From an uncultured Ignavibacterium sp. (GTDB taxonomy: Bacteria > Bacteroidota > Ignavibacteria > Ignavibacteriales > Ignavibacteriaceae), in NCBI GenBank assembly GCA_937934185.1, contig CALHAB010000210.1, forward strand, positions 1 to 35,186: a stretch of DNA of 35,186 bases, written 5' to 3'. Each line of letters opens with the position of its first letter. The stretch's first letter is position 1. Made by a program: the position numbers and the translations under genes. Below are positions 1-35,186 of this stretch, in pieces. The notes below the pieces were generated by a model. It was given only the letters and a program-made list of their open reading frames with translations. It did not search any database and was not told where the DNA came from.

Positions 1-132
1 GTTTCTATTTCTCCAATCCCTTTTTGTATATTGCATATCATCATACAAAACAAATTCATCTACTGCTGCAATATTATCAAAATACCCTTTCCAAGGAATA
101 TAGTTAGATTGAGAAATCGCTATTTTTTTCAT
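1..132 (-). CDS. WbqC family protein, N-terminal fragment (cut by window edge)
   Basis: Only the first 44 codons lie in the window; the gene continues beyond base 1. Reading from the ATG at 132, the start is [19 protein letters not shown], followed by a [21 protein letters not shown]-type stretch. This pattern (Q-x-N/Y-I-P-W-x-G-Y-F-D, then a YDD-Q-Y-x-K-R-x-W-x-N-R motif) is characteristic of the WbqC-like family, often found in polysaccharide or lipopolysaccharide loci. The biochemical function of the family is poorly defined. The start lies 10 nt after the stop of the DUF1294 gene, so it is probably the last visible member of the STAND-pdxH-DUF1294 transcription unit. The family call is fairly secure from the N-terminal motif; the role is not. 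Confidence 0.75.
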
Positions 133-142
133 AAGTGTTTAG

Positions 143-475
143 CTATTCTATAATTCGCAAAATTAAATAATAGACTACTAAATTCCAAATTAAAAGAATT
201 GGCACTCCAATCAGAAATTTTGGCTTTAATAGTTTATGTCTAAAAATAAACATGGATACCAACATAAATGGCGCTCCTCCCCAAAAAGCAATATTTAACA
301 ATCGAGCTTCAGGAATTCTTGATTTCGATTTACCTGAAGAGGCTAAATATTTATCGTAGTACATGTAGCCCATTGCCAATACATTTATTGCTACGATGTA
401 AATCCAGAAAAAACTCCTTCCTAAAATCAAAAAAAGAAATAAAAAAGCCAATAATAAAAAAATTAATCTTGTCAT
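143..475 (-). CDS. DUF1294 family small membrane protein
   Basis: A 110-residue integral membrane protein with about three hydrophobic segments (roughly residues 4-36, 62-78 and 86-108). The DUF1294 signature is clear: a YDK motif (residues 40-42), the R-I-P-E-x-x-L-L segment (53-60), GGAP in the next helix, and the FRHK...KPKF-x-I-G-V-P motif near the C terminus. The family is widespread in bacteria and has no established function. Its ATG overlaps the pdxH stop codon in an ATGA arrangement (472-475), so it is translationally coupled to pdxH. Confidence in the family is high; no specific role can be inferred. Confidence 0.85.
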   Translation of the reverse strand: MTRLIFLLLAFLFLFLILGRSFFWIYIVAINVLAMGYMYYDKYLASSGKSKSRIPEARLLNIAFWGGAPFMLVSMFIFRHKLLKPKFLIGVPILLIWNLVVYYLILRIIE

Positions 476-1116
476 GGAGCTAGTCTACTAATTCTCCATT
501 GATTATCTAACCATTCATAGACAATTCTATCATGTAAACGACTTTTTCGACCTTGCCAAAATTCAAAATAATTTGGGATAAGTTGATAACCGCCCCAAAA
601 GTTGGGTCTTTTAAGTACTTCTATTTTTTCCCATTTTTTGATTTCTTCTTCTAAATATTGGCGATTGGGAATTTTTTTACTTTGTGGCGAAATTAAAGCA
701 CTAATTTGAGAAAGCCTAGGACGCGATGTAAAATATTCATCCGAGTATGCTTCAGACAATTTTTGAATTCTTCCTTCAATTCTTACCTGTCTTTCCAATT
801 CATGCCAATAAAAAAGCATAGCTCCATAAGGGTTTTCCTGAATTTCTTGTCCTTTTCTACTGAAATAATTAGTAAAAAAAACGAACCCTTCTTGTTCTGT
901 CATTTTTCGTAGAAGTAAAATGCGGGCGGAGGGCTTACCCTCCTTCGTACAGGTTGCTAATGTAAAAGCATAAGGCTCTTCCATTTTAGAATTAACCACC
1001 TCCTGAAACCAATTCTCAAATTGATTAAAAGGATTGGGATGTATTTTTTCTTCTGTAAGTTCATCTTTTTCGTAATCTTTACGTGCAGCAAATAAATATT
1101 CGTTTAGTCTTTCCAT
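472..1116 (-). CDS. pdxH: Pyridoxamine/pyridoxine 5'-phosphate oxidase PdxH
   Basis: A 214-residue cytoplasmic flavoenzyme, the usual length for PdxH. It oxidises pyridoxine 5'-phosphate or pyridoxamine 5'-phosphate to pyridoxal 5'-phosphate with FMN and O2, in vitamin B6 biosynthesis and salvage. Visible signatures are the FMN-binding R-I-L-L-L-R-K segment (about 65-71), F-F-T-N-Y-x-S-R-K-G (80-89), F-Y-W-H-E-L-E-R-Q-V-R-I-E-G (102-115), S-x-Q-S-K (142-147 region) and the C-terminal hallmark F-W-Q-G-R-x-S-R-L-H-D-R-I ending in R-L-A-P. The ATG at 1116 has no clear Shine-Dalgarno sequence and sits 15 nt after the STAND gene stop. The four-base overlap with DUF1294 places it inside a minus-strand operon. 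Nothing looks truncated. Confidence 0.96.
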   Translation of the reverse strand: MERLNEYLFAARKDYEKDELTEEKIHPNPFNQFENWFQEVVNSKMEEPYAFTLATCTKEGKPSARILLLRKMTEQEGFVFFTNYFSRKGQEIQENPYGAMLFYWHELERQVRIEGRIQKLSEAYSDEYFTSRPRLSQISALISPQSKKIPNRQYLEEEIKKWEKIEVLKRPNFWGGYQLIPNYFEFWQGRKSRLHDRIVYEWLDNQWRISRLAP

Positions 1117-1146
1117 CTATTTAATTTTTAGCTATTTAATTTTTAG
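1117..1146. repeat. Perfect 15-bp tandem duplication at the STAND/pdxH junction
   Basis: The 15-mer ctatttaatttttag occurs twice back to back (1117-1131 and 1132-1146). On the minus strand the upstream copy encodes the last four residues (L-K-I-K) and TAG stop of the STAND protein. The second copy repeats the same bases, stop included, directly before the pdxH ATG. The whole intergenic spacer is therefore a copy of the gene's own 3' end. Confidence 0.9.
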
Positions 1147-4100
1147 GACTTGACCAGGTTCTATTCTTGGACTATCTAAATTATTGATTTTCATTAAATA
1201 TTCTTCGGTTAGATTAAATTTTTTAGCAATTTCAGATAAGGTTTGATTTGGTCTTACTGTGTAGAAAATTGGTTTATAATTAGTTTGGATATCGTTCGTA
1301 GAAGTATTTTTATTTTGTTGAGGTGTTACCTGCTCATCTTTTAATTCATAATTAGGTGGAACATTTTTGAGGTCAAATTTATCAAGATTATTTTGATAAT
1401 TTTCATTTTTTTGAATTTCTTCTACGACTTCTTTGCGGACTCTGAAATCAGAAACAAAGAATTGTTTCTTTTCTTCATCCGTTAGGGGACGTTTTGCAAA
1501 ATTCTCGGAATAATCAATAAGTTCTTGAAGGTTGGGGAATATACGATAAATTTCAACGGAGAAATGAGGTCCGGCCATTGCCATTCGTTTGGAATCAGGA
1601 CTAAAAGCGCAAGCATATCCTAATCCAGGGGAGCCTTTAAATACGGCCAATCTTAAAAAGGATTTTCCATCCCATAGTCTTGCCGATTTATCATCAGAAT
1701 TAGTTACAATACGTTTATCATCGGGGCTAAAAGAAGCAAAATACACATTATCCAAATGACCCTTTAGGTTCCCAACTTGCTGACCAGTCGATATATTCCA
1801 TACTTTTGCGGTGGAATCTTTACTTGAAGTTACGATTAGTTCACCACTGTGACTAAAAGCAACATGATTAACAATATCAGTATGACCTCTGAAAGTTTTA
1901 ATAAATTTACCTGTTTTTCCGTCCCATAATCTACAAGTAAAATCTTTAGATACTGTAGCGATGTAGCGGTCATCAGGGCTGAATGTGGCAAATTTGACAG
2001 CACCATGGTGCCCTACTAATGTATTTATCAATTTACCGGTTTTGACTTCCCAAAGTTTGGCGGTAGAATCTGCGGAAGTAGTAATTAGATATTCAGAATT
2101 ATTACTGAAAGCGGTGTAAAGCACATGACCGGTATGTCCTTCTAAGATATATTGAACGTTACCTGTGGTGGCATCCCAAATTCTAGCAGTTCTATCTATG
2201 GAAGAGGTTGCAATTTTTTTGCCATCTTTACTAATATCTACGGAGGTTAGAGTATTTTTATGTCCTCTGAAGACTGCAATCAGATTAAAACGTTGGAAAT
2301 CCCACAATCTTGCGGTGAAATCATCGGCTAGGGTAGCGAGGGTTTTACCGTCGTGAGAGAATTTAGCGGCTTCTACGATATGGTTGTGCCCTTGAAGTAC
2401 ACCTAACTGGCGTCCTGTTTCTATGTCCCATAGACGGGCAGTTTTATCCCAAGAAGTAGAAACTAAGCGTTTTCCATCAGGTGAGAACAGGTTATAAATC
2501 ATTTTATTTTTATGACCTTTTAAGGTCATGAGGGGTTCTTTGTTAGCAATTTTATTGATAGAGTAATATAAGGCGGCTTCGGCTTCTTCCACGTAAGGTC
2601 TATCGGGGTCATCTAATTTTTTGGGTAAAGCTTCTCTTGCTAGTAGGATACCAATATCAGGGCGGTTCTCATCCACTTGTTGCTCGGCTTGGGAAGCTAA
2701 GAATAAAGATTGCGTAATTAAAGCATTATTTCTTTGTTTTCTTGCAATTTCAGCTTGTTTACGAGCTTCTTCTTCTTTTTCTTGGGCTAATTTCGTTTTT
2801 TCTTCTGCTATTTTAGTTTGTCTTTTAGCTTCTTTTTCGTTTTCTTCTGCAATTTTACGTTGTTGTTCAGCAATTTTACGCTCATTTTCAGCAATTTTAC
2901 GTTGATTTTCAGCGATTTTTCGTTGCTCTTCAGCTTTAATTTTTTCGCCTTCTGCAATTTTTTTCTGGTTTTCAGCGATAATGGCTTGGGTTTCCGCTTT
3001 TAGTTTCTCAGTTTCTACAATCATTCTTTGGTATTCAGCTTCTTTCTCTTTCTTGATAGCTAAGTCTCGTTGAATTTCGGCGTATTCCGATTTTTCAATA
3101 GCAATTTCACGTTGGGCATCTGCTTCATATTTAGATTGTAGAGCCATCCATGCGGCAATTAAAGAAATTACTAATAACGTAGAAATTAAAGAGATAGCAA
3201 AAAGAACAAGTCTTCGGTTTCGGTCAATTTTTTGTTTAGAGAGAAAAAGAAACTCTTCACAATCTTCATGGTAGATGGCGGCTTGTTCCAAAGGCTCCAT
3301 GATAGGGTGGATTTCTTCGGGGGACATGTATCTTAATATCCAGGCAGGATTAGGTTCTGCTTTTTCCCACCAAGTATTAAAATAGGTATAAAGGCCTGAG
3401 TTCAACAAATATTTGGGATCTTTTTCACTTTCAAGCCATTGATTTACTTGTACTTTAAAATCACGGAAGATAGAAACCGATTTATATTCTTCCTCTGCCC
3501 ATTCTACCAACAAATCCCAGTTTCTAATTAACGATTCGTGGGTTATGTCTAGTACAGTATCTGGGGAAAGTTCTTTGGAGGATTCGTCATCCGTGATAAA
3601 GGGCTGAATAAAAGAATTTCCTGTTTCGCGAAATATATTGATAACCTTGACAAATTTTTCCATTGAGATGTCTTGAGAGCCGTAAATAGCATAGATTTCC
3701 ATAAGAGTCATACGGTTTCTTACGGCACGGTTATCATCAATTTTCGTTAAGCAGACAAAAGTCGTTTTGATGATTTTTTGGGCATCTTCTTTGGAGATAG
3801 TATCTTGGTAACGAGTATTATAAATTTCGTGAGCGGTTTCGTAGAGTTCATTAGCATGTTTACTTAATACGTTTCTTAGGCGGGGTTTTTCAAAGAGGTA
3901 TTTTTTTTCTTCGGGTAGATTTTTAAGGAAAAGTTCAAATTCAGGCTGTATAGAAGCAGGAAGCTTATTTAAGGCTATCCCACCAACTTTGGCGTAATGA
4001 ATAAGGTCTATTTCTGCTTTGTTTTTGTTTGCTTCTTTCCACATTTGATAAAGTGCGTGTTGTAAGACTGGTAGCTGATCGGTTCCATCGCCTAGGTCAT

Positions 4101-5856
4101 TTAAAATTCTTTGTGTAAGACGCAGGGATATTTTATCACCATTCAAGATGGCAGGGGATTGTATAACTTCTTGAATTTCTTCACGTTTTAATCTGGGTAC
4201 AAAATAAGTAGAATTACCAATAAGTTCGGCAAAACCTCTGAAAGCAACGCATTGCCCAATATAATCGGAGCGCATCGTAAAGACGACATAAATAGGAAGT
4301 TGCTCATCACGAGCTAATTTGATGGTTTCCTGTAAGACATTTATCGTAATTTGCGAGACGGGCGAGGCTACGCCATCACGATAGTTTTCGGAGTTGGTAA
4401 AAAACTCTTCGAATTGGTCAACGAGAATTAGGAGGTTAGAAGCTTTTCTTTTCATGGCTCTACGAGTTTCTTCGTCTGCGTCAGCCCATTCAAGGGAGGT
4501 CATATCGCAATAAGCATCCGATTTTTTGTAAATATCCACAAGCGCGGAGAAACCGTAACCTAATTGGAGTTCAACATCATCAACATTTTTTAGGCGTAGG
4601 CCTTGCGCAAGGGCGGCGGCTAGATTACGAAGAGGTGTTCTTTCGGGCTTGAAGTCAACGACCGTCCATTTAGTAAATAAACCTTTTAAAAAGCCTGCTT
4701 TGGCGTTGGGTATAACTCCTGCATAAATTAATGAAGATTTTCCATCACCAGATGCCCCCGTAACCATTACGTATTTATTGGCTTCAAGCATTTGAATGAC
4801 GGCATCTATGTGCTTGTCTCTTCCCTTAAAATAAATTGACTCGTTTTCATTAAACGGTCTTAAACCTGTATAAGGCGAGAAAGTTCCTTCTACAATTTTA
4901 CCGCTTACACTGACTTTGTTATAGACTTCTATTATTTTAGGATAAACCTCGTCTTTTTTAACTACGGATAGCAGTAATTGTGGTGCTTTAAAGCGAATAA
5001 AACGATTTCTTCTTGGTTCATCTTCACCAATTAAAAGAATAGGAGTGTTATTGGAGGCACCACCAGAAAGTTTCCATACCTGTTTCACGAAAGCCAAAGC
5101 CCAATCTGAGCTTTCTTTAAAAAAGACAATCGTCATTTTGGCTTTACGAAGCATTTTTATAGCTTCTTTTCGGTAGTCTATATCCTGCTCAGGAACAACC
5201 GTTAAAGTAGATATTTTATAGTTTTCTCCTAGTTTTTCTACAATTTCATAACAGTCCCCTGCATCTTGAACATTAGAAATAAATGAAATTTCGTATTCTC
5301 TCTTGATTTGAACTTCTTCCTGACTGACGGTCTCAAGGACATTTCTTAAATCATCTATAAACTGGGCAGAGCTATTCGTGTTCGTGAAAATAACTTCATC
5401 AGAAAGCGAATTTAAGATATGGTCTATTAAAAGGGCTTGTTGTTCTTGGACTACTACATCTTTTAATGGATAATGCCAAACAAAACGTTTAAATTTCCCA
5501 GAGGTTCTTCTAGACATTATACCTGCATTTTCATACTGGTATTTGGCGAGAGAAGTATAGGGATCCCCTTTGATGGTTCTGCCAAATTGAGCACCTAACA
5601 AATGTATAGAACACTCTGAAATTTCTAATGCTTTTGCTACATGTTCTACAAACTCTGCTTCAATCATTGGTTCAGATACCTTGGGATATGCCTCAAAACC
5701 TGCTTTCTCAAGCATAAACTGAAGTTGAGTCCTTACAGTCTCAAGCTCTGGAGTCACCCAAGCTAAAAAAACAGAATGTTTTTTCTCTACTTGAACTGCC
5801 TGAATATCCGCAGATGTAAGTGCATCATTGATTTGAAATTTTGGCCTACTATCCAT
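1132..5856 (-). CDS. Transmembrane STAND ATPase with TIR/DUF4062-like N-terminus, WD40 propeller and C-terminal LysM
   Basis: A 1574-residue multidomain protein. Residues 27-100 resemble a DUF4062/TIR-like fold (SVFLAWVTPE, then SIHLLGAQFG); 187-312 look like a second TIR-like Rossmann domain (ISFISN, then MTIVFFKESSDWA). An nSTAND-type ATPase follows: entry motif P-Y-T-G-L-R-P-F (328-335), F-x-G-R-D (343-347), Walker A GASGDGKSS (367-375), Walker B LLILVDQFEEFF (475-486), TMRSDY sensor-like motif (527-532). One TM helix lies at about 882-904, preceded by Arg-Arg, predicting a cytoplasmic N terminus. A charged heptad coiled coil covers about 907-1045, eight WD40-like blades (each with a GH and W-D pair, the last degenerate) cover 1109-1440, and a LysM domain covers 1532-1574. 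STAND proteins are ligand-triggered switches in signalling or immunity. Here the sensor half is predicted to be periplasmic and able to bind peptidoglycan. The ligand and effector output are unknown. First gene of the pdxH operon. Confidence 0.88.
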   Translation of the reverse strand: MDSRPKFQINDALTSADIQAVQVEKKHSVFLAWVTPELETVRTQLQFMLEKAGFEAYPKVSEPMIEAEFVEHVAKALEISECSIHLLGAQFGRTIKGDPYTSLAKYQYENAGIMSRRTSGKFKRFVWHYPLKDVVVQEQQALLIDHILNSLSDEVIFTNTNSSAQFIDDLRNVLETVSQEEVQIKREYEISFISNVQDAGDCYEIVEKLGENYKISTLTVVPEQDIDYRKEAIKMLRKAKMTIVFFKESSDWALAFVKQVWKLSGGASNNTPILLIGEDEPRRNRFIRFKAPQLLLSVVKKDEVYPKIIEVYNKVSVSGKIVEGTFSPYTGLRPFNENESIYFKGRDKHIDAVIQMLEANKYVMVTGASGDGKSSLIYAGVIPNAKAGFLKGLFTKWTVVDFKPERTPLRNLAAALAQGLRLKNVDDVELQLGYGFSALVDIYKKSDAYCDMTSLEWADADEETRRAMKRKASNLLILVDQFEEFFTNSENYRDGVASPVSQITINVLQETIKLARDEQLPIYVVFTMRSDYIGQCVAFRGFAELIGNSTYFVPRLKREEIQEVIQSPAILNGDKISLRLTQRILNDLGDGTDQLPVLQHALYQMWKEANKNKAEIDLIHYAKVGGIALNKLPASIQPEFELFLKNLPEEKKYLFEKPRLRNVLSKHANELYETAHEIYNTRYQDTISKEDAQKIIKTTFVCLTKIDDNRAVRNRMTLMEIYAIYGSQDISMEKFVKVINIFRETGNSFIQPFITDDESSKELSPDTVLDITHESLIRNWDLLVEWAEEEYKSVSIFRDFKVQVNQWLESEKDPKYLLNSGLYTYFNTWWEKAEPNPAWILRYMSPEEIHPIMEPLEQAAIYHEDCEEFLFLSKQKIDRNRRLVLFAISLISTLLVISLIAAWMALQSKYEADAQREIAIEKSEYAEIQRDLAIKKEKEAEYQRMIVETEKLKAETQAIIAENQKKIAEGEKIKAEEQRKIAENQRKIAENERKIAEQQRKIAEENEKEAKRQTKIAEEKTKLAQEKEEEARKQAEIARKQRNNALITQSLFLASQAEQQVDENRPDIGILLAREALPKKLDDPDRPYVEEAEAALYYSINKIANKEPLMTLKGHKNKMIYNLFSPDGKRLVSTSWDKTARLWDIETGRQLGVLQGHNHIVEAAKFSHDGKTLATLADDFTARLWDFQRFNLIAVFRGHKNTLTSVDISKDGKKIATSSIDRTARIWDATTGNVQYILEGHTGHVLYTAFSNNSEYLITTSADSTAKLWEVKTGKLINTLVGHHGAVKFATFSPDDRYIATVSKDFTCRLWDGKTGKFIKTFRGHTDIVNHVAFSHSGELIVTSSKDSTAKVWNISTGQQVGNLKGHLDNVYFASFSPDDKRIVTNSDDKSARLWDGKSFLRLAVFKGSPGLGYACAFSPDSKRMAMAGPHFSVEIYRIFPNLQELIDYSENFAKRPLTDEEKKQFFVSDFRVRKEVVEEIQKNENYQNNLDKFDLKNVPPNYELKDEQVTPQQNKNTSTNDIQTNYKPIFYTVRPNQTLSEIAKKFNLTEEYLMKINNLDSPRIEPGQVLKIK
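2827..2973 (-). repeat. Degenerate 21-nt repeats encoding a KIAE heptad coiled coil
   Basis: Inside the STAND gene, about seven imperfect 21-nt units encode the heptads around residues 962-1010 (K-I-A-E-N-Q-R, K-I-A-E-N-E-R, K-I-A-E-Q-Q-R and variants). They form a highly charged stalk between the TM helix and the WD40 propeller. Repeats of this kind can expand or contract by slippage, so stalk length may vary between strains. Confidence 0.75.
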
Positions 5857-5884
5857 AAGTTTAGGGATTCTAATTTTTAATATA

Positions 5885-5916
5885 CAAAAATAATAGATTG
5901 CTCATTACAAAGCAAA
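5885..5916 (-). promoter_or_regulatory. Candidate Bacteroidota-type promoter for the STAND-pdxH operon
   Basis: On the minus strand TTTG (5916-5913) is followed after 20 nt by TATTTTTG (5892-5885), matching the TTTG / TAnnTTTG pattern of Bacteroidota primary-sigma promoters. Transcription would start near 5878, about 22 nt before the ATG at 5856. The region is AT-rich, so a chance match is possible. Confidence 0.4.
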
Positions 5917-5935
5917 TAAAAAATCATTTCTTTGT

Positions 5936-5962
5936 TCACTTTGTATTCACAAGTTTATTCAC
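5936..5962. promoter_or_regulatory. Three TTCAC direct repeats upstream of the STAND promoter
   Basis: TTCAC occurs at 5936-5940, 5946-5950 and 5958-5962, with starts 10 and 12 bp apart, close to one helical turn. They lie upstream of the candidate promoter at 5885-5916. They could be half-sites for an activator, but a 5-mer in AT-rich DNA is weak evidence. Confidence 0.25.
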
Positions 5963-6048
5963 TATCAAGATTTACAAAAAATTTTATAAGATTTTTATAA
6001 TGTATGAATAATATAAGATAGCAACAATAGTGTATTACAATTAGTAAG

Positions 6049-6135
6049 CGGAGAGGGAGGGATTCGAACCCCCGGAGGACTTGCATCCTCAACGGTTTTC
6101 AAGACCGCCGCATTCAACCACTCTGCCACCTCTCC
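6049..6135 (-). tRNA. tRNA-Ser (anticodon TGA)
   Basis: An 87-nt tRNA on the minus strand. The acceptor stem GGAGAGG pairs with CCTCTCC, followed by discriminator G. The anticodon stem-loop GGTCTTGAAAACC gives anticodon TGA, which reads UCA and related serine codons. The long variable arm (GAGGA...TCCTC) is diagnostic of the class II serine tRNA. The T arm carries GTTCGAAT. The 3' CCA is not encoded. It is transcribed in the same direction as the STAND gene, with its 3' end facing that gene. Confidence 0.97.
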
Positions 6136-6159
6136 GGCAATATTTGGATGTGAAATCGG

Positions 6160-6188
6160 TTTGTAAAACTATGTAAGAACTATTTTCG
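6160..6188 (+). promoter_or_regulatory. Weak candidate promoter for the HisN-like gene
   Basis: TTTG (6160-6163), a 17-nt spacer, then TATTTTCG (6181-6188), one base off the TAnnTTTG element. It lies in the divergent gap between tRNA-Ser and the phosphatase gene, about 60 nt before its ATG. Confidence 0.28.
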
Positions 6189-6250
6189 AAATTGGGCTTC
6201 AAATATATGAATATTATTTTTCCAGCCAAAGAATTTTATTTGGATAAAAC

Positions 6251-7012
6251 ATGAACTTTCTTAAAGAATTTCGACCATTCTGTAAATTACTTTCGGATAA
6301 AAGTGCTGAAATAATCCGACAATATTTTAGAACAACAATTATTGTTGAACAAAAATCCGATTACTCGCCTGTTACTATTGCTGATAAAAAATCCGAAGAA
6401 ATGATGCGGGAAATGATTCATAAAGAATTTCCAGACCACGGAATAATTGGGGAAGAATTTGGCGAAGAAAATCCAGATGCAGATTTTGTCTGGGTGCTCG
6501 ATCCAATTGATGGTACTAAAAGTTTTATTTGTGGTGCTTTGTCATTCGGGACTTTAATAGCACTACTCTATAAGAATGAACCTGTTATTGGTGTAATCAA
6601 TCATCCTGTCCTGAATGAGTTTTTAATCGGAGATAATAAAATCAGCTTGCTTAATGACGCTAAAGTTAAGGTAAGTGAAAAAAATAATATTTCAGAAGCT
6701 GTAATGTTAACAACTGATCACTTAAATATTAAAAAATATCAGAGTGCAGAAAAATTTGATAAACTGATTAATTCAGTCTGGATCTACAGAAACTGGGGAG
6801 ATTGTTATGGTTACTATTTACTTGCAACCGGATTTGCAGATATAATGATTGATCCGATTATGTCAGTTTGGGATACAATGGCTTTGATTCCTATCGTCAA
6901 AGGTGCCGGTGGAATTATAACAGATTATAACGGAAATGATGCATCAAAAGGAAATAGTGTTATTGCAGCTAATCCATATCTTCATTCAAAAGTACTTGAG
7001 ATTCTTAACTGA
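6251..7012 (+). CDS. hisN: Histidinol-phosphatase, inositol-monophosphatase family (HisN type)
   Basis: A 253-residue soluble enzyme of the Mg-dependent inositol monophosphatase superfamily. The metal ligands are visible: G-E-E (E68, E69), the hallmark D-P-I-D-G-T (D84, D87), and W-D (D208) in the S-V-W-D-T-M-A-L motif. The segment F-I-C-G-A after DPIDGT, GTLIAL, the Y-G-Y-Y-L-L-A-T-G-F-A-D-I-M-I-D-P run and the L-I-P-I-V-K-G-A-G-G motif resemble HisN histidinol-phosphatases more than generic IMPases or CysQ. HisN removes phosphate from L-histidinol phosphate, the penultimate part of histidine synthesis. No other his genes are nearby, which is common for HisN. It ends convergently with the next gene, overlapping it by 8 nt. 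The superfamily is certain; the exact substrate is probable. Alternatives are inositol phosphates or PAP. Confidence 0.85.
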   Translation: MNFLKEFRPFCKLLSDKSAEIIRQYFRTTIIVEQKSDYSPVTIADKKSEEMMREMIHKEFPDHGIIGEEFGEENPDADFVWVLDPIDGTKSFICGALSFGTLIALLYKNEPVIGVINHPVLNEFLIGDNKISLLNDAKVKVSEKNNISEAVMLTTDHLNIKKYQSAEKFDKLINSVWIYRNWGDCYGYYLLATGFADIMIDPIMSVWDTMALIPIVKGAGGIITDYNGNDASKGNSVIAANPYLHSKVLEILN

Positions 7013-7754
7013 AAAGATAAATCAGAAGACAAATTATTGATGTTATAAGTACAATCGGTTTTTCTCTCTTCTTCAGGAACACAAAAACGGTGATACCTAT
7101 CCAAAGTATCGTAATAGTCAATAAACTGAGTGGGAAAAGATTTTGTATAGGTGGAATTGATTTATTGATATATTCAAATTTATAAGAAAGATATAACGGA
7201 TTTATCATCATCAAAAATGTAAGCAGCACAATTGATGTAATTACTAAAAAGTTTTTTGTTTTCCTGTTAGTTTTAAATTGCTCCAGTCCAGACCTTATTA
7301 GTAGTATTAATCCTGAATAGAGAAATAACAAGTACAACCAGTTAAGCATCTTTGGAATTTTACCAAAGAATGTGAATTTAGTCTCACCTTCCTGAGGAAT
7401 ACGATAAACTTTATCTTTGCCTCTCAGTATTAAAGAATAACTGAAATTACTTCCAACACTTTTCTTACTTATTTCTGCAGATAAAATTTTATCATTCTTT
7501 TTTAGTTCGATTGTATAATTATTCACTTTATCCGAATTTATAATTACTTGACCTTCCAAATTTTCATAATCCGTTCTGACTAATAATTTATAACTATCAC
7601 CGTATTCAATTTTATCAAGCTTATAAGATATTTTCTTTCCTTCTACAGAGAATGTACCCGTAACAGGATAGTACTCTCCAAATACAGATTTGAAGTAAGA
7701 TAAAAGAAACACAACAATGATTGAACTAAGCCATAGTATAATTGATTCTTTCAT
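7005..7754 (-). CDS. Uncharacterised membrane protein with N-terminal TM, periplasmic domain and four C-terminal TM helices
   Basis: No family recognised. From the ATG at 7754 the product is 249 residues. A hydrophobic helix (about 5-22) is followed by a beta-rich soluble region (about 25-125, with short K/D/S-rich strands), then four hydrophobic helices (about 132-152, 168-188, 206-228, 232-248). This suggests a periplasmic sensing or binding domain anchored by a helical bundle. The open frame could start eight codons earlier at a TTG (7776-7778), but that codon has no ribosome binding site and the ATG gives a normal N terminus. It follows the terminator at 7783-7810, so it is probably separate from the upstream operon. 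Its last 8 nt overlap the convergent hisN gene. Confidence 0.65.
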   Translation of the reverse strand: MKESIILWLSSIIVVFLLSYFKSVFGEYYPVTGTFSVEGKKISYKLDKIEYGDSYKLLVRTDYENLEGQVIINSDKVNNYTIELKKNDKILSAEISKKSVGSNFSYSLILRGKDKVYRIPQEGETKFTFFGKIPKMLNWLYLLFLYSGLILLIRSGLEQFKTNRKTKNFLVITSIVLLTFLMMINPLYLSYKFEYINKSIPPIQNLFPLSLLTITILWIGITVFVFLKKREKPIVLITSIICLLIYLFS

Positions 7755-7782
7755 AACCTTAATTTTTTTTTCAAGCAAACTT

Positions 7783-7810
7783 AAATAAAAAACCCCGTTA
7801 AGAAACGGGG
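7783..7810 (-). terminator. Rho-independent terminator of the GldLM-like/barrel operon
   Basis: The stem CCCCGTT (7793-7799) pairs with AACGGGG (7804-7810) around an AAGA loop. On the minus strand it is followed by a T-rich run (complement of 7783-7792). It lies 28 nt past the stop of the barrel protein. Confidence 0.9.
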
Positions 7811-7837
7811 CAAAATAAAGTTACTTGTTACAAAATA

Positions 7838-9007
7838 TCAGAATGATGTTCCTAACTTAAATCTCAGGTTGACAAATATTTTTGTAAAGCCAAAGCTTCC
7901 GGAATCAGTGCGTGATATGCTGGCCGCCGGACCAATTGCAAATGCGCTGAATCCCCAACCTTCCATTATTTTTTGAACGAGCAATGTAATGTTATATTGA
8001 GGTTGTCTGTATTTGGTTGAAGGCATTCCATCAAATGCCAAATCGAATGTACTGCCGGCAAGTGACATTTCCCTGAATCCAAATCCGAAATGCCATTCAT
8101 CAAGATGCTGGGCAACATAAATCTTTCCTCTCGTAGAACCAAGCACAGAGACCGGATATCTGAATTCCCAATTGAGAAATGACTGCTGATTATGAATCAC
8201 TCTTGCCTGATACTTTACACTTCCATCATCATTGAATACAATTGTTCCTTCGGATTCTTTTATGTAGCTGTTATATTTTGCCTGACCAATTGTAGTGGTT
8301 GCTTTCAGATAACCGAATTCAAAAAAGTTTCCGAAAGGAATAGTATAGGTAATATGAAATCCTTCACTGAAAATCAAATTATTATGATTTTGTTCTTTGA
8401 TAGGTTCAATCATTGCATCAACATGACTGAATATACCTGCTTTCACTCCCAGTATGTGGAAGTTTGCTTCAAAGAAGTTTGTTTCGAGAGGGCCGGAGTA
8501 TGGTGTTCCTATTCCGAAAGATAAACCGACATCCTGCTTGAGTGAAACCCCCAATCTTTCGCCGCCTTGAAGCTGGAGAAATGGATTTATGTAACCAAGT
8601 GTGGGTGAAATTTGTGTCTTGGTCGGGGGTTGAAGTACTTTCCCGAATCTAATTTTTTCAACCACTCTGGTAAACACACTTGCATAATGAATATCCTCTT
8701 CAAGATTTATCTTGAATGGATAAGTGATAATTCTTGCCCGCAGCTCGGGAGAGAGAGCAAGCATTGGATATAAAGCGCCCTTAATTGAAATAGTCTGATT
8801 ATTAGCATCTCTCAGGTCAACTATAATTTCTGCTTTCGGATCAGGCGGATCAATGAACAGAGCTTCCTGAATTTGAATAAACAAACTATCATCAAGCGGC
8901 TCCATCTGATAATACCTGATTTGTTCTTCTTCCTGAGCAAATGACAAACCCGGAAACATTGAAAAGAACATTATCAATACAGCAGAAATCAGAACAGTTT
9001 TTTTCAT
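7838..9007 (-). CDS. Predicted secreted outer-membrane beta-barrel protein, unknown function
   Basis: A 389-residue protein with a clear signal peptide (MKK, hydrophobic core, cleavage likely after LSFA near residue 24). The N-terminal 60-120 residues form an acidic soluble region. The rest alternates hydrophobic and polar residues with many aromatics and ends in a strand terminating in Phe (R-F-K-L-G-T-S-F), as outer-membrane barrels do. No family was recognised; it is not obviously PorP/SprF, TolC or OmpA. It follows the GldM-like gene by 15 nt and is the last gene before a strong terminator, so it is probably the outer-membrane part of the same complex. Being a barrel is an inference from sequence texture only. 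Confidence 0.7.
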   Translation of the reverse strand: MKKTVLISAVLIMFFSMFPGLSFAQEEEQIRYYQMEPLDDSLFIQIQEALFIDPPDPKAEIIVDLRDANNQTISIKGALYPMLALSPELRARIITYPFKINLEEDIHYASVFTRVVEKIRFGKVLQPPTKTQISPTLGYINPFLQLQGGERLGVSLKQDVGLSFGIGTPYSGPLETNFFEANFHILGVKAGIFSHVDAMIEPIKEQNHNNLIFSEGFHITYTIPFGNFFEFGYLKATTTIGQAKYNSYIKESEGTIVFNDDGSVKYQARVIHNQQSFLNWEFRYPVSVLGSTRGKIYVAQHLDEWHFGFGFREMSLAGSTFDLAFDGMPSTKYRQPQYNITLLVQKIMEGWGFSAFAIGPAASISRTDSGSFGFTKIFVNLRFKLGTSF

Positions 9008-9022
9008 ATAAGTTATACCTGA

Positions 9023-9973
9023 TTATTTTGAAAAATCTGTAAAGAAAAATGAATCTCCAACCTGAACACGGTCTTTAGTTCTATCATCGATTGCGGTGAA
9101 GAAAAAGTTTACTTTATATCTTCCGTCCGATTCACGAAGATTTCCGTTTTTATCCAACCAATCATCAAATGCTGAAGATGTTGAAGCAATTTTTAGAGAT
9201 ACATTATAAATTAAATTTCCATTACTGTCTTTTACCGGGCCAGTAACACTGATTGGACCGTTCCAGGTAATTTTCAACTGATCTGGTCTGTTATCAATTA
9301 CGGTTACTTTGAATACTGTTATTCTTTGTAATTCCTGAACATAAATATCCCGGGCGTTCATCTTGGTTGTTACTTTTTCAATTTTTATTTCCGGCGGTTT
9401 ATTTGGAACAACTTTTATTCTGTCTTCCTGTGATCCGAATTTGACAACAACTTCAGTCTGGTCTGTAAGATCAAATTTCTTTTCCTGACCAGCTGGAATA
9501 ACTACTATTGGCTTACTTCGGTCACGAGGATCATAAATCTCAACAGGAACACTTCCGGTATTTGATGCTACATTCCAGGTATGTTGAATAAATGTTTGTT
9601 TGTTGGAAATAGGCATTGGCATTAAAGTTTGTTCTTCAACTACAGGTTTTTCTTCTTCTTTAGGAGGAGGTAATTCCTGAATTTTGGTTTGAACTTCCTG
9701 AAGTTTTTGACTTAACGAAGCGAGTTTTTTCTTCAGCTCTTCATTTTCAATCGGGAGATTTTGGTCAATCTTTATATCGAACTTTAAACCAAGTGCATAT
9801 AAAGAATCGATAAGTGTTACCAGAGAATCCCGAACTTTTTTATCAACTGTTTCCTCTTCAAGAGCAACACGACGCAAATCGAGATCAGCGCCTTTTAATG
9901 CAAGCACTGTAATCACGAATATGTAAAGCACCTGGTAAATAACAAATTTACTGTCTCTGTTTTTATTAATCAT
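9023..9973 (-). CDS. GldM-like periplasmic protein (single TM, helical region, Ig-like C-terminus)
   Basis: A 316-residue protein with a short basic N terminus (M-I-N-K-N-R-D-S-K) and one TM helix at about 11-27 (Y-I-F-V-I-T-V-L-A-L-K). A helical, partly coiled-coil region follows (about 35-105), then a P/E-rich linker (105-120) and two beta-rich segments (about 128-195 and 200-316) that look Ig-like. This matches GldM/PorM of type IX secretion and gliding motors in topology and roughly in the first helix (Y-x-V-x-x-x-x-L-A-L-N), but it is shorter than typical GldM (about 500 residues). It follows the four-TM partner by 10 nt. An ExbD/TolR/MotB-like or purely structural role is also possible. 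The homology is a hypothesis, not established here. Confidence 0.55.
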   Translation of the reverse strand: MINKNRDSKFVIYQVLYIFVITVLALKGADLDLRRVALEEETVDKKVRDSLVTLIDSLYALGLKFDIKIDQNLPIENEELKKKLASLSQKLQEVQTKIQELPPPKEEEKPVVEEQTLMPMPISNKQTFIQHTWNVASNTGSVPVEIYDPRDRSKPIVVIPAGQEKKFDLTDQTEVVVKFGSQEDRIKVVPNKPPEIKIEKVTTKMNARDIYVQELQRITVFKVTVIDNRPDQLKITWNGPISVTGPVKDSNGNLIYNVSLKIASTSSAFDDWLDKNGNLRESDGRYKVNFFFTAIDDRTKDRVQVGDSFFFTDFSK

Positions 9974-9983
9974 TTTTGTGCTC

Positions 9984-10973
9984 TTATTTCTTGACTACAA
10001 TTGATTCGAGATATTTTAATCCTGTTAATGTCTTTTCATCTGAAAGAGAATTACTTGCCTGTTGAATTGAATTTGCAAGTGTACTTAACTCCTGAATTTT
10101 CTGACTGCTTACGGTGTCAATCTGATTTATCTTTTCTGCCAGCATTGATATAGAGGCAAAATTCTTATGCATTATTTCACTGAGTTTTGCTGAATGTTCA
10201 ATGAGAAGTTTGTATTTCTCAAGGTCAGCAATCGATAAGTTTGTTGCGCCAGCGTTATTTCCACCGGCAAACTGATTCAATTGTTTCATCAGATTTTTAG
10301 AGTTCTCAATCTGAATTCTCGAAAAATATTTCTCACGGATGTCTTCAACATGATTTACAACATTCTGAAACTCAACACCAAGTTGATCCAAAACAGGTTC
10401 GAACAATTTTCCAATAGCAAGAACAATCAATGCCTTTACTTCAAAAGGAACCGAAAGACCAAGAAAAATTTCCTCACCAAGTTTTATACTGATAAGAAGT
10501 ATTGCAGCGCCAATCAATGGAAGAGCTGTTGATATACTATCAATAACACTTGTGTATGAATTAATGATTCTGTCTATTGTAGCGCTTGCCGGAGTTCTGA
10601 TAATTTCCAATTTCAACTTGTTGTAAGCAAGGAATGCCATAAAAACAAAAAATGCATAAGTTAAAACCGGAAGCCACCAGAAACTATATGGAGAAATACT
10701 CTCCTGTGCAGGCTGCCAGGTTGGGAATAATGCTCTTGCAATATCAACTGTAACATTTCCAAGAATGGGTACTGTTGATAAATCAAGAAAGAATGAAAGT
10801 ATAAGTGCTGCAAATGATATCATTGCTGGTCTAAATACAACAGAAAACTGAATCTTTCTAACAGCGGACTTTGTGTATTCTTCAAGCTCTCTTTCCAGCT
10901 CGTTGTTTGTAATGTCAGGATTTAAATAATCCCTTGTGCTGTCTTTCGGTGGTTTAATAGTTTGGGTTACCAT
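9984..10973 (-). CDS. Four-TM inner-membrane protein with cytoplasmic helical tail (GldL-like / ExbB-like candidate)
   Basis: A 329-residue protein. After a charged 45-residue N terminus come predicted TM helices at about 47-66, 97-117, 146-165 and 170-190. The third contains S-T-A-L-P-L-I-G-A-A-I-L-L, loosely like the channel helix of ExbB/TolQ/MotA proteins, followed by an acidic L-G-E-E. Residues 200-329 are soluble and mostly helical, with heptad-like spacing, as in the cytoplasmic tail of GldL. The start has a good ribosome site (GAGGAG about 5 nt before the ATG at 10973). It is the first gene of a three-gene operon with the GldM-like and barrel genes. Family membership is inferred from architecture and neighbours, not from a recognised domain. 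Confidence 0.55.
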   Translation of the reverse strand: MVTQTIKPPKDSTRDYLNPDITNNELERELEEYTKSAVRKIQFSVVFRPAMISFAALILSFFLDLSTVPILGNVTVDIARALFPTWQPAQESISPYSFWWLPVLTYAFFVFMAFLAYNKLKLEIIRTPASATIDRIINSYTSVIDSISTALPLIGAAILLISIKLGEEIFLGLSVPFEVKALIVLAIGKLFEPVLDQLGVEFQNVVNHVEDIREKYFSRIQIENSKNLMKQLNQFAGGNNAGATNLSIADLEKYKLLIEHSAKLSEIMHKNFASISMLAEKINQIDTVSSQKIQELSTLANSIQQASNSLSDEKTLTGLKYLESIVVKK

Positions 10974-11347
10974 CTTTCTCCTCTAATATGTTTTAATTTA
11001 GATTTATATCAGCTACATAAAAAATTATCGCCGAAAAAATCTTTATCAGGCAACTTTTTAGACAAGTATCATACCATCTAGAGAGAAATATCTATTGTCA
11101 AAAAATTTCCGGCAATAATTGATTTTGAGTTGCTTACAAACTTTTAAGTATTATCAGAAAAAAACAAGAATAAAATGATTATTAATGAAAGAATAATTTT
11201 ACCGCTTGATGTAAAATTGTAACATTAATCCTAATAAGACAAGATTTTGTAATTATTACAGGAAAAATATTCATAATGTAATTTTATTTTACTTCACAAA
11301 TATTGACTGGTTAATTAGTTATTTTTGAATGTAAAAATTTTTTGAAT
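10974..11347. other. Divergent intergenic region, 374 nt
   Basis: The only gene-free stretch above 300 nt. It separates the minus-strand envelope operon from the plus-strand GH13 gene, so it must carry promoters in both directions. It is very AT-rich. The only structured element seen is the inverted repeat at 11195-11218. No convincing -10/-35 pair, ncRNA or short gene was found. Confidence 0.7.
11195..11218. promoter_or_regulatory. 24-bp inverted repeat, candidate operator
   Basis: AATTTTAC (11195-11202) and GTAAAATT (11211-11218) are perfect 8-bp arms around the 8-nt spacer cgcttgat. It sits 130 nt before the GH13 start. The spacing suits a dimeric regulator, but the arms are AT-rich and could arise by chance. 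Confidence 0.3.
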
Positions 11348-12823
11348 ATGAATTACTTCAATCCAAGAATACTTGAAATAAATACAAGAGTCTGGTTAAA
11401 GAAAAAGAAATTAAATTCAATTGCTGATATTCCTGAATCTCAGATTAATGAATGGAAAGATCTTGGTTTTGATTTCATATGGCTTATGGGAATCTGGAAG
11501 ACAAATAAAGATATTGTAGCTCAATACTGCTTTGAACCAGAGCTTGTATCTTCATATACAAATGCGCTTAAAGATTGGAAGACCGAAGATGTTATCGGCT
11601 CACCGTATTCAATTGATTGCTATGAAATAAATCCTGAGCTTGGTGGTGAATCTGATTTGAAAAATCTGAGAGAAAGACTAAACAATAAAGGTATCAGATT
11701 AATTCTTGATTTTGTCAGCAATCATCTTAGTGTTGGTTCGTGTCTGGTAAAAGAGAAAAAAGAAATTTTTCTTCCTGCTGATGAATATCTTTTCAGAAAT
11801 GATCCTTATACTTTCTTTAAATCGCCATACAATTCAAAAGAGTATTTTGCTCACGGCAGAGATCCTCTCTTCCCACCCTGGAAAGATACAATTCAGATAA
11901 ATTTTTACAGCGATGAAGCCAGAAAATTTCTGATAGATACTCTACTTCAAATTTCTGATTTATGCGATGGTGTAAGATGCGATATGGCAATGCTTTCTTT
12001 GAATAATATTTTTTATAACACCTGGATTGGAGCTCTCAAAAAATATGGTTATGAAAAACCAGAAAAGGAATTCTGGTCGGAGGCAATTAATTCAGTTAAA
12101 ACCGAAAATCCGGAATTTGTTTTTATTGCAGAAGCTTATTGGGATCTTGAATGGCAATTACAGCAACTTGGTTTTGATTTTACATACGATAAAAGATTAC
12201 TTGACCGGCTTGCAGGCAACGATATTAAAAGTATTAGGGATCATTTACATGCAGAAAAAGAATTTCAACAGAAATCAGTAAGGTTCATTGAAAATCATGA
12301 TGAAGAAAGAGCTGCTGCAAAATTAGGTAAAGACAGATCTCTGGCTGCTGCAACTATCATAAGCACCATACAAGGAATGATTCTTTATCACGATGGACAA
12401 TTTGAAGGTAAAAAAATTAAACTCCCTGTACAGCTTGGTCGTGAACCTTTTGAAAAGGAAGACGACAGGATAAAAAGTTATTACTACAAACTTCTCAGAA
12501 TAACAAAAAATTCATCTTTCAGAAAAGGCGAATGGATCATGCTTGATTCATTACCTGCTGCAAACGCCGATTACAGCTTTGAAAATATATTAATCTGGCA
12601 GTGGAAATATCAAAACCATTTTATACTTGTTGCCATTAACTATTCAAATTCAACATCAAGATGCCGTGTTAAATTCGAAACACCAGAAGAGAAGATGATA
12701 ATAAATTTAAATGATGAACTAAACTCTGTCAGTTATGAGCGAAGTGTCGAAGAGATAAACGAAAGAGGTCTGTATATTGAGTTGAAACCATTCAGCAGCC
12801 ATATTTTCTCAATCGATTTTTGA
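11348..12823 (+). CDS. Cytoplasmic GH13 (alpha-amylase family) glycoside hydrolase
   Basis: A 491-residue protein from the ATG at 11348; a TTG two codons earlier is less likely. It carries the GH13 TIM-barrel motifs: DFVSNH (121-126), G-V-R-C-D-M-A with nucleophile D212, F-I-A-E-A-Y-W with acid/base E262, and F-I-E-N-H-D-E-E-R with transition-state Asp D318. A C-terminal beta domain (about 395-491) completes the enzyme. The N terminus I-L-E-I-N-T-R-V-W-L resembles cytoplasmic alpha-amylase-family proteins, and there is no signal peptide. It should therefore act on internal alpha-glucans such as glycogen or maltodextrins, or transfer glucosyl units. The subfamily and substrate cannot be read from the sequence. 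No other glycogen gene is adjacent. All three catalytic residues are intact. Confidence 0.88.
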   Translation: MNYFNPRILEINTRVWLKKKKLNSIADIPESQINEWKDLGFDFIWLMGIWKTNKDIVAQYCFEPELVSSYTNALKDWKTEDVIGSPYSIDCYEINPELGGESDLKNLRERLNNKGIRLILDFVSNHLSVGSCLVKEKKEIFLPADEYLFRNDPYTFFKSPYNSKEYFAHGRDPLFPPWKDTIQINFYSDEARKFLIDTLLQISDLCDGVRCDMAMLSLNNIFYNTWIGALKKYGYEKPEKEFWSEAINSVKTENPEFVFIAEAYWDLEWQLQQLGFDFTYDKRLLDRLAGNDIKSIRDHLHAEKEFQQKSVRFIENHDEERAAAKLGKDRSLAAATIISTIQGMILYHDGQFEGKKIKLPVQLGREPFEKEDDRIKSYYYKLLRITKNSSFRKGEWIMLDSLPAANADYSFENILIWQWKYQNHFILVAINYSNSTSRCRVKFETPEEKMIINLNDELNSVSYERSVEEINERGLYIELKPFSSHIFSIDF

Positions 12824-12912
12824 TGTTGACTATTAAATTTTACCTTTTCATAAATCATAATATCATTAAATTGTGCAACCAAAATTTCAAACAATCATCT
12901 TATTGAAAGAAA

Positions 12913-13155
12913 ATGGCAAAACAAAATCGAAATCAAAACAAAGAACGAAAAATCGGTTCGCAGGTAGTTGAAAAAAAATCCTGGTGGAGCGATAAGAAAA
13001 ACCGAAGCAGATTCTGGACAGCAGTTGTATTATTGATTTTACTATATTTTTTCATTGTCAATAATACTCGTGAAGAACCAAAGGAAGGTCCTTATCCGCC
13101 GGGCTATCAACCGCAAACTGAACAAACATTAAATTCAAATAACTTAGGGAACTAG
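12913..13155 (+). CDS. Small single-pass membrane protein, unknown
   Basis: An 80-residue protein with a strongly basic N terminus (K/N/R-rich, residues 2-32), one TM helix at about 34-50 (W-T-A-V-V-L-L-I-L-L-Y-F-F-I-V), and a short acidic then Pro/Gly-rich tail (P-Y-P-P-G-Y-Q-P). The charge pattern predicts N terminus in, C terminus in the periplasm. It ends 5 nt before the TlpA-like gene, so the two are probably co-transcribed. The resemblance to the cytoplasmic edge of FtsH-type N termini (basic, then one TM, then N-N-x-R-E) was noted but no AAA domain follows. Function unknown. Confidence 0.7.
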   Translation: MAKQNRNQNKERKIGSQVVEKKSWWSDKKNRSRFWTAVVLLILLYFFIVNNTREEPKEGPYPPGYQPQTEQTLNSNNLGN

Positions 13156-13160
13156 GAAAA

Positions 13161-13697
13161 ATGAAAAAATTTCTCATCGCAACATTTGTACTTTTGGCAA
13201 TGATTTTTGCTTCACAAACTATAAATAAAACTGAAGCAAAAGCTATAAATGATAAAACAGCTCACTCATTGCTTAGCGATAAAAAAGCCGCTGATTTCAA
13301 ACTTAAAACACTGGAGGGCAAAGAAATCAAATTATCAGATTATCGGGGTAAAATTGTAATTATTGATTTCTGGGCTACATGGTGTCCGCCTTGCCGTAAA
13401 GGAATTCCTGATTTAATTTCACTTCAGGATGAATTCAAAAAAGAAGTTGTTGTAATCGGAATTTCTCTTGATCAACAGAACACAATTAAGGACTTAAAAC
13501 CATTTATTGAAAATTATAAGATCAATTATCCTGTAGTTCTTGGAGATGAAAAAGTTGTTAAAGACTACGGTGGAATAAGCGCAATTCCTACTTCTTTTAT
13601 AATCGATCAGAAAGGGAATATTGTTGATTCACACATCGGACTTGTTCCTAAAACAGTTTATGTTGATCAGATAAAGAGCTTGTTAAAAAAGAAATAA
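13161..13697 (+). CDS. TlpA-like thioredoxin-fold thiol-disulfide oxidoreductase
   Basis: A 178-residue exported protein. The N terminus (MKKFLIATFVLLAMIFAS) is a signal peptide or membrane anchor, and the thioredoxin fold runs from about 43 to 175. The active site is W-C-P-P-C-R (C75, C78) in F-W-A-T-W-C-P-P-C; the cis-proline loop is S-A-I-P-T-S-F. D-F-x-L-x-T-L-x-G-K-E-I-x-L-S-D-Y-R-G-K upstream is typical of the TlpA/ResA group. Such proteins reduce periplasmic disulfides, for example apocytochrome c cysteines, or act as general reductases. No cytochrome c maturation gene is adjacent. It is preceded by the small membrane protein (5 nt gap) and followed by a strong terminator. Family certain, client unknown. 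Confidence 0.93.
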   Translation: MKKFLIATFVLLAMIFASQTINKTEAKAINDKTAHSLLSDKKAADFKLKTLEGKEIKLSDYRGKIVIIDFWATWCPPCRKGIPDLISLQDEFKKEVVVIGISLDQQNTIKDLKPFIENYKINYPVVLGDEKVVKDYGGISAIPTSFIIDQKGNIVDSHIGLVPKTVYVDQIKSLLKKK

Positions 13698-13705
13698 TCT
13701 TCCAG

Positions 13706-13741
13706 CTGCCTGGTCATTTATGATCAGGCAGTTATTTTAAT
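13706..13741 (+). terminator. Rho-independent terminator after the TlpA-like gene
   Basis: CTGCCTG (13706-13712) pairs with CAGGCAG (13725-13731). The inner bases TCA/TGA extend the stem, and a T-rich run (ttattttaat) follows. It begins 9 nt after the stop codon. Confidence 0.88.
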
Positions 13742-13766
13742 TTTTGTAAAAATTATTGAAGCCGTA

Positions 13767-14171
13767 ATGAGCGGGGGAAATAAAAAATTCTCAGTCCTTG
13801 TTGTTGAAGATGATCCTGAAAACTTAAGATTTTTAACAACGCTTCTCTCCAAATATTTTAATGTTATAAGCTGCAGAACTGAATCTGAATTCTTCAATTT
13901 AATTATTTCAAATCGTTTTGATGTTGTGCTAATGGATATTTCGTTATCCGCTGAAAAATCCGGATTGTCATTGATAAAATCATTCAGACAAATTCCACTT
14001 TTCAAAGCTATTCCTGTTATTTGTTTATCTGCGCATATTTCTGAGTCGGATAAATCGGAAGCATTGGAAGCTGGGGCAAACTGCTATTTAACTAAACCTG
14101 TTCAAAATAAAGCGCTCATTGAGACAATATTTAGTTTTCTTGAGACAAATGAGAAGAGTAAAAGTTTATAA
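13767..14171 (+). CDS. Stand-alone response-regulator receiver domain protein
   Basis: A 134-residue single-domain receiver (CheY-like). The acidic pair is D15/D16 (V-V-E-D-D), the phosphoacceptor is D57 (V-V-L-M-D-I), the switch Ser is S88 (I-C-L-S-A-H) and the conserved Lys is K110 (Y-L-T-K-P-V). All residues needed for phosphorylation are present and there is no output domain, so it should act by protein contact or as a phosphorelay intermediate. No histidine kinase lies in the window. It starts just after the terminator of the TlpA gene with no obvious ribosome site, so its promoter probably overlaps that terminator. Confidence 0.93.
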   Translation: MSGGNKKFSVLVVEDDPENLRFLTTLLSKYFNVISCRTESEFFNLIISNRFDVVLMDISLSAEKSGLSLIKSFRQIPLFKAIPVICLSAHISESDKSEALEAGANCYLTKPVQNKALIETIFSFLETNEKSKSL

Positions 14172-14200
14172 AATAAAAAACCCGACTTAATGTAGTCGGG
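14171..14200 (-). terminator. Terminator of the PorV/PorQ-like gene
   Basis: CCCGACT (14181-14187) pairs with AGTCGGG (14194-14200) around a 6-nt loop. On the minus strand it is followed by a T run (complement of 14171-14180). It lies 20 nt past the stop of the PorV/PorQ gene and may also stop transcripts of the convergent receiver gene. Confidence 0.88.
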
Positions 14201-14219
14201 CTTAAAAATTCTTAACAGA

Positions 14220-15257
14220 TTAAATGCCCGTTCTTAAAAATCTTGGCTCTTCAAGCGTAAGAATAATCGATATTCGATGTGAATCCGGTAGTCTGTCAAT
14301 CTCAGATTCACTGAATCTTGCAAATGAATAATCAATATTAAGTTTAGGAAGTTTTACTCCGGCACCTACAGTGAATTGCTTTACATCATTATAACCGCCG
14401 CGCACATATATCAGATTTTTGAAAGTGTACTCAAGTCCGGCATGCATATCGAAACTAACAGGACCAATATTAAACTGAGAGGCAAATCTTCTGTTTTCAA
14501 ACCGAACATCGAAATCAAGTGCAGGCATGATATATCCGCCAAGAAATTCTGTTAGCTTGTAAGCCCCGCCGATTTTAAGTGTTGGCGATACGAGTTCATT
14601 TCTTCCTGTACTCCATGCAACAAGTGTAGTCGTTGCATCCTGAAGATTTGCACCGAGATAAAGATTTTCAAATGGTGTATAAAAAGCTCCGACATCAAAG
14701 CCGATTCCTGTTGCGCTGTATTCTGCCAAAGTTCTTCTGATTACTTTTGCATTAACACCCCAGTAAAAATTCGATTCCTGTCTTTTTGCAAATGTCAAAT
14801 AAAATGCCCAGTCCTGATTACTGAATTCTGTAATTCTGCTGTAGTCAAGTCTGTCATCTCTTATATCAATTATTCCATCACCATTTGCATCATAAAGAGC
14901 ATTACGGGTATCCGGAATTCCATCAACTCCCAATCTCATTATGCTTAATCCAAAGCTCATATCAGTGCTGAAAGGAATAGCAACTGAACCATAATCGTAA
15001 TTAACAAGGTTACCAAATTGTTCTGAATGCATCAACGCAATCTGAGGATAATTGAGATTGGCTAATCCTGCTGGATTGTAATAACCCGATGTAACATCAT
15101 TTGCAACTGCAACGAATGCTCCACCCATACCTAAAGCTCTGCCTCCAACTCCCAGCGCCATAAATTCGCCGGCATATTTGGCGAATACAGTTTGAGCATT
15201 TATTGTAACAATAGTGGAGAAAGCCATTGTTAAAGCTAGAATTATTTTTGAGCGCAT
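14220..15257 (-). CDS. PorV/PorQ family outer-membrane protein
   Basis: A 345-residue exported beta-barrel protein with a signal peptide (about 1-21, ending I-N-A-Q). The N-terminal signature after it, E-F-M-A-L-G-V-G-G-R-A-L-G-M-G-G-A-F-V-A, then D-V-T-S-G-Y-Y-N-P-A-G-L-A, is the hallmark of the PorV/PorQ group of FadL-like barrels. In Bacteroidota, PorV and PorQ act in type IX secretion, shuttling or attaching cargo at the outer membrane. Many FCB genomes carry several paralogs of uncertain role. An Asp-rich D-A-N-G-D-G-I-I-D-I-R-D loop (about 122-133) looks like a Ca-binding dockerin/EF-like insert. The ribosome site GGAG precedes the ATG by 5 nt. Monocistronic, with its own terminator. 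Confidence 0.82.
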   Translation of the reverse strand: MRSKIILALTMAFSTIVTINAQTVFAKYAGEFMALGVGGRALGMGGAFVAVANDVTSGYYNPAGLANLNYPQIALMHSEQFGNLVNYDYGSVAIPFSTDMSFGLSIMRLGVDGIPDTRNALYDANGDGIIDIRDDRLDYSRITEFSNQDWAFYLTFAKRQESNFYWGVNAKVIRRTLAEYSATGIGFDVGAFYTPFENLYLGANLQDATTTLVAWSTGRNELVSPTLKIGGAYKLTEFLGGYIMPALDFDVRFENRRFASQFNIGPVSFDMHAGLEYTFKNLIYVRGGYNDVKQFTVGAGVKLPKLNIDYSFARFSESEIDRLPDSHRISIILTLEEPRFLRTGI

Positions 15258-15270
15258 AAGTACTCCGCTA

Positions 15271-15300
15271 TTTATAAGATTTTTGCAATGAGAAAATCAA
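15271..15300 (-). promoter_or_regulatory. Candidate promoter of the PorV/PorQ-like gene
   Basis: On the minus strand TTGATT (15300-15295), an 18-nt spacer and TATAAA (15276-15271) form a plausible sigma70-like pair just upstream of the ATG at 15257. Confidence 0.35.
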
Positions 15301-15367
15301 GAAATTGAGTTTTAATGTCAAGTCTAAATTTAACAACATGTAGGAGTGAATTTTTTAACAAGCTATT

Positions 15368-15886
15368 TCATTTTAGCTTATCATTGACAAATGCTTTCAC
15401 AAATTCATTCAATCCACTTTTATCTACTATTGCCAGATGATTATCAATAACCATCCCAAATTGTTTTAAGTATTCTGCAGAAACAAATTCTCTTATCATT
15501 TTGCCTTCAGATGTTAAACTTGATTTTTGATTTGCGTTTAGCTGTGAATAAAAAACTTCCTGCTTTGCCATTTCATCAATAATATTATCTGGAAGTAACT
15601 GAATTAATGTAATTGAAATTGCAAGCTTATCTGATTCTTTGATATCTTTTATTGCAAGTAATAACTCGAACTCGGCATCAGTTTCAGCGTAAACATTTTC
15701 AGAAATTAAAGTTGACTTAAAGCTTTCAAGAAAAGATTTTTCAAGATCACTGTATCCACGGTCTGAAGCAACCATTGATACGGAATATTTAGAATCTGAA
15801 ATTGCCTGCGGGAAGATTAACAAACTGTAGGAGAAAATAAAAATTGGAACTATTAAGAGCAGAGATTGACCTTTTATATAATTCAT
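15368..15886 (-). CDS. Uncharacterised exported protein
   Basis: A 172-residue protein of unrecognised family. A hydrophobic N-terminal segment (about 8-28, L-L-L-I-V-P-I-F-I-F) is a signal peptide or anchor, with a possible cleavage after F-P-Q-A. The mature part is mixed alpha/beta with no cysteine and no recognised motif; residues 30-105 (Y-S-V-S-M-V-A-S then E-L-L-L-A-I-K-D-I) could form a small alpha/beta domain like those of periplasmic lipoproteins. It has a good ribosome site (GAGG 6 nt before the ATG). No partner gene can be assigned: the gap to the PorV gene is 110 nt. Bases 15887-16175 upstream (289 nt) hold nothing recognisable. Confidence 0.65.
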   Translation of the reverse strand: MNYIKGQSLLLIVPIFIFSYSLLIFPQAISDSKYSVSMVASDRGYSDLEKSFLESFKSTLISENVYAETDAEFELLLAIKDIKESDKLAISITLIQLLPDNIIDEMAKQEVFYSQLNANQKSSLTSEGKMIREFVSAEYLKQFGMVIDNHLAIVDKSGLNEFVKAFVNDKLK

Positions 15887-16175
15887 CTCAAACCTCGCTA
15901 TATAAATTTATTTTTCAAAAAAACATAAGCTGATAATTATCTTAGCGAAAGTCGAAAAATTTTACATAATTATCTGACGAGAGTTTTGTAAACCATTATC
16001 TCTTTAATTCAAATCTATATGTTTTAGCGGGATAAAGTTGATTGATGAATTCTTTAGTAATTACAGGAGTCCGAAAACTGATTTGTTTATAAACCTATCT
16101 TAGAAGTTAACTCATTAAGCTGACGACTGATTTAACATAGAAATTAGTTTCCGATTTGTAAAGCACTAATCAAAC

Positions 16176-16403
16176 TTATTTATCTTCAGCTTTTGATTTT
16201 TTTACTAATGTCTTTATGAAACCCACAACAGAACCACCTGTCAACATACCAAGAATGTAAACAATAAAAACAAGTAATGAAGTTGGCAGAGTTATACTCA
16301 TCGAAAGAAATGATACAGTTACACTTTCAAGGTTTTGAAACTTGAACAACAAAACTATCGCACTTATAATAACGATAAGTGCTATATAAATATATCGTTT
16401 CAT
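16176..16403 (-). CDS. LapA/DUF1049-like small membrane protein
   Basis: A 75-residue protein with two TM helices (about 5-22 and 39-62) joined by a short beta-like segment (V-T-V-S-F-L-S-M-S-I-T-L-P) and a basic C-terminal tail. This layout, with N-x-E-x-V-x-V-x-F and the G-M-x-x-G-G turn in the second helix, fits the lipopolysaccharide assembly protein A (LapA, DUF1049) domain. In Enterobacteria LapA works with LapB in controlling LPS synthesis; in this phylum the role is unknown. The gene stands alone, with an inverted repeat at 16429-16451 upstream. The family call rests on short motifs. Confidence 0.65.
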   Translation of the reverse strand: MKRYIYIALIVIISAIVLLFKFQNLESVTVSFLSMSITLPTSLLVFIVYILGMLTGGSVVGFIKTLVKKSKAEDK

Positions 16404-16428
16404 AGACTAACTCTTTATTTATTTGATG

Positions 16429-16451
16429 GAATAATTGAATTAGAATTATTC
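16429..16451. promoter_or_regulatory. 23-bp inverted repeat upstream of the LapA-like gene
   Basis: GAATAATT (16429-16436) and AATTATTC (16444-16451) are perfect arms around a 7-nt spacer, about 26-48 nt before the start at 16403. It could be an operator. It has no T tract, so it is not a terminator. It is AT-rich and may be chance. Confidence 0.25.
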
Positions 16452-16522
16452 ACTTCAAATCTTTAACAAAATTCTCTTATCGCTTTTATAAATTCATTTT
16501 GTTTAATAATTGAACAAAGAAT

Positions 16523-17134
16523 TCAGTTCAGTTTTTCTTTTAGAATTTTTTCGAGGAGTTCTATCGTCTCATGCTCTGATATCTGAGTGAAATCATTATT
16601 GATTGATGAAATTATCGATTCAACCTGATCCATTTTATCTTTGATAAAAGAAATTTTTCGAATCAATAAATCTTGGTCTTCCGTTACCCAATAGCTTCCT
16701 TCATCAATTACATTAAGATCTGAAATGTATTTGTCTTTCAAATATTTTAGAAGCTTAATTATTGCAATGTGTATTTCAGGCGGTGCGTATTGTGTTTTAA
16801 TAAAAAGGAAATTACTGTCTGCGCTCTCAACTTCCCCAGGATTTAAAACCATACCTGAAACCGATTGTAAGTTGCCATTTTTATCGAATAAAACATAAAA
16901 TGACTCACATTCAGGATGTAGGTTTATAGTAATTCCTTTCAATGGCAAATGACCAGTAATTTTAACTCCATTTTCTGTCTGGAAAAGTTGAGCTGTCAGC
17001 TGTGAATTCCAATCGTTATCAAGAATTGAATATTTCCAACTCATTATTTCAGATATATCTTTGAGTTCATCTATAACAGAATAGATTTGTTCAAGGTTGT
17101 TTAATTTACCCTTATAATGAATTGTAATTCCCAC
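16523..17134 (-). CDS. Uncharacterised cytoplasmic protein (GTG start)
   Basis: A 203-residue soluble protein with no signal peptide or TM segment and no recognised domain. The N terminus (G-I-T-I-H-Y-K-G-K-L, then a helix) and the G-H-L-P-L-K-G-I-T-I-N-L-H-P-E-C-E-S-F segment suggest an alpha/beta fold. Residues 155-203 are helical and charged. The open frame starts with GTG at 17134; the next in-frame ATG is over 30 codons inside, so GTG is preferred even though a GGAG motif lies rather far upstream (13 nt). It lies 42 nt after the gpmA stop, same strand, and may be read through from gpmA. Confidence 0.65.
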   Translation of the reverse strand: MGITIHYKGKLNNLEQIYSVIDELKDISEIMSWKYSILDNDWNSQLTAQLFQTENGVKITGHLPLKGITINLHPECESFYVLFDKNGNLQSVSGMVLNPGEVESADSNFLFIKTQYAPPEIHIAIIKLLKYLKDKYISDLNVIDEGSYWVTEDQDLLIRKISFIKDKMDQVESIISSINNDFTQISEHETIELLEKILKEKLN

Positions 17135-17176
17135 CTTAAATACTTCGCTCCTTAATAGAAATAAAATGTAATTTTT

Positions 17177-17923
17177 TTATTTTACTTTACCTTGTGCTGC
17201 AACAGCCGCAGCGGCTTTTTCAATTTCTTCAGGATTGCCGAGATAATAATGTTTAATAGGTTTCAGGTTTTCGTCAAGTTCATAGACTAATGGAATTCCA
17301 GTAGGAATATTAAGCTCAACAATTTCATTATCAGGAATGTTATCAAGATATTTTACTAATGCACGCAGACTATTTCCGTGAGCAGTTATTAAAACTCTTT
17401 TGCCTGTTTTAACCATTGGAGCAATCGTACCTTCCCAATACGGGACAAAACGAGCTACAGTATCCTTTAAACATTCTGTAAGCGGTAATTCTGATTCGGA
17501 AAGTTCTTTGTACCTAGGATCGTGTCCCGGATATCTTGGGTCAGATTTTTCAAGAGCTGGTGGTTGAATATCATAACTTCTCCGCCAGATTTTAACTTGT
17601 TCTTCGCCATATTGTTTTGCAGTTTCTGCTTTGTTCAAACCCTGTAATGCACCGTAATGTCTTTCGTTTAATCTCCAATGACGGATTACAGGAATCCACA
17701 TTAAATCCATTTCATCAAGCACAATCCAAAGTGTTCTGATTGCTCTTTTAAGCACAGAAGTATAAGCGATATCAAAAGTATAACCTTCGGCTTTAAGAAC
17801 TTCACCGGCTTTTTTTGCTTCTTCTTTTCCTTTTTCAGAAAGATCAACATCAGTCCAGCCGGTAAAACGGTTCTCTTTATTCCAGATGCTCTCGCCGTGG
17901 CGTAATAAAACAACTTTGTACAT
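17177..17923 (-). CDS. gpmA: 2,3-bisphosphoglycerate-dependent phosphoglycerate mutase
   Basis: A 248-residue cytoplasmic enzyme interconverting 3- and 2-phosphoglycerate in glycolysis and gluconeogenesis. The phosphohistidine motif is L-L-R-H-G-E-S (H9), followed by W-N-x-x-N-R-F-T-G-W-x-D-V-D-L-S. The second catalytic block is [15 protein letters not shown], and the second His is in [12 protein letters not shown]. The start is set at ATG 17923 because it has a strong ribosome site (GGAGAGAAC) and gives the normal family N terminus; an in-frame upstream extension to 17986 would lie before the candidate promoter's start point. Length and motifs are those of the classical dPGM family. Confidence 0.97.
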
Positions 17924-17959
17924 GTTCTCTCCGATCTTAGTTTTCAAAAAAGTTTTATT

Positions 17960-17989
17960 CAAAAATAGAAAGAATGGTCTAGACACAAA
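17960..17989 (-). promoter_or_regulatory. Bacteroidota-type promoter of gpmA
   Basis: TTTG (17989-17986), an 18-nt spacer and TATTTTTG (17967-17960) match the TTTG/TAnnTTTG pattern. The predicted transcription start near 17953 lies about 30 nt before the ATG at 17923. Confidence 0.5.
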
Positions 17990-18063
17990 ATGTTTAAAAT
18001 CAAAACAGAAGAATAAAGACAGGCTATGAATTTTTATGAAAGTTCACTGATGATAAAATTACT

Positions 18064-18411
18064 CTAAGCAAGAAAATGCGAATCCTCGTCGTACTTCCCT
18101 TTTAATTCATCAATATGAGTTTTTTCCCAAAGATTCACTTTATCAAAATAAGCAGCTCTGCCAATAATGTGAGCCGCAACAGGAGCAGTAAGTAATAAAA
18201 AAACAATTATTGAAACAGCTCTGGCGGCAATTCCTATATCTTCCCAGTAAAAAGCCGTCCCGATTAAAACCAAACCTATACCAAGGGTTGAAGCTTTAGT
18301 TGTTGCAGACATTCTGGTAAATAGATCAGGCATCTTTAGAATACCAATTGCAGACAACAGGATAAATAAAGAACCAAGCAATAATAAAACACCGCTTATG
18401 ATTTCAATCAT
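18064..18411 (-). CDS. mrpG: Mrp/Mnh antiporter subunit G
   Basis: A 115-residue protein with three TM helices (about 3-25, 38-58, 64-84) and a hydrophilic C-terminal tail. The signature G-x-x-x-x-L-x-S-A-I-G-I-L-K-M-P-D-L-F-T-R-M-S-A-T-T-K-A-S-T-L-G is diagnostic of MrpG (PhaG/MnhG). It is the last gene of the Mrp operon, overlapping mrpF by 4 nt. The Mrp complex exchanges Na+ (or Li+/K+) for protons across the inner membrane; MrpG is a small subunit of the hetero-oligomer. Confidence 0.95.
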   Translation of the reverse strand: MIEIISGVLLLLGSLFILLSAIGILKMPDLFTRMSATTKASTLGIGLVLIGTAFYWEDIGIAARAVSIIVFLLLTAPVAAHIIGRAAYFDKVNLWEKTHIDELKGKYDEDSHFLA

Positions 18412-18680
18412 TTTCTTGTACTCCTTTCAAGATATGATGCAAAAGCTACTGTGCCGAGAAAAGTCAGCAATGCCAAAATAACGCCCACATCAAGAAATGT
18501 TGTGGTCATACTTTGGATTGAGTAAACTGCAATGAATGCAATTGCATTTGCTGATAAAAGATCCAATGCTACGATTCTATCTTCTATGGAAGGACCGATT
18601 ACAAGCCGGATAAAAATAATCAGAATTGAAAGTCCTATAAGGGAAACAGAAATGCTCGCCGATAATTCAATAAAACTCAT
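18408..18680 (-). CDS. mrpF: Mrp/Mnh antiporter subunit F
   Basis: A 90-residue protein with three TM helices. The motif R-L-V-I-G-P-S-I-E-D-R-I-V-A-L-D-L-L-S-A-N (about 26-46) is the MrpF/PhaF signature, including the conserved D-R-I-V-A-L-D. It overlaps mrpE and mrpG by 4 nt on either side, so it is translationally coupled. It is a small structural subunit of the cation/proton antiporter. Nothing unusual. Confidence 0.95.
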   Translation of the reverse strand: MSFIELSASISVSLIGLSILIIFIRLVIGPSIEDRIVALDLLSANAIAFIAVYSIQSMTTTFLDVGVILALLTFLGTVAFASYLERSTRK

Positions 18681-19150
18681 CGTAATACCTCCAGCAGTCT
18701 TTTTTCAAGTCCGTCTTTAATTTCTCTTCGGAAACTATCGGCATCTTTCACATACAAAGCATGTACATACAGAGTTTTCCTGTCGCTTGATACATCTAAA
18801 CTTAATGTCCCAGGTGTTAAAGTCAGTAGATTTGCGAGTAACACAATTTCCAGATCAGTGCGGGCATCAAGCGGCACCGCAATTATTCCGGGCTTCATAT
18901 AATCTTTGGGTGTGATAATATCAAAAGCTACTTTCAGATTTGCTACTATCAGTTCTTTGATGAAATATAAAATGAAACTAATAGTGAGAGGAATTTTTTT
19001 GAAATAAGTTGAACCTCCCAAAGCTGACTTCGAAATCCAAAGGATTATGTATCCGACTATCAATCCTTCAACAAATGTTTCAAATTCAACATTCCCGATC
19101 AGAAGAACCCACGCAATTGCCAATAATATGTTAAGTAAAAGTTGATTCAT
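18677..19150 (-). CDS. mrpE: Mrp/Mnh antiporter subunit E
   Basis: A 157-residue protein with N-terminal TM helices (about 4-40 and 57-77) and a cytoplasmic C-terminal domain. F-V-E-G-L-I-V-G-Y near the start and the L-L-A-N-L-L-T-L-T-P-G-T-L-S-L-D-V motif (about 103-119) identify MrpE/PhaE. Its start overlaps the last base of the mrpD stop (19150) and its end overlaps mrpF by 4 nt. It is required for assembly or activity of the complex in characterised bacteria. Confidence 0.95.
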   Translation of the reverse strand: MNQLLLNILLAIAWVLLIGNVEFETFVEGLIVGYIILWISKSALGGSTYFKKIPLTISFILYFIKELIVANLKVAFDIITPKDYMKPGIIAVPLDARTDLEIVLLANLLTLTPGTLSLDVSSDRKTLYVHALYVKDADSFRREIKDGLEKRLLEVLR

Positions 19151-20682
19151 TATTTCAGTCCCAAAACTGAATTAATATAATTTGAGGAATCAAGCAGTTG
19201 CATTGCTGATTCATTAGCGATATTAAAAAAGGGCTCTGCATAAAATCCAATCACTATTGTAATAAAGGCTAAAATTATAATTGGTAGAATCATCATGAAT
19301 TTTTTGCCTGATGTAAGGGATTTATAAGTAATGTCTGTAACATTCTCACTGTTTTGGGGATCATCTTTCCAGAAAACCTCGTTCCAGATTTTAGTCATTG
19401 AAAACAGAGTAAGTAAACCAACCAATAAGGCAATGCCAACTACCAGAAACTCTTTCAGTTCAAGTCCTGCTTTGATCAAAACAAACTTTGCCCAAAATCC
19501 TGACAACGGAGGAATACCTGCAAGAGATAAAGCAGGTATCAGAAAAAGTAAACCCAGCATAGGATAAAACTTATAAACACCACCCAATTCTTTAAGATTA
19601 TAAGATCCTTTTAATTTTTTTACATATCCACTGATGAAAAACAGATTAGTCTTAACAATTATATGATGAATTATGTAGAAGATTGCCCCTGCAATTGCAA
19701 GAGGCGAGAACAATGCAACACCCAGAATCATATAACCAATCTGACTGATAATATGAAATGATAATATTTTTCTGAAATTATTTTGCGCCGCAGCTCCAAG
19801 TACACCTGTAAGCATAGTTAAAGCAGCAGAAACAAGAAGTATATCTTTTATAAAATCAGAGTTGTAAATAAAGACCGTTGTAAAAAATCTGATGATTGCA
19901 TACACACCAACCTTTGTAAGCAATCCTGCAAATATAGCTGAAACAGCAGCCGGCGGTGTGTGATAGGATGCGGGTAACCAAAAGAATAAAGGAAATATTG
20001 CGGCTTTAACTCCAAATGCTATCAGAAATAGGACGGCAACAACATTTACCAATTCCTGATTTTCAATAAAAGGAATTTTTCTTGATACATCTGCCATATT
20101 CAAAGTTCCGGCAAGCCCGTATAAAATTCCTACTGCGGCGAGGAAAATTGCTGACGACAACAAATTTAATGTAACATATTTGATCGCCCCCTCAAGCTGT
20201 GCTCTTCTTCCTCCAAGAGATAGCAGAACGAAAGACGAGATAAGCATTACCTCAAACCAGACATAAAGATTAAAAATATCTCCTGTAAGGAATGCCCCAT
20301 TGATTCCCATAAGAAGAAATTGCAGCAATGGATAATAAAGATATCTTTCTCTGCTTTCATCTATTGAACCGATTGAGAACAGTGCGGTTGTAAGACCAAT
20401 TACAGCAGTTATGATGACCATAATTGAAGAAAGCAGATCAGCAACTATGCTGATACCAAATGGAGCCTGCCATCCACCAACCTGAAGCGATATTATTCCA
20501 GAGTTATTTACTTCGACAAATATTATTAGTGAGCATATCAGTGAAAATAAAGTTGCCAGAAGATTTAAAGCTCTTTGAATCTTTACAGACTTCCAGAAAA
20601 ACAGCATCATAACTGAAAAAGTAAGCGGCAATATTATAGGAAGAATAATTATCAGCATTGTAATACTTTCAATCAATTTCAT
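19150..20682 (-). CDS. mrpD: Mrp/Mnh antiporter subunit D (complex I NuoM/N-like)
   Basis: A 510-residue protein with about 14 TM helices. It belongs to the proton-conducting family shared with NuoL/M/N. Visible marks are [15 protein letters not shown] (with the conserved TM5 Glu), the [12 protein letters not shown] motif (TM7 Lys), [21 protein letters not shown] (TM8 Lys), and [12 protein letters not shown]. All key charged residues are present. It overlaps mrpC by 14 nt and mrpE by 1 nt. MrpD with MrpA carries the ion-translocating part of the complex. Confidence 0.97.
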
Positions 20683-21022
20683 CTGTTGATTTCATTTTGT
20701 CAAGATCATCTGTTCCCACTGTCTGATAAGCCCTTTTGAACAAAACAATTGCAAATGCCTGAACACCGAATCCAATTACAATTGCTGTAAGTATCAATGC
20801 CTGCGGAAGCGGGTCTGCATATGGTTCTGTAAGAATATTAGTCCCTGATGGTACAAATGGAGGAGCAGCTTTTGTCAGTCTGCCAATTGTAAATATTAAA
20901 AGGTTAGCAGCATGTCCCAGAAAAATCAGTCCAAGAATAACTTTGACAAAACTTCTTCTTAAAATCATATATACGCCAGCAGCATACAGCAATCCGACAA
21001 GAACAGGAAGAAATAGTTCCAT
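20669..21022 (-). CDS. mrpC: Mrp/Mnh antiporter subunit C (NuoK-like)
   Basis: A 117-residue protein with three TM helices, related to NuoK. Motifs are G[25 protein letters not shown] with the conserved H-A-x-N-L, and [17 protein letters not shown] (about 70-86), standard for MrpC. It shares one base with mrpB (21022) and overlaps mrpD by 14 nt. It has a short acidic C-terminal tail. Unremarkable MrpC. Confidence 0.96.
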
Positions 21023-21438
21023 TATTTTTCCTCCTCAGCTAAAGAAAAAATTATTTTAAGAGCAATTCCAAGTACGACAAAATAAACTCCCAGATCAAAT
21101 AATAAAGGCGTTCCGATTTTACCAATTACAGGTATATTGGTATCTAACCAAAAACCTTTCATAAAAGTCTGACCAGAAACGATAGAAGGGACTACACTAA
21201 TAAGTGCAAATGTCAATCCGATAGAAATAATTTTAATTGGCTCAGCTTTAAATAATTTTTCAGCCTCATAAACTCCGTTTGCAATGAAGTATAATGCATA
21301 TGCAGCTGCAGCTACAAGCCCGCCAACAAATCCTCCGCCAGGTTCATTATGTCCGCGAAGCAGAAGAAAGAATGAAAATATTAACAATAGTGGCAGCAGG
21401 TACTTAGAAGCTGTGGATAAAATTATTGAAAACATCAT
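21022..21438 (-). CDS. mrpB: Mrp/Mnh antiporter subunit B
   Basis: A 138-residue protein with four TM helices. The [18 protein letters not shown] motif (about 29-46) is the MnhB domain signature. The [11 protein letters not shown] motif near the C terminus is also typical. MrpB is a separate gene here, so this is the seven-gene Mrp layout rather than the six-gene form with MrpA' fusion. It overlaps mrpA by 4 nt. Confidence 0.96.
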
Positions 21439-23735
21439 TCACCTTTATCGTCTAGTTTTAATTTCAGCAATGCGTATACACCGATTGCTGCTATTGCAAG
21501 AACTGTAATTTCGCCAAGTGTATCAATAGCTCTGAAATCTACGAGTATCACATTAACTATGTTTCTTCCCTTGCCTTCAGGCAATGATTTTTCTGCAAAG
21601 TAAGTCTTTAAATCAGATTGCATTGAAAGAGATGTTACATATAAAACTACTGTGCTCATAAAAATTCCTACTGCAGCTGAAATAATAACATCGCGTAATT
21701 TTACAATTACATTGGAGAACTGAAGATATTTGGGTAGTTTATACAATACCAATACAAAGAGGATCACTGTTAAAGTTTCAATGGCAAATGTAGTTAATGC
21801 AAGATCAGGGGCACTGTAAATTATAAAAATAATTCCCATAGTAAAACCAACAACACCGATAGCAACAATTGATTTAAGTCGTGAATCGGATGTGATTACA
21901 ACAAAAGTAGCACCTACCATCATTGACAGAATTGCAATTTCGTAAAAAGTTATATCAGGTATGAAGTTTATATTCAGTGTAGTAATGGCCTTAATAAGTG
22001 AAAGAGATGCGAGACCAATTGCAGTAATTAAAATGAAAATTATATAATTTCTTAAATAACCATTCTGAAGAATTCTCGTTTGTAATTTTGCAAACCACAT
22101 CAGAAAAATAAGCAGATATTCATACCATTCAGAGGGCTTAAGAATTTTAATCATCCGGACATTCTGAATAGTGCTGAAAAATTTATTCCGGAGAACATAA
22201 AAAAGAATACCCAAACCAAGAGTAATAAAACTTAAAAGCAAAACAAGATTGAACCCATGCCAAAGTTTAATCTTGATACCAAGTTCTTCCGTTAAAATGC
22301 TGATTGTTGATTGTTCAAGAAGTTTTCCAATTATTGCATTAGGAAATATTCCCATCAACAGACCTAAAATTGCCAGTATTGCAGGACCAAACAACATTTT
22401 TATATGAGCTTCGTGTGGAGCAACCGGAGTTGAGGTCAGTTTACCAAAAAATGGTTTTAGTCCAACAAGAATAGTCACCATCACAATCAAGGCATTTGAA
22501 ATAACAGCAATAATAATCAGAAAAATTCCCCAGTATTCAATTTCAAGAATTGCAGAATAAACAGTTTCTTTTCCAATAAATCCAATCAGAGGAATTATCC
22601 CCATCATTGATGAGGATGCAAGTAAAGCAGTTGCCATTGTAACAGGCATTATTTTTTTCAAGCCGCCAAGATTGTGAACATCACGGGTGCCTGTTGAGTG
22701 ATCAAGTGTGCCGGCTACTAAAAACAAAGTTCCTTTATAAAGTGAATGTGCAACCAGATAAATAAAAAATGCTTTAATGGCAAGTTGCGAACCAATACCG
22801 ATGAGTAATGTTAATGTACCAAGAACACTTAAGGTTGAATATGCAAGAAGCCTTTTCAAATCAGTTTGTTTAATTGCCAGAGCTGCAGCAATCAACATAG
22901 TAATTGTTCCGAATATTAAAATAGTGCCCTGCCAAAGTTCAGTTCCGCCAAGAGCGTGATTTAATCTTGCGATAAGATAAATTCCGGCTTTAACCATAGT
23001 TGCCGAATGTAAGTATGCGCTCACCGGAGTTGGTGCTTCCATTGCATTTGGTAGCCAGAAATGAAACGGAAATTGGGCAGACTTAGTAAATGCTCCAAGC
23101 AAAATCAATATAACAGCAGATGAATAAAATCCTGATTTGATTATTTCAGAGTGCTTATCATAAAGAGATGAAATTTCAAAACTGCCTGTAATCAGATATA
23201 AAAATATAAATCCGGCAAGCAAAGCGAGACCACCACTGCCTGTTACCAATAATGCCTGAAGAGCTGATTTCCTCGATGATTCTTTGTGATGGTTGAAACC
23301 AATAAGCATAAAAGAACTTATACTTGTCAATTCCCAGAAAACAAACAGAGTAATCATATTGTCGGAGATTACCAATCCAAGCATTGATGTCATAAAAATT
23401 CCGATGTAAACAAAAAATCTGTCGGTATGCTCGTAGTCTTTCATATAAGCACCTGCATAAAGAAATACAACAACACCAATCAATGTGATAATTAAAACAA
23501 AAGTCAGACTCAAACCATCCAGAATAAATGTTAAGTTAATTCCCAGTGATGGGATCCATTCATAATATTCTTTTATGATTTCTCCGTTTGCTACCTGTTG
23601 ATATCTTGAAATGAAACTTAAAAACATGAATAATGGAAATGAGGCGGCAATCCAACCAAAATAGTTTTTGAAAGGTTTGTAAATAAAAGCGGCTGAAAAA
23701 GATGCAATAAATCCAATGATTAACAAATAAAGCAA
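21435..23735 (-). CDS. mrpA: Mrp/Mnh antiporter subunit A (NuoL-like plus MbhD/MbhE-like C-terminus)
   Basis: A 766-residue protein with about 20 TM helices. The N-terminal 480 residues are NuoL-like ([46 protein letters not shown]). The C-terminal part carries the MbhD-like segment ([16 protein letters not shown]) and the MbhE-like segment ([18 protein letters not shown]). So it is a full-length MrpA. It starts at TTG (23735), supported by CAGGAAA 7 nt upstream; no ATG is near. It heads a seven-gene operon. A palindrome at 23762-23785 lies just upstream. The complex expels Na+ in exchange for H+. Confidence 0.97.
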
Positions 23736-23761
23736 TTTATATTTCCTGTATTTATCTTGAT

Positions 23762-23785
23762 AACTGAAAGCAAATTATTTCAGTT
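23762..23785. promoter_or_regulatory. 24-bp inverted repeat upstream of mrpA, candidate operator
   Basis: AACTGAAA (23762-23769) and TTTCAGTT (23778-23785) are perfect 8-bp arms around the 8-nt spacer gcaaatta. It lies 27-50 nt before the mrpA start codon and has no following T tract, so an operator or activator site for the antiporter operon is the best reading. Confidence 0.42.
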
Positions 23786-23833
23786 GTAATTTAAATAAAA
23801 ATATTCTTTTGATTTGCAGGAATCGAAGAATCG

Positions 23834-24133
23834 TCAGAACAATTTTTCCTCAACACTTTTAATTTTTTCTTCCATTGTTTGCTCACGATCAGTTCTTGTT
23901 CCGATTCTGACATTTGAAGAAATTCTGGGTACACCAATTTTATGAAGATGGTCGTGACATTTCTTAATAGCATTGAAAACCTCATCCCATTCACCTTCGA
24001 TGTTGGTTCCGTTTGCATGCAAAGTTGTTTTCAAGCCTGCCTCTCTGAAAATCTTTTCACATTCGGCGACATATTTCGAAAGAGATAAACCAACACCAAT
24101 AGGAATTATTGCTACATCAACTATTACTTTCAT
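23834..24133 (-). CDS. MTH1187/YkoF-family thiamine-binding protein
   Basis: A 99-residue cytoplasmic protein of the DUF77 (MTH1187) family. The signatures are V-D-V-A-I-I-P-I-G-V-G-L-S-L-S-K-Y-V at the N terminus, L-H-A-N-G-T-N-I-E-G-E-W-D-E-V (about 39-53) and the C-terminal R-I-G-T-R-T-D-R. Members form ferredoxin-like tetramers, and several bind thiamine or its precursors. It has a good ribosome site (AGGAG 7 nt before the ATG). It lies 98 nt upstream of mrpA on the same strand; a functional link to the antiporter is not obvious. No THI-box was seen. Confidence 0.9.
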   Translation of the reverse strand: MKVIVDVAIIPIGVGLSLSKYVAECEKIFREAGLKTTLHANGTNIEGEWDEVFNAIKKCHDHLHKIGVPRISSNVRIGTRTDREQTMEEKIKSVEEKLF

Positions 24134-24238
24134 ATAATTCTCCTGTTGTTAATACAAATTTAAATAATTCTTGATTTGGTTAGGAATAAAAAGTAAACTT
24201 GAATTATAATTTCAATAAATAATTTATGAGGCGTAAAA

Positions 24239-24649
24239 ATGAATCCTGTTTCTATAAATTACTTAGCAGTACTTGTTTGCGGAATCATTTCTATGGTAAT
24301 TGGAAGTCTATGGTACGGACCGCTTTTCAGCAAACTCTGGATGAAGCAACATGGTTTTACCGAAGAAGATCTGAAGAAAGATTTTAATCCGGCCAAAACT
24401 TTTGGGTTAGCGTTTGTTGGTCATCTTGTAATGGCTTTGGTGCTTGCTTATCTGATTTCGCTGACGAATGCTCAGAGTATTACTGAAGGTTTAAGAGTTT
24501 CACTTTCCTGCTGGCTGGGATTTACTGCTGCGACAATGTTTGTCAATACTTTGTTCTCGAGAACTACTTTGACATTATTTTTTATAGATAGCGGTTATCA
24601 GCTTGTCAATTCGATTGTCTTTGGATTGATTCTTATTCTCTGGAAATAG
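24239..24649 (+). CDS. DUF1761 family membrane protein
   Basis: A 136-residue protein with four TM helices (about 8-26, 57-77, 85-104, 110-133). The pattern G-S-L-W-Y-G-P-L-F-S-K-L-W-M-K near the N terminus and the F-x-x-A-F-V-G-H-L-V-M-A segment are typical of DUF1761, whose function is unknown. The ribosome site GAGGCG precedes the ATG by 7 nt and a TATAAT (24205-24210) lies in the leader. It is monocistronic and convergent with the AEC permease gene (20 nt between stops). Confidence 0.85.
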   Translation: MNPVSINYLAVLVCGIISMVIGSLWYGPLFSKLWMKQHGFTEEDLKKDFNPAKTFGLAFVGHLVMALVLAYLISLTNAQSITEGLRVSLSCWLGFTAATMFVNTLFSRTTLTLFFIDSGYQLVNSIVFGLILILWK

Positions 24650-24669
24650 TGTTTGATAATATACAATCT

Positions 24670-25617
24670 CTAAATCAATCCGGTTGTTTTGAGTATCAGA
24701 ATTCCAACAGCTATCGTAAAAACTGAACCTAATGTGGAAATCAGAATTATATTGCCGGCAAGCTTGCTGTTTGCACCCATTGCTTCTGCCATTATAAAAC
24801 TTACAATTGCTGTTGGGCACGCAAAAAGTATAAACATTATTCCAAGGTCTGTTCCTCGATATCCCATTAAATAAGCGGTTGATGTTAAGATTAACGGAAT
24901 CAGTATAAGTTTAATAAATGAAGATGTGAAAGCAAGTGTTGATGCTTTTTTAATCTGCTCAAGGTTTAATGAGCCGCCGATTCCAATCAAAGCAAGCGGA
25001 AGTGCTAAATCAGACAAGAAGTTTCCGGTTGTAACTATTATTGACGGGAGTTTTATTGTAAAATATGAAAATGGCAGTCCTATTATCACTGCAACAATCA
25101 GTGGATTGAGTAATATTTCTTTAATGATAGGATAAAAACTTAATTGATTTGTTTGCCGAAGCGGAACAGTAAGAACAATTACAGCAAGAACATTATAAAG
25201 TGGAAGAATAAAAGCCAGAATAATTGCTGCTTTGCCTAAAGCTGTTGTTCCAAACAAATTCGATATGATTGCAAAACCAACTATTGCAAAGTTACTTCTG
25301 AAAGCGCCCTGAATAAATACACTTCTGTCCCTTCCATCTTTGATGAAGGGAATACTCAATAGCCAGATTAATAAGAATGTAATAATTGTTCCGATGTAAA
25401 TAAAAATTATCTGAGGGAAGTTTATCGCTTTACTTAAATCCATTTCAGCAATCTGCATAAATACCAGAGCAGGCAGCGAAACCGAGAACACAAATTTTGA
25501 TGTAACATCAACAAAGTTCTCGTTTATGATTTTCATTTTTTTTGATAAATATCCAAGTGCAATAATAAGAAACACAGGTGCAACAATATTGGCGGTAAAG
25601 AGAATGTTGTCAATCAT
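24670..25617 (-). CDS. AEC (auxin efflux carrier) family permease
   Basis: A 315-residue protein with ten predicted TM helices in two bundles of five. N-terminal A-L-G-Y-L-S-K-K-M-K-I-I, the S-L-P-A-L-V-F motif (about 49-55), G-A-F-R-S-N-F-A-I-V-G-F (about 104-115), L-A-L-P-L-A-L-I-G-I-G-G-S-L and A-C-P-T-A-I-V-S-F-I-M-A-E (about 265-277) mark it as an AEC family transporter. Bacterial members export or import small carboxylates such as malate or malonate; the substrate cannot be read here. It is the last gene of a long minus-strand run, 2 nt after the methyltransferase. Family secure. Confidence 0.92.
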   Translation of the reverse strand: MIDNILFTANIVAPVFLIIALGYLSKKMKIINENFVDVTSKFVFSVSLPALVFMQIAEMDLSKAINFPQIIFIYIGTIITFLLIWLLSIPFIKDGRDRSVFIQGAFRSNFAIVGFAIISNLFGTTALGKAAIILAFILPLYNVLAVIVLTVPLRQTNQLSFYPIIKEILLNPLIVAVIIGLPFSYFTIKLPSIIVTTGNFLSDLALPLALIGIGGSLNLEQIKKASTLAFTSSFIKLILIPLILTSTAYLMGYRGTDLGIMFILFACPTAIVSFIMAEAMGANSKLAGNIILISTLGSVFTIAVGILILKTTGLI

Positions 25618-25619
25618 TT

Positions 25620-26249
25620 TTAATTCAACCCTTTCACTGCAATTCCTTCATACATATAACCGACAATTTTTGGATCACGCTTCATATAATAATTTTTAAT
25701 TTCGGTTATGTGTAATCCGGAAGTGGTGATGAGTGAAGAAATATTCCTGTTAAGATTGCAGCCATCTGCCCAGGTTTTTTGAATTGGATTTAAAATGTGC
25801 TGAAGCTTTTGAACAAAGGTTTTATCTGCAAGTCCGTGCTCAAGAAAATAATATTTTCCGGAGGGTTTTAAAACTCTGTAAATTTCTTTAAGTGCGGATT
25901 CAACATTTTTTATGCTGCAAAGTGTATAGGTTGATACTACTGCTTCAACACTGTTATCATCAAAGGGTAATATTTCGGAGCTTTGATGTATTATCTCAAC
26001 TTTGATTTTGCTATCCTGAAATTTTTTCTCTGCCTGCTTCAACATCCCTTCATTGGCGTCAATGCCGATGATGTGTTTTACATTATCAGGATAGAATTTA
26101 AGATTTATTGCCGTACCAAAACCAATCTCAACAACTTTACTCTCGGTAATTCTGCTTAACAGACTTTTTCTTCCCTGATTAATTTGTTCTGAATCCATTG
26201 AGAAGTCATAAAAAAATGGAATTATAACTTTGGAATAAAAACCCTTCAT
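25620..26249 (-). CDS. Class I SAM-dependent methyltransferase
   Basis: A 209-residue soluble enzyme. Motif I is V-V-E-I-G-F-G-T-A (39-47), the acidic residue at the end of beta2 is in G-I-D-A-N-E, and motif V-like L-P-F-D-D-N-S-V-E-A-V-V-S-T follows, then V-L-K-P-S-G-K-Y-Y-F-L-E-H-G. The E-H-G-L and N-P-I-Q-K-x-W-A-D-G-C-N-L-N-R pattern resembles the group annotated as UbiE/Coq5-like or phosphatidylethanolamine N-methyltransferase-like proteins. The substrate is unknown. It overlaps the thioesterase gene by 4 nt (ATGA) and precedes the AEC permease by 2 nt, so these are one transcript. Confidence 0.88.
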   Translation of the reverse strand: MKGFYSKVIIPFFYDFSMDSEQINQGRKSLLSRITESKVVEIGFGTAINLKFYPDNVKHIIGIDANEGMLKQAEKKFQDSKIKVEIIHQSSEILPFDDNSVEAVVSTYTLCSIKNVESALKEIYRVLKPSGKYYFLEHGLADKTFVQKLQHILNPIQKTWADGCNLNRNISSLITTSGLHITEIKNYYMKRDPKIVGYMYEGIAVKGLN

Positions 26250-26683
26250 TCTGCTTTCAAGTTTTCAATCAGTTTAACAAACTTTTCAGGAATTGAAGTT
26301 AGTTTATTTTTCTTATAATCAAAGAATGCGATTCCTGTTTTACCAATTGCAATAATATTTCCTTTAGTCTTATTGATAGCACGATAATAAAAATCACAAC
26401 TGACTTTATGAAAATCATCAACAGTAAGTTCTACAATTAAAATGTCTCCGTAGTATCCTTGCGATTTATACTGAATCGCAGAGTCAGTCATTATAATGCT
26501 GCTTCCTTCAATATCAATTTCGGAGTAACCAAATTGTTTCAGGAATCTTATTCTTGCTTCCTGGAATATTGAGAGAACAGAATCATTCCCAAGATGTCCG
26601 CCGTAATTTATATCTGAGATTCGTAATGGAATTTCAGTTGAGTAGATGAATTTTTTCGGTAAGTTAATTTCAATTCTTGGCAT
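26246..26683 (-). CDS. Hotdog-fold acyl-CoA thioesterase (4HBT family)
   Basis: A 145-residue single hotdog domain. The motif R-I-S-D-I-N-Y-G-G-H-L-G-N (21-33) matches the R-x-x-D-x-x-x-x-G-H-x-x-N active-site pattern of 4HBT/FadM-like thioesterases; F-Q-E-A-R-I-R-F-L follows on the central helix. Such enzymes hydrolyse acyl-CoA or acyl-ACP thioesters. N is retained at the end of the motif but one usual Asn is Gly. It lies 12 nt after the cyclase gene and overlaps the methyltransferase gene by 4 nt. Confidence 0.85.
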   Translation of the reverse strand: MPRIEINLPKKFIYSTEIPLRISDINYGGHLGNDSVLSIFQEARIRFLKQFGYSEIDIEGSSIIMTDSAIQYKSQGYYGDILIVELTVDDFHKVSCDFYYRAINKTKGNIIAIGKTGIAFFDYKKNKLTSIPEKFVKLIENLKAE

Positions 26684-26695
26684 AGCAGGATTTAA

Positions 26696-28036
26696 CTATA
26701 TTATTTGATAAACTTCAATTGGTTCTGTCTGACCTTTTATTTTAACCTGAATATGTCTGATTGGTTTGAATCCATCAAGATTTATTCTTTCATAAACTGA
26801 TTTGGAAATCAGAAGTTCAGAGTTCAGTTCTTTATTTAATTGTTCTAATCTTGCAGCAACAATTACCGCTCTGCCTGTAACAGAATATTGTTTACGGTTT
26901 TCTGCACCAACATTACCTGTTACAATTTCACCGGCATTCAAACCAATACCAATTTTTGTAGGAGGAATATCTCCGTTCTCATTCTTTTCTCTGATTGTTT
27001 TATGAATCTCAATTGCGGCATTTACGGCAAGCTGACAATCATTATCGTGTTCAATAGGTGCACCAAAGATAGCCATAAATCCATCGCCCATAATCTGGGT
27101 AACGATACCTTTATGCTTGTTTACAATTTCGATCAGTGGTGCGAATACTTTATTCTGATATTCAATGATCTCTTCAGGAGATTTATTCTCGGCGAACAAC
27201 GAAAAATTTCTAATGTCAAGAAACATAATACAGGCAAATCTGATGCGACTTACAATTTCTGTCCGGTTATTAAGAATATCTTCAACAATTTCTTTAGAAA
27301 CCATCTGACCAAAGATATGTTCGATTTTATTTCTTTCTTCTCTTGTCTCAATATACCTAAGCAAAATTTTCTTAACCTGATTTGTAACCATTCCCGCAAT
27401 AAGTCCGCTTAGAGCAAGCAGAACGGCTTTTCCTAAATACATTGGGAAAAATGATAAAACAGGCGAAATGTTAATTGTATCAGAAGTATCTAATAAAATC
27501 ATCGAAAGAATTGTAAACTCAATTGCAGCAGTTAAACCGCTGAATATACTGAGATGGGCATCGAGTTCAAGAGCTGAAAGAAAAATTATTATAAAGTAAA
27601 TTGATGAAATTGGTGTAAGTAATGGATAAACAGAGGGAATGAAAAATGAATAACTGTATAGAACAATAGTTGGTATGCTTATTTCCAGAAAAATATTTGC
27701 ATATCTGAAAAAGTTAAACCATCCGAAGCCAAATCGTGTCCAGTGTTTTATTACTTTATTTAAGATTATTGTTCTTAACAAAAGAAATAAAATCATTCCG
27801 GCAGTTATTAGAAAAACAAATGTGCTGCTATATGTTGGTCTGAATTCCTCGCTGTAAACAAGTCCGATTATAACTATAACAATAAGCATTACTGTTAACA
27901 CAAATGCAAGAATCTTGGCGCGCAACTTTTCGCTGCTTACAAGCTCCTGAATTAAAAATTCATCTGGGAATTTTTTATCAATTCCCAGTTTTCCCAATAG
28001 TCTGTTTAACAATAAATCTTTATATGAAGAAGCCAT
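26696..28036 (-). CDS. Membrane class III adenylate/guanylate cyclase with substituted substrate residues
   Basis: A 446-residue protein. Six TM helices (about 41-62, 71-93, 112-130, 136-156, 164-182, 197-218) are followed by a helical linker and a class III cyclase domain (about 263-446). The metal-binding aspartates are D274 (F-L-D-I-R-N-F) and D318 (M-G-D-G-F), and the transition-state Arg is R396 (V-A-A-R-L-E). The residue that is normally the substrate-specifying Lys is Gln (Q314), the Asp/Thr position is Ser (S385, Y-S-V-T-G-R), and the usual Asn in G-x-A-V-N is Ile (I392). It therefore keeps the fold and metal site but not the standard purine-recognition set; it may use another nucleotide, need a partner, or be weakly active. 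It sits 5 nt after the ABC-2 permease gene. Confidence 0.87.
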   Translation of the reverse strand: MASSYKDLLLNRLLGKLGIDKKFPDEFLIQELVSSEKLRAKILAFVLTVMLIVIVIIGLVYSEEFRPTYSSTFVFLITAGMILFLLLRTIILNKVIKHWTRFGFGWFNFFRYANIFLEISIPTIVLYSYSFFIPSVYPLLTPISSIYFIIIFLSALELDAHLSIFSGLTAAIEFTILSMILLDTSDTINISPVLSFFPMYLGKAVLLALSGLIAGMVTNQVKKILLRYIETREERNKIEHIFGQMVSKEIVEDILNNRTEIVSRIRFACIMFLDIRNFSLFAENKSPEEIIEYQNKVFAPLIEIVNKHKGIVTQIMGDGFMAIFGAPIEHDNDCQLAVNAAIEIHKTIREKNENGDIPPTKIGIGLNAGEIVTGNVGAENRKQYSVTGRAVIVAARLEQLNKELNSELLISKSVYERINLDGFKPIRHIQVKIKGQTEPIEVYQII

Positions 28037-28041
28037 CTCTG

Positions 28042-29172
28042 TTAATCTAATCTTCTTTGAAATCTGAGTGAACTTAAAACAAGAATAAATATTCCCATTA
28101 CCAAAAGTACAAGATCATTTACCCAAAGATCATAAAAACCTAACCCCTTTGAAATTACTCCGCGAATTATATTTATAAAATATTTTAGAGGAATTATATA
28201 CGAAATATACTGAATTATTCTAGGCATATTTTCAATCGGGAAAGCAAAGCCGGAAAGAAAAACCATTGGCATCATTACAGCAAATACAGCAATCATCATT
28301 GCCTGTTGCTGCGTTTTTGAAATTGTTGAAACAAATAATCCAAGACCCAGAGTAGAAAGAATATATAAAAAAGCTGAAAGGAACAGAAAAAAGATATCAC
28401 CTTTAACAGGAATGTTGAAGATAACCCGCATTGCAGTTAAGACAATTGTAATCGAGACAAATCCCAACAAAATAAAAGGTACGAGTTTACCAATAATTAT
28501 CTGATAAGGTTTTAAAGGGGTAACAATCAACTGCTCCATTGTCCCGATTTCTTTTTCTTTAACAACTGCAAGTGAAGTCAGTAATAAAGTAACAATGCTT
28601 AATAACAGCCCAACGATACCTGGAACCATATAGTTTCTTGTTTTCAGAGTGGGATTATACCAGATTCTTATTTCAGGTGTAATATTTCCAATTGGTACAA
28701 ATATTTTCCCAGTCCGCTGCATCATTTCGAAGGATATGTTTCTGGCAAATTGCAAAATTATTTGTTGCAAATATCCTGCAGCAATAGATGCCGTGTTGCC
28801 GTCAGCTGCATCAAATATTGCCTGAAGTTTAGCTGTTTGTTTTCGATTCAGATTCTTTTCAAAATCATTCGGAATAACTATTGCAACAATTGCCTTATTG
28901 TAGTCAAGTTGTTTTATTACTGACTTATAATCATTCACATACTCCTGAATCACAAAATAACCCGAAGAAGTTAAATCATTTACAAGTTTTCTTGATGTTG
29001 AGGTTTTATCCTGATCATATACAACAAGTCTTATATTTTCTATATCGAGATTAGCTGCATAACCCAGAAATATTAGTTGGACAACAGGAGCAATAAGAAT
29101 AATCCCGAACATTTTGGGATCTCTTTTGAACTGAAGAAATTCCTTCTTTATAAAATTTAAGATTGATTTCAT
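28042..29172 (-). CDS. ABC-2 type permease (second, YhhJ/YbhR-like)
   Basis: A 376-residue inner-membrane permease: one N-terminal TM (about 20-40), a large periplasmic domain (about 45-180), then five TM helices, the architecture of YbhS/YbhR-type ABC-2 exporters. Typical motifs are K-K-E-F-L-Q-F-K-R-D-P at the N terminus, N-P-x-L-K-T-R-N-Y-M-V-P-G-I-V-G (about 178-193), V-K-E-K-E-I-G-T-M-E-Q-L-I-V-T-P-L (about 209-225), and F-L-S-G-F-A-F-P-I-E-N-M-P. It overlaps the preceding permease gene by 4 nt. The two permeases presumably form a heterodimer served by the two ATPases encoded upstream. Confidence 0.93.
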   Translation of the reverse strand: MKSILNFIKKEFLQFKRDPKMFGIILIAPVVQLIFLGYAANLDIENIRLVVYDQDKTSTSRKLVNDLTSSGYFVIQEYVNDYKSVIKQLDYNKAIVAIVIPNDFEKNLNRKQTAKLQAIFDAADGNTASIAAGYLQQIILQFARNISFEMMQRTGKIFVPIGNITPEIRIWYNPTLKTRNYMVPGIVGLLLSIVTLLLTSLAVVKEKEIGTMEQLIVTPLKPYQIIIGKLVPFILLGFVSITIVLTAMRVIFNIPVKGDIFFLFLSAFLYILSTLGLGLFVSTISKTQQQAMMIAVFAVMMPMVFLSGFAFPIENMPRIIQYISYIIPLKYFINIIRGVISKGLGFYDLWVNDLVLLVMGIFILVLSSLRFQRRLD

Positions 29173-30341
29173 AACGACTTTAACTTCTTTTTGCTGCTTA
29201 TTATACTAAGGGTTATAAATATCAAAGCGAATATCATTAAGTAAACTATTTGCATAAAAAATGATTCGATGCCAACTCCTTTAAGAATAATGTTACGAAG
29301 AATTACTATAAAAAATTTTGCCGGTGTTATGTTCGTAAGAATTTGAACTGCTAAAGGCATATTGTCAATGGGGAAAATAAATCCGGATAGAATAAAAGAT
29401 GGCAAAAGCGAACTAAATGTTCCTAATGTGAATGCAATTTGTTGTGAGTCTGAAATAACCGAAATGAAAATACCCAAACTTGCCGATGCGAACAAAAACA
29501 AAAGAGTTGTAAAGAACAATTCTGCAAAACTTCCTTTCACTTCAACATCGAATAAAATATAACTTGCGATGAGTATAAACCCGGCGTTAATAAAAGCGAT
29601 TACCAGATAGGGAATAATTTTCCCAATCAAAAGTTCAAAAGAATTTAATTGCGAAACATTTAACTGTTCCTGTGTTCCTCTTTCTTTTTCACGAACAAGA
29701 GTAAGTGAAATTGAAATAACTGATGTAATTAATAATATCATTGAAATTAATCCCGGCACCAAAAACCTTGTCGTTTGAAGCGATGGATTATACCAGAATA
29801 TCGGTTCTACATCAATCGGTTGATATGATTTAGCCCCTAATCTGGCATATGCATTCTGAGAAATATTGTTACTCATATCAACAGTAGCCATTGATACATA
29901 GTTTTTAATTATAGAAGCAGTGTTTCCATCAACTCCATCTATCAGGAACTGCAGTGTTACATTCTGTCGTGAAAAAATTTTTCTGGAAAAATCTTTCGGA
30001 ATTACCAAAACACATTGAGCAGATTTTTCATCAAGTGTTTTGTCTGATTCATTAATACTGTTAAGATATGCCACAATATCAAAATATTCTGAATTCTTTA
30101 ATGAGTTAATAAGTTCACGACTCAAATCAGATTTTTCCTGATCATATACAGCTAATTTTATATGCCTGACATCAAAGTTTATAGCATAACCAAAAATCAC
30201 TAATAGGAAAACCGGAAAGAAGAATATTACAAAAAGCAATCTGTAATCACGCTTGAGTTGTCTTACCTCCTTCTTTGAAACTGCAAAGATTAAAGACAGA
30301 GAGTTTAATATGTTCGTGTAAAAATTTTTTCCGGATTTCAT
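29169..30341 (-). CDS. ABC-2 type permease (first)
   Basis: A 390-residue permease with the same architecture as its neighbour: N-terminal TM at about 32-52, periplasmic domain, five C-terminal TM helices. Motifs are K-K-E-V-R-Q-L-K-R-D-Y, N-P-S-L-Q-T-T-R-F-L-V-P-G-L, V-R-E-K-E-R-G-T-Q-E-Q-L-N-V-S-Q-L and F-I-L-S-G-F-I-F-P-I-D-N-M-P. The two permeases are clear paralogs and probably arose by duplication. It overlaps the second ATPase gene and the other permease gene by 4 nt each. Exporters of this group move drugs or other hydrophobic compounds; the substrate is unknown. Confidence 0.93.
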   Translation of the reverse strand: MKSGKNFYTNILNSLSLIFAVSKKEVRQLKRDYRLLFVIFFFPVFLLVIFGYAINFDVRHIKLAVYDQEKSDLSRELINSLKNSEYFDIVAYLNSINESDKTLDEKSAQCVLVIPKDFSRKIFSRQNVTLQFLIDGVDGNTASIIKNYVSMATVDMSNNISQNAYARLGAKSYQPIDVEPIFWYNPSLQTTRFLVPGLISMILLITSVISISLTLVREKERGTQEQLNVSQLNSFELLIGKIIPYLVIAFINAGFILIASYILFDVEVKGSFAELFFTTLLFLFASASLGIFISVISDSQQIAFTLGTFSSLLPSFILSGFIFPIDNMPLAVQILTNITPAKFFIVILRNIILKGVGIESFFMQIVYLMIFALIFITLSIISSKKKLKSL

Positions 30342-31258
30342 TTCTTATCAACCAGATGAATAAATACATCTTCAAGTGTCGGCATTACTTCATTGATTCG
30401 GAAAACATTTATTGATTGTTCAGCCAGAATATTTTTAATCTGATCATCACTTTTGAAATTATCATTTACAGTCAGATGAATAGTATTTCCGAAAATATTC
30501 GACTCATCAACAAAAATTTGATTTTCAAGAATGCTTATTGCATCACCAATTCTTTCGCATTCAATTTCAAGAATTTTGGAAGTAATATATCTCGATTTCA
30601 GCTCTTTTGGATTGCCTTGAGCAATAAGTTTTCCAGAATCAATCAGAATTATATTATTACAATATTCAGCTTCTTCAAGATAATGAGTCGTCACAACAAC
30701 AGTAGTTCCATAATCTGAAAGCGAATTAATTAACTCCCAGAAATTCCTGCGTGCAATTGGATCAACACCGCTTGTTGGTTCATCGAGGAAAACGATTTCG
30801 GGTCTGTGGATTACTGCTGTGCCCAGTGCTAGTCTCTGCTTAATTCCACCGGGTAGTGTTGAAGTAAGGAAATTTTCTCTTCCTTTAAGATCAGCAATTG
30901 TTAAGATCCATTTTTTCCTTTCTTCCAGAATAGTTCTTTCAATTCCATAAACTCCGGCAAAGAAATTAATATTTTCTTCGACTGTTAAATCATTATAAAG
31001 AGAAAATTTCTGAGACATATAACCAATTCTTTGCTTAACTTTTTCAGGCTGATTCATCACGCTGAATCCACCTACAATAGCATCTCCGGAAGTTGGTTTC
31101 AGTATTCCGCAAAGCATTCTGATAGTTGTTGATTTGCCTGCGCCATTTGCACCAAGAAATCCGAATACTTCGCCTTTCTTAACAGTAAAGGAAATATCAT
31201 TTACCGAAATAAAGTCTCCGAATTTTTTCGTAAGGTTTTTTACTTCTATACTGTTCAT
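30338..31258 (-). CDS. ABC transporter ATPase (second; LPGG signature)
   Basis: A 306-residue ATPase. Walker A is G-A-N-G-A-G-K-S (36-43), Q-loop S-Q-K-F-S-L-Y, signature L-P-G-G-I-K-Q-R (135-142), Walker B I-V-F-L-D-E-P (D159, E160) and an intact H-loop T-T-H-Y-L-E-E-A-E (H192). The signature Ser is replaced by Pro (P136). The C-terminal 80 residues form the usual DrrA-like extension. It overlaps its neighbours by 4 nt on both sides. Paired with the first ATPase it would supply the working Walker/H-loop half of one composite site. Confidence 0.95.
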   Translation of the reverse strand: MNSIEVKNLTKKFGDFISVNDISFTVKKGEVFGFLGANGAGKSTTIRMLCGILKPTSGDAIVGGFSVMNQPEKVKQRIGYMSQKFSLYNDLTVEENINFFAGVYGIERTILEERKKWILTIADLKGRENFLTSTLPGGIKQRLALGTAVIHRPEIVFLDEPTSGVDPIARRNFWELINSLSDYGTTVVVTTHYLEEAEYCNNIILIDSGKLIAQGNPKELKSRYITSKILEIECERIGDAISILENQIFVDESNIFGNTIHLTVNDNFKSDDQIKNILAEQSINVFRINEVMPTLEDVFIHLVDKK

Positions 31259-32163
31259 TTATTGATAAGATGAATAAAAACATTTTCAAGTGAAAGATTA
31301 ACTATGCGGTAACTTAAAAGATCAATGCCTTCCATATTAAGAATCTGATTGACTTTTTTTATTACCTGCTCAGGTGAGTTGGCAATTATATTCAATCTGT
31401 CTCCGAATATCTGAATTTCATACTCAGATATAGATTTCAAAACTTTATAAGATGACTTGATATCATTTGTAATAATTTCAATTGATTTTTTACCAACAGA
31501 GTTTTTAATTCTTTCTGGCGTATCAAGCCCAATAATTTCTCCGCGATGCATTAACGCTACACGGTTACATCGCTCTGCTTCATCAAGATATGGTGTTGTC
31601 ATAAAAATCGTGATTCCTTCTTTCAGAAGTGATGAAAGAATTTTCCAGAAATCTCTTCTTGAAACCGGATCAACACCCGTTGTTGGTTCATCGAGAAAAA
31701 GAATTTTGGGCTTATGAATTAAACTGCAGGCAAGTGCAAGCTTTTGTTTCATCCCGCCTGAAAGCTGATCTGCAAGTCTTTTGCGAAAGGGAGTTAATCG
31801 TGTGAATTGAAGTAATTCATCTCTTCTCGAATGAAAATCTCTCACCTGATGAATCTCAGCGAAGAACTCTATGTTTTCATCAACAGATAAATCGCTGTAT
31901 AAACTAAACTTCTGAGACAGATATCCGATTTCATTCTGTATTTCTTTTCTGTGTTCCAGAATATTTCTGCCAAAAATTTTTACTTCACCCTCGTCTGCAT
32001 TAGTTAAACCGCAGCAGATTCTTATTGTTGTAGTTTTACCTGCACCATCAGGACCAACCAATCCAAACAATTCGCCTTGACCAACACTTATAGAAATTCC
32101 ATTTACTGCAACAACTTCTTTATAAGACTTTTTTAGGTTATTTATTGAAATTACATTTTCCAT
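31255..32163 (-). CDS. ABC transporter ATPase (first; H-loop His replaced by Pro)
   Basis: A 302-residue ATPase. Walker A is G-P-D-G-A-G-K-T (37-44), signature L-S-G-G-M-K-Q-K (134-141), Walker B I-L-F-L-D-E-P (D158, E159). The H-loop reads M-T-T-P-Y-L-D-E-A-E, with Pro (P191) where catalytic ATPases have His. The same kind of change is known in the N-terminal half of fused ATPases such as YbhF/RbbA. It starts immediately before the end of the membrane-fusion gene (adjacent, no gap) and overlaps the second ATPase gene by 4 nt. Confidence 0.95.
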   Translation of the reverse strand: MENVISINNLKKSYKEVVAVNGISISVGQGELFGLVGPDGAGKTTTIRICCGLTNADEGEVKIFGRNILEHRKEIQNEIGYLSQKFSLYSDLSVDENIEFFAEIHQVRDFHSRRDELLQFTRLTPFRKRLADQLSGGMKQKLALACSLIHKPKILFLDEPTTGVDPVSRRDFWKILSSLLKEGITIFMTTPYLDEAERCNRVALMHRGEIIGLDTPERIKNSVGKKSIEIITNDIKSSYKVLKSISEYEIQIFGDRLNIIANSPEQVIKKVNQILNMEGIDLLSYRIVNLSLENVFIHLINK

Positions 32164-33138
32164 TTAATCTTGTATTTTTATAACAGCGTCTGCCGGAATT
32201 CCAGCTTTTAATTCAAAGTTCGGATTGTCGATTTTTACTTTTACAGCGAAGACAAGTTTTGTTCTTTCTTCTTTCGTTTGAATATTCTTAGGTGTAAACT
32301 CTGCTTCGGGAGAAATAAAAATAATTTTACCTTCAAATATTTTGTCCGGGAAGGCATCTACTTTAACATATGCAGGTTGTCCGAGTTTTATTTTAGGCAG
32401 ATCTTTTTCATTTACATAAACCATCAATTCAACCTGAGATAAGTCAGATACTTTTACAAGTGATGAGAGATTAGTAACAGTTTCTCCGGCTTCAACAAAT
32501 CTTTTAACTAAAGTTCCACTGATTGGAGAAATAACATAACAATCATTCAGATTCTTTTTAATCAAATCAAGATTGGCTTTTATTCGTTCTACATTTGCTT
32601 TTGCCTGTTTTAATTCTTCTGGTCGCGAGATGTTTTTTACTTTTGTATAGTTTTCTTTTGCTGAATTGTATTGTGCGAGAGCAAGTTCATATCTGGCAGC
32701 AGCATCTTCGAATTGTTTTTTGCTTACTGATCTTGATTGGAAGAGGTTTTCAAATCTTATTTTATCATTTTGTGCGGTTTGAAGATTAACTTCCGCTTGT
32801 TTGAGCAGCTGCTCAGCTTGTTGTACATCTTCCTTTCTTGCACCATTTCTTACCAGTTCGTATTGGGCTTCAGCGGACATTAATTGAGCTTCTGCTTCTC
32901 TTAATTTTATTCTGTAAGTAGTTGGATCAATGATTAATAATGTATCACCCGCCGAAACCTGGTCGCCTTCGTCTTTAAAGATTGAAATTATCTCTCCTGA
33001 TACTTTAGAAGAAACAATAACATTTACAGTTTCAATATTTCCTGTTACTTCGATTTGCTTTTGATCTTCTTTGCTTTTGCACCCAACGAGTGCAAAGAGT
33101 AAAAAAATTATCAGTGGCAGTGAATTACTTTTTTTCAT
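32164..33138 (-). CDS. HlyD-family membrane-fusion lipoprotein
   Basis: A 324-residue periplasmic adaptor. The N terminus is a lipoprotein signal with lipobox L-V-G-C (Cys about residue 20). A biotinyl-lipoyl half (G-E-I-I-S-I-F-K-D-E-G-D-Q-V, D-T-L-L-I-I-D) is followed by a long alpha-hairpin (about 78-195, A/E/Q-rich heptads), the second lipoyl half (V-I-S-P-I-S-G-T-L-V-K-R) and a beta-barrel domain. This is the YbhG/HlyD type that links an inner-membrane ABC-2 exporter to an outer-membrane channel. No TolC-like gene is in the window, so the channel must be encoded elsewhere. It overlaps tetR by 4 nt. Confidence 0.93.
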   Translation of the reverse strand: MKKSNSLPLIIFLLFALVGCKSKEDQKQIEVTGNIETVNVIVSSKVSGEIISIFKDEGDQVSAGDTLLIIDPTTYRIKLREAEAQLMSAEAQYELVRNGARKEDVQQAEQLLKQAEVNLQTAQNDKIRFENLFQSRSVSKKQFEDAAARYELALAQYNSAKENYTKVKNISRPEELKQAKANVERIKANLDLIKKNLNDCYVISPISGTLVKRFVEAGETVTNLSSLVKVSDLSQVELMVYVNEKDLPKIKLGQPAYVKVDAFPDKIFEGKIIFISPEAEFTPKNIQTKEERTKLVFAVKVKIDNPNFELKAGIPADAVIKIQD

Positions 33139-33770
33139 CTTATAACCTTTGTAAAAATTTTATCGAAAATCTTTTTGCCCTTGGGAGTTAAAATCCCGTT
33201 AAATAAAATTTCAAATGAATGTATAAATGCCTCTTTGTAGCTAAACTTCTGGTGATATAAAAAATCCGGATGAACAACAGAACGAATTGTATTTACGAAA
33301 ATGTGTATGATGAGTTCAATTGGTTTTTCAATAATTATTCCTTCAACCTGACCTTGTTTAATAATGCTGCCCAGTGCCGTGTAAGCTCTTTTGGTTCTGA
33401 AGTCGTCAATCTGTTTCCATAACAGCGGCGTATGAATTTGTAAATCCTTCAGCCACTTTTCAGAAAACTTAACTACAACGCCTGACATAACTTCAAACAA
33501 CTTGATAATTTTGGTGAGAGAGTCATCTTCTGAGTTAATAATTGTTTCAATCTTATTGTTCACTTCATTCATCATCTTCAAAGCAACCTCTTTAACAAGA
33601 TCATCTTTTGTTGAAAAAAACTTATATATAGTTTTTTTACTTATTCTTAATTCAGCAGCAATCTGATCAACAGTAACTAAATAAAAACCATCACGCAGGA
33701 ATTTTGAAGTACAATGCTGAATTATTTTTTCTCTTTCTGCCGGGTTATTGGTCTTTTCTTTTTTGGCCAT
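33135..33770 (-). CDS. TetR/AcrR family transcriptional regulator
   Basis: A 211-residue regulator from the ATG at 33770. The N-terminal helix-turn-helix is clear: I-I-Q-H-C-T-S-K-F-L-R-D-G-F-Y, then T-V-D-Q-I-A-A-E-L-R-I-S-K-K-T-I-Y-K-F-F and S-T-K-D-D-L-V (about 15-58). The C-terminal ligand domain is helical and unlike any named subgroup I know. An in-frame ATG at 33812 adds 14 residues, but it lies upstream of the candidate transcription start and inside the candidate operator's flank, so 33770 is preferred. It heads the exporter operon and probably represses it. Confidence 0.92.
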   Translation of the reverse strand: MAKKEKTNNPAEREKIIQHCTSKFLRDGFYLVTVDQIAAELRISKKTIYKFFSTKDDLVKEVALKMMNEVNNKIETIINSEDDSLTKIIKLFEVMSGVVVKFSEKWLKDLQIHTPLLWKQIDDFRTKRAYTALGSIIKQGQVEGIIIEKPIELIIHIFVNTIRSVVHPDFLYHQKFSYKEAFIHSFEILFNGILTPKGKKIFDKIFTKVIR

Positions 33771-33801
33771 TGGAAACTGTTTTCGTATTATTGGTTTCCA
33801 A
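33770..33801. promoter_or_regulatory. Candidate TetR operator palindrome
   Basis: TTGGAAAC (33770-33777) and GTTTCCAA (33794-33801) are perfect 8-bp arms with a 16-nt spacer. The right arm overlaps the candidate -7 element of the tetR promoter and the left arm touches the start codon, the usual position for autorepression. The long spacer is unusual for TetR operators. Confidence 0.42.
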
Positions 33802-33829
33802 ATTAAAGCCATTCTTCTTTAAAAACAAA
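33799..33829 (-). promoter_or_regulatory. Candidate promoter of the tetR-exporter operon
   Basis: On the minus strand TTTG (33829-33826), a 19-nt spacer and TTAATTTG (33806-33799), one base off TAnnTTTG. Transcription would start near 33792, downstream of the alternative ATG at 33812. Confidence 0.38.
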
Positions 33830-33874
33830 CTGAATAAATATCTGAAAAAGAGTAATCAGACCATCATCACTTGC

Positions 33875-33903
33875 TTGAAGCTTTGAAAAATTATTTCTAT
33901 AAT
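33875..33903 (+). promoter_or_regulatory. Sigma70-like promoter of the small secreted protein gene
   Basis: TTGAAG (33875-33880), a 17-nt spacer and a perfect TATAAT (33898-33903). The transcript would start near 33910, leaving a short leader with GAGGG before the ATG at 33929. Confidence 0.6.
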
Positions 33904-33928
33904 TGAAATGAATATTTATGAGGGTGCT

Positions 33929-34288
33929 ATGAAACAATCCTTTTTATTCTTTATCCTTTCATTGATGATGATTTCATCTGTTGTGTATTCCCAATCAAAA
34001 GTTGATACTGATATCGAAGCGGCTTTGGTTAATGCAAGAAAAGGTGTGTTCTGGGCATTGATGAATATCCCTGTAAAGAAAGCAAAAATTGAAAAGTCAC
34101 TTATAAATGAAGACCGGCTTATTGCCAAAGTAAAAATTGCTAAAGAGCTGAACGGAATAAAGATAGAATCAACCGGTTTCAACAATACGAATGAAGTAAC
34201 AATTGTTTTGTACCGTTCAGCCGATAGTTTAATTAAAGACGGCTATATCAAAAAAGGTGACCTCGAACTCTATTCCGATGACGATTAA
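33929..34288 (+). CDS. Small secreted protein, unknown function
   Basis: A 119-residue protein with a signal peptide (MKQSFLFFILSLMMISSVVYS, cleavage likely before or near Gln-Ser about residue 22). The mature part is small, acidic at the C terminus (S-D-D-D) and lacks Cys; no family recognised. The start is set at 33929 because GAGGG lies 5 nt upstream and because the alternative ATG at 33908 lies at or before the predicted transcription start. It is divergent from the tetR operon and shares its control region (33771-33928). It might be a co-regulated periplasmic protein. Confidence 0.68.
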   Translation: MKQSFLFFILSLMMISSVVYSQSKVDTDIEAALVNARKGVFWALMNIPVKKAKIEKSLINEDRLIAKVKIAKELNGIKIESTGFNNTNEVTIVLYRSADSLIKDGYIKKGDLELYSDDD

Positions 34289-34325
34289 ATTATTTTCAAA
34301 AAGTTCTTGACTTATTAATTAATTT

Positions 34326-34383
34326 TTTGTAACTCTGTAATAGAAATTACAATATTTGTTTAACTTGTAAACAGAGTTACAAA
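34326..34383. promoter_or_regulatory. 13-bp perfect inverted repeat reaching the M20 peptidase start codon
   Basis: TTTGTAACTCTGT (34326-34338) is the exact reverse complement of ACAGAGTTACAAA (34371-34383), with a 32-nt spacer. The right arm ends on the A of the ATG. Nested inside are TGTAAT-N4-ATTACA (34336-34351) and GTTTA-N5-TAAAC (34358-34372). It could be an operator array or an mRNA hairpin that hides the start codon. Confidence 0.6.
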
Positions 34384-35186
34384 TGAATCCTTCCAGATTG
34401 ATTGAAATATTTCTTCAGGTTATCCGAATAAATGCTCTCAGCGGCAATGAAAAACCACTGGCTGATTTTATAAATTCATTCCTCACCAATCTTGGTTATA
34501 AAGTTGAGTTTGATGATTCTGCGAAATTCACAAACAGTAACACCGGAAATTTAATTTGCAGATTAGGTAACGGTGGTGATTTTGTTATGACCGCTCATAT
34601 GGATACAGCACGACCAACTGAAAATGTTAAACCGATAGTAGCAGATGATAAAATTACTTCTTCAGGTGATACTGTGCTTGGAGTTGATAACCGTGTTGGT
34701 GTAGCAGTTCTTCTTTATACTCTTGAAAAAATTGCCTTGGAGAAAATTCCCGTAAAAGATTTTACAGTAGCTTTTACTACCTGCGAAGAAACTACTCTGT
34801 TCGGCTCAAAGTATCTTGGATTAAATGGAAGTATAAAAAAAGGATTTGTTTTTGACTCAGGATACAGACCAGGGAATTTTATTTACTCAGCATGCGGCGC
34901 AATTGGATTTAATATGAAAATTTTTGGAAGAGCATCACATTCCGGAATTGCTCCTGAAAAAGGTGTCAATTCACTCTTAGTTGCTGCAAATGCGATTACG
35001 AAACTTCCACTCGGCAGAATTGACGAAGAAACAACTATGAACATTGGTACGCTTAAAAGTGGTTCTGCAGTCAATGTTATTCCTGAATTAACTGAATTAG
35101 TTGGTGAAGTAAGATCATTCAATCTTGAGAAAGCAGAAAGTTATTTCAACTTGCTGGTTAATACTTTCGGCGATGAAGCACAAAAA
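34383..35186 (+). CDS. M20 family metallopeptidase (peptidase T-like), 3' end outside window
   Basis: The first 268 residues of a zinc exopeptidase. The metal and catalytic residues are in place: H72 and D74 (T-A-H-M-D-T), bridging D102 (L-G-V-D-N-R-V-G), catalytic base E135 and ligand E136 (T-C-E-E-T), and D158 (V-F-D-S-G). H186 (A-S-H-S-G) lies in the dimerisation domain and reaches a neighbour's active site in related enzymes. The arrangement is that of the M20 PepT-like group of cytoplasmic aminotripeptidases or dipeptidases. No signal peptide. The ATG at 34383 has no Shine-Dalgarno sequence; it is joined to the 13-bp inverted repeat. Codon 268 abuts the window edge. Confidence 0.92.
   Translation, partial: MNPSRLIEIFLQVIRINALSGNEKPLADFINSFLTNLGYKVEFDDSAKFTNSNTGNLICRLGNGGDFVMTAHMDTARPTENVKPIVADDKITSSGDTVLGVDNRVGVAVLLYTLEKIALEKIPVKDFTVAFTTCEETTLFGSKYLGLNGSIKKGFVFDSGYRPGNFIYSACGAIGFNMKIFGRASHSGIAPEKGVNSLLVAANAITKLPLGRIDEETTMNIGTLKSGSAVNVIPELTELVGEVRSFNLEKAESYFNLLVNTFGDEAQK

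Follow-up and report, generated by a model that had tools for sequence, protein, structure and literature searches.

An L-M-B operon of Ignavibacteria encodes a candidate trans-envelope machine with motor-like architecture and its own barrel-like protein

Three adjacent genes in a draft genome of the class Ignavibacteria, named L, M and B here, are predicted to encode a channel-like inner-membrane protein, a bitopic protein with a shaft-like periplasmic part and a barrel-like protein. We estimate a probability of roughly 0.5 that their products assemble into a trans-envelope machine operating in the manner of the 5:2 ion-driven motors and belonging to an undescribed protein family. In such a machine, several L subunits in the inner membrane would encircle the transmembrane (TM) helices of dimeric M, and ions, most likely protons, would pass invariant charged residues in TM3 and TM4 of L (D145, E178, K180 and K189). 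Ion passage would alter the packing of the L ring around the M helices, and the periplasmic domains of M would relay this change to B, an outer-membrane protein, at its N-terminal domain. The genes, their conservation, the predicted folds and a domain fusion were observed as described below, and we infer the stoichiometry, ion flow, movement and L-M-B contacts of the proposed motor.

The window, which is the whole stretch of DNA analysed (35,186 nucleotides), is contig C210 of genome G000, a draft of 2.84 Mb in 226 contigs that is 86% complete. L (9984..10973; 329 aa), M (9023..9973; 316 aa) and B (7838..9007; 389 aa) are open reading frames on the same (minus) strand with intergenic gaps of 10 and 15 bp. 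Just past B, at the end of the operon, lies a strong intrinsic-terminator-like hairpin (7792..7811, minus strand) with an 8-bp stem containing five G-C pairs, followed by the T-run TTTTTATTTA. Three terminator-like sites were found versus 1.7 ± 1.5 in shuffles, a number so near the shuffle level that the position of the hairpin weighs more than the count. A preliminary description of this DNA had read the region as a three-gene operon with one terminator and without adjoining gldK or gldN; the short gaps and the hairpin directly after B agree with this, and the operon consists of L, M and B only.

The neighbours of the operon encode an inositol-monophosphatase-family protein, an alpha-amylase and a TM protein of 257 aa. 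The last of these (7005-7778, minus strand) belongs to no known family, adjoins B and is kept beside B in many f1 relatives; in the distant loci that were inspected it was not recognised. Elsewhere in the window are a gene for a 1574-aa protein with a STAND NTPase and WD40 repeats (1132-5856, minus strand), the C-terminus of which weakly matches murein transglycosylase D, and genes for an Mrp/Mnh-type cation/proton antiporter (18064-23735, minus strand). A PorV/PorQ-family gene (14220-15257, minus strand; NF033709, 129 bits, above the cut-off) lies approximately 3.2 kb from L, and ORFs of PorV-like length, a likeness by length alone, occur near L in several f1 relatives. In family f37, LysM-domain proteins are encoded near the operon (L172:10728-13255, L180:10456-11250 and L177:3612-4451).

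Pfam and NCBIfam searches gave no match to L, M or B near a curated cut-off, and a literature search found no paper describing these genes; judged by sequence, the three proteins appear to match no described family. M directly follows L in 63 of the 65 related loci that have room for it, and B lies within 150 bp of M in 52 of the 60 loci with more room and within 2 kb in 57 of them (both sets include a few genomes twice). This gene order recurs across many genomes at identities down to ∼25–30%, which argues that the arrangement is not a product of chance. With a profile built from diverse L sequences, 55 of the 294 class genomes sampled, about a fifth, were found to carry the family. In a sample of the phylum it was present in three of 148 genomes, all from the family to which the window belongs, and it was not found in the sampled remainder of the phylum outside the class. 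Since the distribution is patchy even within families f1 and f2, L-M-B is best described as an accessory system. One genome (G044) carries two copies of the operon, at loci L033 and L034, and an L that is 95% identical is present in a metagenome-assembled genome named Ignavibacterium sp. HOT.MB2.1.

Hydropathy analysis of L indicated four hydrophobic segments at approximately residues 45–63, 98–116, 143–161 and 169–187. The AF2 model (mean pLDDT 73) features helices at residues 43–62, 100–126, 130–165, 167–237, 248–283 and 290–327, where helix 167–237 continues from the membrane into a helical tail. The charged loops suggest an N-in/C-in orientation, and the model points to an inner-membrane four-TM protein that may serve as a channel-like subunit with a long cytoplasmic helical tail. 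TM3 (residues 145–165; 10479..10541, minus strand; mean entropy 0.59 bit) carries the motif DSIxTALPLIGAAILLISIKLG, in which D145 is conserved in 71 of 72 sequences and P152, L153, G155, A156 and A157 in all 72. TM4 (residues 168–195; 10389..10472, minus strand; 0.65 bit) features the motif SVPFEIKALIVLAIGKLFEPV, with E178 and K180 conserved in 72/72 sequences, K189 in 71/72 and E192 in 58/72. D145, E178, K180 and K189 all sit inside the membrane or at its edge. TM1 and TM2 are more variable (1.59 and 1.63 bits), as is the predominantly helical tail (residues 196–329; 9987..10388, minus strand; 2.22 bits), most of which is missing from the L proteins of only ∼230 aa at loci L184, L185 and L187.

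The single TM helix of M (residues 10–28; 9890..9946, minus strand; FVIYQVLYIFVITVLALKG) is conserved on all faces, with a mean entropy of 0.46 bit (residues 9–28) compared to 1.70 bits for the rest of M. Y13 and K27 are present in all 57 sequences and Q14 in 56, and no Asp or Glu is found among the main residues of columns 10–28 across these 57 sequences. Conservation across the module peaks at the sites that a channel/axle motor would need, namely TM3 and TM4 of L and the TM helix of M. Known motors exhibit the same contrast in weaker form (0.73 bit for the GldM TM helix and 0.98 bit for that of ExbD, from alignments of differing depth). Beyond the membrane, residues 45–100 of M are modelled as helices at low confidence and are read as a coiled coil, followed by tandem Ig/cadherin-like domains at residues ∼116–190 and 191–314 (9032..9628, minus strand; AF2 pLDDT ∼90). 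The second of these aligns with a protocadherin domain at a VIA-align Z of 8.5 (rmsd 2.7 across 95 residues). In the model, M is a bitopic protein whose periplasmic part could act as a shaft or transducer. The preliminary description had proposed a four-TM protein with a Glu-bearing membrane helix and a cytoplasmic helical tail, next to a single-TM protein with helical and then Ig-like periplasmic parts, and hydropathy, the AF2 models, the invariance of E178 and the VIA-align result all accord with this.

B features a hydrophobic, signal-like N-terminus by hydropathy, then a conserved N-terminal domain (residues ∼26–125; 8633..8932, minus strand) and a strand-rich remainder. Residues 126–389 contain 16 amphipathic 10-mers versus 10.5 ± 2.3 in column shuffles, where eight of 500 shuffles scored as high. 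B is therefore a probable secreted protein with a periplasmic-type N-terminal domain and an outer-membrane barrel; the signal-like N-terminus and the excess of amphipathic strands support the barrel nature claimed earlier, short of establishing it. Our guess is that B helps to export or remodel some component of the cell surface.

Several loci depart from the standard architecture of M. At L181 (7938-9398), M is split into a 188-aa protein that holds the TM helix and the first domain, and a secreted 280-aa protein in which a domain like the N-terminus of B (E 1e-7, detected with the profile of that domain) is fused to the last domain of M (E 8e-24). M is likewise split at L185 (5360-6778), where a similar separate, secreted protein bears its last domain, while M is short (125–135 aa) at L184, L186 and L187. 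The separate last domain and the short M proteins indicate that a rigid covalent drive shaft is dispensable, and the L181 fusion suggests that the tip of M and the N-terminal domain of B act together.

Additional M genes were found far from L in families f37 and f41. At the 12 orphan-M loci fetched, some of which end at contig ends, neither L nor B lies beside M. The orphan-M genomes checked (G200, G278, G282 and G310) have L at one operon, in a search that scored at most six first-look candidates per genome and could have missed a second divergent L. In the TM region the orphan proteins retain 18–27 of 27 residues, and most of their periplasmic parts fall to 37–56% identity, with some pairs closer (up to 96%). 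This pattern would fit several transducers or shafts served by one L channel. Among these paralogues (L204-L215), those at L204, L205 and L211 in f41 have as neighbours a gene for a response regulator and one resembling histidine kinases; Pfam annotation of the neighbours was run on L204 and L211.

Gene order, predicted folds and conservation support what was put forward originally, an architecture that spans the envelope, resembles a motor and includes a barrel-like protein of its own. The main rival to an ion-driven motor is a passive trans-envelope scaffold or tether, in which an L oligomer in the inner membrane and an M-B bridge to the outer membrane would secure the envelope or keep a complex in place, with no ions flowing. 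This is a rather unlikely reading. The lack of an acidic residue in the M TM helix, the occurrence of the last periplasmic domain of M as a separate polypeptide in some loci and the missing sequence link to ion-driven motors would all suit it, but conservation on all faces of the M helix and across TM3 and TM4 of L, with invariant charges, exceeds what a plain anchor would need, and the tail and periplasmic parts vary while the membrane core stays fixed.

A kinship with GldL and GldM, as proposed in the preliminary description, was not supported at the sequence level. Profiles for GldL (TIGR03513) and GldM (TIGR03517/PF12080) matched none of L, M and B, nor did they find a canonical GldL or GldM elsewhere in the draft genome. 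This absence would be weak from one incomplete genome and is made firmer by the class sample: the membrane part of GldL was found in none of 294 class genomes with TIGR03513 or of 197 with a wider model, and GldM in none of the class genomes listed within the phylum sample. The wider model, which includes the short GldL of family f23, retrieved only coiled-coil tails in the class (model positions 94–264), so a divergent GldL was rejected there. Family f23, from the same phylum, encodes a divergent GldL-GldM pair plus a third gene (L193:6871-9679, L194:5862-8668 and L195:4605-7676), in which the GldM-like protein is short (380–386 aa) and the GldL_N match (E 9.8e-5) is below the cut-off. Using hhalign in shallow and deeper runs, L-GldL gave probabilities of 2–6 and M-GldM of 21–30, and for the TM parts neither pair was clearly above controls (100 column shuffles preserving hydrophobic classes). 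GldL was not among the best Foldseek or VIA rows for L, nor GldM among those for M, an absence compatible with either relationship. GldL has two TM helices and the periplasmic part of GldM has four domains, D1–D4 (PMC8986121, PMC9389320). With no profile match, four TM helices versus two and two Ig-like domains versus four, L and M were not accepted as members of the GldL and GldM families.

The translocon protein SprA of the type IX secretion system (T9SS) was found in 292 of the same 294 genomes, and on this distribution L-M-B, present in 55, was rejected as a motor serving the T9SS throughout the class. A narrower proposal is that L and M are a highly divergent GldL/GldM pair that drives the T9SS of these particular Ignavibacteria, with B replacing the GldK/GldN ring. 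The identical gene order, the roughly similar architecture, the near-universal SprA without detected canonical GldL/GldM and the PorV-family gene near L would be in keeping with it. M versus GldM was also the best of the TM comparisons, although six of 100 shuffles scored as high. TM2 of GldL contains a strictly conserved Glu, E49 (PMC8986121), and an M helix without Asp, as in GldM, alongside an invariant Glu in L would match this arrangement; E178 and E192 of L TM4 gave no significant alignment to E49. Set against the difference in distribution, the differing numbers of TM helices and predicted Ig-like domains and the lack of significance in profile comparisons, a divergent GldL/GldM is quite improbable.

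We place lowest, as also improbable, the reading that L-M-B is a distant branch of the MotA/TolQ/ExbB superfamily and functions like Ton or Tol. The topology and fold ranking of L favour such a branch: chains of ExbB, TolQ and PomA made up most of the top PDB rows from Foldseek (best E 0.024, probability 0.75; none significant alone), and VIA-align gave Z scores of 7.5–7.9 against TolQ, ExbB and ZorA, a range that helical bundles reach by chance. By eye, PFEIKALIVLAIG in TM4 of L resembles the ExbB TM3 motif PGIAEALIATAIG, and this serves as a lead only. However, hhalign revealed no significant link between L or M and MotA/ExbB or ExbD, with 67/100 and 52/100 shuffles at least as good. Since the shuffles were not exceeded, by-eye likenesses to GldL (GAAxxL...GxxxE) and ExbB (PxxxKALIxxAIG) were set aside as evidence of membership. 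The PF01618 profile did not match L, M had no Pfam match, and the four PF01618 (MotA/TolQ/ExbB) matches in G000 lie elsewhere and do not include L. PDB sequence searches with the L and M profiles returned only coiled-coil-type or other weak matches, and none for B. MotB, ExbD and TolR carry an essential Asp on the partner TM helix (PMC8986121, PMC9389320), whereas M has Q14 at the axle position, and together with the missing profile match this led us to reject L as a superfamily member. L-M was consequently filed under neither GldL/GldM nor MotA/ExbB, as profile links were not significant and no single fold match of L was significant. PADLOC found no match to ZorA or ZorB (L gave weak matches to other families, M and B none), and a Zorya assignment was also rejected.

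If L-M-B is an ion-driven motor, we would tentatively place it in a separate class, without detectable sequence kinship to MotAB, ExbBD, TolQR, ZorAB or GldLM. One channel would drive a dedicated barrel through an Ig-domain shaft, in some lineages through several interchangeable shafts, and the ion-carrying charges would lie on the channel subunit only. To our knowledge, few kinds of ion-driven trans-envelope motor have been described, and a family that sequence comparison does not connect to them, and that has a barrel-like protein of its own, would extend this set. Its axle helix without Asp would test which motor features are essential, and the module bears on what powers the near-universal T9SS translocon in Ignavibacteria, where GldL and GldM were undetected.

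In L-M-B as in GldL-GldM (PorL-PorM), a channel-like inner-membrane protein whose cytoplasmic tail is helical precedes a bitopic protein that extends a shaft into the periplasm, the M-type TM helix has no Asp, and the L-type protein carries an invariant Glu. L-M-B differs in that L has four TM helices rather than two, M combines a coiled coil with two Ig-like domains rather than four domains, the pair is followed by B rather than GldN, profiles do not match, and the module is patchy where SprA is near-universal. With MotA/TolQ/ExbB and MotB/TolR/ExbD, which include the best-ranked fold neighbours of L, it shares the four-TM N-in/C-in topology of MotA, a TM4 that extends far into the cytoplasm and a conservation maximum at the putative pore helices and partner TM helix. 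In contrast, L has a short cytoplasmic TM2-TM3 loop and a long C-terminal tail, and M features Ig-like domains in place of peptidoglycan-binding or TolR-like periplasmic domains and Gln in place of the axle Asp. ZorA-ZorB is comparable in its channel with a long cytoplasmic tail (L aligns with ZorA across 133 residues at a VIA-align Z of 7.6 and rmsd of 3.7), while M lacks the axle Asp, the operon includes a barrel-like gene and no defence genes were recognised alongside. Finally, AglR-AglQ/AglS of Myxococcus has more than one bitopic partner per channel protein (PMC9389320); L-M has no recognisable MotA/MotB homology, unlike this system, but resembles it in the several bitopic partners for one channel that the orphan Ms suggest.
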